Source of the DNA: Pelagovum sp. HNIBRBA483
GTDB taxonomy: Bacteria > Pseudomonadota > Alphaproteobacteria > Rhodobacterales > Rhodobacteraceae
Length of the DNA: 64,000 nt
NCBI RefSeq assembly: GCF_040931995.1
Contig: NZ_CP162412.1
Span: 682,001-746,000, forward strand
Direction of reading: 5' to 3'
Shown here: positions 1 through 64,000 of the stretch, piece after piece
Position numbering within the stretch: the first letter of the stretch is position 1
How the letters are laid out: every line of letters begins with the position of its first letter
Position numbers and translations under genes: made by a program
Notes under the pieces: generated by a model
Database searches by the model: none
Told to the model about the DNA's origin: nothing
Seen by the model: only the letters and a program-made list of their open reading frames with translations

Positions 1-732
1 CATGGTGACGGGCTAATGGTGAGCCAGAAAAGCCCTGAGTGCCTCGATGAGGTGTTTTGGCGGGTGTTTGATGGGGAAGCCTATATCGGCCAGAAGGAAA
101 TGCTGCCGCATCATCCCTCCGCTGAATTGCAGAAGAAGTTTCGCGCCTATGTCGCGGCGATCCTCAATGCGACGCCGGAGAAGCGGTATCTTTCGAAAAA
201 CAACAATAATATCATCCGTTTACCTGCGATCTGCGCGATGTTTCCGAATGCGCATATACTAGTGATGTTCAGAGATCCGCTTGACCATGCAACCTCGTTA
301 TTGCGTCAGCATCGACGGTTCACGGAGCGGCAAACGGAGGATCCCTTTGTCGGCGCGTATATGAATTGGCTGGCGCATCACGAGTTTGGTGCGGGACATT
401 TGCCTTTTGCGCCGGAGGCGGCGGAAGGCAGTTCGCCTAACGAATTGCTCTATTGGCTCCGACAATGGAGCGCCGTGTATGAGCGGCTCTTGAAGGAGGC
501 ACCTCACAACGCGACCTTTATCTGCTATGAGAGTTTATGTGATGATCCGGCCCTTTGGCCCGTGATCGCGGAAAAGTTGGATATTCCTGAAGGCGCGCCT
601 GACTTCAAGAAACCGCATCACAAACCAATTCCTCTGGCAGAATCCGACGATGCATTGGTGTATGTGCGTGATGTCTATGATCGGTTAGTCGCGCGCTCAG
701 AAGCCGAATGGGGCGTCACTCCTGCGGAGTAG
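1..732 (+). CDS. Sulfotransferase family protein, 5'-truncated by the window edge
   Basis: The reading frame is open through base 1 (HGDGL precedes the first internal Met at base 16), so the true start lies outside the window and this is the C-terminal part of a longer protein. The visible 243 residues carry a 3'-phosphate-binding-like segment, 'VMFRDPLDHATSLL', with the Arg and Ser that contact PAPS in sulfotransferases. It is followed by a 'YWLRQW' helix and a late 'FICYESLCDDP' strand typical of Sulfotransfer_1/3 proteins. The N-terminal PAPS-loop would be upstream and cannot be checked. The acceptor is unknown. A second, unrelated-looking sulfotransferase lies at 5427-6245. The family call is fairly secure, the substrate is not. 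Confidence 0.75.
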   Translation, partial: HGDGLMVSQKSPECLDEVFWRVFDGEAYIGQKEMLPHHPSAELQKKFRAYVAAILNATPEKRYLSKNNNNIIRLPAICAMFPNAHILVMFRDPLDHATSLLRQHRRFTERQTEDPFVGAYMNWLAHHEFGAGHLPFAPEAAEGSSPNELLYWLRQWSAVYERLLKEAPHNATFICYESLCDDPALWPVIAEKLDIPEGAPDFKKPHHKPIPLAESDDALVYVRDVYDRLVARSEAEWGVTPAE

Positions 733-736
733 TTCC

Positions 737-1504
737 CTAGCGAGAGGCTTCGTGTTCGAAGCGCTTCTTTGCATAAACTTCGTTGCGGTCGGCCCGCTGC
801 TGATCAGTCAGAGCACGTTCGACATAGGTCAAATGCGCTTCTACCGCGCCGCGCGCGCCCTCTGGGTCGCGGGCTTGAAGTGCCTTATTGATGGCACGGT
901 GTTGGTCTATGAGGACTTCGCGGCTTGTCCTTTGCTTGAACATAACCTGCCGATTATAGAACACGCCCTCGCGTAGCAATTGATACATCGAACGCATCAT
1001 ATGCAGCATGATGACGTTATGGCTGGCATCAATGATCGCGAGATGGAAATCCGCATCGAGCCGTGCTTCGTCGGACGGATTGCGTTTTTGGTGGGCGGCT
1101 TCCATTTTCTTGAAGATCGTATCAATGACCTTCAAATCTGTATCCGATCCAAGTTTCGCCGCCCGCTCGGCGGCAAGCCCTTCCATATCACGGCGGAAAT
1201 GAATGTAATCGAATACCGCCTCGTCATGGCTGGCAAAGAGCCGCACCAATGCATCGGAAAACGCAGAGCCAAGAACATCTGCCACGAAGACCCCTGCGCC
1301 TGCACGGGTCGTCAGCAAGCCGCGCTCCTGAAGATCAGAAATTGCTTCGCGCAGTGACGGACGAGAGACACCGAGGCGCTCGCTCATTTCACGTTCGGCG
1401 GGGAGCCGTTCGCCCGGTTTGAGAATACCACGCAGGATCAAGCCCTCGATCTGCTTGACCACTCCGTTGGACAGTTTCTCCTGTTGGATCTTCTCGAACG
1501 GCAT
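737..1504 (-). CDS. FadR/GntR-family transcriptional regulator, probable glycolate-utilisation regulator
   Basis: This is a 255-residue regulator. An N-terminal winged helix-turn-helix (residues ~8-75, with 'GERLPAEREMSERLGVSRPS' as the recognition region) is followed by an all-helical FCD ligand domain (~95-230, 'DADFHLAIIDASHN' plus a late His). This architecture is shared by GlcC, LldR and PdhR. The ATG at 1504 is preferred over the upstream in-frame start at 1546 because it has a GGAG ribosome-binding site and begins exactly where the family begins. A palindrome TTGGT-N11-ACCAA lies 13 bp upstream of this start. The same palindrome precedes glcD at 18570-18590, so I infer autoregulation and control of glcDEF. 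The ligand (glycolate or a related acid) is inferred only. Confidence 0.85.
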   Translation of the reverse strand: MPFEKIQQEKLSNGVVKQIEGLILRGILKPGERLPAEREMSERLGVSRPSLREAISDLQERGLLTTRAGAGVFVADVLGSAFSDALVRLFASHDEAVFDYIHFRRDMEGLAAERAAKLGSDTDLKVIDTIFKKMEAAHQKRNPSDEARLDADFHLAIIDASHNVIMLHMMRSMYQLLREGVFYNRQVMFKQRTSREVLIDQHRAINKALQARDPEGARGAVEAHLTYVERALTDQQRADRNEVYAKKRFEHEASR

Positions 1505-1516
1505 GTCTCTCCTCCA

Positions 1517-1537
1517 TTGGTAAAAATATATTACCAA
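1517..1537. promoter_or_regulatory. Palindromic operator, TTGGT-N11-ACCAA (copy 1)
   Basis: TTGGT at 1517-1521 and ACCAA at 1533-1537 flank an 11-bp A/T-only spacer. The site lies just upstream of the FadR-type regulator start at 1504, in a position suited to autoregulation. FadR-family operators commonly use TGGT/ACCA half-sites, but usually with a much shorter spacer. A second copy with identical half-sites and spacer length lies before glcD. Confidence 0.65.
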
Positions 1538-1555
1538 ATGACTCATGGCGGCAAC

Positions 1556-1582
1556 AAAAAAGGGGCCACGCGGAGTGGCCCC
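1556..1582 (-). terminator. Rho-independent terminator of the OmpA-like lipoprotein gene
   Basis: A perfect 8-bp stem (GGGGCCAC at 1562-1569 with GTGGCCCC at 1575-1582) closes a 5-nt loop. On the minus strand it is followed directly by six T (1561-1556). It lies 22 bp past the stop of the lipoprotein gene and separates it from the regulator operator. Confidence 0.85.
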
Positions 1583-1603
1583 AATCTTGGAATGTGAATA
1601 AAA

Positions 1604-2263
1604 TCAGACGGTTGGGGTGATAATAATCTCGACGCGACGGTTCTGCTGCCGTCCCTCAGGGGTGAGGTTGGTTGCGATGGGGGCGTTTTCTCCCCTGCCG
1701 ATTGACTGGATGCGGAGAGGCGAAACACCAGATTCGATGAGCACGTTGGTCACGGCGCTGGCGCGGCGGGCGCTGAGATCCTGGTTGTATTCTGCGCTGC
1801 CAGTGTTGTCGGTGTGGCCGATCACGTTGATCCGCGTATCAGGATAGCGGTTGATACTGTCGGCCAAAGTACGGAGATCGCTGCGGAGGGCGCCGGTTAG
1901 ATCTGCTGAGTCGACCGCGAAAAGGATATCCTGAGGCATGGTCACGATCAGCTCGTTGCCTGTGTTGACGATGCCGACCTGACCGCCCATTTGTTCGCGC
2001 AGCTCGGCTTCTTGCCGGTCAAGCGCCGCCCCGCCGATCGCGCCAAGGCCGCCGCCGATCACCGCGCCTGCGATGGCGCGGCCGCGCCGGTCTTCTGCTG
2101 TTTCGCCCCCCGATAGCCCGATCAAAGCACCAAGACCTGCACCCAGCAATGCGCCTTGCTGGGCATTGCGGTTCGGGTTGTTCGTATCGCGCATGTCGAC
2201 ACATGCGGAAACTGTCGTCAGGCTGGCTGCGGCGAAGATCAGCGAGATGCGAGAAAGGGTCAT
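1604..2263 (-). CDS. OmpA-family outer-membrane lipoprotein with glycine-zipper segment
   Basis: The 219-residue product has a signal peptide ending in a lipobox ('VSAC', Cys21), so it should be lipid-anchored. Residues ~36-85 form a glycine-rich zipper (repeated GALLGAGLGALIG-like and AIAGAVIGGGLG-like stretches). Residues ~105-219 form an OmpA-like peptidoglycan-binding domain with the typical 'INVIGHTDNTGSAEYNQDLS' and 'RRVEI' motifs. Such proteins tether the outer membrane to the cell wall; in Pal-like proteins the conserved Asp and Arg bind diaminopimelate. It differs from Pal by the glycine zipper and resembles the YiaD type. It is monocistronic, with its own terminator at 1556-1582. 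The family call is firm, the exact physiological role is not. Confidence 0.88.
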   Translation of the reverse strand: MTLSRISLIFAAASLTTVSACVDMRDTNNPNRNAQQGALLGAGLGALIGLSGGETAEDRRGRAIAGAVIGGGLGAIGGAALDRQEAELREQMGGQVGIVNTGNELIVTMPQDILFAVDSADLTGALRSDLRTLADSINRYPDTRINVIGHTDNTGSAEYNQDLSARRASAVTNVLIESGVSPLRIQSIGRGENAPIATNLTPEGRQQNRRVEIIITPTV

Positions 2264-2364
2264 GACTATTTTCCTTTCGTTATGAAGCGGAGGCGCTTTG
2301 AGCCAAGCTATCTAAATCAGTGGGATGTTATGCAATAGCATGATGCATGTCCGAGATGAATTGC

Positions 2365-3204
2365 TCAAGTATCCAGCGCTTCCAGACGTGCGGATTCATA
2401 TGCAAGGATCGCGCGTTTGACTGGCAGCCCCCAGTGGTAGCCCCCCAAGCCACCGCTTTTGCGCAGAGCGCGGTGGCAGGGGATGAGAAGGCTGATTGGG
2501 TTGCGGCCAACTGCGGTGCCGACGGCGCGAACTGCTTTTGGGTTACCGATGGCCGCGGCGAGATCGGAATAGGTGCTCACATGGCCCGACGGGATGGCGA
2601 GCAGCGCCTCCCAGACCTTGATCTGGAAAGGAGCGCCGATAAGGTGCAGCGGCGTTTCCTTGTGGGTCAGAAAAGCCGCTTCTGCCCACGGGAGCAGGCG
2701 AATTTTGTCTTCAACAAAAGTGGCGTTGGGCCAACGCCCCGCAAGATCGGAATAGGCTTCTGTCCGTCCCATTTCGGCGGCAAAGGCCAAACCGCAGATG
2801 CCGCGATCAGTACCCATTATCAAGGCGGGGCCGAAGGGGCTATCGAACCAGCCTGTATAGATTGTCAGGCCGCTGCCCCCGCGCGCATATTCACCGGGGC
2901 TCATGGCCTCCCATGTCACAAAGAGATCATGAAGCCGCCCGCCACCTGACAGCCCGACAGAATGAGCCGTATCGAGGACGCTGTGGCGGGAATTGAGCAG
3001 CTCGCGCGCGTGATCTATGTGAAGATATTGTTGGTAGCGCTTAGGTGATACGCCAACCCATTGCGAAAATAGCCGCTGGAAATGGGCAGGACTGAGGCCG
3101 ACCTCTTTTGACAGCGCCTCAAGTGAAAGCGGTCCCTGTTGCGCGTGGGTGTCGATCACATCCAAGGCGCGGCGGATCAGCGTGAAATGGTAGTTCTCTT
3201 CCAT
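2365..3204 (-). CDS. AraC-type DNA-binding domain fused to methylated-DNA-protein cysteine methyltransferase (Ada-like)
   Basis: The protein is about 279 residues from the ATG at 3204. The N-terminal part is an AraC-type double helix-turn-helix ('LEALSKEVGLSPAHFQRLFS' in the first repeat). The C-terminal part is an O6-alkylguanine methyltransferase with the 'IPCHRAL' acceptor-cysteine motif and the preceding 'NPISLL' segment, plus the 'FQIKVWEALLAIPSGHVSTY' region that inserts into DNA. It lacks the N-terminal zinc/Cys38 methylphosphotriester domain of E. coli Ada, so it cannot be activated the classical way. The long upstream extension from 3390 was rejected because it runs into the divergent nth gene. 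It pairs divergently with nth, giving a DNA-repair locus. Direct reversal of O6-methylguanine is the expected activity. Confidence 0.88.
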   Translation of the reverse strand: MEENYHFTLIRRALDVIDTHAQQGPLSLEALSKEVGLSPAHFQRLFSQWVGVSPKRYQQYLHIDHARELLNSRHSVLDTAHSVGLSGGGRLHDLFVTWEAMSPGEYARGGSGLTIYTGWFDSPFGPALIMGTDRGICGLAFAAEMGRTEAYSDLAGRWPNATFVEDKIRLLPWAEAAFLTHKETPLHLIGAPFQIKVWEALLAIPSGHVSTYSDLAAAIGNPKAVRAVGTAVGRNPISLLIPCHRALRKSGGLGGYHWGLPVKRAILAYESARLEALDT

Positions 3205-3300
3205 ACTCGGAACATAGGCTCTGTATGGAACCGCCGCGACCCGAAACTTGCGCAAACGGGAAGGCTTGCGAAGGCGTGTCTCCAAAGGCATACCCGCTTT

Positions 3301-3945
3301 ATGGTAAAGCAGCTTGACTATCACACGATCCGAGAGATCTTCACTCGTTTTCGCGACATGGAGTCCGAGCCGAAGGGAGAGCTCGACCATGTGAATGCTT
3401 ATACGCTCGTGGTGGCGGTGGCGCTATCTGCGCAGGCGACGGATGCGGGTGTGAACCGCGCGACGCGGGAACTTTTCAAGATTGCTGATACGCCCCAAAA
3501 GATGCTTGAGCTGGGCGAAGAGGGCCTGATCGCACATATCAAGACGATTGGACTGTTCCGCAACAAAGCTAAGAATGTAATCAAGCTGTCCCGTATTCTG
3601 GTTGAAGAATACGGCGGTGAAGTCCCGAATTCCCGCGCAGCGCTGCAATCCCTACCCGGGGTCGGGCGGAAGACGGCCAACGTGGTGCTGAACATGTGGT
3701 GGCGCTTTCCAGCGCAGGCGGTGGACACGCATATCTTCCGCGTGGGCAATCGTACTGGCATAGCGATGGGCAAGAACGTGGATGCCGTCGAGCGCGCGAT
3801 CGAGGACCATATCCCTGCTGATTTTCAGCTCCATGCGCATCATTGGCTAATATTGCACGGGCGTTATATCTGCGTGGCGCGCAAACCAAAATGCGGAGCC
3901 TGTTTGATCAGGGATCTCTGCAAGTTCGAGGATAAGAGCATATGA
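3301..3945 (+). CDS. nth: Endonuclease III (DNA glycosylase/AP lyase)
   Basis: This 214-residue protein has the normal length for endonuclease III. It has the helix-hairpin-helix 'LPGVGRKTANVVL' with catalytic Lys124 and the downstream catalytic Asp142 ('VDTHIFRV'). It ends in a [4Fe-4S] cluster motif with spacing C-x6-C-x2-C-x5-C ('CVARKPKCGACLIRDLC'). It removes oxidised pyrimidines and cuts the abasic site in base-excision repair. The ATG at 3301 is chosen over the longer in-frame start at 3139, which would overlap the divergent Ada-like gene and add a non-family N-terminus. Its stop overlaps the next start as ATGA, indicating translational coupling with the kinase. Confidence 0.95.
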   Translation: MVKQLDYHTIREIFTRFRDMESEPKGELDHVNAYTLVVAVALSAQATDAGVNRATRELFKIADTPQKMLELGEEGLIAHIKTIGLFRNKAKNVIKLSRILVEEYGGEVPNSRAALQSLPGVGRKTANVVLNMWWRFPAQAVDTHIFRVGNRTGIAMGKNVDAVERAIEDHIPADFQLHAHHWLILHGRYICVARKPKCGACLIRDLCKFEDKSI

Positions 3946-4934
3946 AGAAGTTTCAGGTTGTCGGTATCGGGAACGCGATGGTGGATGTTCTAACCCGCGC
4001 CGAAGACTCGTTTCTGGACGAAGCAGGGATTGAAAAAGGCATCATGCAACTGATCGATATGGAGCGCGCGGTCGCGCTTTATGGCCAGATCGGGCCGGCG
4101 CGTGAGATCTCTGGAGGGTCTGCGGCAAACACGATTGCCGGCATTGCCCAGCTTGGTGGCCGGACGGCCTATGTCGGCAAAGTGAAAGACGATCAGCTTG
4201 GCGCGATTTTCGCGCATGACTTGCGGGCGCAGGGAGCGGAGTATCAAACTGCGCTAGCCCCGAAAAACGCAGATGGCGAGACTGGGCGCTGCATTGTGGT
4301 GGTGACGCCGGATGGCGAGCGTTCAATGAATACCTACCTCGGCGTTACCGAGTTTCTGGAACCCTCCGACATCGACCCCGAAATGATGGGTGATGCGGAG
4401 TGGATCTATCTGGAGGGCTACAGGTTTGACGGACCCGACAGCCATGCGGCCTTCGCCAAGGCAATCAATGCTTGCAAGGGGCGGGGCGGTAAAGTCGCGT
4501 TGACGCTCTCTGATCCGTTTTGCGTGGAAAGGCACCGCGATGCCTTCCGCATGATGATCCGCGAGGACGTCGACCTGTTGTTCTGCAACCGCGCCGAGAT
4601 GCTATCGATGTATCAGACGGACGATTTTGACGAGGCGCTCAAGCAGGCCGGCGAGGAGGTCGAAATGGTCGCCTGCACCGATAGCGAGCATGGGGCGCAT
4701 GTGATTTCTGGTCGGGTGCGGCGGCATGCGCCCGCTGTACCGACGCAGATTGTGGATGCAACAGGCGCGGGTGACCTGTTTGCGGGAGCCTTCATGTGGG
4801 GGCTGGTCAATGGCCATGATGCCGAAACCTGCGGCCGCATGGGGTGTGTTGCTGCCTCGGAAATCATCAGCCACATCGGCGCGCGCCCCGAGGCGGACCT
4901 CAAGGCGCTATTTACTAAACACGGTTTGATTTGA
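3942..4934 (+). CDS. PfkB-family carbohydrate/nucleoside kinase, probably adenosine kinase
   Basis: This is a 330-residue ribokinase-fold enzyme. The N-terminal 'GIGNAMVDVL' and the di-glycine 'SGGSAANTIAGIAQLGG' match the substrate-binding region of adenosine-kinase-like PfkB proteins. The second signature 'DATGAGDLFAGAF' (residues 272-284) contains the anion hole and catalytic Asp278. The overall pattern is that of the alphaproteobacterial 'adenosine kinase' annotation, but sugar specificity cannot be read from sequence, so another nucleoside or sugar is possible. It starts inside the nth stop codon (ATGA overlap), so the two genes are probably co-transcribed. No regulatory site of its own is seen. 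Confidence 0.85.
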   Translation: MKKFQVVGIGNAMVDVLTRAEDSFLDEAGIEKGIMQLIDMERAVALYGQIGPAREISGGSAANTIAGIAQLGGRTAYVGKVKDDQLGAIFAHDLRAQGAEYQTALAPKNADGETGRCIVVVTPDGERSMNTYLGVTEFLEPSDIDPEMMGDAEWIYLEGYRFDGPDSHAAFAKAINACKGRGGKVALTLSDPFCVERHRDAFRMMIREDVDLLFCNRAEMLSMYQTDDFDEALKQAGEEVEMVACTDSEHGAHVISGRVRRHAPAVPTQIVDATGAGDLFAGAFMWGLVNGHDAETCGRMGCVAASEIISHIGARPEADLKALFTKHGLI

Positions 4935-4939
4935 GGCGA

Positions 4940-5362
4940 TCACTCGCTTGTGTCAATGATCGTGAAGGCGTGAGTGACATCGGCAGTTTTGGCCAATGTT
5001 GCAACGGCGGAGCAGTATTTCTCGACTGACAGATCTACTGCGCGTGCGACTTTCTTTTCGTTCAAGCCGCGCCCCGATATCGTGAATTGCATATGCACTT
5101 TGGTGAAGACCTTAGGGTCTTCAGTGGCGCGCTCACCATCAATATCGCACACGCAATCCTCGATCCGCTCGCGGCCTTTTTCAAGGATGGATACGACATC
5201 GTAGGAGGAACAGCCGGCCGTTCCCATAAGAACCAGTTCCATTGGGCTCGGGCCGGGTGTCGGTGCATCGGGGTTGGGGCGAGTGCCCAATACGATTGAA
5301 TGGCCGGTGCCAGAGGTTCCTATGAAGGTCCGGCTTTCGGCCCATTTAACGCGCGCTTTCAT
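4940..5362 (-). CDS. OsmC-family peroxiredoxin-like protein
   Basis: The 140-residue protein is a complete OsmC domain. It starts 'MKARVKW', has the central helix 'SPMELVLMGTAGCSSYDVVSIL' with the first conserved Cys and the second conserved Cys in 'KYCSAVATL'. The two cysteines form the thiol peroxidase centre in OsmC/Ohr proteins. It most resembles the YhfA-type OsmC subgroup rather than Ohr, so organic-peroxide detoxification is likely but not proven. It is convergent with the kinase gene, with only 5 bp between their ends. Confidence 0.88.
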   Translation of the reverse strand: MKARVKWAESRTFIGTSGTGHSIVLGTRPNPDAPTPGPSPMELVLMGTAGCSSYDVVSILEKGRERIEDCVCDIDGERATEDPKVFTKVHMQFTISGRGLNEKKVARAVDLSVEKYCSAVATLAKTADVTHAFTIIDTSE

Positions 5363-5426
5363 GCGATGCTCCCAAGTTTAGATCGCGATCAGATGTAGGG
5401 CGGCGCTGGAGGAAGTGCAACGGGCG

Positions 5427-6245
5427 CTATTCACCCAGCTTTGCATGAATTTCGGCAAGGTCGATTTCGCCGGTCGGCAACTTGTTAGCGGGGTTTTCAA
5501 AGTCGTAGCGGAAGAGCTGGAAGTCTTTCTTGTACATCTCGTAGACCAGATGCATCGAAAGATCGTCGAAATAGTCTTCAACCGGATGCGCGCGCTTGGG
5601 GCCATGACCTTCACTTTCGTTGAAGCGCGGGGTCTGGGCGAGGTCAACAGGGTGAGGGGTCTCGATATTGTCGAGAACAACCTGCATGCCCTCGTTGAAC
5701 TTCTCGGTCCAGAAAATGTGATTATAGCGGCCGCCATTGGCAATGAATGTGGAGATGTGGCCAGACATCGCGGACCAGTGAATGTCAGGATCCATCGGGC
5801 GGCGCCAGCGGATGGTATCGCGCGCGAAGAGCAGGAAGCGGCGAAAGCTCTTGATCTGGTCGAACTCGAAGCCAGTAGCGGGATCACCGACCTCGATTCC
5901 GTATTTCTGGATGAGCAGTGGGACAAGGTTGCCGCGATAGCGACGCCCGTTTCGTTGGATGCCGCATATTTTGTCAAAAAAGGAAGACAAAATGCGGGTG
6001 TATGGGTTGCGCACGCATGTGAAAGCATAGGCTTGCTGGGCGGTGACGGCTTCTGAAATGGCGTCCTTGCTGGCATCAAAAGCCCATTTATGCATACCGG
6101 ATTGCGCATCGTGGATGTCGCCATCGAAATATGTTCCGTGGTCCGAGTAATAGAGAACCTGACCGATCGTTGAGCAGGCACATTTGGGAACCACGCGATA
6201 GATCACGCTCTCGCTTTCAGTCATCCAAGTGCCGGGAAATCCCAT
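5427..6245 (-). CDS. Sulfotransferase family protein (carbohydrate sulfotransferase type)
   Basis: The 272-residue protein has the two PAPS-binding signatures of Sulfotransfer_2 enzymes: an early 5'-phosphosulfate loop 'VVPKCACSTIGQ' (residues ~18-29) and the 3'-phosphate site 'FTCVRNPYTRILSSFFDK' (~75-92). No signal peptide or transmembrane segment is seen, so it should act on a cytoplasmic or lipid-linked sugar. The divergent neighbour at 6383 is a GT14-type glycosyltransferase, only about 140 bp away. The two could belong to synthesis of a sulfated surface glycan, which is an inference from position. The start at 6245 places the PAPS loop at the usual distance from the N-terminus. Confidence 0.82.
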   Translation of the reverse strand: MGFPGTWMTESESVIYRVVPKCACSTIGQVLYYSDHGTYFDGDIHDAQSGMHKWAFDASKDAISEAVTAQQAYAFTCVRNPYTRILSSFFDKICGIQRNGRRYRGNLVPLLIQKYGIEVGDPATGFEFDQIKSFRRFLLFARDTIRWRRPMDPDIHWSAMSGHISTFIANGGRYNHIFWTEKFNEGMQVVLDNIETPHPVDLAQTPRFNESEGHGPKRAHPVEDYFDDLSMHLVYEMYKKDFQLFRYDFENPANKLPTGEIDLAEIHAKLGE

Positions 6246-6382
6246 TTTGCTTACTCCTTGCGCCGTTTATCGACGCCAAAGCCCAATAACGCTTTCAAAA
6301 AATCAACATCCCCTGTTTATTCAACCTTGGTTCACGCTATCAAGTGAAAACCAAAAATGGAGAGAACGGGAACTGCGGACGC

Positions 6383-7960
6383 ATGGCAAAGATCGCCTTT
6401 ATTCTTCTGTGCCACAAAGATCCGGCGGCGATCGTGCAGCAAGCGCGACAGCTGACGGCCGCAGGAGATTATATCGCCATCCATTTCGATGCGAGTGCTC
6501 CCAGTGAGGCTTATGAGCAGATCAAAGATGAGCTCGGCAGCGACCCTAATGTCGTTTTCGCAAAGAAACGCATCAAGTGTGGTTGGGGGGAATGGAGCCT
6601 CGTTCGGGCAACGCTCTATGCGATTGAGGCTGCGGTTGATGAATTCCCCCGCGCGACGCATTTCTACATGGTGTCGGGCGACTGTATGGCGATCAAGTCA
6701 GCCGAATATGCGCACAGGTTCCTCGACTCGCGGGATGTTGATTACATTGAAAGCGTTGATTATTTCGAGGGCGGTTGGATCAAGACCGGTATGATCGAAG
6801 AGCGTTTGATCTATCGCCATTTTTTCAACGAACGTAAAAATAAGTGGATTTTTTACAAAAGCCTCGAGTTGCAAAAGCGGCTCGGCCTAAAGAGGGAAAT
6901 TCCAAACGATCTACAGATCATGATCGGAAGCCAGTGGTGGTGTTTGCGCCGAAGGACGATCGAATGGGTTATCGATTTCACGCGTAAGCGGCGCGATATC
7001 ATGCGTTTTTTCAAGACGACGTGGATTCCAGACGAGACGTTTTTTCAGACGATTGTCCGTCATCTGGTTCCCGGGCACGAGATCGAGAGTCGCACGCTCA
7101 CATTCCTGATGTTTACCGATTACGGGATGCCTGTGACGTTCTATAATGATCACTACGATTTGCTTCTGTCTCAGGATGCATTGTTCGCGCGAAAGATCAG
7201 CCCAGAGGCAAAGAAACTCAAGACACGCCTTGGCGCGCTTTATGCGTCAGAGCGCACTGATTTTCGTATTTCGGACGAAGGGCGCAATCGCTTTCAGTTC
7301 CTGGTCGGGCGGGGGCGTGTTGGGCGCAGGTTCGGGCCGCGCTTTTGGGAAAAAGACAGCTCACTCGGGCGTGATCGGGAACTACTGATCATTGCCTGCA
7401 AAAAATGGCATGTGGCGAAGCGCTTGGTCGGTTCGATTAAGCACCATACAAACCTTCCGGCTGTTGATTACCTCTTCAACGAGGAGAATACACCGCTGCC
7501 GGATCTGGGCGGCATTCAGGAAAATCTGACGAAACGGACCCGCCACCGGCGCGCACTCATGAGGATGTTGTTCGAGTATTTCGATACCAAGCGCCTGATC
7601 ATGTGTATCGACACGGCGAGCATCGACCTTTTGCACGATTTCTTTTCTGACAGGTCGCGCACCAAACTTCTGGAAGTAGAGTGTAATTTCAGTGACGACT
7701 ACCTGATCGGCCACGCCAAGCGCGTTGGCCTCGCAGGTGAGGAAACACAAAAGGAAACGCTTCAGCAGCTTTTACCCACCGTGCGCTACGATGTGATCTA
7801 TGAAAGTGATGCCATTAAGGATGCCCAGTTTCCGGACCATTTCCGGATTACTGAAGGAATTTCCGCTGAACAGAATGCATTGGCGCTGGAGGCTTTTCTA
7901 TCGGTGGATCATGATGTAGCGCTTGGCGTGGCGCAGACGCCGTATTTGTTCGTTGACTGA
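6383..7960 (+). CDS. GT14-type beta-N-acetylglucosaminyl/xylosyltransferase with C-terminal DUF5927-like domain
   Basis: This is a 525-residue two-part protein. Residues ~1-260 form a GT14 (core-2/I-branching) domain: 'KIAFILLCHKDP' at the N-terminus, 'IAIHFDASAP', 'YMVSGDCMAIKSAEY' and 'IGSQWWCLRR', then 'WIPDETFFQTI', which carries the acidic residue expected in the active site. Residues ~270-525 are a separate domain that I recognise as the DUF5927-type C-terminus often found on this enzyme in Rhodobacteraceae. The ATG at 6383 is preferred because 'MAKIAFILLCHK' is the family N-terminus; an in-frame ATG at 6344 adds 13 residues. No signal peptide is seen. The product glycan is unknown. It is followed after 10 bp by the HIT gene. 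Confidence 0.85.
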   Translation: MAKIAFILLCHKDPAAIVQQARQLTAAGDYIAIHFDASAPSEAYEQIKDELGSDPNVVFAKKRIKCGWGEWSLVRATLYAIEAAVDEFPRATHFYMVSGDCMAIKSAEYAHRFLDSRDVDYIESVDYFEGGWIKTGMIEERLIYRHFFNERKNKWIFYKSLELQKRLGLKREIPNDLQIMIGSQWWCLRRRTIEWVIDFTRKRRDIMRFFKTTWIPDETFFQTIVRHLVPGHEIESRTLTFLMFTDYGMPVTFYNDHYDLLLSQDALFARKISPEAKKLKTRLGALYASERTDFRISDEGRNRFQFLVGRGRVGRRFGPRFWEKDSSLGRDRELLIIACKKWHVAKRLVGSIKHHTNLPAVDYLFNEENTPLPDLGGIQENLTKRTRHRRALMRMLFEYFDTKRLIMCIDTASIDLLHDFFSDRSRTKLLEVECNFSDDYLIGHAKRVGLAGEETQKETLQQLLPTVRYDVIYESDAIKDAQFPDHFRITEGISAEQNALALEAFLSVDHDVALGVAQTPYLFVD

Positions 7961-7970
7961 GGAGCTAGCC

Positions 7971-8333
7971 GTGGAATTTGTTTACGATCCCGAGAACATT
8001 TTCGCCAAAATTCTGCGCGGAGAGATCCCGAATAAAACTGTTTACGAAAACGATCATGCGCTGGCATTTCATGATATCGCACCGCAGGCACCCCAGCATG
8101 TGATGGTGATCCCAAAGGGCGCCTATGTCAGCCTTGACCATTTTGCGCGCGATGCGAGCGCGGAAGAACAGCATGGTTTTATGAAGGCTGTCGCTGAAGT
8201 GTGCGAGATTCTGGGCGTTGATGACGGTTTTCGCGCAATCGCGAATTCGCGGGAACATGGCGGACAGGAAGTGCCGCATTTCCACCTGCACATTGTTTCG
8301 GGGCGGCCATTAGGGCCTATGCTTGCGCGGTGA
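7971..8333 (+). CDS. HIT-family nucleotide hydrolase (Hint-type)
   Basis: The 120-residue protein starts at a GTG with a GAGGAG ribosome-binding site at 7959-7964 that overlaps the stop of the glycosyltransferase gene. It has the family N-terminus 'IFAKILRGEIPNKTVYEND', the 'DIAPQAPQHVMVIPK' strand and the catalytic histidine triad 'PHFHLHIVSG'. Hint proteins hydrolyse adenosine phosphoramidates and lysyl-AMP-type conjugates. It is convergent with the ABC ATPase gene and abuts it end to end. An in-frame ATG at 7923 lies inside the upstream gene and is unlikely. Confidence 0.93.
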   Translation: MEFVYDPENIFAKILRGEIPNKTVYENDHALAFHDIAPQAPQHVMVIPKGAYVSLDHFARDASAEEQHGFMKAVAEVCEILGVDDGFRAIANSREHGGQEVPHFHLHIVSGRPLGPMLAR

Positions 8334-9266
8334 TCAACGCGCCGATGTCAGCGAGAGGAATACATCTTCAAGGTCAGCTTCCTCGGTCTTAACGTCGCGA
8401 ATACTGATGCCTACGTCCCGCACCGCTGCGAGGACTGACTCGGCCGTGGTGGTAGAACTGCGATAGGTAAAGACGAGTGCACCATCATTGCGCTTGCTTG
8501 CGGTGATTCCCGCTGGCAACGGTGGGATATCAGCGGCGCCGTCAGGGTGAATCACCATGGTTTTCCCGTCCAAGCGACCAAGCAGGTTCGCGGTGGTATC
8601 GCGGGTAATTAATTCGCCGTGGTTGATGATCGCGATCTCATCACACATCGCCTCTGCCTCTTCGAGGTAATGGGTGGTCAAAATGATTGTCATGCCGTCT
8701 TCTTCGTTCAGGCGCCGCACATTTTTCCAGAGCATATTGCGCAGTTCGATGTCGACACCGGCAGTGGGTTCATCGAGCACGAGAATCTGTGGGCGGTGGA
8801 CGAGGGCTTTTCCGAGGAGGAGCCGCCGCCGCATGCCGCCTGAGAGAGAGCGGGAGTAAGCTTCCGCTTTGTCGGTCAGGCCGATGAGTTCAAGAATTTC
8901 TTCGGTGCGGCGTTGAGATCTTGGAACGCCGTATAGGCCGGCTTGCACTTCAAGGCTGCCACGGGGCGTGAAGAACGGATCAAGGTTGGGTTCCTGTGGC
9001 ATGATCCCGATTGCGGCGCGGCTTTGCCTCGGATTTTTGTCCTGATCGAAACCCCAGATTCGGACAGTACCCGCCGACTTTGTGACAAGACCAGCAAGGA
9101 TGTTGATCAAGGTCGATTTTCCCGCCCCGTTAGGGCCGAGCAAACCGAAGATCGACCCTCTCGGGATATCCAGATCGACGCCTTTGAGAGCTTCTTTGGC
9201 GGGGGAGCGGCCAGAAGCGCGGTAAGTCTTGCGCAGACCCGATATTTCAATGGCGTTCTGTGACAT
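8334..9266 (-). CDS. ABC transporter ATP-binding protein (ABC-2/drug-type)
   Basis: The 310-residue ATPase has Walker A '[14 protein letters not shown]', the Q-loop '[10 protein letters not shown]', signature '[15 protein letters not shown]', Walker B '[12 protein letters not shown]' and the switch His in '[10 protein letters not shown]'. The C-terminal ~80 residues resemble the regulatory extension of NodI/CcmA/DrrA-type exporters. The in-frame extension to 9641 overlaps a divergent gene and is rejected in favour of the ATG at 9266 ('MSQNAIEI'). No permease gene lies on either side: the neighbours are HIT and a zinc-finger gene on the other strand. The partner membrane subunit must therefore be elsewhere. 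The substrate is unknown. Confidence 0.9.
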
Positions 9267-9364
9267 CTGTTGCCTTTCGCGACTTGTTCGCGGCGTTGGG
9301 ATCAGTAGTATGCTCCCGATGTAAAGCGGGCGGTTGTCCGCGGCAACCAAATGAAGGCGACGCA

Positions 9365-9547
9365 ATGACCCATCCGGTGCCAGAAACCAAAATTGTCGAT
9401 CAGTGGCGCATCGCTTGCGATGGCGGCGAGGGCGCATTGGGGCATCCGCGCGTGTGGCTCTCGATTCCGCATGATCGTGGTTGGGTAGAGTGCCCATATT
9501 GCGATGCGCGTTTCGTTCACGGTGAAGCGGCAGACGACGCCGACTAA
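9365..9547 (+). CDS. Small zinc-finger protein (zf-CHCC, NDUFS6-like)
   Basis: The 60-residue protein contains one C-x8-H-x14-C-x2-C arrangement ('[10 protein letters not shown]' followed by '[11 protein letters not shown]'). This is the zf-CHCC fold shared with the NDUFS6/NuoS6 accessory subunit of complex I. The ATG at 9365 has an AAGG ribosome-binding site, and the longer frame from 9260 would overlap the divergent ABC ATPase. In alphaproteobacteria such proteins are annotated as zinc-finger domain-containing proteins or complex I accessory subunits. A role in respiratory complex I is plausible from family knowledge only, as no nuo genes are in the window. Confidence 0.85.
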
Positions 9548-9624
9548 GCCGCTTTCGCATTCCACACTGGAAGCTGATCCCCGTTCGTGCCAAACCATGA
9601 GTAAACGCAGGAACGGGAGTTGCC

Positions 9625-12435
9625 ATGACGGGCTTCGGCAAGGGATGCCATTTGCACCTGATCGACGGATCGGCTTTTATCTTCAGAGCCTACCACGCGC
9701 TGCCGCCGCTGACGCGCAAATCAGACGGGTTGCCCGTTGGTGCGGTGAGCGGCTTCGTCAACATGCTGCAACGCTATGTCGAGTCGAATAACGGGCCCGA
9801 TGCCGCAACACATGTTGCAGTGATTTTCGATAAGGGCAGCCACACATTCCGTAACGATCTTTATGATCTCTACAAAGCCAATCGGGACGAGATGCCCGAA
9901 GACCTGCGCCCGCAAATGCCGCTGACGCGGAGGGCGACGGAAGCATTCAATATCGCTTGCAAAGAGCTTGAAGGCTTTGAGGCGGACGACATCATCGGGA
10001 CGCTCGCCTGCCGTGCGCGCGAAGCGGGCGGGCGCGTGACCATTGTTTCTTCGGACAAGGATTTGATGCAGCTCGTCGGTGACGGCGTCGAAATGCTTGA
10101 TCCGATGAAGAACCGCCGGATTGACCGCGAAGGTGTTTTTGAAAAGTTTGGGGTGGCGCCGGAACGTGTTGTGGACGTGCAGGCGTTGGCGGGCGACAGC
10201 GTTGACAACGTCCCCGGTGCGCCGGGTATCGGGATCAAAACCGCGGCGCTCTTGATCAATGAGTTTGGCGACCTGGAGACGTTGCTAGACCGCGCCGAGG
10301 AGATCAAACAGCCGAAGCGGCGGCAGACTTTGATCGAGAACCGCGCGCAGATCGAACTGTCGAAGAAATTGGTCCAGCTTGATTGCGATATGGTGCTCGA
10401 TTTTACACTCGAAGAATTGGAAGTGCGTGATCCGGATCCAGACGCACTGCTTGGCTTTCTGGCCGAAATGGAATTCCGCACGATAACAAAGCGCGTGTCC
10501 GAAAAGCTTGGTGTTGAGGCTCCGGTGATTCTGGACACGACGCCGGAAGGGGCTGATCCTGTCGATGCGGTGCCGAGCATCGCTGAACTGCCCTTTGATA
10601 CGGACGCCTATGAATGTGTGCGTACAGAAGCGCAACTCAAACAATGGATCACCAAGATCATCGATCGCGGCTATGTTGCCGTCGATACGGAGACAACGGG
10701 CCTTGACGAGATGCGGGCCGATCTCGTCGGGATTAGCCTTTGTGTCGAGGCTGGGCAGGCGTGTTACATCCCATTGACGCATAAGGAGGCGCGCGGAGAC
10801 GACCTCTTCGGCTCGGATGCCTTGGCCGATGGGCAAATGGGGCTGGAAGATTGCTTGACGTTGCTTCGTCCAGTTCTGGAGGATCAAGCGATCCTGAAAA
10901 TCGGGCAGAATATGAAATATGATGCCAAGATTTTTGCCCGCTACGATGTGACCGTCGCGCCAATTGATGACACGATGCTCATTTCCTACGCCATGAATGC
11001 GGGGCTTCACGGGCATGGGATGGACCTGTTGAGCGAGCGCTACCTTGGCCACAAGCCGATCGAGATTAAATCCCTTCTCGGAACAGGAAAGAGCGCTATC
11101 ACGTTTGATCGGGTACCAGTTGATGATGCTGTAAAATACGCGGCTGAAGATGCCGATATTACGCTCCGCCTATGGCAGCATCTCAAGCCACAGCTGCACC
11201 GGAACAAGGTCACGACCGTCTACGAGACGATGGAACGTCCACTGGTGCCGGTCTTGGCGCGGATGGAGATGGCGGGGATCAAAGTCGAGCGCGACACGTT
11301 GAGCCGGATGTCCAATTCATTCGCCCAGAAGATGGCGGGGTTGGAGGCTGAAATACAGGAAAAAGCAGGAAGGCCATTCAATGTAGGTTCACCCAAGCAG
11401 CTTGGTGAAATCCTGTTCGATGAGCTTGGCCTGCCTGGTGGCAAGAAAGGTAAGACAGGTGCTTATGGAACAGGCGCGGATGTCTTGGAGGATCTGGCGA
11501 CCGAACATGAATTGCCTGGGCTGGTGCTCGACTGGAGGCAATTGTCCAAGCTGAAATCCACCTACACCGACGCATTACAGGATCACATAAACCCTGCCAC
11601 GGGGCGGGTGCATACGTCCTATGTGATTTCTGGCGCGAATACGGGGCGGTTGGCCTCGACGGATCCCAATCTGCAAAACATTCCTATACGATCCGAGGAT
11701 GGTCGGCGTATTCGCGAGGCCTTTGTCGCAGAAGAGGGTAAGCGGATTGTCAGCCTCGATTACAGCCAGATCGAATTGCGTATTCTGGCGCATGTGGCAG
11801 GGATTGATACGCTCAAACAGGCCTTCCGTGACGGGCAGGATATTCACGCGCTGACGGCCAGCGAGATGTTTGATGTGCCTCTTGCGGAGATGACATCAGA
11901 TATTCGCAGGCAGGCGAAAGCAATCAATTTCGGCGTGATCTACGGTATTTCTGGTTTTGGTTTGGCGCGTAATTTGCGGATTCCGAGAGCTGAGGCGCAG
12001 GGCTTTATTGATCGTTACTTTGAACGTTTCCCCGGTATTCGTGCTTACATGGACGATACCGTCGCCTTCGCCAAAGAACACGGCTTCGTTGAAACCCTGT
12101 TTGGGCGTAAAATCCATACGCCAGAGATCAACGCAAAAGGCCCGGGTGCAGGATTTGCGAAACGCGCAGCGATCAACGCACCAATTCAGGGAACGGCTGC
12201 TGATGTGATCCGGCGGGCCATGATCCGTATGGATGCGGCCATTTCGGATTTGCCTGCAAAGATGCTATTGCAGGTGCATGACGAATTGATCTTCGAGGTT
12301 GATGAAGGCTGCGTGGATGACCTGATCGCGCGTGCGCGCGACGTGATGGAGAGCGCAGCAGACCCGGCTGTCAGGCTGGATGTCCGCTTAGAGGCCGATA
12401 GCGGCGTCGGCGCCAATTGGGCGGAAGCACATTAA
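9625..12435 (+). CDS. polA: DNA polymerase I
   Basis: The 936-residue protein has all three Pol I domains. The 5'-3' exonuclease (residues ~8-290) includes 'FEADDIIGTLA' and 'DKDLMQLV'. The 3'-5' exonuclease (~335-540) keeps its acidic residues ('AVDTETTGLDEM'), so proofreading should be active. The polymerase (~560-936) has motif A 'VSLDYSQIELRILAH', motif B 'RRQAKAINFGVIYG' and motif C 'LLQVHDELIFEV'. It fills repair gaps and removes RNA primers. The ATG at 9625 has a GGGAG ribosome-binding site. The length is normal for the family and nothing is missing. Confidence 0.97.
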   Translation: MTGFGKGCHLHLIDGSAFIFRAYHALPPLTRKSDGLPVGAVSGFVNMLQRYVESNNGPDAATHVAVIFDKGSHTFRNDLYDLYKANRDEMPEDLRPQMPLTRRATEAFNIACKELEGFEADDIIGTLACRAREAGGRVTIVSSDKDLMQLVGDGVEMLDPMKNRRIDREGVFEKFGVAPERVVDVQALAGDSVDNVPGAPGIGIKTAALLINEFGDLETLLDRAEEIKQPKRRQTLIENRAQIELSKKLVQLDCDMVLDFTLEELEVRDPDPDALLGFLAEMEFRTITKRVSEKLGVEAPVILDTTPEGADPVDAVPSIAELPFDTDAYECVRTEAQLKQWITKIIDRGYVAVDTETTGLDEMRADLVGISLCVEAGQACYIPLTHKEARGDDLFGSDALADGQMGLEDCLTLLRPVLEDQAILKIGQNMKYDAKIFARYDVTVAPIDDTMLISYAMNAGLHGHGMDLLSERYLGHKPIEIKSLLGTGKSAITFDRVPVDDAVKYAAEDADITLRLWQHLKPQLHRNKVTTVYETMERPLVPVLARMEMAGIKVERDTLSRMSNSFAQKMAGLEAEIQEKAGRPFNVGSPKQLGEILFDELGLPGGKKGKTGAYGTGADVLEDLATEHELPGLVLDWRQLSKLKSTYTDALQDHINPATGRVHTSYVISGANTGRLASTDPNLQNIPIRSEDGRRIREAFVAEEGKRIVSLDYSQIELRILAHVAGIDTLKQAFRDGQDIHALTASEMFDVPLAEMTSDIRRQAKAINFGVIYGISGFGLARNLRIPRAEAQGFIDRYFERFPGIRAYMDDTVAFAKEHGFVETLFGRKIHTPEINAKGPGAGFAKRAAINAPIQGTAADVIRRAMIRMDAAISDLPAKMLLQVHDELIFEVDEGCVDDLIARARDVMESAADPAVRLDVRLEADSGVGANWAEAH

Positions 12436-12475
12436 TTAGGCAGAGGATATTCGAAATGTCTGATCGGAGCCTACC

Positions 12476-13132
12476 ATGACCTTTTGGATTGAAATGGTCG
12501 GTTGGGCTGCGGTCGCGTTCACTTTTGCAGCCTACTCGATGAAAACGATGTTGCCGCTGCGGGTGGTGGCAATCCTCGCGAATATTTCGTTTGTCTACTT
12601 CAGCTACGAGGAATCCATCCTACCGACATTGGTGCTGCATCTTGCCTTGCTGCCACTGAATGTTACGCGGCTGGTACAGATCCTAAAAATGCGCCGGAAG
12701 GTGCGTGACGTTTCCCATCAGGATGGAAATTTAGAAGGGCTGCGCCCCCTGCTGAAAGCCGTGGATTTTGACGACGGCAGCTACGTTTTCCGCAAAGGGG
12801 ATCCGCCCGACCGTATTTATGTTTTGGATGCGGGGGAGATCGAGCTTGTCGAGCTAGGGAAGACCCTGAAGCCTGGCGAATTGTTTGGTGAAATTGCGTT
12901 CTTCACCGAGCAAAAGGTGCGGACGCTTTCTGCCAAATGCAAAGGCCCCTGTCGTATCCTGACGATGAATGAAAATGACTTCCTCAGGGTTTATTACCAA
13001 GATCCGTCATTCGGGTTCTACATCATCAAGCTGGTTGCTTCGCGGCTTTATGAAGGTATCGAGCAGCGGCCCGATGCCTATCGGACCGCTGCCGGCGGCG
13101 ACAATTCGTCCAACGAGCGCCATCCGGTTTAG
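12476..13132 (+). CDS. POPDC-like membrane protein with cyclic nucleotide-binding domain
   Basis: The 218-residue protein has an N-terminal hydrophobic region (~1-75) that can form three membrane segments: 'WAAVAFTFAAYSM', 'LRVVAILANISFVYFSY' and 'LVLHLALLPLNVTRLVQIL'. It is followed by a cNMP-binding beta-barrel (~90-200). The phosphate-binding cassette 'LFGEIAFFTEQKVRTLSA' keeps the Glu and Arg needed to hold the nucleotide, so binding competence is likely. No helix-turn-helix or channel pore follows. This three-TM plus CNBD layout recalls Popeye-domain (POPDC) proteins, a comparison made from memory of the topology. It follows polA by 40 bp and may share its transcript. The output is unknown. 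Confidence 0.72.
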   Translation: MTFWIEMVGWAAVAFTFAAYSMKTMLPLRVVAILANISFVYFSYEESILPTLVLHLALLPLNVTRLVQILKMRRKVRDVSHQDGNLEGLRPLLKAVDFDDGSYVFRKGDPPDRIYVLDAGEIELVELGKTLKPGELFGEIAFFTEQKVRTLSAKCKGPCRILTMNENDFLRVYYQDPSFGFYIIKLVASRLYEGIEQRPDAYRTAAGGDNSSNERHPV

Positions 13133-13173
13133 GGAGGGAGAGAAGAAGGCACATCAGCGGACGCATTGCGACG

Positions 13174-13635
13174 CTAGTTTACAGGCTTACCTTCAAGGAT
13201 GTCGCTGTTTCTGGATGATTTCGAAATCTCGATGCGGCGCGGTTTAAGCGCCTCGGGCACTTCTTTGACCAAATCAATGTGCAGCATGCCGTTCTCATGC
13301 ACCGCGCCAGAGACACGAACATGATCGGCTAGTTGGAAACGACGCTCGAAGGCGCGCGTAGCGATGCCGCGATGCAAATATGTGCGCTCTTCCTCGTCAG
13401 ATTTGCGACCTGAAATGAGAAGTGCGTTCTCGCGGACCTCAATGGTGAGATCCTCATCGGAGAAACCCGCGACTGCGAGCGAAATACGCCATGCATCCTC
13501 GGAGGTTTTTTCGATGTTGTAGGGGGGGTAGCTGGGCTGGCTTACGTCTTTTGTCAGGACGCGATCCATAAGGTCGGCGATCTGATCGTAGCCAACTGTG
13601 GCGCGATACAGGGGTGCGAGATCAAAGCTGCGCAT
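13174..13635 (-). CDS. Small heat-shock protein, Hsp20/alpha-crystallin family
   Basis: The 153-residue chaperone has an IbpA-like N-terminus ('MRSFDLAPLYRATVGYDQIA'). Its alpha-crystallin domain (~35-125) includes 'YNIEKTSEDAWRISLAVAGF', 'LLISGRK' and 'YLHRGIATRAFERRFQL'. The C-terminal tail carries an IxI motif ('RRIEISK'). It holds unfolding proteins in a refoldable state. The ATG at 13635 has a strong GGAGGA ribosome-binding site. That site lies in a short hairpin resembling a ROSE thermometer, so translation is probably temperature-controlled. It is convergent with the POPDC-like gene. Confidence 0.93.
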   Translation of the reverse strand: MRSFDLAPLYRATVGYDQIADLMDRVLTKDVSQPSYPPYNIEKTSEDAWRISLAVAGFSDEDLTIEVRENALLISGRKSDEEERTYLHRGIATRAFERRFQLADHVRVSGAVHENGMLHIDLVKEVPEALKPRRIEISKSSRNSDILEGKPVN

Positions 13636-13690
13636 GGGAATCCTCCTTTGAGCGATACCTATTTTTATGCCTTCCCGAAGGGACAGGCGG
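13636..13690 (-). promoter_or_regulatory. ROSE-like RNA thermometer candidate in the hsp20 leader
   Basis: Read on the minus strand, UCGCU (13655-13651), loop CAA, and AGGA (13647-13644) form the short hairpin of ROSE elements. In that pattern a U-Y-G-C-U stretch pairs with the Shine-Dalgarno AGGA around one bulged G. A second hairpin with a UUCG loop (UCCC-UUCG-GGA) lies just upstream, near 13673-13684. ROSE elements typically precede small heat-shock genes in alphaproteobacteria, which fits the downstream gene. Confidence 0.5.
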
Positions 13691-13756
13691 TGATCGAGGC
13701 CCAATTTGGCGCCTCTCTTAAAGATATTGGAAAGGGTGAAAGGCTTTTCAAGAGGG

Positions 13757-14581
13757 TCAGGGACGAATGAATTTCGCGCCGGTGTCCGTGCGTTCGCCAG
13801 GGGTGATTACGCGCACTTGAGGCGGGGGATTGCGACCCAGCGCGCCGGTCCCTGCGCGTGATGCGGCGATCACGGCGGGCAGGGTTGCGGCAATGTCCGG
13901 TCCGAGCGTTACCCGCCGCCCGTCATCCAGCTCGCCCATTGCGGAGACGACCGAGACAATCGCCAGATGCGATCCGACCTGCTGGAACACAGGGGCGCCG
14001 GACGTGCCGAAATCGGCCTCGCAGTCAGTCACAAGCATTTCATTTGCGACACCGACAAAGCGACACCCCTCTTGCAGGATAGGGCTGTCGGCATGATCCT
14101 TGTCGTAAGATACAAGGGTAACGTTCGCGGCGGTCAAGCTGGCGACCGTAGTGGCAAACGGCTCGATATCCGGTAGGCGGATCGGTTGTGCGAGCTGGAT
14201 CAGGGCGAGATCATGTGCCGAACGATCCGTTGGCTCGTCGGAGAAGTAGTCAAAAGCGGGGTGTATGGTGATGCTCCGGGCCTGCCGCGTAACAGCGGCG
14301 ATGCCCCGCCGCAGCCCCGCTCGAAAAGTCAGTCTGCTCACCGAAACGGGAGCATCTGTGTGGTGATCTATGACGCAATGAGCCGCAGTGATCACGAGGT
14401 CGATGTCAATGATCGCAGCAGTACAAAAGCCCTGATCGCTAACGTCCAAACGTCCGACCGCCTTCCAGCTGGAGCCGATTTCTGTCGTATTGGCACCATC
14501 TAATGTCTGCGCACTACTTGCGTCAGGACTGCCACCTAAGAGCAGGCATAGTGCCGCGAGAAAGAATGCCGCAACGCGCAT
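13757..14581 (-). CDS. Secreted trypsin-like serine protease
   Basis: The 274-residue protein has an N-terminal signal peptide (hydrophobic 'AAFFLAALCLLLGG', cleavage likely near 'SSAQ'), so it should be periplasmic or secreted. The catalytic triad of the S1 family is intact: His68 in 'ITAAHC', Asp124 in 'AHDLALIQL' and Ser194 in 'DFGTSGAPV'. The usual GDSG is replaced by GTSG. Such V8/glutamyl-endopeptidase-like S1 proteins often cleave after acidic or small residues, but specificity cannot be read here. It lies 54 bp downstream of glcF on the same strand. A link to glycolate metabolism is not implied. Confidence 0.85.
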   Translation of the reverse strand: MRVAAFFLAALCLLLGGSPDASSAQTLDGANTTEIGSSWKAVGRLDVSDQGFCTAAIIDIDLVITAAHCVIDHHTDAPVSVSRLTFRAGLRRGIAAVTRQARSITIHPAFDYFSDEPTDRSAHDLALIQLAQPIRLPDIEPFATTVASLTAANVTLVSYDKDHADSPILQEGCRFVGVANEMLVTDCEADFGTSGAPVFQQVGSHLAIVSVVSAMGELDDGRRVTLGPDIAATLPAVIAASRAGTGALGRNPPPQVRVITPGERTDTGAKFIRP

Positions 14582-14635
14582 AGTAATGTGTTCCTGCTCG
14601 CCAGTTTAGGGCTGGATTGGATGCAACTTAGCGGG

Positions 14636-15970
14636 TTAGCGCAGGATTGGAACCTCTGGTTTGATCGGAGACGGGGATCGATGTGAGGTTTCCAGCGCGC
14701 GCGGCTTGGGACCACCCGTTGCCCAGTCCAGAAGTTCAACCGTGTGGACTACAGGCACGCCGGTCGCGGCACCGATTTGCATCATGCACCCAATATTCCC
14801 CGCGGCGATGATATCAGGCGATAGAGCCTCCAGAGTCTGCACTTTGCGCGCCTTTAGCTTGCCTGAAATTTCCGGCTGCATGAGGTTATATGTACCAGCG
14901 GAGCCGCAGCATAGATGTGGATCGGCTGGCTCAAGAACCGTAAAGCCAGCTTCTTTCAACAAGAGTTTTGGGTAGGTTTTGATTTGCTGGCCATGCTGAA
15001 GGGAGCACGCAGCGTGATAGGCAACTGTCAGGTCGGGAACGGTGGTCTGAGGTAGGTCAAGATCAGTAATGACCTCAGAAATGTCCTTTGCGATGGCGCT
15101 CACCCGCGCGGCATCGGCCGCAAGCGGATCGTTACGGAACATGTGGCCGTAGTCTTTGACCGTGGTGCCGCAGCCCGATGTGTTTATGACGATCGCATCA
15201 AGCCCTTCGCCATCCATTTCAGAGGCCCATGCGCGTATGTTTTTGGCTGCCGTCTTATGGCTTTCTTCTTCGCGGCCCATGTGGTGGGTCAGTGCACCAC
15301 AGCATCCTGCGCCTTCGGCTATCACCACTTCACAGCCAAGGCGGCGGAGGAGACGGATGGTCGCGTCATTGATGTCGGTGTTCAGCGCGCGCTGGGCGCA
15401 CCCGGTCATGAGTGCCACGCGTTTCCGGCGCGGCGTTTCTGGCGCAAAACATTGTGGATCGTCATTGCGGCTTACGGGTGGGATGGTCTTGGGGGCCATT
15501 TCAAGCATCGCCCGCAGCCGTGCGTCCGGAATCAACTTACGGAATGGGCGACCAATTTTCGCGCCGAGAAGCGCAATGCGGAATCGCATTGGATAGGGGA
15601 GTATGCGCGCCAAAACCCAGCGGAGCGCCCGGTCCGACCAAGGGCGGTCGTAGTGACGCTCGATATAAGCGCGGGCTTCGTCGATCAGATGCATGTAATG
15701 CACGCCTGACGGGCAGGTGCTCATGCAAGCAAGGCAGGACAAGCAGCGATCAATATGCTTGACGGTTTTCTCATCGGGTATGCGGCTGTTTTCCAGCATA
15801 TCCTTGATCAGGTAGATTCGGCCGCGGGGGCTATCCAGTTCGTCTCCAAGGACTTGGTAGGTAGGGCAGGTCGCGGTGCAAAATCCGCAATGCACGCAAG
15901 CGCGGAGTATTTCGTTGGCCCGTTGGATGCCTGGATCTTTGAGCTGTTCTGCGGTGAAATTCGTTTGCAT
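14636..15970 (-). CDS. glcF: Glycolate oxidase iron-sulfur subunit
   Basis: The 444-residue protein carries two [4Fe-4S] ferredoxin motifs near the N-terminus ('CVHCGFCTATCP' and 'CLSCLACMSTCP'). Two CCG-type domains follow, with 'GAGCCGALTHHMG' and 'HLCCGSAGTYNL'. It passes electrons from the GlcD/GlcE flavin subunits to the quinone pool during oxidation of glycolate to glyoxylate. It is third in the glcDEF order, with 2 bp separating it from glcE. Expression should follow the operator at 18570-18590 ahead of glcD. The length and motifs are normal. Confidence 0.95.
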   Translation of the reverse strand: MQTNFTAEQLKDPGIQRANEILRACVHCGFCTATCPTYQVLGDELDSPRGRIYLIKDMLENSRIPDEKTVKHIDRCLSCLACMSTCPSGVHYMHLIDEARAYIERHYDRPWSDRALRWVLARILPYPMRFRIALLGAKIGRPFRKLIPDARLRAMLEMAPKTIPPVSRNDDPQCFAPETPRRKRVALMTGCAQRALNTDINDATIRLLRRLGCEVVIAEGAGCCGALTHHMGREEESHKTAAKNIRAWASEMDGEGLDAIVINTSGCGTTVKDYGHMFRNDPLAADAARVSAIAKDISEVITDLDLPQTTVPDLTVAYHAACSLQHGQQIKTYPKLLLKEAGFTVLEPADPHLCCGSAGTYNLMQPEISGKLKARKVQTLEALSPDIIAAGNIGCMMQIGAATGVPVVHTVELLDWATGGPKPRALETSHRSPSPIKPEVPILR

Positions 15971-15972
15971 GG

Positions 15973-17085
15973 CTAGCCCATCAATCCAGGGTTCAGGATG
16001 CCGCGTGGATCGAACTTCTGCCTCAGCCCCGTGGCGATTTTGGCAAGCGGTGGGGCTTCAGGGTGAAAGGTCGAGATGCGGGTTTTGGTTTCAATCGAGG
16101 CGCGGATCAACGTAGCGTGACCCTGGAACGCACCGAGGCGGGCGCGCAGATCTGTTCCTTCTGGCATACGCAGCCAAATCAAGCCGCCGCCCCAATCAAG
16201 CACGCTCGCTAACGGGGCCGCGCGTTCAAGAAGAGACGGAGCGTCGGTGGCTTTTGTCGAGATGCGCCAAATATCGCCGGGTTCTCCGGCAAAAGCTTTC
16301 ACATCACGGATATCGCTCCAAAGAGTTTCGGCGTTTTCGACTATTTCTATCGCGCCAAAATCCTTCAATATCTCTGCCAGCTTGCTGCTTCGGTAATCCA
16401 CCGAAGCATTAAAACCTTCAAGGCGGAAAAGGGTGCGCGTGCTGCTGGTGTCATGGGCCACGCCGCTCACTTCGAAAGGAGAGCCGAGCGCGCGTGCCAT
16501 CGCTTTTACCGCTTGCGCTTGGTCCAACCCTGAAAGCGCCAAAGTTGCGGACTTCTCAACATTTGGGAGAACTTTCATTGCAACTTCGGTCAGGATTCCC
16601 AATGTTCCGTAACTACCAGCCAAGAGCTTCACAAGATCATAGCCGGTGACATTTTTCATCACGCGTCCGCCGTTTTTCAGCACTTTTCCAGCCCCGTCAA
16701 CGAATCGAACACCCAGCATGTAATCCCGCGCGGCACCCACCTGCACGCGGCGAGGACCGGAAAGGTTCATGGCTGCGATGGAGCCAATTGTTGGTGTGCC
16801 TTCCGTGCTGAGGAGTGCGCGGTAGTCTGGCGGCTCGAAGGGAAGGCGCTGATTATGCTCCGACAGTGCTGCCTTGATTTCGGCAATCGGTGTTCCGGCT
16901 TGAGCGACGATGGTCAACGCACCCGGTTCGTAAAGGGAGATACCCGACAAGCCGGTGGTTTTTACCACGGTGCAGGCTCCGGTAACGCGGCCAATAGGGC
17001 GGGTGCCGCCACCTTGAATATGCAACGGTCGTTGCGTTGTCGCGACCAGCTCAGCAAGCTCCTGCTCTGATTTGGGTGTGAGCAC
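15973..17085 (-). CDS. glcE: Glycolate oxidase FAD-binding subunit GlcE
   Basis: The 370-residue FAD-binding (PCMH-type) protein has 'LHIQGGGTRPIG' as its first FAD segment. The characteristic GlcE run is 'EGTPTIGSIAAMNLSGPRR', then 'GGRVMKNVTGYDLVKLLAGS' and 'GTLGILTEVAMKVLP'. It lacks the C-terminal FAD-oxidase cap of GlcD, as expected. The start is a GTG at 17085 with an upstream AAAGGGG site. It sits between glcD (27 bp gap) and glcF (2 bp gap), the standard gene order. Confidence 0.94.
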   Translation of the reverse strand: MLTPKSEQELAELVATTQRPLHIQGGGTRPIGRVTGACTVVKTTGLSGISLYEPGALTIVAQAGTPIAEIKAALSEHNQRLPFEPPDYRALLSTEGTPTIGSIAAMNLSGPRRVQVGAARDYMLGVRFVDGAGKVLKNGGRVMKNVTGYDLVKLLAGSYGTLGILTEVAMKVLPNVEKSATLALSGLDQAQAVKAMARALGSPFEVSGVAHDTSSTRTLFRLEGFNASVDYRSSKLAEILKDFGAIEIVENAETLWSDIRDVKAFAGEPGDIWRISTKATDAPSLLERAAPLASVLDWGGGLIWLRMPEGTDLRARLGAFQGHATLIRASIETKTRISTFHPEAPPLAKIATGLRQKFDPRGILNPGLMG

Positions 17086-17112
17086 GTCAGCGCCCCTTTC
17101 TTGCCAGGGGCA

Positions 17113-18555
17113 TCATGCGGCTTGAGATTGGCGATGAGAGGCGCTGGCGCCTAGTGGGAAAACTTTTGCGGGATTGAGAAGCCACGCCGGATCAAAGACG
17201 TCCTTGACGGCCATTTGTGCCGCGAGATCGTCTGGCGTGTACTGTGTCAGCATGAGGTCACGTTTCTCGATGCCAACTCCATGTTCACCAGTCAAACAAC
17301 CGCCCACCTCGACACAAAGCTTCAGGATTTCGGCGCCAAAGGCTTCGCAAGTTTCAAGGTCGCCTGGCTTGTTAGCATTGTAGAGGATCAGTGGATGCAT
17401 ATTGCCGTCACCCGCGTGGAACACGTTGGCCACATCAAGCCCGAACTCGCGGCTCATTTCACCGATGCGGCGCAGAACGAACGGAAGCTCGGATACTGGG
17501 ATCGTGCCGTCAAGGCACATGTAGTCGTTGATTTGCCCCATTGCTCCAAATGCGGACTTCCGGCCTAGCCATATCCGCGCTGCTTCGTCGGCATCGCGCG
17601 CTTCGCGCAGCTCCACAGGGTTATGAGCTTCCGCAATCGCTGTAATTTTTGCCAGCTGTTCCTCAATTTCGGCGGCAGATCCCTCAACCTCGATGATCAA
17701 AAGCGCCTCGCACATCGGATATCCGGCCTTAGCAAACGCTTCGCAGGCTTCGATGCAGGGGCGATCCATGAATTCGATTGCAACGGGCAATACACCCGCC
17801 TTGATGATGTCGCTCACGCACGCGCCGGCGACTTCGTTGCTGTCAAAGCCCATCAGGATTGGCCGGGCGCCTTCCGGCTTGGGGAGAATGCGAAGGGTGG
17901 CCTCTGTCACCACGCCGAGCTGCCCCTCGGATCCGCAGATGACACCCAACAGATCAAGCCCGCCTGCGTCCATGTGAGCGCCGCCGATTTCTGTGATTGT
18001 GCCGTCCATCATCACCATCGTGACACCCAGAAGGTTGTTCGTGGTAACTCCGTACTTCAGGCAGTGCGCGCCGCCTGAGTTCATCGCGATATTGCCGGAA
18101 ATGGCGCATGCGAGCTGCGAGGAGGGGTCTGGCGCATAGAAGTAACCGTCTGTCTCGACCGCGCCAGTCACTGAAAGATTGGTGCGGCCGGATTGAACGC
18201 GAATGAACCGGTTGTCGTAGTCAGTTTCCAATACCTCGTTGAGCCGTGCGACGCCAAGAATGACGGCATCAGCAGTCGGGAGGGCGCCGCCAGCGAGCGA
18301 GGTGCCCGATCCGCGTGGCACGACGGGTACACCCTCCTCGTGACAAATCCGTAAGATCGCAGACACTTCCTCTGTTGATTGCGGAAGTGTCGCGCAAAGA
18401 GGGGGGCAGCGGTACGCGCTGAGGCCGTCGCACTCATAGGCGCGGGTTTCTGATTCGTCCGAGATAACCGCGCCAGCAGGCAGTACGGCGCTCAATCTCT
18501 CAACGATCAGGCCCTTTTTTGCGATTACAGCGCCATTTGGCTCCGGCATTTCCAT
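17113..18555 (-). CDS. glcD: Glycolate oxidase catalytic subunit GlcD
   Basis: The 480-residue FAD-linked oxidase has the PCMH FAD domain ('VVPRGSGTSLAGGALP', 'AISGNIAMNSGGAHCLKYG', 'GSEGQLGVVTEATLRILP') and a complete C-terminal oxidase domain. That domain contains 'HAGDGNMHPLI' and 'CLTGEHGVGIEKR', with the metal/substrate-binding His residues. It oxidises glycolate to glyoxylate. The ATG at 18555 has a perfect GGAGG site; the upstream in-frame extension would include the operator. The palindrome TTGGT-N11-ACCAA at 18570-18590 lies immediately upstream, identical in design to that in front of the FadR-type regulator gene. Confidence 0.95.
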   Translation of the reverse strand: MEMPEPNGAVIAKKGLIVERLSAVLPAGAVISDESETRAYECDGLSAYRCPPLCATLPQSTEEVSAILRICHEEGVPVVPRGSGTSLAGGALPTADAVILGVARLNEVLETDYDNRFIRVQSGRTNLSVTGAVETDGYFYAPDPSSQLACAISGNIAMNSGGAHCLKYGVTTNNLLGVTMVMMDGTITEIGGAHMDAGGLDLLGVICGSEGQLGVVTEATLRILPKPEGARPILMGFDSNEVAGACVSDIIKAGVLPVAIEFMDRPCIEACEAFAKAGYPMCEALLIIEVEGSAAEIEEQLAKITAIAEAHNPVELREARDADEAARIWLGRKSAFGAMGQINDYMCLDGTIPVSELPFVLRRIGEMSREFGLDVANVFHAGDGNMHPLILYNANKPGDLETCEAFGAEILKLCVEVGGCLTGEHGVGIEKRDLMLTQYTPDDLAAQMAVKDVFDPAWLLNPAKVFPLGASASHRQSQAA

Positions 18556-18569
18556 AGCGATACCTCCGA

Positions 18570-18590
18570 TTGGTAAAAAAATATAACCAA
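18570..18590. promoter_or_regulatory. Palindromic operator, TTGGT-N11-ACCAA (copy 2), at glcD
   Basis: TTGGT (18570-18574) and ACCAA (18586-18590) flank 11 A/T bases, with A and T extending the arms by one pair (ATTGGT...ACCAAT). The site lies 14 bp upstream of the glcD start and between divergent glcD and the DUF599 gene. The only other copy I see is in front of the FadR-type regulator at 1517-1537. Confidence 0.7.
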
Positions 18591-18633
18591 TTTTTGCATA
18601 TGGCAAGTGTGCCCTTACGGATATAGGAAATCT

Positions 18634-19338
18634 ATGACGCTACTTGACCATCTCGCCCTGATGTCAGCCTTCGACGCTATTGCGGTATCGCTTCTTTTGT
18701 TTTCTTGGCTGGGAATCAGTTGGCGCATTGAGCATCCGGCAAAAGGCCGAAAGTCGGTAACTTCTTTGATGGCGGAATATCGGCGCGACTGGATGTCGGA
18801 GTTCGTGACCCGCGACAATCGCATATTCGATGCGACCCTTGTCGCAAGTTTACGCCAAGGCACCTCCTTTTTTGCCTCGACCTGTATTCTAGCGATTGGT
18901 GGTGTGCTTGCCTTGGTCGGGAACACAGCACCGCTACGCGGTGTTGCGGAGGAATTCACGTCGTCGGCTGCGCCAGCGTTTGTTTGGCAGTTGAAATTGA
19001 TGTTCGTTGCTTTGTTCCTCACTAACGCCTTTCTGAAATTTGTCTGGGCGCATCGGGTTTTTGGTTATTGCTCGGTCGTGATGGGATCTGTTCCCAATGA
19101 TCCGGAGCACCCGCTTGCACGTCCTCGCGCCCGTCAGGCCGCGGAACTCAATATCCGGGCCGCAGTTAACTATAATCGTGGTTTGCAATCGATGTATTTC
19201 GCGCTGGGAACACTGGCGTGGCTTATGGGGCCGGTGCCTCTTTTGATAGCGATTGCCGTTGTTGTCTGGCTGTTGTGGAGCCGCGAATTTGCCTCGATCC
19301 CGCGTGATGTGCTGGAGTCAGAGCGGCGGGAGCCATGA
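18634..19338 (+). CDS. DUF599 family membrane protein
   Basis: The 234-residue protein has four predicted membrane helices: ~4-25 'DHLALMSAFDAIAVSLLLFSW', ~78-100, ~118-140 and a C-terminal 'VPLLIAIAVVVWLLW'. Between the first two helices is the DUF599 signature 'WRIEHPAKGRKSVTSLMAEY'. The ATG at 18634 follows an AGGA site. The function of the family is unknown. It is divergent from glcD across the operator, and its 3' end overlaps the convergent hyi gene by 21 bp. Confidence 0.85.
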   Translation: MTLLDHLALMSAFDAIAVSLLLFSWLGISWRIEHPAKGRKSVTSLMAEYRRDWMSEFVTRDNRIFDATLVASLRQGTSFFASTCILAIGGVLALVGNTAPLRGVAEEFTSSAAPAFVWQLKLMFVALFLTNAFLKFVWAHRVFGYCSVVMGSVPNDPEHPLARPRARQAAELNIRAAVNYNRGLQSMYFALGTLAWLMGPVPLLIAIAVVVWLLWSREFASIPRDVLESERREP

Positions 19339-20073
19339 CAATCCGTCTTCGGTCTGCCCTTTTGGGTGATATTCCCCGCTTACCCAGCCTTTGAAACCGA
19401 CACGGTTCAGACCGTCGAAGAAGCTCCCATAGTTGAAGCCATCATTGGTTGGTTCGTGGCGATCGGGAATTCCGCCGATTTGGATATGTGCCGCGCGTGA
19501 CGCAACTTTGCCCCATGCGCTGTAGATATCGCCCGTGATTTTGTATGCGTGATAGGTGTCGAACTGTAAGAATAGGTTTGGAGCGTCGACCTCGTCGAGG
19601 ATTGAAAGCGCTTCGTTAAAATCCGACAGTGCGTAGCGCGGGATATCTGCCGTGTTTATGGGCTCTATCGTGAAAGCCTGCCAAGGGGCTTGGCGCGTTG
19701 CGTATTTTAGGTTTTCGCAAAACACGGCACGCCAGTTCGGTGCGCTGGTTCGGCCCGCCATGATATGGACGAAATCGGGTCGAAGGACCTTTGCAAACTC
19801 TAACGTTCTTTCTAATTCGCGCTTGAACTCATTGACGCGGTCAGGATTGGCGGCGCTGCCAAAAAAATCTGGATCGGGAGGATCGACTGGACAGTTGAAG
19901 AGCGCGAGGGATAAATTCGCGGCTTTCAACTGCTCGGAGATTTGCAACGGGCCGAGCGCGCCGGGGAAGAGCACTTCCACACCCTCAAAGCCAGCCTGAC
20001 GTGCGCGACCGAACCTTTCAGTCAGGGGGACTTCGTTGAACAGCAATGTCAGGTTGGCACAAAAGCGGGGCAT
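19318..20073 (-). CDS. hyi: Hydroxypyruvate isomerase family protein
   Basis: The 251-residue TIM-barrel sugar-phosphate-isomerase-like protein starts 'MPRFCANLTLLFNEVPLTER', the typical Hyi N-terminus. It has metal/catalytic acidic residues in 'FTIEPINTADIP' and 'WVSGEYHPKG', and 'LQFDTYHAYKI' with Asp and His ligands. Hyi interconverts hydroxypyruvate and tartronate semialdehyde. Next to glcDEF this fits glyoxylate/C2 metabolism, in which glyoxylate is condensed to tartronate semialdehyde. The ATG at 20073 is preferred over the long extension to 20139. It is 2 bp downstream of the DUF1285 gene and probably co-transcribed with it. OtnI-type isomerases for other acids are an alternative. Confidence 0.87.
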   Translation of the reverse strand: MPRFCANLTLLFNEVPLTERFGRARQAGFEGVEVLFPGALGPLQISEQLKAANLSLALFNCPVDPPDPDFFGSAANPDRVNEFKRELERTLEFAKVLRPDFVHIMAGRTSAPNWRAVFCENLKYATRQAPWQAFTIEPINTADIPRYALSDFNEALSILDEVDAPNLFLQFDTYHAYKITGDIYSAWGKVASRAAHIQIGGIPDRHEPTNDGFNYGSFFDGLNRVGFKGWVSGEYHPKGQTEDGLSWLPPL

Positions 20074-20075
20074 GC

Positions 20076-20663
20076 TTAAAGTAGATCGTTTGCGGGAATG
20101 ATGGGAAAGAAACACCCCGCCGAGCGAATGCCGAACCATGCTTCGCCCTCGTGGTCGGCAATTACACCGATATCGACGAGTCTGTAAAAACTCTTCCGAT
20201 CAATCAATGCATCGAGATTTCGCCTGATGCGAATATAGGGCGACGGCTCACCTGTTTCAGGGTCTCGTTCCACACGAATGGGGTGGTCCGGCCCGGCCAG
20301 CACTTCATCGTCAACATTAGTGACAAAGGCGAGGCCCGCGTCGGTTTGGTTGAAGTCGACAGCCACAAACGGGGCATCGTCGACCTTGATGCCGACCTTT
20401 TCAACGGGTGTTACAAGAAAGTAGTCGTCTCCGTCTTTGCGGATGATGCCGGAGAACAGTTTGACCAACTCATGCCGTCCAATCGGTGTACCCAGATAGA
20501 ACCAAGTCCCGTCGCGGGCGATACGCATATCGAGATCACCGCAGAACGGGGGATTCCACTTTTCAACAGGGGGCGGGCCCTTCCTCGCGGCTGCGCGGGC
20601 TGAGCTTGCGATACTGTCTGCACTTGGTTTCACAGTCATTGGTCCGTTCGTAAATTTTGCCAT
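20076..20663 (-). CDS. DUF1285 family protein
   Basis: The ~195-residue protein has the DUF1285 core: 'PPPVEKWNPPFCGDLDMRIARDG' (read in parts), 'WFYLGTPIGRHELVKLFSGI', 'VEKVGIKVDDAPFVAVDF' and 'IRIRRNLDALIDRKSFYRL'. The family has two small beta-rich subdomains and no known reaction. The start is uncertain: ATG 20663 is used, with in-frame ATGs at 20639 and 20699 as alternatives. It is divergent from the MoxR operon by 58 bp. This pairing is common in alphaproteobacteria and suggests a related role in envelope or stress physiology. Confidence 0.82.
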   Translation of the reverse strand: MAKFTNGPMTVKPSADSIASSARAAARKGPPPVEKWNPPFCGDLDMRIARDGTWFYLGTPIGRHELVKLFSGIIRKDGDDYFLVTPVEKVGIKVDDAPFVAVDFNQTDAGLAFVTNVDDEVLAGPDHPIRVERDPETGEPSPYIRIRRNLDALIDRKSFYRLVDIGVIADHEGEAWFGIRSAGCFFPIIPANDLL

Positions 20664-20721
20664 TGGGCTTTCAAAAGTTATCTGTTCTCCTGCGGACATA
20701 GTGTTCATGCAAGGAGAAGTC

Positions 20722-21726
20722 ATGGCAGAGAGCGACGCAATCATGGGCGAGGTCGAAAATCTGAGCAAGCAGCTTCGTGCTGCGCGGGATAGTATTGCGG
20801 GACGTTTCATTGGGCAGGAGGCGGTCGTTGAGCTGGCTTTGGGAGCGATGCTCGCCGGCGGACACGCGCTTCTTGTTGGTTTGCCGGGGCTTGGGAAGAC
20901 ACGCCTTGTCGAAACACTTGGGACCGTTATGGGGCTGCATGCAAATCGTGTACAGTTTACGCCGGACCTTATGCCTTCGGATATTATTGGTGCCGAGGTG
21001 CTTGAAACAGCTGACGATGGCACTCGTCATTTCCGGTTTGTTGAAGGGCCGGTTTTTTGTCAGTTGCTGATGGCGGACGAGATCAATCGGGCCAGCCCGC
21101 GGACCCAATCTGCACTTCTTCAGGCGATGCAGGAACGGGAGGTTTCTGTTGCGGGCCAACGGAAAGTGATGGGAAAGCCATTTCACGTTTTGGCCACCCA
21201 GAACCCGATTGAGCAGGAGGGGACATACCCGCTTCCCGAAGCGCAACTGGACCGTTTCTTGGTGCAAATTGACGTCGCTTATCCGGATCGGGAAACAGAG
21301 CGCGATATTATCCTCGCGACGACTGGCGTTGAAGAAGGTGCAGCGAAACCCGTGTTTGGCGCGGAAAGTTTGCTGCGGGCGCAGGAACTCGTGCGTCGCG
21401 TTCCAGTTGGTGAAAGCGTTGTTGAGTTGATCCTCGACTTGGTGCGCAATTGCCGCCCTGGTGCAGAGGTGAACGGCGAAGTGGTCAGAAATATCGTCTG
21501 GGGGCCGGGGCCACGCGCGGCGCAAGCGCTCTTGTTGATGGCGAAGGCGAGGGCTCTCTTACGCGGCAGCTACGCGCCGTCGGCAGATGATGTGGTGGCG
21601 CTGGCGGTCCCTGTTTTGCGCCACCGGATGGCGATCAGCTACGCTGCACGCGCGGAAGGCGCGACGATCGAGGGCATGATAGCCGAAACCGTTTCGCGCA
21701 TCCTCGCGGAAGAGGCCGCCGCGTGA
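20722..21726 (+). CDS. MoxR-family AAA+ ATPase
   Basis: The 334-residue ATPase has Walker A 'GLPGLGKTRLVETL', Walker B 'LLMADEINRASPRTQSALL' and sensor region 'VLATQNPIEQEGTYPLPEAQLDRF', all diagnostic of MoxR. A C-terminal lid domain follows. MoxR proteins act as chaperone-like activators, usually with a VWA-domain partner. The ATG at 20722 has an AAGGAG site. The stop overlaps the next start as GTGA, beginning a run of four coupled genes. Confidence 0.95.
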   Translation: MAESDAIMGEVENLSKQLRAARDSIAGRFIGQEAVVELALGAMLAGGHALLVGLPGLGKTRLVETLGTVMGLHANRVQFTPDLMPSDIIGAEVLETADDGTRHFRFVEGPVFCQLLMADEINRASPRTQSALLQAMQEREVSVAGQRKVMGKPFHVLATQNPIEQEGTYPLPEAQLDRFLVQIDVAYPDRETERDIILATTGVEEGAAKPVFGAESLLRAQELVRRVPVGESVVELILDLVRNCRPGAEVNGEVVRNIVWGPGPRAAQALLLMAKARALLRGSYAPSADDVVALAVPVLRHRMAISYAARAEGATIEGMIAETVSRILAEEAAA

Positions 21727-22604
21727 ACCTGCCCCGTGCAAAGACGCGCGATGCTGTTCGAGCGGCGGCAGAAGTTGCGGCGGCGAAGGTGCCGCCAGTG
21801 CTTCTGCAAGCCGAGCGTTTGGCCGAAACGGTGCTTTTGGGTGCTCATGGACGTAGGCGATCCGGTATTGGGGATACGTTTTGGCAATATCGTAATGCGG
21901 GTCCGCTGGATGATGCGCGACGGATTGATTGGCGCCGTTCAGCGCGTGGCGATCAAACCTTTGTTCAGGAGCGCGAATGGCAGGTCGCCCGCAATGTCGT
22001 GCTATGGGTGGATCAGGCGCATTCGATGCGGTTCGGCTCGGCGGGAGTTGAGAAAGCGGAGCGCGCGGCTGTTTTGGGCCTCGCAGTAGCGATTATTTTG
22101 CTTCGTGGGGGCGAACGGGCGGGAATTGTGGGTCCGCGCAATGTGCCGCCGATGCGCGGTGCCAGCCAGATAGCTCGCTTGACCGCGGCGATCCTAGAGA
22201 GTCCTGAATGTGATTACGGTGTGCCTCCTTCAGTCGCTTTCGATTCCGCTGGCGTCATCATGATTTCGGATTTTTTGGGTGATATTGAGGCCATAGAATC
22301 TTCGGTTGGTTCACTGGCGGCTCGCGGTCGCCGCGGTATCCTGTTTCAGATCGTGGACCCACATGAACGTGAGTTCCCTTTCGAGGGACGCACAATATTT
22401 GAAAGCATGGGTGGGACCATTTGGCATGAAACAGATCGTGCGGCGGGTCTAAGAGAAGGGTACCGAGCACGATTTGCCAAACGAGAGGCTGCATTGCGCG
22501 ACCTTGCCCGCAGCCGCGGCTGGATATTTGGGCAGCATGTGACAGATCGGGCCGCAACCGAAGGGCTTGTTTGGTTGAGAAATGCGGTAGAGGGGCAGGC
22601 GTGA
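21723..22604 (+). CDS. DUF58 domain-containing protein (MoxR partner)
   Basis: The 293-residue protein has the DUF58 signature 'DARRIDWRRSARGDQTFVQE' followed by a VWA-like fold segment 'NVVLWVDQAHSMRFGS'. There the MIDAS-type DxS is changed to DQAHS. No membrane segment is visible, unlike many DUF58 proteins. It starts at a GTG that overlaps the moxR stop and ends overlapping the next gene. It is the expected MoxR client or adaptor, but the biochemical role is unknown. Confidence 0.9.
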   Translation: MNLPRAKTRDAVRAAAEVAAAKVPPVLLQAERLAETVLLGAHGRRRSGIGDTFWQYRNAGPLDDARRIDWRRSARGDQTFVQEREWQVARNVVLWVDQAHSMRFGSAGVEKAERAAVLGLAVAIILLRGGERAGIVGPRNVPPMRGASQIARLTAAILESPECDYGVPPSVAFDSAGVIMISDFLGDIEAIESSVGSLAARGRRGILFQIVDPHEREFPFEGRTIFESMGGTIWHETDRAAGLREGYRARFAKREAALRDLARSRGWIFGQHVTDRAATEGLVWLRNAVEGQA

Positions 22605-25369
22605 TCGCTGGACTGACTTTCGAGACGCCATTGTTGCTAACCGGCTTGCTTGCGCTGCCGGTCCTCTGGGTCTTGTTGAAAGCGGTACCGCCTTCACCGC
22701 TGCGGCAGAGATTTCCGGCGGTTTCTCTCCTTCTCGGGCTGGGTGACAAGGAGAGCCAAACGGAACGGACACCGATCTGGCTTTTGGTGCTGCGCTGTAT
22801 CGCAGTCGCATTAGTTATTCTTGGTGCGGCTGGTCCTACTTACGCGCCAAACGGAACCGGCGAACGTCAAACCGCGCCCTTGTTGCTTTTGATTGATAAC
22901 AGCTGGGCCGCGGCTCCTGAGTGGGCCGAGCGGGTTTCCTTGGCGGAGGCTGAAATCGCCCGTGCGGGGCAAGAAGGGCGAGAAATAGCCATTGTTGCCA
23001 CGAGTGCGCCGCCGGATACTTTGGTTTGGAGCGATTGGAACGACGCTCGGGCGGTGCTGGAGGCCATGTCGCCAGAACCGTGGCTGGGTGGGGAGGTAGA
23101 TCATATTGAATGGTTGTCCCAGCTGAAGGAACCGAGTGAGACAGTTTGGATTGCCGATGGTCTGGCAGGGGAGTGGCGCTCCCAGATTCTTGATCTGCGA
23201 AAGGGGGAGGGCGCCGTTCGCGTGTTTGCACAGCCTGATTCCACGTTCCTGATAGAATCAGTGACGGTTAACGATGGAAACCTCCGTGTGGCTGCGCAAG
23301 TGCGGCGATCAGAAGTGGCGATGTCGCGTGATTTGCGGGTGATCGGGCTTGATCCGGCTGGCCGCGAACGGTCGCTTTCAGAGGCCACGATCACCTTCGA
23401 GGCAGGTGACGTTTTTGCCGAGGTCGACATTCCTTTGCCCACGGAAATAAGGAACCGCGTCACCCGCGTAGAGAGTGCCGCTCTCCCCTCTGCCGGTGCT
23501 GTATTTCTGGTTGGAGATCGGCTACGTCGCCCGAAAGTAGCGCTCGTTGCTGGTGGCGCATCGCGGGAAGGTGCGGATCTTTTGTCGCCGCTCCACTACT
23601 TGCGCGAAGCTTTAAGACCCAGCGCAGACCTCTTTGAGCGACCTCTGGCGGAGGTGCTGCCTGCGGGGATGGATGCGATCTTGTTGGCGGATGTGGCGGA
23701 TATTTCCGGTGCGGACGCAGAGCAACTGCTGGATTGGGTGCGCGATGGAGGAACGCTGATCCGTTTTGCCGGACCGCGGCTGGCTGCTCGTGATCCATCA
23801 ATGCCGACGCTGGAACCTCTCTTACCAGTAAGGTTGCGAACTGGCGGGCGAAGCATTGGCGGAGTGATGAGTTGGGGCGCACCGAAGACCTTGGCCCCGT
23901 TTGAAAGTGAGAGCCCGTTCTTCGGCTTGCAAGTGCCTGAAGATATTGAAATCACGACGCAAGTGGTGGCCCAGCCGGACCCTGACCTGAGCCGAAGAGT
24001 GCTTGCGGCGCTTGATGACGGTACGCCGCTTGTGACCCGTAAGTTTGAAGGTTCGGGGCAAATTGTTCTTTTCCATGTGACGGCCAATGCGGAGTGGTCC
24101 AATTTACCCCTTTCGGGGCTATTCGTTGACATGCTTCAACGCCTGGCCGTTGGGAGTGGTCAGGGTGGGGAAAAACAAAAGCCAGATGCGGAGAGCCAAT
24201 GGCGTTTGCAAGATGCGCTTGATGGGTTTGGGCGGGTACGGATAGTGGATACGGCTCTGCCAGTGAGTGGCGCGGACTTGGCATCTGACAGGATCGGGTC
24301 GCGGGTGCAGCCAGGAATATACGAAGGGGTTGCTGGCCGCTTTGCAGTAAATGTAGCGGATGGGACTGGTTCATTAGTGCCAATGCAGTGGCCAGATTGG
24401 GTTGTTCAGCTGAATTCAGCGGAACCGACTCCATTTCCGATCGCGCCTTGGTTGTTCCTGATGGCTATCGGTGCTGTTTTTGCCGATTTCTTAGCCACGT
24501 TGGTCATTTCTGGAAGGTTGGGCGGATTAGCGCGGCGCTTGTTGCCTGTCTTGTTGGCGATGACTGTTGGTTTGCCACTGGGGGAGCGGGTCTATGCGCA
24601 GGCGACCGATCCGCAACACCTGCGCTCCGCAGCGGAGGTAACTTTAGCTTATGTGTTGACTGGCAATGCAGAGGTTGACCGCGTCTCGCAAGAGGGTTTG
24701 CAGGGCCTCTCGACAGTTTTGACGCAGAGAACAGCCGTTGAACCAGCCGCGCCAGTGGGGGTTGATCCAGAAGCGGACGAATTGGCCTTTTACCCGCTCC
24801 TGTACTGGCCGATCACCAATGGCCAAAGCGTCCCTTCGCGCAATGGTTATGAGAAGTTGAACAGATATCTGAATTCTGGAGGGATGATCCTGTTCGATAC
24901 GGGCGACGGGGATATCGCAAATTTTGGTGTTGGAACGCCTGAGGGGAATAAACTGCAGGCCATTGCGATTGGGCTTGAGATACCACCCTTGGAGCCAATA
25001 GCAGAGGATCATGTACTTTCGCGTGCGTTTTATCTTTTGCAGGAATTTCCGGGGCGACATAACGGCGAAGTATGGGTGGAAGTTCTGCGGGGCGACCCAA
25101 CGGAGAATACAGCCGGGGTGGACGGCCCGTTCAGAGATCCCAATGATGGCGTCACCCCTGTGATTATTGGCGGAAATGATTGGGCGCGTGCATGGGCATT
25201 GGATGCGGCGGCCTTTCCGATTTATCCGGTAGGACGCGGGCAGGCCGGTGCGCGTCAAAGGGAGCTAGCCTTCCGGTTCGGCGTGAATGTCGTGATGCAT
25301 GTTTTAACCGGTAATTACAAAGCGGATCAGGTGCATGTGCCTGCGCTTCTCGACAGATTGGGGGAGTGA
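22601..25369 (+). CDS. BatA/DUF4159 large membrane protein
   Basis: The 922-residue protein starts at a GTG overlapping the DUF58 stop (GTGA). Its N-terminus ('TFETPLLLTGLLALPVLWVL', then a second helix near residue 65) is the aerotolerance-regulator (BatA) N-terminal domain. A VWA-like/GATase-like periplasmic part follows. A transmembrane pair lies near residues 620-680 ('PWLFLMAIGAVFADFLATL' and 'RLLPVLLAMTVGLPLG'). The last ~220 residues form a DUF4159 domain ('LAFYPLLYWPITNGQ', 'GGMILFDTGDGD'). It likely assembles with MoxR and DUF58 at the inner membrane. The function is unknown. Confidence 0.88.
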   Translation: MIAGLTFETPLLLTGLLALPVLWVLLKAVPPSPLRQRFPAVSLLLGLGDKESQTERTPIWLLVLRCIAVALVILGAAGPTYAPNGTGERQTAPLLLLIDNSWAAAPEWAERVSLAEAEIARAGQEGREIAIVATSAPPDTLVWSDWNDARAVLEAMSPEPWLGGEVDHIEWLSQLKEPSETVWIADGLAGEWRSQILDLRKGEGAVRVFAQPDSTFLIESVTVNDGNLRVAAQVRRSEVAMSRDLRVIGLDPAGRERSLSEATITFEAGDVFAEVDIPLPTEIRNRVTRVESAALPSAGAVFLVGDRLRRPKVALVAGGASREGADLLSPLHYLREALRPSADLFERPLAEVLPAGMDAILLADVADISGADAEQLLDWVRDGGTLIRFAGPRLAARDPSMPTLEPLLPVRLRTGGRSIGGVMSWGAPKTLAPFESESPFFGLQVPEDIEITTQVVAQPDPDLSRRVLAALDDGTPLVTRKFEGSGQIVLFHVTANAEWSNLPLSGLFVDMLQRLAVGSGQGGEKQKPDAESQWRLQDALDGFGRVRIVDTALPVSGADLASDRIGSRVQPGIYEGVAGRFAVNVADGTGSLVPMQWPDWVVQLNSAEPTPFPIAPWLFLMAIGAVFADFLATLVISGRLGGLARRLLPVLLAMTVGLPLGERVYAQATDPQHLRSAAEVTLAYVLTGNAEVDRVSQEGLQGLSTVLTQRTAVEPAAPVGVDPEADELAFYPLLYWPITNGQSVPSRNGYEKLNRYLNSGGMILFDTGDGDIANFGVGTPEGNKLQAIAIGLEIPPLEPIAEDHVLSRAFYLLQEFPGRHNGEVWVEVLRGDPTENTAGVDGPFRDPNDGVTPVIIGGNDWARAWALDAAAFPIYPVGRGQAGARQRELAFRFGVNVVMHVLTGNYKADQVHVPALLDRLGE

Positions 25370-27450
25370 TGAGCGATCTCGTATTTGCACCATTGCTGCC
25401 TTGGGGCGTCATTATCGTTTTGGCGTGTTTGTTTGTTCTCGTGGGTATCTTCGCGCAATGGAGGGGGTTGGGCGGGGCTCTCTTGCGTTCGGTGTCGGGC
25501 TTTGTCCTGCTCGCGGCGCTGGCAAACCCGTCCTACAAAGTCGAAGAGAGAGAGCCGCTTCCTGATATCGTCCTTGCGCTGGTTGACCGGAGTTCTAGCC
25601 AAACGCTTAGTGACCGTTCGTCGCAGACTGATGCCGCAGTGGAACATCTCCGTAGCGAGGTCGAAAGGCTCGGCAATTCGGAATTGCAGGTTGTCGAGCT
25701 TAGTGACGCTGAAGCCAATGGGGGCACAAAGTTGCTCGGACCATTGCGGGATACGCTCGCCGTCGAACAGAGTGCCCGAGTGGCGGGCATTTTTCTTGTG
25801 ACGGATGGGCAAGTCCATGATTCTGAGGATGATTTAGGGGCGGTGCCAGCGCCGGTTCATGTGCTTCTTTCAGGGAACGATACTGAGTTCGATCGCATAC
25901 TGACGATAGAAAACGCACCTGCTTACGCCATATTGGGGGAACCATTTCGAATGGTTCTCAGAGTCAATGATCTTGGCCCCGAAGCAGAGGGAATAGAGGC
26001 TCGGACGGTGCCCCTTCGGGTATCGGTCGATGGTGCATCGCCGATGAATTTCGACATTCCAGTAAATCAGGATATCGAAGTTCCTGTAAGCCTCACCCAT
26101 CCCGGAACGAACGTCCTGCAATTCGACGTTCCCTCTCTTGAAGGCGAGCTGACGGACCGGAACAACACCGCCATTATCCAGATCAACGGGGTGCGTGATC
26201 GACTGCGCGTCTTGTTGGTCAGCGGAGTTCCCCACCCTGGAGAGCGGACATGGCGGAACCTGCTGAAATCGGACAGTGCGGTTGATCTGGTGCATTTCAC
26301 CATTTTGCGACCGCCTGGAAAGCAGGATGGAACACCGGTTACTGAACTGTCACTGATTGCCTTCCCAACGCGAGAGTTGTTCGTTGAAAAGATTGAAGAA
26401 TTCGACCTGATTATTCTGGATCGGTACAAAAGGCGCGGGCTACTTCCTTCGGAATATTTTGAAAATATTCGCCGCTATGTTGAACGCGGCGGAGCGCTCC
26501 TTGTTGCGGCGGGGCCCGATTATGCGGGCGCGGATAGTGTGTTCAGATCGCCGTTGGAGGGCATCCTGCCAGGCGTGCCGACAGCCCGTGTTATCGAGAG
26601 CGAGGTGTTGCCATTGTTGACGGAAACCGGCGCTCGTCACCCTGTGACAAGCGGTTTGCAGGGCGCTGATGCGGAGACGCCTGATTGGGGGCCTTGGCTG
26701 AGGCAGATCGAGGTGACTGCCCGCGACACGGCGCGGGTCGTTTTGGATGGGGTTGATGGCGCACCTTTGTTGATGCTCGACGACGCTGGGCAGGGGCGGG
26801 TTGCGCTGCTCGCATCGGATCAGGCGTGGCTGTGGGATCGGGGCTATGCTGGCGGCGGGCCACAGTCGGGCTTATTGCGCGGTGTGGCGCATTGGCTGAT
26901 GAAGGAGCCAGAGCTTGAGGAAGAGGCGCTTCGGGCGGAAATAAATGGCAAGACAATGCGCATCATTCGCCGCACGCTCGCGGATACAGCCGACCCAGTG
27001 ATCGTCACCGAACCAGATGGCGAGGAAGCCACTATTATGCTTTCTGAACAGAGTTTTGGGAGATTTGAAGCGCTTTTCGAGGCGCAGCAGGAAGGGCTCT
27101 ATCGCCTCAGCGACGGGAGCGAGGAAACGGTCATAGCAGTTGGACCGGCGGCACCGAGAGAGTTTGAAGAAACACTCTCGACTGCGGAAGTTTTGAGCCC
27201 CTTGGCTGCGAGAAGCGGGGGCGGTGTTTATCGCTTGCAAGACGGCCTGCCGGACATTCGAACGGTGCGTGAGGGACGGGTCGCGGCGGGGCGTGGTTGG
27301 ATGGGAATTGTTCCGCGTGAGGCCCATCGTGTTGTCGATATGAGGCTTTGGCCGCTTCTACCGGGATGGTTGACGCTGCTTCTGGCTGGTTTGGCGCTGC
27401 TGGCGGCGTGGTTGGTCGAGGGCCGGTGGCAGAGGCGGCAGGTGCGTTAG
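25369..27450 (+). CDS. Large membrane protein with VWA-like and glutamine-amidotransferase-like regions
   Basis: The ~693-residue protein is the fourth gene of the moxR operon and starts at a TGATG overlap. Two N-terminal helices ('WGVIIVLACLFVLVGIFAQW' and 'SVSGFVLLAALANP') are followed by a VWA-like segment ('DIVLALVDRSSSQTLSDRS', a DxSxS motif). A class I amidotransferase-like fold (~270-520, 'LRVLLVSGVPHPGERTW', 'GGALLVAAGPDYAG') comes next, without an obvious catalytic Cys-His-Glu set. A single C-terminal helix ends the protein. It resembles the membrane protein that usually closes MoxR-DUF58-DUF4159 operons. It overlaps the convergent P1 peptidase gene by 4 bp. Confidence 0.82.
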   Translation: MSDLVFAPLLPWGVIIVLACLFVLVGIFAQWRGLGGALLRSVSGFVLLAALANPSYKVEEREPLPDIVLALVDRSSSQTLSDRSSQTDAAVEHLRSEVERLGNSELQVVELSDAEANGGTKLLGPLRDTLAVEQSARVAGIFLVTDGQVHDSEDDLGAVPAPVHVLLSGNDTEFDRILTIENAPAYAILGEPFRMVLRVNDLGPEAEGIEARTVPLRVSVDGASPMNFDIPVNQDIEVPVSLTHPGTNVLQFDVPSLEGELTDRNNTAIIQINGVRDRLRVLLVSGVPHPGERTWRNLLKSDSAVDLVHFTILRPPGKQDGTPVTELSLIAFPTRELFVEKIEEFDLIILDRYKRRGLLPSEYFENIRRYVERGGALLVAAGPDYAGADSVFRSPLEGILPGVPTARVIESEVLPLLTETGARHPVTSGLQGADAETPDWGPWLRQIEVTARDTARVVLDGVDGAPLLMLDDAGQGRVALLASDQAWLWDRGYAGGGPQSGLLRGVAHWLMKEPELEEEALRAEINGKTMRIIRRTLADTADPVIVTEPDGEEATIMLSEQSFGRFEALFEAQQEGLYRLSDGSEETVIAVGPAAPREFEETLSTAEVLSPLAARSGGGVYRLQDGLPDIRTVREGRVAAGRGWMGIVPREAHRVVDMRLWPLLPGWLTLLLAGLALLAAWLVEGRWQRRQVR

Positions 27451-28421
27451 GGCGCGGTGAAACGGGTTTTCCATGTTGGCAGGACGTCGCCCTCGGCTGT
27501 GGTGGCTGAAAAGACACCGCGCGAAATTGCCCTTGATAAACAGAGAGATGCGTGATGCCCGAGCATCAGGAGGTCTGCGTCGGTGATCTTTTTTGAACCC
27601 GTGGAAAGAGCGAAAACGAGGTCGCCATCCGCTGGCGTGTGGGCGGGGAGGAGGGCGCGGGCGATGCCGTCTTGGGCGGCGGTGGCGAGGCGGGTGCATT
27701 GGGCCTGCGTGAGCGTGGCATCGGTGGCGATGATCGCGATTGTGGTGTTTTTCGGGGCGTCCAACTTAGTGCGGGGCGGGCCGGAGGGGTAGGATTCAGG
27801 GCCACCAAGGCCGCCCAATTCGGCTTCCTTTTCAAAGGGATGCGCCCAGAAATGCGGGCCGTCCCCGATGGTTGCGGAGCCGACGGCGTTGACGGCGACG
27901 AGGGCGCCTATGGTATGGCCGGAGGGGAGCGATTCGGAGGCGGAGCCGAGGCCACCCTTCAGATTAGCGGTTGTGGCGCCGGTTCCGGCACCATGCGTGC
28001 CCAATTCAAAATTTTTCCCCAAATTTTTCATCGCGGCGCGGCCGAGCGCGGGATAGGGGTTTTCGCCCCAATCCTTTGTGCCGCCATTCAGGAGATCGAA
28101 GAGGATCGCAGCGGGAACGATGGGCACGCGCACTGGGCCTACGGGCACGCCGACGCCTTGCTTGCGCAACATGTCAGACACCCCGTCAGCGGCTGCGAGG
28201 CCGAAGGCGGAGCCGCCGGAAAGCACCAAAGCGTCAATCTTTTCAACGGTTTTATCGGGGGCGAGGAGATCGGTTTCCCGCGTTCCGGGTGCGCCGCCCA
28301 TGACGCTGACACCTGCAACGGCGGGGCGCTCGGGCATCAGCACGGTGACGCCGGATTTCAGCTTCGGGTCGCTCGCGTTGCCGACGCGAATCCCTGCGAC
28401 ATCTGTGATGAGATTTTGCAT
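27447..28421 (-). CDS. P1-family (DmpA-like) self-cleaving aminopeptidase
   Basis: The 324-residue Ntn-hydrolase-type peptidase starts 'MQNLITDVAGIRVGNASD', the family N-terminus. It has 'LVLSGGSAFGLAAADGV', the 'ATTANLKGGLGSASE' loop and 'NTTIAIIATDATLTQAQ'. By analogy with DmpA, where the chain is cut before the nucleophile just ahead of an ATDA motif, cleavage should occur at N-T with Thr as nucleophile. The enzyme would release N-terminal D/L-amino acids or beta-peptides. An 11-bp tandem repeat array lies 120-170 bp upstream of its start. The substrate is unknown. Confidence 0.88.
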   Translation of the reverse strand: MQNLITDVAGIRVGNASDPKLKSGVTVLMPERPAVAGVSVMGGAPGTRETDLLAPDKTVEKIDALVLSGGSAFGLAAADGVSDMLRKQGVGVPVGPVRVPIVPAAILFDLLNGGTKDWGENPYPALGRAAMKNLGKNFELGTHGAGTGATTANLKGGLGSASESLPSGHTIGALVAVNAVGSATIGDGPHFWAHPFEKEAELGGLGGPESYPSGPPRTKLDAPKNTTIAIIATDATLTQAQCTRLATAAQDGIARALLPAHTPADGDLVFALSTGSKKITDADLLMLGHHASLCLSRAISRGVFSATTAEGDVLPTWKTRFTAP

Positions 28422-28539
28422 TTTGCGGTGCGCTGGTCCCTTTGAAGTGCGGTGTTAACCAACATGTCGGCTCAGGCGGCGCTTGTCACCTGTTGGACGT
28501 TAATACTTCGCCATGATTTCGGAGGAGGCCAAGTAACAT

Positions 28540-28594
28540 TGATGCACAACTGATGCACATCCCATGCACATCCTATGCATATCGAAATGCATGA
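28540..28594. repeat. Five tandem 11-bp repeats with ATGCA core
   Basis: Five consecutive 11-bp units start at 28540, 28551, 28562, 28573 and 28584. Each carries ATGCA at the same offset; the first four read roughly YNATGCAYAWC. The period is close to one helical turn, so the cores face the same side of the DNA. The array lies in the gap between the DUF1992 stop and the P1 peptidase start, in the peptidase upstream region. No gene is seen in 28422-28634. Confidence 0.75.
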
Positions 28595-28634
28595 TTTTTG
28601 CCGCTTGCCGAACGTTTCGGCAACGTCACGGTGG

Positions 28635-28958
28635 CTAGTCGGAACCGAAATATTTGCGCCGCGCCTCGACCGCCATCGCGTAGCGCATTTCGAGGGTGGC
28701 CAGCGCGGCCATCGCCTCCTTGCGGGCGGCGGGATCAGTGAGGGCGGCAAGCTCGGCGCGCTTTGCGTCGCATTCCTTTTTGAGGGAGATTTCCTGCGGG
28801 AGCGCGCCTGCTTCGGCCATGATGCGGAAGCCGACAGCATCGGCGGAGCTGGATGCGCCGTCAGATTGTAGCGGCTTGCCCGCGCCGCGCAGGTTGTCGA
28901 GCTGGCCCTCGGCCTGTGCTTTGCGGATCTGCCGTTCGGAGAGTTCCCGCCATTTCAT
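28635..28958 (-). CDS. DUF1992 (DnaJC28-like conserved domain) protein
   Basis: The 107-residue protein begins 'MKWRELSERQIRKAQAEGQL' and continues 'DNLRGAGKPLQ', the hallmark of DUF1992/DnaJ homolog subfamily C member 28 conserved domain. A helical C-terminal half rich in Ala, Arg and Glu follows. There is no J-domain, signal peptide or membrane helix. The family is often called YdbL-like or DnaJ-like in bacterial annotation but its function is not established. It is monocistronic, between the duplicated element and the 11-bp array. Confidence 0.85.
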   Translation of the reverse strand: MKWRELSERQIRKAQAEGQLDNLRGAGKPLQSDGASSSADAVGFRIMAEAGALPQEISLKKECDAKRAELAALTDPAARKEAMAALATLEMRYAMAVEARRKYFGSD

Positions 28959-29004
28959 GCGGTAAGGATAGGCGGGGATTTCGCGCGGGACAAGGCCGCA
29001 GGCC

Positions 29005-29138
29005 GCCGCGCAGCGTCCGACCGCCCGCTCGGGCGGACGCTTTGGGTGCCGAGTCGCGGGGATAGATGGCGGAGGGGGGTGGGGGGATAAAGTGCGGACC
29101 TTTCAGGGTAGAGCGCCCACCCGCGGCCGGACGCTGCG
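29005..29138. repeat. Duplicated ~133-bp intergenic element, copy 1
   Basis: This copy matches 29183-29315 along its whole length with scattered mismatches. Its ends are inverted: CGCAGCGTCCG near the left and CGGACGCTGCG at the right. The left end folds into a GC-rich hairpin (29013-29040). The 360-bp gap 28959-29318 holds only these two copies; no real gene was found in it. Confidence 0.8.
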
Positions 29139-29182
29139 CTTTGCGAGGAAGCCTCTGATTTGCACCTGTTAGTGGATGTGCT

Positions 29183-29315
29183 GCCGCGCAGCGTCCGACC
29201 GCCCCGTTGGGCGGACGCTTTTGCGATGTGGTCGCGGGGATAGACGGTGGAGGGCGTGGGGGGATAAAGTGCTGACCTTGGAGGGCAGAGCGCCCGCCCA
29301 CGGCCGGACGCCGCG
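29183..29315. repeat. Duplicated ~133-bp intergenic element, copy 2
   Basis: This is the second copy of the element at 29005-29138, in the same orientation, with its start 178 bp to the right. The left inverted end CGCAGCGTCCG is exact, while the right end is CGGACGCCGCG, one base off. The internal block GATAAAGTG is shared. It ends 4 bp before the stop of the flavoprotein gene. Confidence 0.8.
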
Positions 29316-29318
29316 CGT

Positions 29319-30083
29319 CTAGTTTGAATGCCGGATGAAGGGCGTGTGGCTGGGCTGGTCTGTTTTCAATTGGCCGTTGGCATCGAAATCATCATCGGCG
29401 TTGAACGGCATCAGAGGGCGTTGGTCGAAAGTGGCCATCACCTCGGATTGCGCGGCAAGCACCTCTGATAGACGGTCCTGAAGGGCGGTTTGCCGCGCGC
29501 CTTGGTGGTAGCCGTGGACCCCGTGTACGACCTTGGGAACTGCGACGGAAAAACCGAGGTACCTGAGCGTATATGCTGCGGGCCAGAGCAGGAGTTGGAC
29601 GTCGCCTTCCTTGCCATTGAAAACGCTCTCTTCTTCTTTGGAGCCGGTGGTGACGCAGAAAAGCGCCTTTTTGCCACGGAACTGGCCGGTGTCGAAGCGT
29701 TCGTCCACCGTGTGCAACGCGCCATGTGCGAGGGCGCGATCAAACCAGCCTTTCAAAATAGCGGGCGGAGCGAACCACCAAAGCGGGAAATGAAAGACGA
29801 TGCGGTCCGCGCGGCGTATCTTTTCGATCTCTTGCGCGACGTCATCGGGCAATGTGCCTTCTGCGGCGGCGGCTTCTTGTGCCTTGAGCGGGTCGAAGGG
29901 AGTGTCGGGCGCGGGATTGGGGTAGTTGCTGGCGCGTTCGACGGGATTGAAGCCTTGCGCGACCAGATCGGAGAACAGCACGGTATCGCCCTGCGCGAGG
30001 CAGGCTTTGCGGGTGGCCTCGGCCCATGCGCCATTGAAGGAGCGCGGGTCAGGATGTGCCAAGACGATCAAGGTGGTTGTCAT
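29319..30083 (-). CDS. NAD(P)H dehydrogenase (quinone)-like flavodoxin-fold oxidoreductase
   Basis: The 254-residue protein has the flavodoxin_2 fold: 'TLIVLAHPDPRSFNGAWAEA' at the N-terminus (FMN/FAD phosphate loop), 'RIVFHFPLWWFAPPAILKGW' in the centre and 'ALFCVTTGSKEE' next to the flavin. It resembles KefF/MdaB/NQO1-type quinone reductases, which carry out two-electron reduction of quinones. The ATG at 30083 is used; the extension to 30185 lacks family similarity. The C-terminal ~45 residues are hydrophilic and variable. No operon partner is visible. Confidence 0.86.
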   Translation of the reverse strand: MTTTLIVLAHPDPRSFNGAWAEATRKACLAQGDTVLFSDLVAQGFNPVERASNYPNPAPDTPFDPLKAQEAAAAEGTLPDDVAQEIEKIRRADRIVFHFPLWWFAPPAILKGWFDRALAHGALHTVDERFDTGQFRGKKALFCVTTGSKEEESVFNGKEGDVQLLLWPAAYTLRYLGFSVAVPKVVHGVHGYHQGARQTALQDRLSEVLAAQSEVMATFDQRPLMPFNADDDFDANGQLKTDQPSHTPFIRHSN

Positions 30084-30252
30084 TGTGGATGCCGGAACTG
30101 CCTCTGAGCGATCTAATCGCGGCAAACTGCCTATCAAGCGGGTTTTAGGCAAGAGCCAGTGCGATGCTTTGATGTATTGAGGCATCGAGATTTGAGAAAT
30201 CCCTTTTCAGGCGAGGGCTAATCGTCTAGAGCGCGGCGCATGGCGTAAAGCC

Positions 30253-30284
30253 TCCGGTCGCAGCCTACCCGGACAAAACAAGGG
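30253..30284 (+). promoter_or_regulatory. preQ1-I riboswitch aptamer
   Basis: The stem TCCGG (30253-30257) pairs with CCGGA (30269-30273). The loop begins TCGCAG and contains C30268 at the position of the preQ1-contacting cytosine. The 3' tail is CAAAACAAGGG. The loop start and tail match my memory of the Thermoanaerobacter tengcongensis preQ1-I aptamer (GGGUCGCAG ... ACAAAACAAGG). It lies in the leader of queF and a queuosine-precursor transporter, exactly where a preQ1 sensor belongs. Confidence 0.82.
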
Positions 30285-30290
30285 ACCAAA

Positions 30291-30348
30291 GCGCAGGAAA
30301 CCTCCTGCGCCAGCACTGGCTGCGCGGCCGGGGGCCTCGAAAAGAGGA
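30291..30348 (+). promoter_or_regulatory. Expression-platform hairpins downstream of the preQ1 aptamer
   Basis: A perfect 8-bp hairpin (GCGCAGGA / TCCTGCGC, 30291-30310) is followed by CCTC-GAAAA-GAGG (30335-30347). The second hairpin buries the GAGGA ribosome-binding site of queF (30344-30348). CCTC at 30301-30304 could pair with the same GAGG instead. No U-tract follows either hairpin, so control is more likely translational. Confidence 0.5.
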
Positions 30349-30355
30349 CATCCCG

Positions 30356-30823
30356 ATGTCGAAAGAAGATATCTATTCGGGCCTGACCCAGCTGGGCCAG
30401 ATGACCGAAACCCCCAAGAGCCCCGAAGAGGCGGTGCTCGAAAAAGTACCGAACCCGCAGGCGGATACCCGCTTTGCGGTGCGCTTTACCGCACCTGAAT
30501 TTACCTCGCTCTGCCCGATGACGGGCCAGCCCGATTTTGCCCATTTGGTGATCGATTACCTCCCCGGCAAATGGCTGGTGGAGAGCAAATCGCTGAAGCT
30601 CTATCTGACGTCCTTCCGCAATCATGGTGCGTTCCACGAGGATTGCACGGTGTCGATCGGGCGGCGATTGGCGGACCTTCTGGAGCCTGAGTGGCTGCGG
30701 ATCGGCGGCTACTGGTATCCGCGCGGCGGCATCCCGATTGATGTGTTCTGGCAGACCGGGCCGGAGCCGAAAGACGTATGGATCCCCGAGCAGGGCGTCC
30801 CGACCTACCGTGGAAGAGGATAA
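30356..30823 (+). CDS. queF: NADPH-dependent 7-cyano-7-deazaguanine (preQ0) reductase
   Basis: The 155-residue protein is a short-form (YkvM-type) QueF, a T-fold enzyme that reduces the preQ0 nitrile to the preQ1 amine for tRNA queuosine. Cys53 in '[11 protein letters not shown]' is the thioimide-forming nucleophile and Asp60 the proton donor. The '[21 protein letters not shown]' region contains the QueF motif that binds NADPH. The gene is preceded by a preQ1-I riboswitch, so its own product should repress it. It is 4 bp upstream of a VUT-family transporter. Confidence 0.96.
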
Positions 30824-30827
30824 GCTG

Positions 30828-31391
30828 ATGAACACCGGAACCATGCAACGGACCGAAGGGTTCATTTATCTGGCGCTTTTCGCGCTGACCATTCCGCTGG
30901 CGAACTGGATGATCGGCAATGTCGGTACTGTTTGCTTTCCTGACGGGCCGTGCGTGATCCCCGTTTGGCCGGGAATTACCGCGCCGAGCGGTGTGCTGGC
31001 TGTAGGCTTTGCGCTGGTGCTGCGTGATCTGGTGCAGCGGCGCTTGGGCGTGAAATGGGCGCTGGGCGCGATTGTCGTCGGTGCGGCGCTGTCCGGCTTT
31101 GTGGCGGCGCCGGCGCTGGTGGTGGCGTCTGTCGTGGCGTTCCTGTTTGCGGAAAGTGCGGACCTTGCGGTGTTTACCCCGCTGCAAAAGCGCGGGCTGA
31201 TCACGGCTGTCGTGGCGTCGAGCTTTGTGGGCCTTGTGGTGGACAGCGTGCTGTTCCTGTGGCTGGCCTTTGGGAGCCTCGATTTCCTCACCGGTCAGGT
31301 GATGGGCAAGGTTTGGGCGGTGGTTGTTTCCATCCCCGTGATCTGGCTGATCCGCCGCTGGGACATGCAACGCGGGCTGACGGCCGCCTGA
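30828..31391 (+). CDS. Queuosine precursor transporter (VUT/YhhQ family)
   Basis: The 187-residue membrane protein has about six helices, including 'GFIYLALFALTIPLANWMIG', 'LVVASVVAFLFAESADLAVF' and 'AVVVSIPVIWLI'. It also has the VUT-family segments 'LRDLVQRRLG' and 'AESADLAVFTPLQKR'. YhhQ-type proteins import preQ0/preQ1. The context with queF and a preQ1 riboswitch makes precursor uptake the likely role. The ATG at 30828 follows the queF stop directly. A terminator lies at 31411-31446. Confidence 0.92.
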   Translation: MNTGTMQRTEGFIYLALFALTIPLANWMIGNVGTVCFPDGPCVIPVWPGITAPSGVLAVGFALVLRDLVQRRLGVKWALGAIVVGAALSGFVAAPALVVASVVAFLFAESADLAVFTPLQKRGLITAVVASSFVGLVVDSVLFLWLAFGSLDFLTGQVMGKVWAVVVSIPVIWLIRRWDMQRGLTAA

Positions 31392-31410
31392 TCAGGCCGG
31401 AGAATGACGG

Positions 31411-31446
31411 AAAGGCGCTTGCGGCGGGGCTGCGGGCGCCTTTTTT
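31411..31446 (+). terminator. Rho-independent terminator of queF-VUT operon
   Basis: AAAGGCGC (31411-31418) pairs with GCGCCTTT (31436-31443), and the T-run continues to 31446. It lies 20 bp past the transporter stop. Confidence 0.85.
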
Positions 31447-31525
31447 ATTTGAGCCTGCGCAGCATGATGCGCGCATCAAAACACTTGCCAGAATCCGCGA
31501 TTGGCCCTAATCGGGCGATAAGCGC

Positions 31526-31653
31526 GTGGCGATGGCGTCGCCACAGGGAAACTCCCGTTGCTTGCGGCCCGATTGGGCTGCTGTCGTCCTGAACGCCGGG
31601 ACCTTTCGGGGGTCTCGCGCAGGTGCCGCAAAGACCCCGCAAAAAGTGAGGTC
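31526..31653 (+). promoter_or_regulatory. Structured leader of the creatinase gene, unidentified
   Basis: The 31447-31660 gap has no gene but several inverted repeats. GTGGCGA/TCGCCAC (31526-31544) is a perfect 7-bp hairpin. GGGGTCT (31609-31615) pairs with AGACCCC (31632-31638). An outer GACCT (31600-31604) pairs with AGGTC (31649-31653), enclosing the previous stem just before the start codon. I do not recognise a known riboswitch class. Confidence 0.4.
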
Positions 31654-31660
31654 TGAACCA

Positions 31661-32863
31661 ATGGAACGTCCGCAGTTTTACCGTTTTCACCAAGGCGACC
31701 GCATTCTGTCGTTTGCCGCATCCGAATATGATGCCCGCCTGAAGGGCCTGCGCGCGCGCATGGCTGAGGCTGGCGTGGAGGCATGTGTTTTCACCTCGAT
31801 GCACAACATCGCCTATTATTCCGGCTTCCTTTACTGTGCGTTTGGCCGCCCCTATGGCCTCGTCGTTACCGAGAGCGAAAGCGTGACGATCAGCGCTGGC
31901 ATTGACGCGGCGCAACCGTGGCGGCGCTGTCATGGCGACAACATCACCTATACCGACTGGCAGCGCGACAATTACTGGCGTGCGATCCTGAGCGTGACCG
32001 GCACGGGCCGTGTGATCGGCTACGAGGGCGATCACATGAGCCTGTTGCAGAGCGAGAAGCTGGATCACTTCCTTACGCCGAAATCCCGCGTGGATGTGGC
32101 GCCGATGACGATGGTGCAGCGGATGCACAAATCCGCCGCTGAACTGGAAATCATCCGCGCTGGGGCGGCCACTGCCGATGTGGGCGGCTACGCGATCCGC
32201 GAGGCGGTGAAAGCCGGTGCTCGCGAGATCGACATTGCGATGGCGGGCCGTGACGCGATGGAGCTGGAGATTGCCAAGCGTTACCCCGATGCCGAGTACC
32301 GTGACACATGGGTCTGGTTCCAGTCGGGTATCAATACCGATGGCGCGCATAACCCCGTTACCGCGCGGCAATTGGAAGTGGGTGATATTCTGAGCCTCAA
32401 CACCTTCCCGATGATCTCGGGCTATTACACGGCGCTGGAGCGGACGATGTTCGTGCGCGAAGTGGATGATGCCAGCCTTAAGATCTGGGAAGCCAACGTG
32501 GGCGCGCATGAATACGGCATGAGCCTGCTGAAGCCGGGAGCGTCTTGTTCGGAGATCACCGCGAAGATCAACGACTTCTTTGCCGAGCGTGACCTGCTGC
32601 AATACCGTACCTTTGGCTACGGGCATTCCTTTGGCGTGCTGAGCCACTACTATGGCCGTGAAGCGGGGCTGGAACTGCGCGAGGATATCGACACGGTGCT
32701 GGAGCCGGGGATGGTGATCTCGATGGAGCCGATGCTGACCATTGCCGACGGTCAACCGGGTGCGGGTGGCTATCGCGAGCATGACATCCTGATCATCACC
32801 CAGGATGGCAACGAAAATATCACCGGCTACCCCTATGGGCCGGAGTTCAACGTCGTCGGCTAA
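31661..32863 (+). CDS. Creatinase (creatine amidinohydrolase)
   Basis: This 400-residue pita-bread-fold protein cleaves creatine to sarcosine and urea. It shows creatinase-specific blocks rather than generic M24 peptidase ones: 'LYCAFGRPYGLVVTE' (Arg63), 'YTDWQRDNYW', 'FQSGINTDGAHNPVT' (His230), 'GYYTALERTMF' (Glu260), 'FGYGHSFGVLSHYYGREAG' (Arg333) and 'VISMEPM' (Glu356). From memory, Pseudomonas putida creatinase uses Arg64, His232, Glu262, Arg335 and Glu358, so the set is complete with a one- to two-residue offset. M24-type metal ligands are absent, as expected. The related DMSP lyase DddP was considered and rejected for lack of these blocks. A structured leader precedes it. Confidence 0.92.
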   Translation: MERPQFYRFHQGDRILSFAASEYDARLKGLRARMAEAGVEACVFTSMHNIAYYSGFLYCAFGRPYGLVVTESESVTISAGIDAAQPWRRCHGDNITYTDWQRDNYWRAILSVTGTGRVIGYEGDHMSLLQSEKLDHFLTPKSRVDVAPMTMVQRMHKSAAELEIIRAGAATADVGGYAIREAVKAGAREIDIAMAGRDAMELEIAKRYPDAEYRDTWVWFQSGINTDGAHNPVTARQLEVGDILSLNTFPMISGYYTALERTMFVREVDDASLKIWEANVGAHEYGMSLLKPGASCSEITAKINDFFAERDLLQYRTFGYGHSFGVLSHYYGREAGLELREDIDTVLEPGMVISMEPMLTIADGQPGAGGYREHDILIITQDGNENITGYPYGPEFNVVG

Positions 32864-32874
32864 GGGCTGGCGGG

Positions 32875-32901
32875 CCTGCGCGGGTGTATTGCCCGCGCAG
32901 G
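32875..32901 (+). terminator. GC-rich hairpin after creatinase, weak terminator
   Basis: CCTGCGCGGG (32875-32884) and CCCGCGCAGG (32892-32901) form a perfect 10-bp stem with a 7-nt loop 12 bp past the stop. There is no T-run, so it may stabilise the mRNA 3' end or be a Rho-assisted stop rather than an intrinsic terminator. Confidence 0.45.
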
Positions 32902-33011
32902 GCGTGTGATTGTGGCGGTAATGTCACCTTTGCGCGAGGTCAGGCTTAGAGATTTGCTCTTTTTGATCAAGTTGGTATCAAAACGACGATCTAAAAAGAA
33001 CGGACTCGAAG

Positions 33012-33842
33012 ATGGTGATGGCATGGTGGCGCTGGGCGTTTGTTACGGGCGCTTTGTTTTCCTTGACGGCCTGTGTTGCGACCGAGCCTGAGACGCTCGA
33101 ATTCGTGGAAGAACAGCCGGTTCTTTACGGCTATGTGGATGGATATGGACCGATTGAGGATGGCGCGTATTCGCTTCCGCCGATCCCGCCGCAATATCTG
33201 CAAGGGGTGAACCGCCGCGCTTTGGTGCAATATGATGGCGACGAGCCGGTGGGCACGATCGAAGTCGATCGCCATGCGAAGCTGCTTTATTATGTGATTG
33301 AAGGCGGCATGGCGTGGCGCTACCCGATTGCCGTGGGGCGGCAGGGCAAGGCGATGACCTTTGACACCGTGATCCGGCGCAAGGCGGAGTGGCCGAGTTG
33401 GACGCCGACCGCCAACATGCTGCGCACGGAGCCGGAGGTTTATGAGCCATTTCGCGGCGGCGTTGAAGGCGGGTTGACCAACCCGCTCGGCGCGCGGGCG
33501 CTCTACCTTTATCATAACGGGCATGACACGATGTTCCGTATCCACGGGACGAATGACATTGCCTCTATCGGCAATAGCAGCTCGGCGGGCTGTATCCGCA
33601 TGTTCAATCAGGATGTGATCCACCTCTATGACAAGATCGAGTTGGGCACCAAAGTGGTGCTGCGCTCCTATGAGGACTCGGTGGAGATAGAGGGCGAGGA
33701 AGTTGCCAATCGCGGCGGCGAGATACCTGCGCGACAGGTCGACCCCGCGCTGATCTATGGGCCGGACGAGGACGACGCTGACGCGGCTGACACCGACATG
33801 GCGCTGGGTGACGAGGAAGCGCCAGAGGCCGCGGAGGGCTAG
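33012..33842 (+). CDS. L,D-transpeptidase lipoprotein (YkuD domain)
   Basis: The 276-residue protein has a signal peptide ending in lipobox 'LTAC' (Cys21). The YkuD catalytic domain (~75-220) ends in the signature 'HGTNDIASIGNSSSAGCIRM', with catalytic Cys and its His. Such enzymes form 3-3 crosslinks in peptidoglycan or attach outer-membrane lipoproteins. The C-terminal ~50 residues are very acidic (repeated Asp/Glu with Ala) and probably disordered. It is followed after 2 bp by a small membrane protein gene and three further short genes, likely one transcript. Confidence 0.9.
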   Translation: MVMAWWRWAFVTGALFSLTACVATEPETLEFVEEQPVLYGYVDGYGPIEDGAYSLPPIPPQYLQGVNRRALVQYDGDEPVGTIEVDRHAKLLYYVIEGGMAWRYPIAVGRQGKAMTFDTVIRRKAEWPSWTPTANMLRTEPEVYEPFRGGVEGGLTNPLGARALYLYHNGHDTMFRIHGTNDIASIGNSSSAGCIRMFNQDVIHLYDKIELGTKVVLRSYEDSVEIEGEEVANRGGEIPARQVDPALIYGPDEDDADAADTDMALGDEEAPEAAEG

Positions 33843-33844
33843 GC

Positions 33845-34180
33845 GTGCTGACGAGCCTGATCCTGCCGGTTGGGTTGATGGCGGTGATCGGCTGGGTTGT
33901 TCCACGTTTGCTGGCGGGGGTGTTTCCTGAAGGGGCGCGGCCGCTGATCTGGCTGGGTGTGACGGCATTTGTACTGTGCCTTGCCCTATCGGGGATGCTG
34001 TTTGCCGTGCTATACATGATGGGTGGCGCGCCGGTGGGTGAGATGCTGGCAGAGGTGGGCCTGTGGCCGACGCTGTGGCATTTTGCAAAGAGGGGCATGC
34101 TATCGGCAATTGTATGGCTGCCGATCATGATCCTCAGCACGGCGCAATTGCCGGGGAAATGGACAAGCGAAACGTGGTGA
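33845..34180 (+). CDS. Small hypothetical membrane protein
   Basis: The 111-residue protein is not recognised. It has two to three hydrophobic segments ('LILPVGLMAVIGWVVPRLL', 'LIWLGVTAFVLCLALSGMLFAVLYMM' in part, and 'MLSAIVWLPIMILS'). It starts at a GTG 2 bp after the transpeptidase stop and ends 4 bp before the next start. The tight spacing suggests co-expression with the envelope enzyme upstream. Confidence 0.75.
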   Translation: MLTSLILPVGLMAVIGWVVPRLLAGVFPEGARPLIWLGVTAFVLCLALSGMLFAVLYMMGGAPVGEMLAEVGLWPTLWHFAKRGMLSAIVWLPIMILSTAQLPGKWTSETW

Positions 34181-34184
34181 TGTG

Positions 34185-34460
34185 ATGGGTTTTATCAGGT
34201 TGGTGGTTATCCTCGCCGTGGTGCTGACGGTGGTTTACTGGTCGGTGTCGCTCTATTCGCGATCGGTGCGGCGGGAGGCGTTGGAGGATGCTTTTGACGA
34301 AGAGCACCCAAACGGGGGTGCGAAAGGCGCGCGGGATACCTATATCGTCAACGGGATGGCCGACTACGAGACAGGGCTGCGCAAGAAGCTGATCTGGCTT
34401 GTTTATGTCATTCCGGTGCTTGTGGTGACGGGCATCCTGATTGTGACCAACACGAATTGA
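34185..34460 (+). CDS. Small hypothetical membrane protein with two helices
   Basis: The 91-residue protein has an N-terminal helix ('LVVILAVVLTVVYWSVSLY'), a polar middle with 'RREALEDAFDEEHPNGG' and 'DTYIVNGMADYETGLRKKL', and a C-terminal helix ('LVYVIPVLVVTGILIV'). The middle would face the cytoplasm by the positive-inside rule. ATG 34185 is used (GTG 34182 is in frame). I do not recognise a named family. It is 7 bp upstream of the DUF1523 gene. Confidence 0.75.
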   Translation: MGFIRLVVILAVVLTVVYWSVSLYSRSVRREALEDAFDEEHPNGGAKGARDTYIVNGMADYETGLRKKLIWLVYVIPVLVVTGILIVTNTN

Positions 34461-34467
34461 GACGCTG

Positions 34468-35136
34468 ATGCGCTATGTGAAGTTCTTTTTGCGATTGTTG
34501 CCGTTTTTGATTATTGGCGCGGGGCTGCATTACTGGTTGCCGCAGCATGATGTGGTGCGCGTGACCTCGACGGAAGTGATCCGGCAGGATTTTTCCGGCT
34601 TCAACCGGATTTTTTATGCGCAGGCCGACAGTGGCAATACCGAGCAAGTGACGCGCGATCTGCGGCTGATCAATACCGAAAAGCAAAAGACGTGGTTCCT
34701 TGGCTTTTTCCCGCGTGAGAGCCGTGGCGTGATGGTGTATCGCAACGAGGATACCGGCTGGATTTGGCCGCCCTATTTCAAGTTCGATAGCGCGGATTTG
34801 CAGGCCGAGGCATCGGCGCTGATTTCGGCGGCGGGGCAGGAGCAATGGGTGGTCGTGACCCATTACGGCTGGCGGAACAGGTTCCTGTCGATCTATCCAA
34901 ATGCGGTGGGGCTGCGGGCCATCGATAGCCCCGATGTCCGGATCATTCCGTGGTTCAATATCTTCTTCTTCATCTTCGCGGGTATTGCGGCGTTGTTCAT
35001 ACGAGCGGCGTGGATGCAGTTCCGCGAGCGGACGCTGGACCCGCTCTTTGAGCGCGCGGGGGACCGGATGGATGAAGTGAATGCGGGCGTCGCGGAACGA
35101 CGCTCGCGGCTGAAGCGGCTGTTTGGGCGGAAGTAG
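34468..35136 (+). CDS. DUF1523 family membrane protein
   Basis: The 222-residue protein has an N-terminal helix ('LLPFLIIGAGLHYWLPQHDVV') carrying the DUF1523 'LPQHDVVRVTSTEV' motif. A soluble region (~25-165) contains 'WPPYFKFDSADLQA' and 'VVTHYGWRNRFLSIYPNA'. A second helix lies near residue 178 ('IIPWFNIFFFIFAGIAALF'), and the tail is basic. The family function is unknown. It is last in the run that starts with the L,D-transpeptidase, and it is convergent with the aldehyde dehydrogenase gene. Confidence 0.85.
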   Translation: MRYVKFFLRLLPFLIIGAGLHYWLPQHDVVRVTSTEVIRQDFSGFNRIFYAQADSGNTEQVTRDLRLINTEKQKTWFLGFFPRESRGVMVYRNEDTGWIWPPYFKFDSADLQAEASALISAAGQEQWVVVTHYGWRNRFLSIYPNAVGLRAIDSPDVRIIPWFNIFFFIFAGIAALFIRAAWMQFRERTLDPLFERAGDRMDEVNAGVAERRSRLKRLFGRK

Positions 35137-35139
35137 CGC

Positions 35140-37482
35140 CTATTCGCCGTAGGGGATCCAGATCGTCTTGACCTCGGTTGCGGCGGCGCGCCATTCGGCG
35201 CCGTCGCCCCCTGCATACCAGTCGCGCGACAGGCCATCATTGACCCATGTGCGCTTGAGGTTGCCGGCGCTGGCGGCCTCGATCTGGGCCGAGACATCCG
35301 AGGAGGAGAAGCTCCACACCGCATCGACATCGAAATGCGCGGCGAGTGGTGCTGCGAGTTCGGCATGGCGGCCGGTGAGGATGTTGACCACACCGGCGGG
35401 GACATCGGAGGTTTCCAGCACCTGATAGAAATCGGTGGCGGCGAGGGGGAACGGCTCTGACGCGATGGCGGTCACGCGGTTACCCAGCGCGATGGCGGGG
35501 GCAACGGCGGAGACAAGGCCCAAGAGCGGCGCGTCATCGGCGCAAAGGATGCCGATTTTGCCAGCGGGCTCGTTCATCGCCAGTGCCACGCCACGGATCG
35601 GCACGCCCTTGGCGCGGCCGTCGTGTTTGTCGGCCCATGCGGCCCAAGTGAAGAGCTGGCGGATCGCGGCATCGACCTCGCGCTTGCCTTTGGTGTTGCC
35701 GGTCATGGCGTTGAGGCGCTTGACGAATTCATCGGCGCGGGCGGAGAGGTTTTCCGCCACATAATACAGGATTTGCGCGCGCAGGTGGCCGGTGGTCTTT
35801 CCCCAGCCGGAGGCGCCGTTCATCGCTTCTACCGCGTTGCGGATATCCTTGCGGTTGGCGAGGCCCACATGCCCCAGAAGCGCCCCGCGCGGGCTGTAGA
35901 TGGCCTGCGAGTAGCCGCTGTCGGGGCGGGCCTGTTTGCCGCCGATATAGAGTTTGGCGGTGCGGTCGAGCGGATCGGCGGGGCCGCCTTCGCCCATGTG
36001 CGGCTTCACCAAGGCGAGCGGCTTGCCCTGTTTGGCAGGGCGGGTGTAGGCAAGAAGCCCTTCCCAGCCGCCTTCGCGCCCGAAGCCGCTTTCGCGCACG
36101 CCGCCGAAGCCAGCGGCGGCATCGAAGAGATTGGTCGCGTTCACCCAGACGACGCCAGCGGCAAGCTTCGGCGCGATGTCGAGGGCGAGGTTGACGTTCT
36201 CTGTCCAGACCGTCGCGGCGAGGCCGTAGCGGGTGTTGTTGGCGAGTTGTACCGCCTCAACCGGCGTGCGGAAGGTGGTGGAGACGAGGACGGGGCCGAA
36301 GATCTCCTCTTGCATCAGCGGATCGGCGGGGGTGAGGCCGGTGATTAGCGTGGGCGGGTAGAAGCAGCCCACGGCCGGAAGGGGCGCGGGACATTGGTGC
36401 AGTTCACCCCCCGAACGGTTTGCCACCATTTCGGTGATCCGCGCGTGCTGGACGGGATCGACGATGGCGCCCACGTCAATGCATTTGTCGAGCGGGTTGC
36501 CGATGCGCAGGCCATTCATGCGGCGCTTGAGTTTGGCATGGAAGCGTTCGGCGACGCCCTCCTGCACCAAGAGCCGTGAACCGGCGCAGCAGACTTGCCC
36601 CTGATTGAACCAGATCGCATCGACAAGCCCCTCAATGGCGCTGTCGAGATCGGCGTCGTCAAAGACGATGTAGGGGGATTTTCCACCCAGTTCGAGCGTC
36701 AGCGCCTTGCCGCTGCCAGCGGTGGCTTCGCGGATGCGGCGGCCAACGGAGGTGGAGCCGGTGAAGGCGATTTTGTCGATGTCGGGATGGGTGGTGATCA
36801 TCTCGCCCACGGCGCCATCGCCGGTGACGATATTCACCACGCCGCGCGGGACACCGGCCTGACGACAGATATCGGCAAAGAGAAGCGCTGTGAGTGTAGT
36901 ATATTCAGCGGGTTTGAGCACCACCGTGTTGCCCGCCGCGAGCGCGGGGGCGATCTTCCATGCGAGCATCAGCAGTGGGAAGTTCCACGGCACGATCTGA
37001 CCGCAGACGCCAAGCGCGGTGCGGTTGGGCATCTCGTCATCCATCAGCTGGGCGAGGCCCGCGTGGAAGTAGAAATGGCGCTGGGCCAAGGGAACGTCGA
37101 TATCGCGGCTTTCGCGGATCGGTTTGCCGTTATCGAGGGTTTCGAGCACAGCAAAGAGGCGGCTGTGCTTTTGCAAGAGCCGTGCAATTGCGTAGAGCAC
37201 GCGGGCGCGGGCGTGGCTGTCTTTGGCCCATTTCTTTTGTGCTTTGCGGGCGGCGGCGACGGCGGCATCGACATCGGCCTGCGATGCCTGCGTCACATGG
37301 GCGAGCACTTCACCCGTGGCGGGGTTGCGGGATTCGAAGGTCTGCCCCGGTTCTGTGAATTTGCCGCCGATGAAATGGCCGAAGCGGTCGCCCTGATCGA
37401 CGAGCCACGCAAAGGCTTCGGCGGCGCTTTCGGGGGCGGGGCCGTAATCCATCGTTTCGAAAATCTCTTTGACGGTGCTCAT
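35140..37482 (-). CDS. Tandem-domain aldehyde dehydrogenase
   Basis: The 780-residue protein is longer than a normal ~480-residue ALDH. The first domain (~20-500) is complete, with 'PWNFPLLMLAWKIAPALAAG', the NAD-loop 'GSTSVGRRI', the Glu motif 'LELGGKSPYIV' and catalytic Cys in 'FNQGQVCCAGSRLL'. The second domain (~510-780) repeats ALDH-like N-terminal segments ('GWGKTTGHLRAQILYYVAENL', read in parts) but has no catalytic Cys, so it is probably structural. It lies 4 bp after deoC and could oxidise the acetaldehyde that DeoC releases. The ATG at 37482 ('MSTVKEIFETMDYG') is the natural start. Confidence 0.9.
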   Translation of the reverse strand: MSTVKEIFETMDYGPAPESAAEAFAWLVDQGDRFGHFIGGKFTEPGQTFESRNPATGEVLAHVTQASQADVDAAVAAARKAQKKWAKDSHARARVLYAIARLLQKHSRLFAVLETLDNGKPIRESRDIDVPLAQRHFYFHAGLAQLMDDEMPNRTALGVCGQIVPWNFPLLMLAWKIAPALAAGNTVVLKPAEYTTLTALLFADICRQAGVPRGVVNIVTGDGAVGEMITTHPDIDKIAFTGSTSVGRRIREATAGSGKALTLELGGKSPYIVFDDADLDSAIEGLVDAIWFNQGQVCCAGSRLLVQEGVAERFHAKLKRRMNGLRIGNPLDKCIDVGAIVDPVQHARITEMVANRSGGELHQCPAPLPAVGCFYPPTLITGLTPADPLMQEEIFGPVLVSTTFRTPVEAVQLANNTRYGLAATVWTENVNLALDIAPKLAAGVVWVNATNLFDAAAGFGGVRESGFGREGGWEGLLAYTRPAKQGKPLALVKPHMGEGGPADPLDRTAKLYIGGKQARPDSGYSQAIYSPRGALLGHVGLANRKDIRNAVEAMNGASGWGKTTGHLRAQILYYVAENLSARADEFVKRLNAMTGNTKGKREVDAAIRQLFTWAAWADKHDGRAKGVPIRGVALAMNEPAGKIGILCADDAPLLGLVSAVAPAIALGNRVTAIASEPFPLAATDFYQVLETSDVPAGVVNILTGRHAELAAPLAAHFDVDAVWSFSSSDVSAQIEAASAGNLKRTWVNDGLSRDWYAGGDGAEWRAAATEVKTIWIPYGE

Positions 37483-37486
37483 CTGA

Positions 37487-38497
37487 TTACCCTGCTGCGT
37501 GCCGCCAGCCAGCCGAATAGGCGCCGGTGACGTGGTGTTCGAGTTGGCGTTCGATATCGTTGAGGAGCGAGGATGCCCCGAAACGGAAGAGATCGGGGCG
37601 CAGCCAGCGGTCGCCCAGTTCATCCTTGATGAGGGCGAGGTAGGTGAGTGCGTCCTTGGCCTTGGAAATGCCGCCTGCCGGTTTGTAGCCGACGCGGATG
37701 CCGGTCATCTCGTGATAGTCGCGGATGGCGCGGATCATGGTCAGCGAGACAGGAAGCGTGGCGTTGACCGGCTCCTTGCCGGTAGAGGTTTTGATGAAGT
37801 CGGTACCCGCCATCATGCAGACGAAAGAGGCCCGCGCGACGTTGCGCAGGGTGCCCAGCTCGCCAGTTGCAAGGATCGCTTTGACATGGGCATCGCCGCA
37901 GGCTGCGCGCATTTCGGCCATTTCATCGTAGAGCGCCTGCCAGTTGCCGGTGAGCACATGGCGGCGGGAGATCACGATGTCGATCTCGCGGGCACCGGCG
38001 GCGACGCTTTCGCGGATTTCTTGTAGCCGGAGGTGATAGGGCGAGAGGCCCGCCGGAAAGCCGGTGGAAACAGCGGCGACGGGCAGGTTGGACCCTTCCA
38101 GCGCCGTGACGGCTGCGGGGATCATATCGTGATAGACGCAGACCGCGCCGACGGTGAGATCGGGCAGGCCAAGCGCCTCCAGCAAAGCAGGGGCTACGGG
38201 CTGGCGGGCCTTGGCGCAGAGGCGGTGGACGCGGCCTTCGGTATCGTCACCCGAGAGGGTCGTGAGGTCGATGCAGGAGATCGCGCGGCAGAGCCATGCG
38301 GCTTGATACTCTTTCTTGACGCTGCGGCGGCCGGGTAGGGTCGCGGCGCGGCGTTCGATGGCGGAGGTGTTGGCCTGAATCGATTGGATCAGGTCCATGT
38401 CCAGCGGCATCCCCGGATTGCGGGGCGCGTGCAGCTGGGGAAGGCTGTCTTTCGTGGTGGAAAGCGCGGCCGATTGGGCGGTGTCTGTCTGGGTCAC
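37487..38497 (-). CDS. deoC: Deoxyribose-phosphate aldolase
   Basis: The ~336-residue class I aldolase cleaves 2-deoxyribose-5-phosphate to glyceraldehyde-3-phosphate and acetaldehyde. It contains 'CIDLTTLSGDD', 'AVSTGFPAGL', 'EIDIVISRRHV' with the proton-relay Asp, the Schiff-base Lys in 'DFIKTSTGK' and 'GYKPAGGI' with the second Lys. It has an N-terminal extension (~70 residues) typical of the longer DeoC form. The start is taken as GTG 38497, with GGAGA upstream. An in-frame ATG at 'MPLDMDL' is the alternative. A perfect palindrome lies at 38553-38570, 56 bp upstream. Confidence 0.93.
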   Translation of the reverse strand: MTQTDTAQSAALSTTKDSLPQLHAPRNPGMPLDMDLIQSIQANTSAIERRAATLPGRRSVKKEYQAAWLCRAISCIDLTTLSGDDTEGRVHRLCAKARQPVAPALLEALGLPDLTVGAVCVYHDMIPAAVTALEGSNLPVAAVSTGFPAGLSPYHLRLQEIRESVAAGAREIDIVISRRHVLTGNWQALYDEMAEMRAACGDAHVKAILATGELGTLRNVARASFVCMMAGTDFIKTSTGKEPVNATLPVSLTMIRAIRDYHEMTGIRVGYKPAGGISKAKDALTYLALIKDELGDRWLRPDLFRFGASSLLNDIERQLEHHVTGAYSAGWRHAAG

Positions 38498-38552
38498 GGG
38501 GGTCTCCGTTTCGCTGCGCGAAGCGTGGCATGCAAATGGAGCGATGACAAGG

Positions 38553-38570
38553 TTTGACCGGATGGTCAAA
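38553..38570. promoter_or_regulatory. Perfect palindromic operator TTTGACC-GGAT-GGTCAAA
   Basis: Seven-base arms (38553-38559 and 38564-38570) are exactly inverted around GGAT. The site lies upstream of deoC on the minus strand and also covers the -35 box of a plus-strand promoter, so one repressor could control both directions. The cognate regulator is not identified. The AraC-type gene at 38664 is the nearest candidate, but AraC sites are usually direct repeats. Confidence 0.6.
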
Positions 38571-38583
38571 TAAAATCTAGAAT
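38554..38583 (+). promoter_or_regulatory. Sigma70-type promoter of the candidate sRNA
   Basis: A -35 box TTGACC (38554-38559) and a -10 box TAGAAT (38578-38583) are separated by 18 bp. Both are close to consensus. Transcription would begin near 38590 and run towards the terminator at 38619-38658, with no gene in between. Confidence 0.5.
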
Positions 38584-38589
38584 GGGGTT

Positions 38590-38658
38590 AAGCGCGTGAG
38601 TCGCGCCGACGATCCATGAACCGCGAACCCTTTCCTCCCTGGGGGTTCGCGGTTTTTT
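38590..38658 (+). ncRNA. Candidate small RNA of about 70 nt
   Basis: A good promoter (TTGACC-N18-TAGAAT) and a strong intrinsic terminator enclose a short stretch without a credible gene, on the strand opposite to deoC and the AraC gene. No upstream plus-strand gene needs this terminator, because the last one ends at 35136. The RNA would be GC-rich and end in a 12-bp hairpin. The start site is inferred. Confidence 0.42.
38619..38658 (+). terminator. Strong intrinsic terminator, plus orientation
   Basis: AACCGCGAACCC (38619-38630) pairs perfectly over 12 bp with GGGTTCGCGGTT (38643-38654), and the T-run 38653-38658 follows on the plus strand. It lies 6 bp beyond the stop of the minus-strand AraC gene and could also slow that transcript, though no U-tract exists in that direction. 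Confidence 0.75.
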
Positions 38659-38663
38659 CGTGG

Positions 38664-39506
38664 TTAGGGCTGGACGACTTCGCGCTGGTGCTGCTTGCGG
38701 TAGCGGTGCGGGGTGACGCCGTGGCTGGCGCGGAATTGTTTGTGAAAATGGCTGAGGTTGGGGATGCCGCAATCGCTGGCGATTTCGGCCAGTGTGTCTT
38801 CTGTTCCTGCAAGCCTGCGGGCGGCGTAGGCCATGCGGATGTCATTGACGAATTCTGACGGGGTTTGCCCCAGATAGCGGCGCAGTGATCGGCTGACATG
38901 GGCGTGCGCGCGGCCGGTTTGCGCGACGAGGCCTGCCGCGCCCTGCCGGAACACATCGGGGCGGCGGGTAGCGGAACAGGCTTGCAGGAGCCAGTCGGGG
39001 GTCGGGTCATCGGCGCGGGGGCGTTCCTCGCGCAGCGCTGCGAGAAGTGGCAGCAGCAGGGCGTCCACCTCCAGCGCGTCGGGGCGGGCTTGTTCGAGCC
39101 GCAGGGCAGCGTGGTTGAGGGCGGCAAGGCTGCGCATGTCGCGGTGGGCGTGATCCGGTTCGGAGCGGTCTGCCCAGAAGAAATGCCCTTTGAAGCCCGC
39201 GTAACGCTCGGCAAGGGGCATGATGATAGCCGGATGCAGGGTCAGCGAGACGACCATCGCCGCCTCGCCGCGCCCTTGCAGGCCATGCGCTTGCCCGGGG
39301 CGGACAAAGATCAGATCGCCTTCGGTCAGGTCAGTGCGGCCGGAGGTGGTGTGATGGCGAACCTTGCCGTTCTGTACCCAGAGAAGCTCGTAGAAATCGT
39401 GATCGTGCAGCGCTTGCGGGCGGGAGCTGTCCAAAACCGCGCGGGTGAGGTGCGCGACGGCGCCGTCTTTGAGAATATCTTTAAAAAATAAGTGTTTTGT
39501 TTGCAT
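38664..39506 (-). CDS. AraC-family transcriptional regulator with cupin sensor domain
   Basis: The 280-residue regulator has an N-terminal cupin-type effector domain ('HDHDFYELLWVQNGKVRHH', 'LTEGDLIFVRPGQAHGL'). Its C-terminal pair of helix-turn-helix motifs is 'TLAEIASDCGIPNLSHFHKQ' then 'GVTPHRYRK'. Many such regulators control sugar or uronate catabolism. The ATG at 39506 has no clear ribosome-binding site; 39524 is an in-frame alternative. It may regulate the adjacent deoC-ALDH pair, an inference from position only. The effector is unknown. Confidence 0.87.
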   Translation of the reverse strand: MQTKHLFFKDILKDGAVAHLTRAVLDSSRPQALHDHDFYELLWVQNGKVRHHTTSGRTDLTEGDLIFVRPGQAHGLQGRGEAAMVVSLTLHPAIIMPLAERYAGFKGHFFWADRSEPDHAHRDMRSLAALNHAALRLEQARPDALEVDALLLPLLAALREERPRADDPTPDWLLQACSATRRPDVFRQGAAGLVAQTGRAHAHVSRSLRRYLGQTPSEFVNDIRMAYAARRLAGTEDTLAEIASDCGIPNLSHFHKQFRASHGVTPHRYRKQHQREVVQP

Positions 39507-39629
39507 GGGATCAAAATAGCACACTGAGAAATGCTGTCTTGGCCCGAATTGCCGCAGGGGGATGTGCAGGCGTGACCTTGCCGATAATTCGGGCTAAGAG
39601 AGCCGCGAACGCTTACCGAGGGGGCAGCA

Positions 39630-40313
39630 ATGGCATTTGACCGGACCATCAAGATCGCGCCGTCGATTCTATCGGCGGATTTCGCGAATTTCGGGCAGGA
39701 GATCCAAGCGATTGAAGCGCAGGGCGCGGATTGGGTGCATGTGGATGTGATGGATGGGCATTTCGTGCCGAACCTGACATTCGGCCCGCCTGCGGTTGCC
39801 GCCTTCCGCAAGCATGTGAAAACGGTGATGGACGTGCATCTGATGATCGCGCCGGTGGACCCATATATCGAGGCTTTTGCCAATGCGGGTGCGGATATCA
39901 TCACCGCGCATGTGGAGGCGGGCGCGCATATTCACCGGACGTTGCAGGCGATCCGCGCGACAGGGGCGAAGGCCGGCGTCGCGCTGAACCCCGGAACGCC
40001 GGCCGAGGCGGTGGAGCATCTGCTGGACATGACCGACCTGATCTGCGTGATGACGGTGAACCCCGGTTTTGGCGGGCAGAAGTTCATCGACATGACGGGC
40101 AAGGTGCGCCGCCTGCGCGAAATGATCGGCGACCGGCCGGTGCATATCGAGATCGACGGCGGTGTGGATCCGACCACCGCGCCGCTGCTGGCCGAGGCTG
40201 GCGCGGATGTGCTGGTGGCGGGATCAGCCGTTTTCAAAGGCGGCTCGGTCGAGAAACCAGAGGTCTACGGTGCGAATATCCGAGCCATCCGCGCCGCGGC
40301 GGGAGGGGTTTAA
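39630..40313 (+). CDS. rpe: Ribulose-phosphate 3-epimerase
   Basis: The 227-residue TIM-barrel enzyme interconverts ribulose-5-phosphate and xylulose-5-phosphate. It shows 'IAPSILSADFANFGQEI', 'VHVDVMDGHFVPNLTFGPP' with metal-ligand His and Asp, 'DVHLMI' with the next His, 'MTVNPGFGGQKFI' and 'EIDGGVDPTTAP' with the catalytic Asp. The length is normal. The 3' end overlaps the convergent SDR gene by 4 bp. It has no operon partner in the window. Confidence 0.96.
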   Translation: MAFDRTIKIAPSILSADFANFGQEIQAIEAQGADWVHVDVMDGHFVPNLTFGPPAVAAFRKHVKTVMDVHLMIAPVDPYIEAFANAGADIITAHVEAGAHIHRTLQAIRATGAKAGVALNPGTPAEAVEHLLDMTDLICVMTVNPGFGGQKFIDMTGKVRRLREMIGDRPVHIEIDGGVDPTTAPLLAEAGADVLVAGSAVFKGGSVEKPEVYGANIRAIRAAAGGV

Positions 40314-41149
40314 CCCTTCCCTTTTGACATTGCCTGAATCGCGGCGATGCCGCTTTCGCCCAGCGGAATGCTGGCGAAGGGGCCGCCGACGCGGGTGAGG
40401 CCGAGGTCTTGCGGGTCGGGTGTGCTGGCTTTGGCGAAGAGGGCTTCGGCCCAGTCCTCGGCGTTGTCTTGGGGTTTGTAGCCCAAAAAGCCGACCTTGT
40501 GATTGGACACCGGCGCGCGGGTGTTGGCGGATACGCCATAGGCCACGGCGAAGCCGGTGGTGGGCGTGTCGATCGCGCGTTGGACGAGTTGAACCATGTC
40601 GCGGTAGCTGAGCCATGTTTGCAGGGCGCGGACGTTCTGCGGCTCCGGCGTGCAGGAGAGGATACGCAGGCAGACGGCCTCCAGACCGCGCTTTTCCCAG
40701 TACATGCGGCCCAGATCCTCGGCGAAGCATTTGGCGAGGCCGTAGAAGGTATCGGGGCGGTGCTGGGTATCGGTATCGGCACCGCTGTTGACCTCGGCCA
40801 TGCCGACGGCGTGGATCGAGGAGGCATAGACCACGCGGCGGACGCCGTGGCGGTGGGCGGCTTCCCAGATGTTGTACGCGCCGATGTAGTTGGGGCCGAG
40901 CAGCTCCTCAAAAGGCTTTTCGTCAACGATAGCGCCGAAGTGGACGACGATTTCTGCGCCCTCCAGAAGTGGCGCGATCTGCTCCATCTGGGCGAGATCG
41001 GCGGTGACATAGGTTTCGTTCGGCAGGAGGTCTTCGGGGGCTTCGCGGATGTCGGTGGTGACAAGCTCGCGGCACATGGCGGAGAGCGGCGCGCGCAGCT
41101 CGTGGCCGAGATTGCCACGGGCGCCGGTGAGAACGATCTTGGACAGCAT
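40310..41149 (-). CDS. NAD-dependent epimerase/dehydratase, uronate dehydrogenase-like
   Basis: The 279-residue SDR has the Rossmann start 'IVLTGARGNLGHELR', catalytic 'YGLAKCFAEDLGRMYW' (YxxxK), 'YASSIHAVG' with the catalytic Ser, 'RILSCTPEP' and 'KVGFLGYKPQDNAEDW'. The last two closely recall uronate dehydrogenase (Udh), which oxidises glucuronate or galacturonate to the lactone. The ATG at 41149 has an AAGGAA site. It lies 10 bp after the FAD oxidase gene, so it is probably the fourth gene of the hyuA operon. A sugar-acid role is therefore not certain. Confidence 0.85.
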   Translation of the reverse strand: MLSKIVLTGARGNLGHELRAPLSAMCRELVTTDIREAPEDLLPNETYVTADLAQMEQIAPLLEGAEIVVHFGAIVDEKPFEELLGPNYIGAYNIWEAAHRHGVRRVVYASSIHAVGMAEVNSGADTDTQHRPDTFYGLAKCFAEDLGRMYWEKRGLEAVCLRILSCTPEPQNVRALQTWLSYRDMVQLVQRAIDTPTTGFAVAYGVSANTRAPVSNHKVGFLGYKPQDNAEDWAEALFAKASTPDPQDLGLTRVGGPFASIPLGESGIAAIQAMSKGKG

Positions 41150-41159
41150 GGAAATTCCT

Positions 41160-42335
41160 TTAGATGACGGCCCGTTCGAGGAGCGGGCGGTTTTCGATGA
41201 TACGCTCGACGCCGAGTGGCGAAAGGTCAAGGCTGCGGTAGCCGCCGTGGGTCACAAGCTCGGCGATACCGCGCCCCATTGCGGGCGATTGTTGCAGGCC
41301 GTGGCCGGAAAACCCGTTGCAGAACAGGAAGTTCGGCAGATCAGGGTGCGGGCCGACGATGGCGTTCTGGTCGAGCGTGTTGAAGGCGTAATGGCCGACC
41401 CAGTGGTTGATCACCTTGACCCGCTCGAAGGCGGGTACGCGGGTGGCGATGGCGGGCCAGACTTTGTCCTCCCAGATTTCATGATCCATCGTGAAATCGG
41501 TGAAATCGACCGCGGGGTCGAGATCAGGCGGGCAGCCGCAGAGGTAATAGCGCCCGTCGCTGCGCATATGCACGCCGGAGGGGTCGATGGTGAGGGGCAG
41601 ATCCGCTGGCAGCGGCTCGGCGGCATCGAACACGAAGGTGAAGCGGCGGCGCGGCTCAACGGGAAGATCAAGCCCCGCCATGCGGGCGGTCAGCGCGGCG
41701 CGGGGGCCGGAGGCATTGACCAGCGTGCCGCACGCGATGCTGCCGCCATCGGCAAGGGTGACGCCAGTGACGCGGCCCCCTTCGCGGCTGATGCCTGTCA
41801 CCTCGCCTGTGCGCCATTCGACGCCCAGCGCGCGGGACTGGCGGCGGAACCAGTCGAAGATGGTGCCTCCGTCGAAATAGCCCTCGTTCACCGGATTGTG
41901 GGAGCCGAGGATGATGCCGTCGAGGTTATAGAACGGCCACTGGGCGGCGATTTCGTCCGGTGTCAGAATGCGGGTGCCTGCGCCGAGCGATTGCTGGAGG
42001 GCGGCGCTGGCGCGGAGTGTTTCGGCAAAGGCGGGGGTATCGGCGAGGTAGAGGTAGCCGAAGCTTTGCAGGGTGATTTCGGGGGCGTCGGGCACGCCCA
42101 TGAACTCTTTGAAGTTATGGATGAATTCCGCGCCGAACTGGCTAATGCGGATGTTAATCTCGCTGCCGAATTGCTGGCGGATGCTGGAATTGGTGTGCGA
42201 GGTGGAGGCGAATTCATAGGTCGGGTCGCGCTCGATCACGAGCACTTTTCCCTTGAAATCCGGGTCGCGGGCAAGCCACCAAGCGCAGGAGGCACCGATC
42301 ATGCCGCCGCCGATAATCACCACATCATAGCTCAT
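41160..42335 (-). CDS. FAD-dependent amine oxidoreductase (DAO/FOXRED1-like)
   Basis: The 391-residue flavoprotein has the dinucleotide-binding start 'DVVIIGGGMIGASCAWWLA', the ERD motif 'VLVIERDPTYEFASTSHTNS' and the C-terminal FAD motif 'NGFSGHGLQQSPAMGRGIAE'. It belongs to the DAO superfamily (sarcosine oxidase, glycine oxidase, D-amino-acid dehydrogenase). The region after ERD resembles FOXRED1-like proteins more than classical DadA. It overlaps hyuB by ATGA, so it is translationally coupled to the hydantoinase genes. Its substrate is likely an N-substituted amino acid, an inference from context. Confidence 0.86.
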   Translation of the reverse strand: MSYDVVIIGGGMIGASCAWWLARDPDFKGKVLVIERDPTYEFASTSHTNSSIRQQFGSEINIRISQFGAEFIHNFKEFMGVPDAPEITLQSFGYLYLADTPAFAETLRASAALQQSLGAGTRILTPDEIAAQWPFYNLDGIILGSHNPVNEGYFDGGTIFDWFRRQSRALGVEWRTGEVTGISREGGRVTGVTLADGGSIACGTLVNASGPRAALTARMAGLDLPVEPRRRFTFVFDAAEPLPADLPLTIDPSGVHMRSDGRYYLCGCPPDLDPAVDFTDFTMDHEIWEDKVWPAIATRVPAFERVKVINHWVGHYAFNTLDQNAIVGPHPDLPNFLFCNGFSGHGLQQSPAMGRGIAELVTHGGYRSLDLSPLGVERIIENRPLLERAVI

Positions 42336-43996
42336 GCAAGGGCATCCCTGATTTGTGCGTCGCTCAGCCCGTAGGTGTCGCGGGCGGTGTCTTCGGAGAT
42401 ATAGCCCAGCCGCAGGTCGCGGGCTATGGCTTGTGGATCGCGGTTGCGGGGGTCGCCGTAGCCGCCGCCGCCGGGGAAGGCGAGTTGTACGGTCGCGCCT
42501 TCGGGGACGCGGGTGCGACCCTTGCCACCGAGCGCGGTGCCATCGGAGAGGCGCACCGAGGTTGCGCCGCCCTCTTGCCCGCCGTGCCGCCCGCGTGCGG
42601 GGTGATCGACGCGGTCGAACATGGCCGAGAAATCGAACGCATGGCCGGGGCGGGTGCCGACCTCCATATATTGCCCGAGGCCGCCGCGGCTTTCGCCCGC
42701 GCCGCCGCTATCAGGGCGTAGTTCCTTGCGCCAGATGATGACGGGGCCAGCATGCTCGGTCGCCTCGACCGGCATGGTCATCACGCCCGAGGGGAAGGCG
42801 GTGGCATTCAGCCCGTCGAGCGCGGGGCGCGCGCCGGAGCCGCCGGAATTGAAGGTCAGCACCTCGGCGCGGCTGCCTTCCGCTGTGGTGGGGCGGATCG
42901 ACATTTGGAAATTGCAGAGCGCGCCTGCGCCCTCGGCCGGAACGGTGGCGGGGAGGAGCTGATCCAGCGCGCCGAACACCGTATCGGGGATCAGGTGGCC
43001 GATCACATGGCGGAGCGCTACCGGGGCGGGGCGCACGGCGTTGACGATGGTATCTTCAGGCGCTGTGATGCGGAAGGGCGCTAGGGAGGCGGCGTTATTG
43101 GGAATATCCGGCGCAATGGCGCATTTCAGTGCGTAGCAGGCATAGGCGCGGGTATAGACCATCGGCACGTTGATGCCTTTCGGGTCCGGCGCGGAGGTGC
43201 CGGTGAAATCGCAGGCGATGTGATCGGGATGCACCGTCACCGCGCAAGCCAGCGTGACAGGCATCGAATAGCCGTCGATCTGCATGGTGGCGCAGGCGCT
43301 GCCTGTGGGCAGGGCGGCGATGCGTTCGAGGGTCGCCTTTTCAGAAGCCGATAGGATGTAGGCGCTGATTTCAGAGAGGTCCGGCGTGGCGTATTCGGCG
43401 AGCATTTCCGACAGGCGGCGCTGGCCGATTTCGTTGCACGCAGCCAGGGCGTAGAGATCGCCGATGAGCTGGTCCGGCTCGCGGGTGTTGACGCGGATCA
43501 TCCGCAGGAGGGTTTGGTCAACCGTGCCGCGATCGGCAAAGCGCATGATCGGGATTTGCAGGCCTTCCTCGTAGATCGAATTGGCATCCGCACCAAAGCC
43601 GCGCCCGCCAATATCGACCACATGGGCAGTGCAGCCGAAATAGCCCACATGCCGCCCCTGATGGAAGGCGGGCGATACGACGGTGATGTCATGCAGGTGG
43701 CCGGTTCCCATCCAAGGATCGTTGGTGATGTAGACATCGCCTTCGGCCATCGTATCGGTGCCGATCTCGCGCATGAAATGGGCGACTGCCTCGGCCATCG
43801 CATTGACGTGGCCCGGGGTGCCGGTGACAGCTTGGGCGAGCATCCGACCTTCGATATCGTAGACCCCGGCGGAGAGATCGCCTGCCTCGCGCACGGAGGT
43901 GGAAAAGGCGGTGCGGACAAGCGCTTGGGCCTGTTCCTCGACCACGGAAATCAGGCGGTTCCACATGATCTGGTGGGTGACGGAATGGGCGGTCAT
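42332..43996 (-). CDS. hyuB: N-methylhydantoinase B / 5-oxoprolinase beta-type subunit
   Basis: The 554-residue protein is a full-length hydantoinase B subunit. It has 'FSTSVREAGDLSAGVYDIEG', 'GHVNAMAEAVAHFM', 'DVYITNDPWMGTGHLHDITV' with its metal-site residues, and 'GGGGYGDPRNRDPQAIARDL' near the C-terminus. With HyuA it catalyses ATP-dependent hydrolysis of cyclic imides or amides such as N-methylhydantoin or 5-oxoproline. It overlaps both neighbours by 4 bp (ATGA). The exact substrate is not determinable by eye. Confidence 0.92.
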   Translation of the reverse strand: MTAHSVTHQIMWNRLISVVEEQAQALVRTAFSTSVREAGDLSAGVYDIEGRMLAQAVTGTPGHVNAMAEAVAHFMREIGTDTMAEGDVYITNDPWMGTGHLHDITVVSPAFHQGRHVGYFGCTAHVVDIGGRGFGADANSIYEEGLQIPIMRFADRGTVDQTLLRMIRVNTREPDQLIGDLYALAACNEIGQRRLSEMLAEYATPDLSEISAYILSASEKATLERIAALPTGSACATMQIDGYSMPVTLACAVTVHPDHIACDFTGTSAPDPKGINVPMVYTRAYACYALKCAIAPDIPNNAASLAPFRITAPEDTIVNAVRPAPVALRHVIGHLIPDTVFGALDQLLPATVPAEGAGALCNFQMSIRPTTAEGSRAEVLTFNSGGSGARPALDGLNATAFPSGVMTMPVEATEHAGPVIIWRKELRPDSGGAGESRGGLGQYMEVGTRPGHAFDFSAMFDRVDHPARGRHGGQEGGATSVRLSDGTALGGKGRTRVPEGATVQLAFPGGGGYGDPRNRDPQAIARDLRLGYISEDTARDTYGLSDAQIRDALA

Positions 43997-46065
43997 GCGG
44001 GCGCTCCTTTGCGGATGTCGATGCAGCCGTCGCTGCGGCCCGTCGCGTTGAAGCCTGCGGGGATGATGATTGTTGTCTCTGCCTCGGTGATGACGGCGGG
44101 GCCGGTGACTTCTGCGCCATCGGTGAGTGCGGCGCGGGCAACCTCGGGTGCTGTGACCATCGCCTGATCCACCGGCGAAAACAGCCTGCGGTCGCGGGTG
44201 ATCGCGGCAGAGGTGCTGGCGGCGGGGGCGGGCGTTGTGGCGGGTGGATCGACGGGGGTTGCGGCGTTGACGGCCCAGACCGTGACCTCGACCGGCAGGC
44301 CCGTGACGGTGCGGCCAAAGAGGGTGGTATAGGCCTCCTCGAATAGCGCGAGCAGCGTTGTGGCGCTGGGCGCGGAGCCGTGGGGCAGAGGCACGGGGAT
44401 TTCCCAGCCTTGGCCTTTGTAGCGCATGTAGAGCTTGGTTTCGGCATGGATGGGCGCGGTGGCGTCGCAGGCGCGGACGAAGGTTTCGGCCTCACCAGCC
44501 AGTTCGGTCAGGAGGGTGGCGGCGGCGGCCTCGTCAAACGCATCGAGCCGCATGTAGACAGAGCGCGTGGCCTCGAACGCATAAGGCGCGCGCAGGAAGC
44601 CGATGGCGGAGCCGACACCCGCGCCGGGCGGGACGATCAGCCGGTCGATGGCGAGTTTTTCGCAGAGTCTGCCCGCATGAAGCGGCGCGGCGCCGCCGAA
44701 GGCGATCATCGTGTAACCTGCGAGATCTTCGCCGTTTTCGACCGCATGAACGCGGGCGGCGTTGGCCATGTTTTCATCGACCACTTCCGACAGGCCAAAG
44801 GCTGCGGTGGCGGCATCGGTGCCGGTGTGCTGTGCGAGGTGCGTCTCAAGCGCGGTGGCAGAGGCATCGGGGTGCAGGGGGATCGTGCCATCGGCAAAAT
44901 TATCGGGATCGAGGCGGCCAAGGAGGAGGTCCGCATCGGTTACGGCGGGGCGATCACCGCCGCGCCCGTAGCAGGCAGGGCCGGGTTCGGAACCGGCGCT
45001 TTCGGGGCCGACCTGAATTTGGCCCAGCGCGTTGACGGAGGCGAGGCTGCCGCCGCCGGCGCCGATTTCGACCATGTCGATCACCGGAATGGAGATCGGC
45101 ATGCCGGAGCCTTTCTTGAAGCGGTAGGAGCGGGCGACCTCGAACACGCGGGCAGTTTTGGGCTGGCCTGCGCGGATCAGGCAGATTTTGGCGGTGGTGC
45201 CGCCCATATCGAAGCTGAGCACCCGATCCAGCCCGTAAAGGCGGGCGATGTCAGCGGCGAAGATCGCGCCACCGGCAGGGCCGCTCTCGACAAGGCGGAC
45301 GGGGTATTGGGCAGCATCCTCAAGCGACATGATACCGCCGCCGGAATGCATCAGGAACACGGGGCAATCCGCGCCAGCCGCCGCCAGCCTATCGCGCAGG
45401 CGCGACAGGTAGGCGGCCATCATCGGCTTCACGTAGGCATTGGCGCAGGTGGTGTTGAAGCGCTCGTATTCGCGCATTTGGGGTGAGACATCGGAGGAGA
45501 GCGACACCGAGAGATGCGGCTGGCGGGCGGCGATCACATCGCGCACGAGGCGCTCATGCGCGGGGTTGAGGTAGCTGTGCAGGAAACCCAAGGCGACGGA
45601 ATCGTAATTGCCCAGCGTATCGACCAGAGCCTCGACATCCGCACGATCCAACGGGCGCAGGACGGTGCCGGTGGCATCGACGCGCTCGGAGAGGGTGAGG
45701 CGATCATTGCGGGGGATCAGCGGATCGGGGAGGCGCAGGTTGAGGTCATATTGCTCGAACCGGCTTTCGGTGCGCATTTCGATCACGTCGCGGAAGCCTT
45801 CGGTGGTGATGAAGGCGGTGCGCGCGCCGCGCCGTTCGATCAGGGCGTTGGTGGCGAGGGTTGTGCCGTGGATGACCTGACCGATCTCCTCCATCGCGGT
45901 GCCGGATTGCTGGCAGACGCGGGCGAGGCCTTCGAGGATGGCATCCTCGGGCGCGGTGTAGGTGGTGAGCACCTTGGTAGAATGCCGGCCTTGCGGCGTT
46001 TCGAGAACGACATCGGTGAATGTGCCGCCGATATCGACACCGGCGCGGATCGCGGAATTGGGCAT
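43993..46065 (-). CDS. hyuA: N-methylhydantoinase A / 5-oxoprolinase alpha-type subunit
   Basis: The 690-residue protein starts 'MPNSAIRAGVDIGGTFTDVV', the ASKHA-type phosphate loop of HyuA. It includes 'HGTTLATNALIERRGARTA', 'SSDVSPQMREYERFNTTCAN', 'GPAGGAIFAADIARLYG' with 'SFDMGGTTAKICLI' next, and 'GAGGGSLASVNALGQIQVGP'. It supplies the ATP-dependent half of the hydantoinase. It is the first gene of the hyuA-hyuB-FAD oxidase-SDR operon. A LysR gene ends 84 bp upstream on the same strand and is the likely regulator. The substrate is unassigned. Confidence 0.93.
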   Translation of the reverse strand: MPNSAIRAGVDIGGTFTDVVLETPQGRHSTKVLTTYTAPEDAILEGLARVCQQSGTAMEEIGQVIHGTTLATNALIERRGARTAFITTEGFRDVIEMRTESRFEQYDLNLRLPDPLIPRNDRLTLSERVDATGTVLRPLDRADVEALVDTLGNYDSVALGFLHSYLNPAHERLVRDVIAARQPHLSVSLSSDVSPQMREYERFNTTCANAYVKPMMAAYLSRLRDRLAAAGADCPVFLMHSGGGIMSLEDAAQYPVRLVESGPAGGAIFAADIARLYGLDRVLSFDMGGTTAKICLIRAGQPKTARVFEVARSYRFKKGSGMPISIPVIDMVEIGAGGGSLASVNALGQIQVGPESAGSEPGPACYGRGGDRPAVTDADLLLGRLDPDNFADGTIPLHPDASATALETHLAQHTGTDAATAAFGLSEVVDENMANAARVHAVENGEDLAGYTMIAFGGAAPLHAGRLCEKLAIDRLIVPPGAGVGSAIGFLRAPYAFEATRSVYMRLDAFDEAAAATLLTELAGEAETFVRACDATAPIHAETKLYMRYKGQGWEIPVPLPHGSAPSATTLLALFEEAYTTLFGRTVTGLPVEVTVWAVNAATPVDPPATTPAPAASTSAAITRDRRLFSPVDQAMVTAPEVARAALTDGAEVTGPAVITEAETTIIIPAGFNATGRSDGCIDIRKGAPA

Positions 46066-46148
46066 GGGGCCTCGTCAGGAAAGCGTGTTCGGGCGCAGTC
46101 TAGACGGGAGGGAAGATCAGGAAAAATCTTTTATTTTGATATATAGAA

Positions 46149-47045
46149 TCACGATTTGTTATCGTCAGGTGGCGAGAGATCCTGCGCAATGGCGACCGCC
46201 TCCAGCACATAGGGCGGCGCGGGATCGAGGTCGTAGCGGGCAGCGAAGGTGAGCGGGTCGGGGTGCCAATCGGCGCTGAGGATGATCAGATTGCCCTGTG
46301 CAAGCGGGGCATCCAGCATGGCGCGGGGCAGGCAGGCGATGCCCAGCCTATCGAGGGTCATTTGCAAGCAGACGGCATTGTTGGTCGCTGGAACGAGGCG
46401 CGCGGGAAGGCGGGCGGTGGCGAAATGACGGGCAAGTTGGTCATGCGGGGCAGTGCCGCGCGGGTGGGTGAGGATTGGCGCGGCGTCGAGTGTCGCGGCA
46501 TCGAGCTTTGGCGCGGGAAGGGCCAGCGTGGGGGCGGCGACCCAGACATAGGGTGAGCGGCCCAAGGAGGCGGAGATGCGCGCGGGCTGATCGAACGGGG
46601 CGCTTTGGAACGCGAGGTCAATATCGCGGGCGGCGAGGGCGCGGGTGATATTGGCGCTTAGATCAACGGTCAGCTCGACGTCGATATTGGGGAAGCGGTC
46701 TTTCATCGTGCGCAGAAAGGCGGGAAGCCATGTATGGGCGACAAGCTCGCTGACACCGAGGCGGAGCGCCCCGTGAAAGAGGCGGCGACCGCCTGCGGCA
46801 GAGAGGAAATCATCCGTGCTGGCGAGCACAGCGCGGGCATGGGGCAGAAGGGATTGCCCGCGCGAGGTGAGCCGCACGGAGCCTGCGTCGCGGGTCATCA
46901 GGGATGTGCCGAGGAGCTTTTCAAGCTGGGCAATGCGGGCCGAGATATTTGGCTGCGTGGTATTGAGCCGTTCGGCGGCACGGCGGAAGCTGCCGAGGTC
47001 GGCAACGGTCACGAAGGCGCGCAGGTGATCGAGTTTCAGCGTCAT
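46149..47045 (-). CDS. LysR-family transcriptional regulator
   Basis: The 298-residue regulator has the N-terminal winged HTH 'LDHLRAFVTVADLGSFRRAA' with 'LNTTQPNISARIAQLEKLLG' and a type 2 periplasmic-binding-like effector domain (~90-290). It lies directly upstream of hyuA on the same strand, with an AT-rich 84-bp gap that is the likely hyu promoter. It is therefore the candidate activator of the hydantoinase operon. The effector is unknown. Confidence 0.9.
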   Translation of the reverse strand: MTLKLDHLRAFVTVADLGSFRRAAERLNTTQPNISARIAQLEKLLGTSLMTRDAGSVRLTSRGQSLLPHARAVLASTDDFLSAAGGRRLFHGALRLGVSELVAHTWLPAFLRTMKDRFPNIDVELTVDLSANITRALAARDIDLAFQSAPFDQPARISASLGRSPYVWVAAPTLALPAPKLDAATLDAAPILTHPRGTAPHDQLARHFATARLPARLVPATNNAVCLQMTLDRLGIACLPRAMLDAPLAQGNLIILSADWHPDPLTFAARYDLDPAPPYVLEAVAIAQDLSPPDDNKS

Positions 47046-47169
47046 GCGGTGACGCTAGTGCGGTGCGGCGGGGAAGGGAAGCGGGCGTGTGCCGTGCAGG
47101 GACGGCGTGCGCCGGCGATGCGCGGCGGCCTGCGGCCTTGGCTCCGCGCATCTGGCAAAGGACAGTGGA

Positions 47170-48060
47170 TTACCCCTTCACCGCGCCGTCTGACAGGCCG
47201 GAGACCAGATATTTCTGCGCGATGAGGAATACCACGGTGATCGGCAGGCCGGACAGGATCGCGGCGGCGGCGAAATCACCCCAGAGGTATTTGAACTCGT
47301 TCAGATACAGGCGGGAGCCAACGGCGAGGGTGAGGTTTTCCTCTGACCGCAGAAGGATCGAGGCCAACGGGTAGTCGTTGATCACCCCGATGAACACCAG
47401 CACGAACACGACCGACATGATCGGCACGGCGAGCGGTAGGAAGATCATGCGGAAGGTCTGCCACGGGCTGGCGCCATCGACGGCGGCGGCTTTGTCGAGC
47501 GCGGAGTCGATGGAGTCGAAATAGCCCTTGATCGTCCAGATGTGCATCATCACGCCGGAGAGATAGACCAGTACTAGCGACCAGTGGCTGTCGATGCCGA
47601 TGACGGGGGAGATGTCGCCCATCGAGTCGAACACCGCATAGAGCGCGATCAGGGCCAGCGTGGTTGGGAACATCTGGATGATGAAGAGCGAATCCAAAAG
47701 TGCGGCGCGGCCAATGAAGCGGATGCGGCTGAAGGCATAGGCCGAGATCGTGGAAACAGCCAGCACGCCGGCGGCGGCGATCAGGGCGACCTTGATCGAG
47801 TTCCACATCCACAACAGCACCGGATAGGGCGGCGGGACGACGGTGCCATCGTCGCGCGTGTATTCAAGCCCGAAGGCCAGATACCAGTGTTCGAGAGTGG
47901 GATTGCGGGGGATCAGGTCGCCGGTGGTGAAGTTGCCTTCGCGGAAGGAGATCGAGATCACCACGAGGAAGGGGAACATCACCAGCGCCAGAAAGATCAG
48001 CATGAAGCCGTGGGCGGCGATTTTCTTGACCAAAAGTTCGCGCTTGTTTTCGACAATCAT
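47170..48060 (-). CDS. Carbohydrate ABC transporter permease, MalG/AglG type
   Basis: The 296-residue inner-membrane protein has about six helices ('GFMLIFLALVMFPFLVVIS' near the N-terminus). The cytoplasmic EAA loop 'ALDKAAAVDGASPWQTFRMI' docks on the ATPase. It pairs with the MalF-type subunit (3 bp apart) to form the pore of an alpha-glucoside importer. It is last in the operon GH13-malE-malF-malG. The name MalG or AglG is a family-level call. Confidence 0.92.
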   Translation of the reverse strand: MIVENKRELLVKKIAAHGFMLIFLALVMFPFLVVISISFREGNFTTGDLIPRNPTLEHWYLAFGLEYTRDDGTVVPPPYPVLLWMWNSIKVALIAAAGVLAVSTISAYAFSRIRFIGRAALLDSLFIIQMFPTTLALIALYAVFDSMGDISPVIGIDSHWSLVLVYLSGVMMHIWTIKGYFDSIDSALDKAAAVDGASPWQTFRMIFLPLAVPIMSVVFVLVFIGVINDYPLASILLRSEENLTLAVGSRLYLNEFKYLWGDFAAAAILSGLPITVVFLIAQKYLVSGLSDGAVKG

Positions 48061-48063
48061 GGG

Positions 48064-49602
48064 TCAGGCCTTTCGTGCGGCGCGGCGCATGGCCACGAAA
48101 TTGGCATAGGCGATGATCGACACGAGGACGAAGATCAGCAGTGTGATCGCCCCCGCCAGCCCGAACTGGGTGCCGGAGTCCATGAAGGCGATGCGGTAGG
48201 TGAAAGAGCCGAGGATATCGGTTTTGCCTGCCGGAATGATGGTGCCGGGGATGTCCGGCCCGCCACGGGTCAGCAGCAGCACCAGCACGATATTGTTGAA
48301 GTTGAACGCAAACGAGGCCAGCAGCAGCGGCAGGAACGGCGGGATGATCTGCGGGAGCGTGATCGTGAAAAACACGCGGATCATGCCCGCGCCTTCGAGG
48401 TAGGCGGCCTTTTTCTGCTCCTGCGGGATGGATTGCAGGAAGCCCATCGCGAGGAGCATCATGTAAGGATAGCCCAGCCATGTGTTGACGATCAGCAGCA
48501 TGGAGCGGGCCAGTGTGCCGTTGGTCATCCAGTCGGGGCGGATGCCAAAGAGGGCCTCCAAGATCAGGTTGATCTCGCCAAAATTCTGATTGAACAGGCC
48601 TTTGAACACGAGGATCGAGATGAAGGCAGGCACCGCGTAAGGCAGGATCAGCAGGATCCGGTAAGCGGCTTTGAAGCGCAGGTGCTCCCATTGCAGGATA
48701 CTGGCGAGGATCAGGCCGATAGCGAAAGTGAGCGCGACGGAAGCCACGGCGAAAACCACCGTCCAGAGGAAGATCGCGCCCATCGGGCCGCGAATGCCTT
48801 CGGATGTGAGGATACGCTCGAAGTTGCCGGTGCCGATATTGGTGCGCCAGCCGGGGGCGATTTCCTCGCCTGTTTCATCGACGTAGAAGCCGATTTCGTG
48901 GTCGGGTGTGAGCAAAGCGCCCGTTTCGACATTGCGGAGCGTGTCGCCGTCGAGCAGCTCGAATTTCGGAGTGATCGGGGCGAATTCACGCAGGCCTGCG
49001 TTGCGCAGGCTGGTGCCGTCAGGGAGGATTAGCTCGACCTCGGCCAGACCTGTGCGCAGCGCGATGGCGGCGCGGCGTTCGAGCAGCTCGGCGGGTGACG
49101 TGCTGACCGGCTCTGCATCGACGCTCGCGGGGGTGCCATCAAGCGCCAGCGGTGCGGAAAGGAAGCCGCCCGCATCATCGCCGAGATAGACGCGGTAGGC
49201 ATCGCCCTCGGGCGCGACGGCAAAGGGGACGGCGGCTGATTTATCGACGACTTCGGCTTGTAGGATGACCTCTTGCGCGCGCTGGAAGGTCAGCAAGTTG
49301 AACGAGCCGTAATTCGTGAAGCCGAGGTAGATCGTGTAGAGGATCGGAAAGACCACGAAGAGGACCATCGTGGCGATGCCGGGGAAGATGAAGCGTGCGA
49401 AGTAGAAGCGCCGCAGCCCAAACACAAAGAAAAACACCAGCGCCACGATCATCACCAACAGGCCGAAAAGCGGCTGGCCCACCATGTAGACGGTGTAGGC
49501 GACGTAGATGAGCGTCAGGGTGCAAAGGGCGACGAGCGCCTTGCCTGCGATCAGGCCCAGTGGGCGGGATGCGGGCGGAAGGGCTTGGCTGAGTTCCGAC
49601 AT
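48064..49602 (-). CDS. Carbohydrate ABC transporter permease, MalF/AglF type
   Basis: The 512-residue permease has two N-terminal helices, a third near 'FIFPGIATMVLFVVFPILY', and a long periplasmic insertion (~100-285). Six further helices follow, with the EAA loop 'AAYLEGAGMIRVFFTITLPQ'. The large insertion resembles the MalF P2 loop that contacts the binding protein. It is 74 bp downstream of the binding-protein gene and 3 bp upstream of the malG-type gene. Confidence 0.92.
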   Translation of the reverse strand: MSELSQALPPASRPLGLIAGKALVALCTLTLIYVAYTVYMVGQPLFGLLVMIVALVFFFVFGLRRFYFARFIFPGIATMVLFVVFPILYTIYLGFTNYGSFNLLTFQRAQEVILQAEVVDKSAAVPFAVAPEGDAYRVYLGDDAGGFLSAPLALDGTPASVDAEPVSTSPAELLERRAAIALRTGLAEVELILPDGTSLRNAGLREFAPITPKFELLDGDTLRNVETGALLTPDHEIGFYVDETGEEIAPGWRTNIGTGNFERILTSEGIRGPMGAIFLWTVVFAVASVALTFAIGLILASILQWEHLRFKAAYRILLILPYAVPAFISILVFKGLFNQNFGEINLILEALFGIRPDWMTNGTLARSMLLIVNTWLGYPYMMLLAMGFLQSIPQEQKKAAYLEGAGMIRVFFTITLPQIIPPFLPLLLASFAFNFNNIVLVLLLTRGGPDIPGTIIPAGKTDILGSFTYRIAFMDSGTQFGLAGAITLLIFVLVSIIAYANFVAMRRAARKA

Positions 49603-49676
49603 GGGCGGCCTCGAACTTCGACTTGGGGAAAGGATCGGACGGGGCGCATAAGCGCGCCCCGTCCGTATGGGGAGGA

Positions 49677-50846
49677 TTACTCGCCCAAGATACGCGCTGC
49701 GGCGTCGTTCAGAGCATCAGCCGGAGCCTGTGCGCCGGTGGTGATGTTGGTCAAAGCCGGACCCATAGCGGACCAGAACGCGCCCATTTCAGGGTTCGAT
49801 GGCATCGGGATACCGACGGCTGCGTTTTCGAGGGTCGCTGCGACTTTCGGGTCGTCCTGTGCGGAACCGGCGGAGATGTCAGCCAGTGCGCCGAGCGAAC
49901 CTGCGGCGTTCCACTGCGCGAGGCCTTCGTCGGTAAGGACGTAGTTTTCCAGCAGTTCAACGGCCAGATCCTTGTTCGGGGATGCGGCGTTGATGGCGGC
50001 GGAGTAGACGCCGAGGAATGCAGGAGAAACAGAGCCGTCAACGGTCGGGATCGGGGCGACGCCCACGTTGATGCCAGCGCCTTCGTAGCCGCCCCAGCTC
50101 CACGGGCCGTTGATGACCATTGCGACTTCGCCGTTGGCCATTGCGCCGTCCATGACACCGTAGTCAACGCCCGGAGGCAGAACGCCATCGTCGAAGAGGG
50201 ACTTCAGCACTTCGGCGCCTTTGATTGCGCCATCGTTGTTCACGCCGGTGTCGGAGCCGTCATAGGAGCCGTCGACCTTTTGGAAGGCGTAGCCGCCGTT
50301 GGCCATCAGCATCGGCATGGTGAAGTAGGTGTTGTTGTAGTCCCACAGGATCGGTGCGACGCCTTCGGGGGTTTCCAGCGATGCCAGCTCTTCGAACGTG
50401 GCAGGCGGGGTGGCGATGATGTCTTTGTTGTAGACGAGGCCGATGGCCTCAACCGACACCGGATAGCCCCAGATATCGCCGCCAGCTTTCACAGCGTCCC
50501 AAGCGGAATCGAGGATGCCGGACTGGAAGTCAGCGCTGGGGGTGACGGGGCTGATCAGGCCGCCGGCGGCCCATTCGCCAAAGCGGTCATGCGCCCAGAG
50601 AACGATGTCGGGGCCGTCGCCGGTGGCGGCTGCCTGCTGGAACTTGTCGGTCAGCGGGTCTGCGACTTCGACAGAGACTTCGATGCCGAGATCGGCGGTG
50701 AACTGATCTGCGACGACCTGAAGGTTTTCGTGGCCCTTGTCGCCACCCATCCAGATCACCAGCTTGCCCTCTTCGAGGGCGAATGCGGGTGCCGCGGTGG
50801 ACATCAGAAGGGCTGCGAGGCCCAGTTTCTTGGTGAGTTTGGTCAT
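49677..50846 (-). CDS. Periplasmic maltose/alpha-glucoside-binding protein, MalE type
   Basis: The 389-residue solute-binding protein has a signal peptide ('MTKLTKKLGLAALLMSTAAP', cleavage after 'AFA'). Its mature start 'LEEGKLVIWMGGDKGHENLQ' resembles MalE. It includes the hinge-region 'YPVSVEAIGLVYNKD' and 'AMVINGPWSWGGYEGAG', matching maltose-binding proteins. It should deliver alpha-glucosides to the MalF/MalG pore. ATG 50846 has a GGGAGGA site. It follows the GH13 gene by 45 bp in the operon. Confidence 0.92.
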   Translation of the reverse strand: MTKLTKKLGLAALLMSTAAPAFALEEGKLVIWMGGDKGHENLQVVADQFTADLGIEVSVEVADPLTDKFQQAAATGDGPDIVLWAHDRFGEWAAGGLISPVTPSADFQSGILDSAWDAVKAGGDIWGYPVSVEAIGLVYNKDIIATPPATFEELASLETPEGVAPILWDYNNTYFTMPMLMANGGYAFQKVDGSYDGSDTGVNNDGAIKGAEVLKSLFDDGVLPPGVDYGVMDGAMANGEVAMVINGPWSWGGYEGAGINVGVAPIPTVDGSVSPAFLGVYSAAINAASPNKDLAVELLENYVLTDEGLAQWNAAGSLGALADISAGSAQDDPKVAATLENAAVGIPMPSNPEMGAFWSAMGPALTNITTGAQAPADALNDAAARILGE

Positions 50847-50891
50847 AGGTATTCCTCCCTGAGTAACCATTTTGCCGCGCCGTGCTGATGC

Positions 50892-52526
50892 TTAGGCGTC
50901 GACGGTTTCATCCTCTTTCGCGAGGGACAGCGTCCCGTCTTCTTCGAGGTATGCAAAGCCGAAGGCGGGCAGTGAAATCTGTCCGTTCGACATGCTTGCT
51001 TGTGCCGGACCGGCGAGGGTCGCCGTGCCGGAAATATCGAGCACCTGCGGGGTATCCGATAAATTGAAAAGGCCCGTCAGCGCGCGGCCTGCGTGACTGC
51101 GGCGGATGCCGAGGAGCGGCTCGGGCAGATCGTGGAAGCTGGTGGTGCCGAGGCGCAGCTCTTCGCGGGCTTTGCGGAAGGCAATCGCGCTGCGGTAGGT
51201 GGCAAGGACGCTATCGTTCTTACCTTCCTGCGCGGAGACGGCGCGGGCGGCTTGTTCGGGCTTCACCGGCAGCCAAGGCGTGCCGGTGGAGAAGCCCGCA
51301 TTTGGCGCGACGGCGTTCCAGACCATCGGCGTGCGGCAGCCATCGCGGCCTTTGTATTCGGGCCAGAAGTCGATGTTGGCGGTGTCTTGCAGCTCTTCAA
51401 AGAGGATATCTGTCTCGGTTTGACCAAGCTCCTCGCCTTGGAAGATGCCGAGCGTTCCGGGGAAGCTGGTGAGAAGGGCGATGGATTGTTTCGCGACGGC
51501 GTCGCTATCGCCGCCTTCTGGGGTCCAGCGGGTGACGTGGCGCTGCACGTCATGGTTGGAGAAAGACCAGCTGGGCCAGCCATCGGGCGCGCGTTTCTGG
51601 AAGGTTTCGATGCAGTTGCGGAAGTGACGGGCGGTGTGGTCGTGGCTGAGCATGGCGAAGGAATAAGCCATGTGCAGCTTGTCATCGCCTTCGGTGTATT
51701 CGCCCATCACCTCGACCTGACGGTTGCCCATCTCGCCCACTTCGCCAACCATCATGCGGGCGGCATATTGATCGGTCAGCGCACGCATCCGGCGCAGAAC
51801 ATCGAGGTTTTCCGGCTGGGTCTTGGAATAGATCTGGTCTTGCGCCTCGTAGGGGTTGTTGGGGAAGGCGGTCCATTCGCTGGGCGGGTTGTTGCGCAGC
51901 TTTTTGTCGTGGACGTAGAAGTTCACCGTATCGAGGCGGAAGCCGTCGACGCCGCGCTCTAGCCAGAAACGCATTGTATCGAGGAGCGCATCGACAACTT
52001 CGGTGTTATGGAAGTTGAGATCCGGCTGCTCGGTCAGGAAGTTGTGCATGTAATATTGCTTGCGGCGGGTATCGAACTGCCACGCGGAGCCACCGAAGAT
52101 CGAGAGCCAGTTGTTGGGCGGGGTGCCGTCCTGCTGCGGATCGGCCCAGACATACCAGTCGGCTTTTTCATTTGTGCGGCTGGCGCGGCTTTCGGTGAAC
52201 CAAGGGTGCTGGTCGGAGGTGTGGCTGAGCACCTGGTCGATGATGACCTTAAGCCCCAGCGCGTGGGCGCGGGCGACGAGGGCATCGAAATCGGCCAGAT
52301 CGCCGTAGAGTTCGCTGACATTCGTATAGTCAGAGACGTCATAGCCCATGTCGCGGTCGGGCGAGGTGAAGAAGGGCGAGAGCCAGATCGCATCGACGCC
52401 AAGGGAGGCGACGTGATCAAGGCGGCGGGTAATCCCTTTCAGATCGCCGGTGCCGTTGCCGGTATCGTCCTGAAAAGAGCGTGGGTAGATCTGATAGATC
52501 ACCGCGTCGCGCCACCATTCCCGCAT
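50892..52526 (-). CDS. GH13 alpha-glucosidase (oligo-1,6-glucosidase/AglA type)
   Basis: The 544-residue cytoplasmic enzyme has no signal peptide. It contains the GH13 regions 'DAIWLSPFFTSPDRDMGYDV', 'GFRLDTVNF' with nucleophile Asp199, 'MVGEVGEM' with acid/base Glu262, and 'SFSNHDVQRH' with Asp326. It hydrolyses imported alpha-glucosides such as maltose, sucrose or isomaltose; the linkage is not readable. ATG 52526 follows a GGGGAG site; the longer frame to 52613 is AT-rich leader. It opens the operon with the transporter genes, divergent from the LacI gene. Confidence 0.92.
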   Translation of the reverse strand: MREWWRDAVIYQIYPRSFQDDTGNGTGDLKGITRRLDHVASLGVDAIWLSPFFTSPDRDMGYDVSDYTNVSELYGDLADFDALVARAHALGLKVIIDQVLSHTSDQHPWFTESRASRTNEKADWYVWADPQQDGTPPNNWLSIFGGSAWQFDTRRKQYYMHNFLTEQPDLNFHNTEVVDALLDTMRFWLERGVDGFRLDTVNFYVHDKKLRNNPPSEWTAFPNNPYEAQDQIYSKTQPENLDVLRRMRALTDQYAARMMVGEVGEMGNRQVEVMGEYTEGDDKLHMAYSFAMLSHDHTARHFRNCIETFQKRAPDGWPSWSFSNHDVQRHVTRWTPEGGDSDAVAKQSIALLTSFPGTLGIFQGEELGQTETDILFEELQDTANIDFWPEYKGRDGCRTPMVWNAVAPNAGFSTGTPWLPVKPEQAARAVSAQEGKNDSVLATYRSAIAFRKAREELRLGTTSFHDLPEPLLGIRRSHAGRALTGLFNLSDTPQVLDISGTATLAGPAQASMSNGQISLPAFGFAYLEEDGTLSLAKEDETVDA

Positions 52527-52637
52527 TTGAAAACTCCCCGTAACAGAATCGAAACCCGCCCACCATTTGCGAGCGATTCGGCGGGAACGTAACAAACTTC
52601 GATAATTTTTCAAAACGATTTAAATTTGTGTATTTGC

Positions 52638-52658
52638 CCATTTTTAGCGATAAAATGG
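52638..52658. promoter_or_regulatory. Inverted repeat CCATTTT-N7-AAAATGG in the agl/LacI intergenic region
   Basis: The arms 52638-52644 and 52652-52658 are perfectly inverted with a 7-bp spacer. The site is midway between divergent GH13 and LacI starts. It may be a second operator or part of the overlapping promoters. Confidence 0.45.
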
Positions 52659-52697
52659 TTTTTATTGCTTTGATGGTGGCGAATCATTACTGTGCAA

Positions 52698-52715
52698 TTT
52701 TGAAACGTTTTGAAA
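52698..52715. promoter_or_regulatory. LacI-type operator with AAACGTTT core
   Basis: An 18-bp imperfect palindrome (left half TTTTGAAAC, right half GTTTTGAAA) is centred on CG, typical of LacI-family sites. It ends 7 bp before the LacI gene start, so autoregulation is likely. A weaker AAAACGATTT site at 52612-52621 lies nearer the GH13 promoter. Confidence 0.55.
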
Positions 52716-52722
52716 GTTTGGA

Positions 52723-53772
52723 ATGGCGAAGCTTAAGGACATAAGCTCGGAGTTGGGGCTCTCGGTTGCCACCGTCAGCAGGGCGCTGAACGGTTTTCCC
52801 GAGGTCAATGCCAAGACCCGCGCCAAGGTCGAGGCGACCGCTATGCGGCTGGGATACCGGCCGAACCGCACGGCGCAGAGGCTGGTGACGGGCAAGTCCA
52901 ACATGGTGGGCATGATTGCCAAGCTGAATGCGGATAACCTTGCCGATCGTACATTCCTCGAAATCCTCACCGGATTGACGGCCGCTTTGGCGGAGCGGGA
53001 TGTGGATTTGGTTCTTTCCGTGGATCAGGGTGACAACCCTGTGCTGGCCTATGAGAAGATGCTCGAGCGCGGCATTCTGGACGGGTTTATCCTGAATGCG
53101 CCGATGGTCGATGACCCGCGGGTGGCTTTTTTGCAGAAGCGGGGTGTGCCGTTTGTGGTGCATGGGCAGACAGCGGATGATGTGGCCTATCCGTTTTATG
53201 GCATCGACAATAAGGCGGTGAGCCGTGATGCGGTGCAGCTCTTGGCGGCTTTGGGCCATCGGCGCATCGCACTTTTGAATGGTGTGCGGGATTTCGCCTT
53301 TGCGCAGGACCGCGAACGCGGCTTTCGGGAGGCGATCTCGGATGCTGGCATTAATGTGCCGGAGGCGTTTATCGGGGAGGAAACCCCGAGCGAGAGCTTT
53401 GGCTATACCAAGGCACTGGAGATGCTTTCGGGGCGCAGCGGGGCGCGGCCAACGGCGTTTGTTTGCGCATCGACGATGATCGCTGCGGGCGTTTTGAAGG
53501 CGGCAAACGATTTGGGGCTGAGCGTGCCTGCGGACCTGTCGATCATTGCGCATGATGATGCGCTTCCTTCGTTCCGCGCGGTGGAGTTCGACCCGACGTT
53601 GACCGTCACACGCTCGCCGCTGCGCGATGCCTGCGTGCCGCTGGCAAACCACTTGATAGATCACATTGACGGGGCGGAGGGGCGCGGATTGCAGACGCTC
53701 ATTCGGGCGGAACTGATCGTCCGCAATTCAACCGGCCCCGTACCAAAGGGAGGAAAAGATCCATGGCGCTAG
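52723..53772 (+). CDS. LacI-family regulator of alpha-glucoside utilisation
   Basis: The 349-residue repressor has the LacI HTH 'LKDISSELGLSVATVSRALN' with hinge 'GYRPNRTAQRLVTGKSN', then a periplasmic-binding-like sugar domain (~60-335). It is divergent from the GH13-transporter operon and overlaps the malK-type gene by 10 bp, so it is transcribed with the ATPase. The AAACGTTT palindrome before its start suggests autoregulation. It resembles AglR of rhizobia, a comparison by context. Confidence 0.92.
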   Translation: MAKLKDISSELGLSVATVSRALNGFPEVNAKTRAKVEATAMRLGYRPNRTAQRLVTGKSNMVGMIAKLNADNLADRTFLEILTGLTAALAERDVDLVLSVDQGDNPVLAYEKMLERGILDGFILNAPMVDDPRVAFLQKRGVPFVVHGQTADDVAYPFYGIDNKAVSRDAVQLLAALGHRRIALLNGVRDFAFAQDRERGFREAISDAGINVPEAFIGEETPSESFGYTKALEMLSGRSGARPTAFVCASTMIAAGVLKAANDLGLSVPADLSIIAHDDALPSFRAVEFDPTLTVTRSPLRDACVPLANHLIDHIDGAEGRGLQTLIRAELIVRNSTGPVPKGGKDPWR

Positions 53773-54836
53773 ACACGGCAAACCAAAGCGGGCTGGCTTT
53801 GGAGATCAAGACATTGCGCAAGAGCTACGGCGAGGTGGATGTTCTCCACGATATCGACGTGCAGATGGCGGAGGGCGAGTTCCTTGTGCTGGTCGGGCCG
53901 TCGGGTTGCGGGAAATCCACGCTGCTGAACTGCATTGCGGGGCTGGAAGAAACGACCGGCGGGCGGCTGTTCATCGGCGGGCGGGATGTGACCGAGGAGC
54001 CACCGAAGGACCGTGACATCGCGATGGTGTTCCAGTCCTATGCGCTCTACCCAACGATGACAGTGGCCGAAAACATCGGCTTTGGCATGAAGATCCGCCG
54101 CGTGCCTAAGGAACAGGCCAAGGCAAAGGTCGATGAAGTCGCGAAGATGCTCCAGATCGAGCAGCTTTTGAACCGCCAGCCGAGCCAGCTTTCTGGTGGG
54201 CAGCGGCAGCGGGTGGCGATGGGGCGGGCGCTGGTGCGGGAGCCGAAGCTCTACCTCTTTGATGAGCCGCTTTCGAACCTTGATGCCAAGTTGCGGGTGG
54301 AGATGCGCGCCGAGATCAAGAAACTGCATCGGACCACGGGTGCCTCCATTGTTTATGTGACCCACGACCAGATCGAAGCGATGACGCTGGCGAGCAGGAT
54401 CGTGGTGCTGAAAGACGGTTATGTGCAGCAGATCGGCACGCCGCAGGAGATTTATGAAGCGCCGGCCAATACGTTTGTTGCCGATTTCATGGGTTCGCCG
54501 CCGATGAACCTGATCCCTGCACAGGTCACTGATGCGGGTGTGATGCTGGACGGTACGCCGCTTCAGGTGTCGGTTCCGGGTAATCCGGCGGAAGTGATCG
54601 TGGGATTGCGGCCGGAGCATATCGTTATTGATCCAGAATCGCCGTTTTCGGTGACGCCGACATTGATCGAGAACACCGGCGCGGAGTGCTATGTGGGATT
54701 CGAACTGAACGGAAAGCCGGTAACGGCGCGCGTTCCGGGGCGGATGGACGAGTCGCGTGCCGAGCCGATTCCGGTACGGTTTGTGACAGAGAGCCTGAGC
54801 TTTTTTGACAGCGAGAGCGGTGTTTTGCTGCGGTGA
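53763..54836 (+). CDS. ABC transporter ATP-binding protein, MalK/UgpC type
   Basis: The 357-residue ATPase has Walker A '[12 protein letters not shown]', Q-loop 'AMVFQSYALYPTMTVAENI', signature 'LSGGQRQRVAMGRALV', Walker B 'LYLFDEPLSNLDA' and the switch His in 'YVTHDQIEAM'. The C-terminal OB/TOBE domain (~240-357) has 'FMGSPPMNLIPAQV' and 'VGLRPEHIV'. It energises the MalF/MalG-type pore encoded on the other strand. ATG 53763 has a GGGAGG site within the LacI gene end. A terminator follows at 54873. Confidence 0.94.
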   Translation: MALDTANQSGLALEIKTLRKSYGEVDVLHDIDVQMAEGEFLVLVGPSGCGKSTLLNCIAGLEETTGGRLFIGGRDVTEEPPKDRDIAMVFQSYALYPTMTVAENIGFGMKIRRVPKEQAKAKVDEVAKMLQIEQLLNRQPSQLSGGQRQRVAMGRALVREPKLYLFDEPLSNLDAKLRVEMRAEIKKLHRTTGASIVYVTHDQIEAMTLASRIVVLKDGYVQQIGTPQEIYEAPANTFVADFMGSPPMNLIPAQVTDAGVMLDGTPLQVSVPGNPAEVIVGLRPEHIVIDPESPFSVTPTLIENTGAECYVGFELNGKPVTARVPGRMDESRAEPIPVRFVTESLSFFDSESGVLLR

Positions 54837-54872
54837 TCGCGCTGACCTTGCCGGTAAGGCGTTGAAAATAAA

Positions 54873-54905
54873 GGCCCGTGCTAGTTTGCGCGGGTCTTTT
54901 CTTTT
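54873..54905 (+). terminator. Rho-independent terminator after malK-type gene
   Basis: GGCCCGTGC (54873-54881) pairs with GCGCGGGTC (54888-54896), two pairs being G-U, around loop TAGTTT. TTTTCTTTT follows. It separates the sugar and phosphate loci. Confidence 0.8.
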
Positions 54906-54944
54906 GACGGTAGATTTTTTGGAATATGACGCTTTTTCATAAAA

Positions 54945-54967
54945 CTGTTACATAAGTTTTACATAAG
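54945..54967 (+). promoter_or_regulatory. Pho box upstream of pstS
   Basis: Two 11-bp direct repeats, TGTTACATAAG (54946-54956) and TTTTACATAAG (54957-54967), match the tandem-repeat design of PhoB-binding sites. They lie about 75 bp before the pstS start. PhoB itself is encoded at the end of this operon. Confidence 0.75.
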
Positions 54968-55042
54968 GGTCACTGAGCGGGCTTAGGCGTCGCCCTAACG
55001 GTCGCCCATGTGGGGGCCGGATGTTGGAAAACAGGAGTGACT

Positions 55043-56077
55043 ATGTCCACCTTTAAACTGTCTGCTTCGGCGCTCGCAATTGCTGCCGTATCCGCCACCG
55101 CTGCTGCTGCTCGTGACAACGTGCAGGTTGCCGGTTCTTCGACCGTGCTGCCCTACGCATCGATCGTAGCCGAGCTGTTCGGCGAGAACACCGATTTCCC
55201 GACGCCGGTTGTTGAATCCGGTGGTTCCTCCGCTGGTCTGGCCCGCTTCTGTGAAGGCGTTGGCGAAAACACCATCGACGTTGCAAACGCTTCCCGCGGC
55301 ATCCGCGAAAAAGAAATCGTTGCTTGTGCCGAGAACGGCGTGACCGACATCATCGAAGTCCGTATCGGCTATGACGGCATCGTGTTCGCAAGCCAGTTGA
55401 ACGGCCCTGCCTATGACGCCTTCACCCCTGCCGACATCTATCAGGCGCTGGCCTCTGAGCTGCCGGTTGGCGGTGCAATGGTTGCCAACCCGAACACCAC
55501 TTGGGCCGATGTGAACGGCGATCTGCCTGCTGAAGAAATCATCGCGTTCATCCCGGGCACCAAGCACGGCACCCGCGAAGTCTTTGAAGAAAAAGTTCTG
55601 CTTCAGGGCTGTGAAGACACCGGCGCATGGGATGCGATCCTCGAAATCAATGGCGGTGACGAAGATGCAGCTGAAGAAGCCTGCATGAACGTGGCTGACG
55701 ATGGCCGCTCCGTGGACATCGACGGTGACTACACCGAGACGCTCGCTCGCATCGACGCGAACCCGAACGGCATCGGCGTGTTTGGCCTCGCATTCTACGA
55801 GAACAACACCGATAAGCTGAAGGTCGCTACGATGAACGGCGTGATGCCGACGACCGAGAGCATTGCCGCTGGTGACTATCCGGTTTCCCGCCCGCTCTAC
55901 TTCTACATCAAGAAGGCACATATCGGCGTGATCCCGGGCCTGAAGGAATACGCTCAATTCTTCATGGTTGACGAAATCGCCGGCCCGTCCGGCCCGCTGG
56001 CCGCTTACGGCCTCGTTGCTGACCCCGAGCTGGCAGCAACTCAGGCGAAAATCGCCAACGAAGAAACGCTGAACTAA
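55043..56077 (+). CDS. pstS: Phosphate ABC transporter substrate-binding protein PstS
   Basis: The 344-residue periplasmic protein has a signal peptide (hydrophobic 'SALAIAAVSATAAAA') and the phosphate-binding start 'VQVAGSSTVLPYASIVAELF', followed by 'VVESGGSSAGLARFCEG' and 'DVANASRGI'. It is rich in acidic residues. The ATG at 55043 has an AGGAG site. It is the first gene after the Pho box. A 12-bp perfect hairpin (56086-56111) follows its stop before pstC and probably protects the abundant pstS message. Confidence 0.94.
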   Translation: MSTFKLSASALAIAAVSATAAAARDNVQVAGSSTVLPYASIVAELFGENTDFPTPVVESGGSSAGLARFCEGVGENTIDVANASRGIREKEIVACAENGVTDIIEVRIGYDGIVFASQLNGPAYDAFTPADIYQALASELPVGGAMVANPNTTWADVNGDLPAEEIIAFIPGTKHGTREVFEEKVLLQGCEDTGAWDAILEINGGDEDAAEEACMNVADDGRSVDIDGDYTETLARIDANPNGIGVFGLAFYENNTDKLKVATMNGVMPTTESIAAGDYPVSRPLYFYIKKAHIGVIPGLKEYAQFFMVDEIAGPSGPLAAYGLVADPELAATQAKIANEETLN

Positions 56078-56085
56078 GACCAATC

Positions 56086-56111
56086 GACGGGGGGCGGAAC
56101 CGCCCCCCGTC
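56086..56111 (+). promoter_or_regulatory. Intercistronic hairpin between pstS and pstC
   Basis: GACGGGGGGCGG (56086-56097) and CCGCCCCCCGTC (56100-56111) are perfect complements, separated by AA. There is no T-run, so it is not a classical terminator. Its place suggests mRNA stabilisation or partial termination that raises PstS over PstC. Confidence 0.6.
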
Positions 56112-56129
56112 ATTTACATCGGAGTGACA

Positions 56130-57611
56130 ATGTCCGACCTGACAATCTTTGCGCTGACACTCGCCATTGCCGTGGCGGGTTTTGTTTTTGGGCGCAGGCG
56201 TGCCGTGGTTTCGGCTTCGGGTGATGTGCGCGCGTTGCATTCGCTGCCTGCCTATTACGGATACAACACGGCGCTTTGGGGGCTGGTCCCCGCATTGCTG
56301 GTGCTGGCAGTGTGGAGCGTCGTGCAACCGCTGATCCTGCAAGTTGTCGTGTCTGGGCAGTTGCCGGACGCGCTGATTGCCGAGGCGGGCGCTGTCTCCC
56401 TCGTTATGGCAGACGTGGCGCGTGTGGCGCACGGGCTTGATGCGGTGCAGGCCGCTGGTACGCTGGCTGTTGACGCGCTTTCCAACCTCGATGCCGGCAG
56501 CACGGATGTGCGGGCGCTGTTGGGCGATGTGGGCGTTGCGCTGGGCGCGGATGTGCGGCCCGAGGTGCTGGAAGCGGCGCAGAGTTATCGGGGGCTTGCG
56601 GGCAGCGCAACGACGGCGAAATGGCTGGTTGTTCTGATCCTCTCGCTCATCGGGACGGGCTGGGCCTATTCGAAAACGGATTTGAACCTGCGCGCGCGCA
56701 ATATCGTGGAAAGCGGTGTTCTTGCGCTTCTGATCGGGGCGGCGAGTATCGCGATCTTGACGACGCTCGGGATTGTTTTGTCGTTGATTTTCAACACGGT
56801 TGAGTTTTTCCGCCTGTTTCCGGCGACGGATTTTTTCTTTGGGACAACATGGCAGCCGAGCTTTTCGGGGCGGGGCGGCGCATCACAGTTGGGGATCATC
56901 CCGCTGATTTGGGGGACGCTCTACATCTCCTTCATCGCGCTGGTCGTGGCGGTGCCGACGGGGTTGTTTGCGGCGATCTACCTTTCGGAATATGCAGCCA
57001 AGCCGGTGCGGACGGTTGCCAAGCCAATGCTGGAATTGCTGGCTGGTATCCCGACCATTGTTTACGGTCTTTTCGCGCTGCTCACGGTCGGGCCGCTTTT
57101 GGTTGATATCTTCGGTGAAGGTGGCTTCCTCGGTGTGGGCTGGATGAAGGGCGGCACGGCGGTGATGACGGCCGGTCTGGTCATGGGGATCATGCTGATC
57201 CCGTTTGTCAGCTCTCTGTCGGATGACATCATCAATGCGGTGCCGCAGGCGCTGCGCGACGGGTCGCTGGGGCTTGGCGCGACGAAATCTGAAACGATCC
57301 GGCAGGTGGTGCTGCCTGCCGCGCTGCCGGGGATCGTGGGTGCGATCCTTCTCGCGGCGAGCCGCGCGATAGGCGAGACGATGATCGTGGTGCTGGGCGC
57401 GGGTGCTGCGGCGCGGATGTCGGTCAACCCGTTCGAGGCGATGACCACCGTGACCGCGAAGATCGTGAGCCAGTTGACCGGCGACAGCGACTTTTCCTCG
57501 CCGGAGGCGCTGGTGGCCTTTGCGCTGGGGATCACGCTGTTTGTCCTGACACTGGGGCTGAATGTGCTGGCGCTCTACATCGTGCGCAAATACCGGGAGC
57601 AATACGAATGA
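56130..57611 (+). CDS. pstC: Phosphate ABC transporter permease PstC
   Basis: The 493-residue permease has an N-terminal extension with two helices and a periplasmic-looking segment (~95-165), as in alphaproteobacterial long-form PstC. The conserved transmembrane domain follows ('YISFIALVVAVPTGLFAAIY', EAA-type 'LRDGSLGLGATKSETIRQVV', 'PNCEAM'-like 'VNPFEAMTTV'). ATG 56130 has a GGAG site. Its stop overlaps pstA as ATGA. Confidence 0.92.
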   Translation: MSDLTIFALTLAIAVAGFVFGRRRAVVSASGDVRALHSLPAYYGYNTALWGLVPALLVLAVWSVVQPLILQVVVSGQLPDALIAEAGAVSLVMADVARVAHGLDAVQAAGTLAVDALSNLDAGSTDVRALLGDVGVALGADVRPEVLEAAQSYRGLAGSATTAKWLVVLILSLIGTGWAYSKTDLNLRARNIVESGVLALLIGAASIAILTTLGIVLSLIFNTVEFFRLFPATDFFFGTTWQPSFSGRGGASQLGIIPLIWGTLYISFIALVVAVPTGLFAAIYLSEYAAKPVRTVAKPMLELLAGIPTIVYGLFALLTVGPLLVDIFGEGGFLGVGWMKGGTAVMTAGLVMGIMLIPFVSSLSDDIINAVPQALRDGSLGLGATKSETIRQVVLPAALPGIVGAILLAASRAIGETMIVVLGAGAAARMSVNPFEAMTTVTAKIVSQLTGDSDFSSPEALVAFALGITLFVLTLGLNVLALYIVRKYREQYE

Positions 57612-58912
57612 GCGAGACGCGCAAATCCCTGTTCACCGAGGACGCCCAGACCAAGGCGCGGAACCGTGCGGAACGCCGATTCAAGGGCTATGGTGTCGCT
57701 GCGATTGCGGTGGGATTATTCTTCCTGCTGGCGCTGCTGACGACGATCGTAAGCAACGGTACGCGGGCATTTACCCAGACCTTCCTGACAGTCGATATCG
57801 CGCTAGAACAGACGGTGATCGATGAGGCGGAGGCCTCTTTCGTCAAGACCTCGAAATACAAGGCCATCGTTGGTGCTGCGATGGAGGCGGCGCTCGAAAA
57901 GGCGGCGATCCCGACCGATATGGATCAGGCAGCGCTTTTGAAGATCTTGTCAGAATCTGCGGGATCCAATCTGCGGGAATTTGTATTAGCGAACGAAAAT
58001 GCGATTGGTGAGACTGTCAGTTTCAATTTCCTGACCTCAAGCCGTGTAGACGGGTATATGAAAGGTCGCGTCGTTCGGGCCGATCTGGAGCGGGACAAGA
58101 ACCTCGATGCCGCGCATCTGGACCTTGTTGATCAGATGATCGACGCAGGGCTTGTCGAGCGGAAATTCAACTGGGATTTCATTCTTGGAGCCGATGCATC
58201 CGAGAGCCGGCCTGAGCAGGCGGGGATCGGCGTGTCGATGCTGGGCTCGTTTTTCATGATGCTGGTGGTGATCGGATTGTCGCTGCCGCTGGGGGTGGCC
58301 GCGTCGATTTACCTTGAAGAGTTCGCGCCAAAGAACCGGCTTGTTGACCTGATCGAGGTGAATATTGCGAACCTCGCGGCGGTGCCGTCGATTGTGTTCG
58401 GTATTCTGGGTCTGGCGGTGTTCATCCAATTTGCGCATCTGCCGCAATCCGCGCCCTTGGTGGGCGGCTTGGTGCTGACGTTGATGACCCTGCCGACGGT
58501 GATCATTTCGACCCGTGCATCGCTCAAATCGGTGCCGCCGTCGATCCGTGATGCGGCGCTTGGGATCGGTGCCTCGAAGATGCAAACGGTTTTCCATCAT
58601 GTGCTGCCTTTGGCGATGCCGGGTATCCTCACCGGCGCGATCATTGGCGTGGCGCAAGCACTGGGCGAAACCGCGCCGCTGTTGCTGATCGGGATGGTGG
58701 GCTACATCGCCACCAACCCGCCGGATGGGATCGTAAGCGGTTTCATGGACCCGAACTCGGCCATGCCTGCGCAGATCTATGAATGGGCAAAGCGGGCGGA
58801 TCCGGCTTATTATGAACGGGCATGGGGGGGTATTTTGATCCTTCTGGCCTTCCTCTTGGTGGTCAACCTTGCCGCCATCATCCTGCGTCGCCGGTTCGAG
58901 CGGCGGTGGTAA
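57608..58912 (+). CDS. pstA: Phosphate ABC transporter permease PstA
   Basis: The 434-residue permease has an N-terminal helix ('[20 protein letters not shown]'), a long periplasmic insertion (~55-200) and the permease core with '[20 protein letters not shown]'. The EAA-type loop is '[20 protein letters not shown]'. It forms the phosphate pore with PstC. The stop is 13 bp before pstB. The large insertion is typical of alphaproteobacterial PstA. Confidence 0.92.
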
Positions 58913-58925
58913 GGAGCGTGATGCC

Positions 58926-59723
58926 ATGTTTGACCAGAGAATTGCAGAAAGAAAAACAGCCATGACCGAGACCAAGATTGCCGCCCGTAATGTGCAGGTG
59001 TTCTACGGCGAGACGCACGCGATCAAGGATGTGAACGTGGACATTGCCGACAAGACTGTCACGGCATTCATCGGGCCTTCGGGCTGCGGGAAATCCACCT
59101 TCTTGCGTTGCATCAACCGGATGAATGACACGATCGATATTTGCCGCGTCGAGGGGGATATCCACCTTGATGGCGAGGACATCTATGACGCGCGGGTCGA
59201 TCCGGTGCAGTTGCGGGCCAAGGTGGGCATGGTGTTCCAGAAGCCGAACCCGTTCCCCAAGTCGATCTATGATAATGTGGCCTATGGGCCGCGCATTCAC
59301 GGGCTGTCGCGCTCGAAAGCGGATCTGGACGAGATTGTGGAAAAGGCACTTCGCCGCGCCGCACTGTGGGGTGAGGTCAAGGACCGTTTGCAGGCCCCCG
59401 GGACGGGCTTGTCAGGCGGGCAGCAGCAGCGCCTGTGCATTGCGCGGGCTGTGGCGACCGAGCCTGAGGTCTTGTTGATGGATGAGCCGTGTTCGGCGCT
59501 TGACCCGATTGCCACGGCGCAGGTCGAAGAGCTGATCGACGAACTCCGCGCGCGGTATTCGGTGGTCATCGTCACCCACTCCATGCAGCAGGCAGCGCGG
59601 GTGAGCCAGAAGACGGCGTTCTTCCATTTGGGCAACCTGGTGGAGTTTGACGATACGGACAAGATTTTCACCAACCCGGAAGACCCGCGCACGGAGAGCT
59701 ATATCTCTGGCCGGATCGGGTAA
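58926..59723 (+). CDS. pstB: Phosphate ABC transporter ATP-binding protein PstB
   Basis: The 265-residue ATPase has Walker A '[19 protein letters not shown]', the Q-loop '[20 protein letters not shown]', signature '[16 protein letters not shown]' and Walker B '[15 protein letters not shown]'. The PstB-typical 'NRMND' and 'KPNPFPKS' make the assignment secure. ATG 58926 ('[13 protein letters not shown]') has an AAGGAG site at 58911-58916. An in-frame ATG at 58962 begins closer to the domain and is the alternative. Confidence 0.95.
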
Positions 59724-59735
59724 GGAGCAGAACAG

Positions 59736-60446
59736 ATGAACGAACAGCATATTGCGTCGGCCTATGACCGCGATCTGGAGGAGATTCAGGCGCTCGTCAC
59801 CAAGATGGGCGGGTTGGTCGAGGAAGGGATCCTGAAAGGTTCCGAGGCGCTGCAAAACAGAGATGTCGAGCTGGCCGAAAAAGTGCGTGCCGGCGACAAG
59901 GCGGTCGATGGGCTGGAAATGGCCATAAATGAAGCCTGCCAGCGGGTGATTGCGTTGCGGGCGCCGGTGTCTTCGGATTTGCGGACCATCCTGACGGTGT
60001 TGCGCCTTGCGGGTAGCCTTGAGCGGCTTGGTGACTACGCCAAGAACATCGCCAAGCGGACAGTTGTGCTGGCTGAAAGCGGCCGTCTTGACGAGCCGAA
60101 CGGCGCGCTTCGGCGGATGTCGCGAGAAGTGCAGGAGATGCTGAACGACACGCTCAACGCCTTTGTGCGCAGGGATGCAGTGCTCGCGGAAGCCGTGCGG
60201 CAGCGCGATATGGACGTGGACCAGATGTACAATGCGCTGTTCCGCGAATTGCTGACCTTCATGATGGAGGATCCGCGCAAGATCACCATGTGCATGCATC
60301 TGCATTTTGTCGCGAAGAACACCGAACGGATGGGTGATCTGGTGACCAACATGGCGGAACAAGTGATCTATCAGGTTACGGGTGAAATGCCCGATGATGT
60401 GCGGCCAAAGGCCGACGATACTGCCTATGTCGGGAAGGTGGAGTAG
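59736..60446 (+). CDS. phoU: Phosphate-signalling regulator PhoU
   Basis: The 236-residue all-helical protein has two PhoU three-helix repeats. Each carries an acidic metal-binding pattern ('DLRTILTVLRLAGSLERLGDYAKNIAKR' in parts; 'LHFVAKNTERMGDLVTNMAE'). It transmits the PstSCAB phosphate state to PhoR/PhoB and limits uptake. ATG 59736 follows an AGGAG site. It lies between pstB (12 bp) and phoB (5 bp). Confidence 0.95.
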   Translation: MNEQHIASAYDRDLEEIQALVTKMGGLVEEGILKGSEALQNRDVELAEKVRAGDKAVDGLEMAINEACQRVIALRAPVSSDLRTILTVLRLAGSLERLGDYAKNIAKRTVVLAESGRLDEPNGALRRMSREVQEMLNDTLNAFVRRDAVLAEAVRQRDMDVDQMYNALFRELLTFMMEDPRKITMCMHLHFVAKNTERMGDLVTNMAEQVIYQVTGEMPDDVRPKADDTAYVGKVE

Positions 60447-60451
60447 CGCCC

Positions 60452-61141
60452 GTGTCACATTTGCAGCCACTTGTTCTGGTTGTCGAGGATGAGCCATCGC
60501 AGCGGGAAATCCTCATTTATAATCTGGAGTCGGAAGGCTACCGGACGTCGGCTGCCGCCAGTGGTGACGAAGCACTTGAGCTGATCGCCGAAGAACTGCC
60601 GGATTTGCTTGTTCTCGACTGGATGTTGCCAAACGGGTCCGGCTTGGAAGTGTGCCGACAGGTCAAAGCGCGCACGGAAACGCGGGAACTGCCCGTGATC
60701 ATGCTTTCGGCGCGTGCGGAAGAGGCTGACCGCGTGCGGGGGCTGGATGTGGGTGCCGACGATTACGTTGTGAAACCCTATTCAGTTTCGGAGTTTCTGG
60801 CGCGGGTGAAGAGCCAGTTGCGCCGCGCGCGGCCCGCGAGCGTTGGGCAGGTTCTGACCTATGAAGATATCACGCTCGATGCGGAAACCTACAGGGTGTC
60901 GCGGGCGGGTAGCCAACTGAAGCTCGGGCCGACCGAATTCAGATTGTTGAGCACCTTCATGGAAAAGCCCGGCCGCGTGTGGTCGCGCGAGCAGCTGCTG
61001 GACCGTGTCTGGGGGCGCGACATCTATGTTGATACGCGCACTGTGGACGTCCATGTCGGGCGCTTGCGCAAGGCGCTGATGGCACACGGGGGAAGCGACC
61101 CTCTGCGCACGGTGCGCGGCGCGGGCTACGCGCTGGGTTAA
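60452..61141 (+). CDS. phoB: Phosphate regulon response regulator PhoB
   Basis: The 229-residue OmpR-type regulator has a receiver domain with phospho-acceptor Asp56 ('DLLVLDWMLPNGSG') and Lys in 'YVVKPYS'. The winged-helix DNA-binding domain (~130-229) includes 'LGPTEFRLLSTFMEKPGRVW' and 'TVDVHVGRLRKAL'. It binds Pho boxes such as that at 54945. The start is a GTG at 60452. The histidine kinase gene phoR is not in the window and may lie elsewhere. Confidence 0.95.
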   Translation: MSHLQPLVLVVEDEPSQREILIYNLESEGYRTSAAASGDEALELIAEELPDLLVLDWMLPNGSGLEVCRQVKARTETRELPVIMLSARAEEADRVRGLDVGADDYVVKPYSVSEFLARVKSQLRRARPASVGQVLTYEDITLDAETYRVSRAGSQLKLGPTEFRLLSTFMEKPGRVWSREQLLDRVWGRDIYVDTRTVDVHVGRLRKALMAHGGSDPLRTVRGAGYALG

Positions 61142-61148
61142 GGGCGCA

Positions 61149-61167
61149 CCGCCAACTGTATTGGCGG
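61149..61167. terminator. Hairpin after phoB, weak terminator candidate
   Basis: CCGCCAA (61149-61155) and TTGGCGG (61161-61167) form a 7-bp stem with a 5-nt loop, 8 bp past the phoB stop. No T-run follows on either strand, so only a weak or Rho-linked role is supported. Confidence 0.35.
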
Positions 61168-61193
61168 CGCGCGTGGTAGAGGGTGGCTAGGCC

Positions 61194-61829
61194 TTAGTCG
61201 TCGTCATGGTCGTCACGCTCGTCGTGATCATCATGATCGCGCTCGTATCGATCGTCATCCCGATCGTCGCGGTCATCGCGCTCGTCATGATCGCGCTCGT
61301 AGAGATCGTCATCCCGATCGTCACTCTCGTACCGATCATCATCCCGATCGTCACGGTCGTAGCTGTCATCGCTGTTACTGCTCAATGAGCGGCGGTTTTC
61401 GTAACGGTCGTCGTCGCGGTCATCACGGTCACGGTCGCTGCGGCGGGAGCGGCGTTCGTAGCGGTAATCATCGCCTTCGTCGTCGTTGTCATCCTCGAAG
61501 CCACGGAGCCCAGTGCTGGCGCGATCATCGTCGTTGTCTTCGGAATGGGTGCGCTCGATGCTGCGGATGCGGTCACTGGCGCGGCCATCGTCACTGCGTT
61601 CAACCGTTTCGGAAAGAACCGCGCCGGTAACGCTGTCGATGATAACCGTGACTTCGCGGCCATCGCTGGAATAGCCTTCGATCTCTGTCCGGCTGCTGCC
61701 ACGGCTTACGCTGAAATGGGTGAAGCCGTCACCAAAGAGGCTGTTGATCCGCTCTTGCACGAGATCTTGCGCAGAGGCGGTTGTGGCAGCGATTGCGAGG
61801 GCTGCGGCTGCGGCAAAAGTGAATTTCAT
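61194..61829 (-). CDS. Secreted PepSY-like protein with acidic/basic D-R repeat tail
   Basis: The 211-residue protein has a signal peptide ('MKFTFAAAAALAIAATTASA', cleavage before QD) and a short PepSY-like domain (~21-78, 'GREVTVIIDSVTGAVLSETV'). From ~80 on it is low-complexity with units such as 'DRDDRDDDRYE', nearly all Asp, Arg, Glu, His and Tyr. The tail should be disordered and may bind cations. The ATG at 61829 has a GGAGAC site. The DNA behind the tail is a degenerate tandem repeat of GAT/CGT-type codons (61200-61470). Function is unknown. Confidence 0.8.
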   Translation of the reverse strand: MKFTFAAAAALAIAATTASAQDLVQERINSLFGDGFTHFSVSRGSSRTEIEGYSSDGREVTVIIDSVTGAVLSETVERSDDGRASDRIRSIERTHSEDNDDDRASTGLRGFEDDNDDEGDDYRYERRSRRSDRDRDDRDDDRYENRRSLSSNSDDSYDRDDRDDDRYESDDRDDDLYERDHDERDDRDDRDDDRYERDHDDHDERDDHDDD

Positions 61830-61994
61830 TGTCGTCTCCAATTTGTCTCGGCGCTGGGTGCGCTTGATGACAGACACATGATGAAAACCACGGAATTTGA
61901 AATATATCAGGGGTTAAGAAGGCCTTATTTGTCGCGCCTATAACCACGGTTTAGGCTGGCAAATGACCTGTTTCAGAGGCAGTATCGCGAGATT

Positions 61995-62540
61995 ATGGCA
62001 CGGAAAGATCATACAGGTATCAACGCCACCGTCGCGACGGTCGTGATGTGGGGCATGGGCCTTGCGGCGTTGTTTTTCCTTCAGGATGTGGTGCTGGATA
62101 TCAGCAACCATCTCTCGGAGCGGGAGGGGTATGGCGTGGGCGATCTCTTGCACTTGGTGTTCGAGATTCTGTCGGTCGTGCTCTTGGCGAGCGGTATGAC
62201 GCTGCTGTTCACCTATCTGCGGCAACTGCGTGTGCGGCACGAACGTCAGGCGCAAGTGCTGCGCAGTTTGCGCGAAGATTTTGACGAACATGTGCGATTC
62301 CGGTTCGAGGAATGGGGCCTGACGGGGGCTGAGGCCGATGTTGCGCTTTTGCTCTTGCGGGGGGCGAGTACGGCGGAGATCGCGCAATACCGCAAGTGCT
62401 CCGCGGGGACCGTGAAGGTGCATTCGCATAACCTGTTTCAAAAGGCTGGTGTTTCGTCGCGCGTAGAGCTGATGGGGGTCTTCCTCGACGAGTTCATCGA
62501 GGTGGGGATGCAGGCGGAGCCGGAAACCGCTGCACGCTGA
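61995..62540 (+). CDS. Membrane-anchored LuxR-type HTH regulator
   Basis: The 181-residue protein has two N-terminal helices ('ATVVMWGMGLAALFFLQDVVL' in parts and 'LVFEILSVVLLASGMTLLFTYL'), a coiled linker (~78-100) and a C-terminal LuxR-type HTH ('LTGAEADVALLLLRGASTAE', then 'CSAGTVKVHSHNLFQKAG'). No receiver or ligand domain is seen. The HTH would be held at the membrane, which is unusual for LuxR proteins. It is divergent from the PepSY-like gene and may control it, a guess from position. Confidence 0.83.
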   Translation: MARKDHTGINATVATVVMWGMGLAALFFLQDVVLDISNHLSEREGYGVGDLLHLVFEILSVVLLASGMTLLFTYLRQLRVRHERQAQVLRSLREDFDEHVRFRFEEWGLTGAEADVALLLLRGASTAEIAQYRKCSAGTVKVHSHNLFQKAGVSSRVELMGVFLDEFIEVGMQAEPETAAR

Positions 62541-62572
62541 ACTGGCAATCCAATAGCAGGGGCGCGGGGTGA

Positions 62573-62594
62573 CGCGGGCCGGTGATGGCCCGCG
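62573..62594. terminator. GC-rich bidirectional hairpin between convergent genes
   Basis: CGCGGGCC (62573-62580) pairs with GGCCCGCG (62587-62594) around loop GGTGAT. It lies between the convergent LuxR and azoreductase genes. There is no T-run, so any terminating role is weak. Confidence 0.4.
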
Positions 62595-62608
62595 CCGGTG
62601 ATTGGGCT

Positions 62609-63196
62609 TTAGGCGGCGACCTGAAGGGCCGCGATCTGCTCTTTGGCTTTCTTCATTGCCGTTTCTGCATCAACCGCCATGCGATCTGCCGAGACGAACT
62701 CGACATCGGTAATCCCGATGAACGACAGGATGTGGCGCAAGTAGCCGCTGGCGAAGTCGATCGAGGAGCCGGTTTCTGTGCCGCCAGAAGCGAAGGCGAT
62801 GATGGCACGCTTGCCGCTTAGCAGACCTTCGGGGCCGTTTTCGGTGTAGCGAAAGGTGACACCGGCACGGGCGACGAGGTCGATCCATGCTTTCAGGTTT
62901 GCGGGAACGCCGAAGTTGTAGATCGGCAAGCCGATTACCAGAGTATCAGCGGCCTTCAGTTCCGCGATCAATGCGTCGGAGAGGCTGAGCGCCTCTTTTT
63001 GGGCATCGCTGCGTTCGTCGGGGGCGGTGAAGTTCGCGCCAACCCATGCCTCATCGATCAGCGGCAGGCCACCGGCAAGGTCACGCACGGTGATCTCTGC
63101 ATCCGGGAAACGGCCGACGATCTGGTCTGTCAGGTCGCGGCTGACGGAGTTGCTACGGCGAACGGAAGCGTCAAGGCGGAGGATATGCTTGGTCAT
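62609..63196 (-). CDS. azoR: FMN-dependent NADH-azoreductase
   Basis: The 195-residue flavodoxin-fold protein begins 'MTKHILRLDASVRRSNSVSR', with the FMN phosphate loop. It continues with 'TLVIGLPIYNFGVPANLKAW' and 'AIIAFASGGTETGSSIDFASG', both diagnostic for AzoR/AcpD. It reduces azo compounds and quinones with NADH; the physiological role is probably quinone detoxification. The extension to 63298 lacks similarity. It is convergent with the LuxR-type gene. Confidence 0.92.
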   Translation of the reverse strand: MTKHILRLDASVRRSNSVSRDLTDQIVGRFPDAEITVRDLAGGLPLIDEAWVGANFTAPDERSDAQKEALSLSDALIAELKAADTLVIGLPIYNFGVPANLKAWIDLVARAGVTFRYTENGPEGLLSGKRAIIAFASGGTETGSSIDFASGYLRHILSFIGITDVEFVSADRMAVDAETAMKKAKEQIAALQVAA

Positions 63197-63452
63197 TTTT
63201 TGATTTTCTCGCTGAGAGTACGTTAATGACCGATAGATGGCGCTGCGCGACTGTGCCGAAAAGGGCCGAAACTGCGGGAGAAATGCGCGAAAATGCACAG
63301 TCTTTTCGCTTGAAAATACTGCCGGTAGAGCCGGTTTTTGCGCTGCATCTCTGGGTGGTGGGCGCGCATATAAACGTGCTATTTCAGAGCACTACAGTGC
63401 GCAAAGCGCGGCTGCATCTGGTCGGATCACAAGGAAGTTTTTTGAGAGGTTT

Positions 63453-63528
<76 letters not shown>

Positions 63529-63617
63529 ATCCGGGTGCAGAACACCGTCTGCGTGCCGCTCTCTAAGCGGCGCTCTGGGCGAGATCAAGTGGAAAATCCC
63601 GCCCCAAAGCGAAAAAA

Positions 63618-63944
63618 TCAGGTGTCGTCGTCGTTGCTCGCAACGTCGCCGATCTCGTCGAATGAGACGGTGTCGTCATCGTCGTCGTCGAGCACATCAT
63701 CGCCCAGATCAACATCCGCATCGTCATCATCTTCAAGGATCAGATCGTCCTCGTCCGCCGTTTCCGGCTTCGCTTTGGTTGTCTGCGCATCCGCGGCATC
63801 CGCGATCATGGTGCGGGACTTGCCGTTTTCGATGGTGACCACTTCGCCCGTATAGGGAGAAACGATCGGATTGGCGTTCAGGTCGTAGAAGCGCTTTCCC
63901 GTGGTCGGGCAGACGCGCTTTGTACCCCATTCTTCTTTGGGCAT
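63618..63944 (-). CDS. TIGR02300 (FYDLN acid domain) family protein
   Basis: The 108-residue protein starts 'MPKEEWGTKRVCPTTGKRFY' and carries the 'FYDLNANPIVSPYTGEVV' signature of TIGR02300. A very acidic tail follows (runs of Asp in residues ~64-95). Most family members have two CxxC pairs for zinc. Here the first is C-P-T-T and the second is S-P-Y-T, so only one Cys remains and zinc binding is unlikely. The function of the family is unknown. It is the last gene before the window end, near tRNA-Ala. Confidence 0.92.
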   Translation of the reverse strand: MPKEEWGTKRVCPTTGKRFYDLNANPIVSPYTGEVVTIENGKSRTMIADAADAQTTKAKPETADEDDLILEDDDDADVDLGDDVLDDDDDDTVSFDEIGDVASNDDDT

Positions 63945-64000
63945 GGTTATCCCTTCACTTTATGTCATGCACTTGCAGTGGATCGCCGCCAACTGCCATA

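Follow-up and report, generated by a model that had tools for sequence, protein, structure and literature searches.

The window analysed here, a stretch of 64,000 nucleotides from Pelagovum sp. HNIBRBA483, contains queF and, directly after it on the same strand, a gene for a VUT-family membrane transporter, both preceded very probably by a 31-base preQ1 sensor (Table 1). The transporter scores over the cut-off of PF02592 (Vut_1; 37.3 bits) and under that of TIGR00697 (32.3 bits versus 50.95); on this weak family match it is likely to be a queuosine-precursor importer, and it adjoins queF also in a congener (G001) and in genome G048. It is a divergent VUT member that does not reach the NCBIfam cut-off for queuosine precursor transporters; no other match to its family is found in the genome. 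The sensor stands beside genes of queuosine biosynthesis and probable transport. The same genome carries tgt, and a queC elsewhere (C1:1896725) that has no aptamer. At 29002-29316 the window also contains two tandem copies, 85-90% alike, of a GC-rich element about 178 nt long (GCAGCGTCCGACCGCCC...GGGGGGATAAAGTGC...GGCCGGACGC); since a single copy is found upstream of the riboswitch leader of G001 as well (L006 2188-2201, minus strand), the element looks like a dispersed repeat.

Table 1. Features of the queF leader and of the genes that follow it (window coordinates).
Feature	Position	Strand	Remarks
P1	CCGG 30254-30257 / CCGG 30269-30272	+	fifth pair U30253-A30273 possible
Aptamer loops	L1 UCGCAG 30258-30263; L2 CCUA 30264-30267; L3 30273-30278	+	L3 A-rich
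Specificity base	C30268	+	
Pseudoknot tail	30279-30283	+	CAAGG
P1 5' strand with 5' flank GCC	30250-30257	+	doubles as 5' side of the putative anti-aptamer helix with 30328-30335 (sequence, duplex prediction)
Aptamer-tail AAGG	30280-30283	+	queC ribosome-binding site in most relatives; no start codon at usable spacing here
Spacer hairpin	30291-30310	+	GCGCAGGA-AACC-TCCTGCGC; fold prediction
Anti-aptamer segment, arm 1	30318-30324	+	GGCTGCG, complementary to aptamer loop CGCAGCC 30259-30265
Anti-aptamer segment, arm 2	30328-30335	+	CCGGGGGC, complementary to GCCTCCGG 30250-30257
SD hairpin	CCTC 30335-30338 / GAGG 30344-30347	+	loop GAAAA; covers queF ribosome-binding site
Extended SD hairpin, predicted bound state	30330-30354	+	G30330-30333 with UCCC 30351-30354; G30334-C30349; constrained folding
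queF ribosome-binding site	30344-30347	+	GAGG, 8 nt before start codon
queF	30356-30823	+	NADPH-dependent 7-cyano-7-deazaguanine reductase (preQ0 to preQ1); TIGR03139 (QueF-II) 147.4 bits, PF14489
VUT-family (COG1738-like) membrane transporter	30828-31391	+	4 nt after queF

The putative aptamer occupies positions 30253-30283 of the plus strand and reads, in order, TCCGG (30253-30257), TCGCAG (30258-30263), CCTAC (30264-30268), CCGGA (30269-30273) and CAAAACAAGG (30274-30283); these are the stem, loop and tail letters described in the original prediction, which had been made from the sequence alone. All the sequence features of a type II (Tte-like) preQ1-I aptamer are present, including those of an H-type pseudoknot: a P1 of 4-5 bp, a loop, an A-rich L3 and a tail complementary to the loop, with C30279 and G30282 facing G30263 and C30261, respectively. 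With the Tte aptamer, which has a UCGCAG loop and a AAAACAAGG tail, the element shares both of these motifs, the AC marker, an association with queuosine genes and, on the reading given below, translational control. It differs from it in having probably a 4-bp P1 and a 6-nt L3 (5 bp and 9 nt in Tte), one extra base in L2, and an AAGG that is not the ribosome-binding site of the gene, the anti-aptamer segment and SD hairpin lying 35-71 nt downstream. Type II is marked by AC immediately before the 3' strand of P1 (PMC11625349, PMC10622847), and A30267 and C30268 are found there, before CCGG 30269-30272, instead of the UC of type I; unlike type III, in which UU adjoins the 5' strand of P1 and the loop is short and rich in pyrimidines, the element has UC and UCGCAGCCUA. 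In the Tte register, part of which is given in PMC11625349, the letters of the binding pocket also agree, with G30257-C30269 atop P1 and C30259, G30263 and C30279 at the places of C7, G11 and C30.

The match to the Rfam preQ1 covariance model that the original prediction had looked to was not obtained at the curated threshold: the window element scores 15.2 bits with RF00522 (PreQ1), versus a gathering score of 39, so that the aptamer, while carrying the sequence features of known preQ1-I type II members, falls short of formal assignment by Rfam. It is the top-scoring place of RF00522 across the whole genome. Among related loci (17 scanned at the gathering score and 20 in E-value mode) none reaches 39 bits; the best score listed is 33.9 bits, and the queC copies listed range from 21 to 34 bits. 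Since the whole related group, and not only the window element, stays under the threshold, the failure looks like a limit in the sensitivity or threshold of the model for this group. A covariance model (R1) built from 32 distinct copies, with no queF-leader copy among them, scores the element at 54.7 bits in the window (E = 4.4e-10), and genome-wide recognizes it as the sole significant match (E = 2.1e-8). In 398 genomes of the phylum R1 yields 13 matches in 12 genomes, 11 directly before queC and 2 before queF; one of the latter lies directly before queF and the other is the window element. The core CCGGTCGCAG-N5-CCGG-N2-AAAACAAGG has a chance expectation of about 1e-7 occurrences in the genome. 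When the genomes of named species were scanned with sequence patterns, at least 118 stretches were listed; most of the matches listed come from Rhizobiales and Rhodobacterales, and there are also a few from gammaproteobacteria (Pseudomonas, Oceanimonas, Oceanisphaera) as well as from Moorella. Because the patterns themselves specified loop and tail letters, the invariance of these among the matches is no evidence of conservation; such evidence comes from the search described next, which started from QueC.

In relatives the element nearly always coincides with the queC ribosome-binding site. A protein search that started from QueC, and thus made no use of the aptamer, found a strong queC match in 19 of 198 family genomes; in 15 of these 19 genes the full aptamer is present with its AAGG at the ribosome-binding position (Fisher 4e-17, in a table to which two aptamer genomes without queC were entered by hand). 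At most loci the AAGG stands 5-11 nt before the queC start. The downstream gene of about 233 residues in the relatives was considered as a candidate yhhQ and rejected, as it is QueC (TIGR00364); the sole true transporter among these downstream genes is the one in Moorella mulderi (L075), where a close Firmicute form of the aptamer precedes a queuosine precursor transporter gene. Upstream of queC in G055 (L231) the sequence reads ATCCGATTGCAGTCTCCCTGATTAAAAGAAGAAGG, probably a decayed aptamer.

The long platform that the original prediction had singled out as unusual is indeed so. In most relatives the aptamer overlaps the queC ribosome-binding site, and here it ends 72 nt from queF. An aptamer 53-91 nt before queF was found in ten distinct leaders: those of the window, G001, G048, G397, G374, Gemmobacter, Natronohydrobacter, Ochrobactrum, Brucella daejeonensis and Mesorhizobium soli. 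An additional queC copy is present in Ochrobactrum, B. daejeonensis and G397; not a single match to queC was obtained in G048 or G374, and searches of the genera around these two genomes gave no further queF leaders. In G032, G040 and G054 there is no aptamer directly before queF, which is explained by the aptamer at queC, on the same strand and about 1.8 kb farther upstream. In G1070 (L259, reverse strand), which also has a queC copy (L249), a variant aptamer ending AAAACAGGAG is placed right at the ribosome-binding site of queF.

The aptamer is retained in both the congener G001 and G048, so that the expected conservation of loop and tail in near relatives with a queF is borne out. A comparison of G000 with G048 shows 30 of 31 aptamer bases to be identical, while queF third codon positions are 52% identical and the flanks have likewise diverged to about 50%. 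In the relatives the outermost P1 pair occurs as A-U, C-G, G-C or U-A and the next one as C-G or G-C, giving 20 double-change cells, a covariation score as high as which was reached in none of 500 shuffles and which falls once the partner is slid. The linker between stem and tail is bimodal in 153 distinct copies. Its short form, which the original prediction had considered atypical, is the commonest one in this group (79/153) and is tied to the length of P1: among copies with the long linker 73 of 74 retain the fifth P1 pair, versus 39.9 expected if the two sides were independent, and among those with the short one 18 of 79 do. Two geometries follow from this: a 5-bp P1 combined with a long L3, which is the Tte arrangement, and a 4-bp P1 combined with a 6-nt L3. 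The counts are inflated by shared ancestry, and both geometries are seen in Rhodobacterales and Rhizobiales alike. The window element has the short linker, yet its fifth pair, U30253-A30273, could form. Taken together, the held-out R1 match, the linkage and the covariation agree with the class originally proposed, and make it highly probable that 30253-30283 is a preQ1-I aptamer, with preQ1 as its presumptive ligand.

The spacer between aptamer and gene contains a segment that could couple the two. Its second arm, CCGGGGGC, lies 45-52 nt downstream of the aptamer; CCGGGGGCC is unchanged in G001 and G048 and the remaining spacer has diverged, while the GGCTGCG arm is partly broken in G001 (GGCCGCG). 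In the predicted minimum-energy fold the 5' half of the aptamer pairs with 30318-30335 (leader z = -3.56), and the duplex between the 5' half and the spacer has z = -4.44 in the window when compared to shuffled spacers. Complementarity of the spacer to the 5' half of the aptamer is in excess in the ten queF leaders (mean z = -2.0) versus 151 queC controls (mean z = -0.1, sd 0.93). When the aptamer is forced in the folding, G30330-30334 extends the SD hairpin to UCCC 30351-30354; at one place in this extended hairpin the window has G-U where G001 has G-C, and a C-G pair in its stem is replaced by U-A in G048. The hairpin at 30335-30347 does cover the queF ribosome-binding site, as had been claimed, but is not by itself the switch, since a 3-bp remnant of it persists in the unconstrained fold; constrained folding suggests that the state-dependent part is GGGGG 30330-30334, which would either extend the hairpin or pair with the aptamer. 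With the 5' flank included, the predicted cost of opening the SD region in the window is 5.7-8.0 kcal/mol in the bound state versus 2.7-5.0 kcal/mol in the free state. The difference has the same sign in G001, G048 and Ochrobactrum, and the same sign or none in Gemmobacter; it is smaller without the 5' flank in the window, G001 and G048, and little or absent in the Brucella, Natronohydrobacter, G397 and Mesorhizobium leaders. Support for this platform is good in the clade of the window, fair in Gemmobacter and Ochrobactrum, and weak in the other leaders.

These folding results can be cast in the form of a mechanism. In the bound state preQ1 would lock the small pseudoknot, barring 30250-30265 from downstream pairing, and the freed GGGGG 30330-30334 would extend the SD hairpin, in which the ribosome-binding site of queF is buried; in the unbound state the 5' half of the aptamer would pair with 30318-30335 and consume GGGGG, leaving over the ribosome-binding site only a weak hairpin of 3-4 bp, on which ribosomes could load. 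Since the bound state buries the ribosome-binding site in the extended hairpin, preQ1 should repress translation of queF. In the window the aptamer fold costs 8-13 kcal/mol relative to the anti-aptamer fold, in an energy model that includes neither pseudoknot nor ligand, and equilibrium folding alone might fail to switch; as stability without ligand favours the anti-aptamer fold, the choice between the two is probably made during transcription. Transcription termination was considered and rejected, as there is no terminator-like site in the leader; the spacer hairpin at 30291-30310 was discarded as an intrinsic terminator for lack of a T run after it. Overall, we consider it very likely that preQ1 controls queF, and likely that it does so through a preQ1-I type II riboswitch that lowers translation of queF and of the transporter gene when preQ1 is plentiful; the comparative evidence supports the target and feedback logic first suggested for this locus. 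That the distal anti-aptamer platform is the switch appears somewhat favoured.

A different route would have a real aptamer act through its own AAGG, as a standby site or as the ribosome-binding site of a short upstream ORF, with queF following by coupling. In G397, G374 and Natronohydrobacter there is an ORF of 26-30 codons at normal spacing from the AAGG, with its stop at the queF start, Brucella has one of 9 codons, and in G1070 an aptamer coincides with the ribosome-binding site of queF; neither in the window nor in G001 or G048, however, does an ATG, GTG or TTG occur 4-13 nt after AAGG, no small upstream ORF at usable spacing is found in the window leader, and queF has its own GAGG, which makes this route rather unlikely here. 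It is distinctly unlikely that the main ligand is preQ0 or another deazapurine, so that the switch would read the substrate of QueF or the cargo of the transporter. The Tte type II aptamer binds preQ0 with a Kd of 35 nM, 17-fold more weakly than preQ1, and preQ0 is the preferred cargo of the importer YhhQ (PMC10622847); moreover G048 and G374, which lack queC, must import a precursor. Nonetheless, the pocket agrees in its positions with the type II form that binds preQ1, and preQ1-I switches are known to work by letting the end-product preQ1 repress genes for synthesis and uptake (PMC11625349). Very improbable is that the aptamer is a relic, left behind by deletion or duplication of a queCDEF leader and now regulating nothing in the window lineage, as the queC-like start after the aptamer in G397, and perhaps in G374, and the AAGG without a start codon in the window might suggest, because the aptamer has been kept between G000 and G048 against the divergence of flanks and third codon positions, and the complementary platform segment has been kept as well. 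A chance resemblance, to which the score under the RF00522 threshold could point, has a negligible probability, and the data on linkage and conservation already refute it, given an expectation of about 1e-7 per genome, a held-out R1 E-value of 4e-10 and the strict association with queC and queF.

The preferred reading, a preQ1-repressed queF with a distal platform, can be compared with other systems. The alphaproteobacterial queC-leader form has an aptamer letter for letter, or nearly so, as in the window, but there AAGG is the queC ribosome-binding site, whereas in the window the AAGG stands far ahead of queF and does not overlap its SD. The queCDEF leader of B. subtilis shares the type II aptamer, the queuosine operon and a mutually exclusive downstream structure; it is, however, a transcriptional switch that works by a terminator (PMC11625349), of which the window leader has none. 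The type III switch of E. coli yhhQ has the same AC specificity motif and AAGG tail, but differs in the two type III marks named above, the UU and the short loop (PMC10622847, PMC11625349).

The upstream ORF of G397 starts with MKTRVI, which resembles the QueC start MKTIVI, and in G397 (L054), G374 (L064) and a Natronohydrobacter MAG (L145) the stop of the upstream ORF falls at the queF start (ATGA). The queC-like first codons of the G397 ORF and its stop at the queF start suggest that queF leaders derive from queC leaders via duplication or deletion. We would give even chances to a scenario in which the alphaproteobacterial queC aptamer, which acts there by covering the ribosome-binding site, moved before queF and at least three platforms arose: direct overlap (G1070), a coupled upstream ORF (G397, G374, Natronohydrobacter) and the distal hairpin (window, G001, G048, and probably Gemmobacter and Ochrobactrum). 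If this were true, a single aptamer would display platform replacement among living relatives, with P1 and L3 lengths changing together.

Our literature search found no paper on alphaproteobacterial queC/queF preQ1 switches; with respect to the literature found, the sub-threshold queC/queF set, the joint variation of P1 and L3 length and the distal platform appear to be new, with the proviso that McCown et al. 2014 may list some members. Probable preQ1-I switches are widespread in Rhodobacterales and Rhizobiales, with a few in gammaproteobacteria, and are unreported by Rfam 15 at threshold in any scanned locus; since these loci go unreported, pipelines run at the Rfam threshold would miss queuosine regulation there. 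In the series from queC to queF leaders one can also study the ways in which one aptamer works through different expression platforms.
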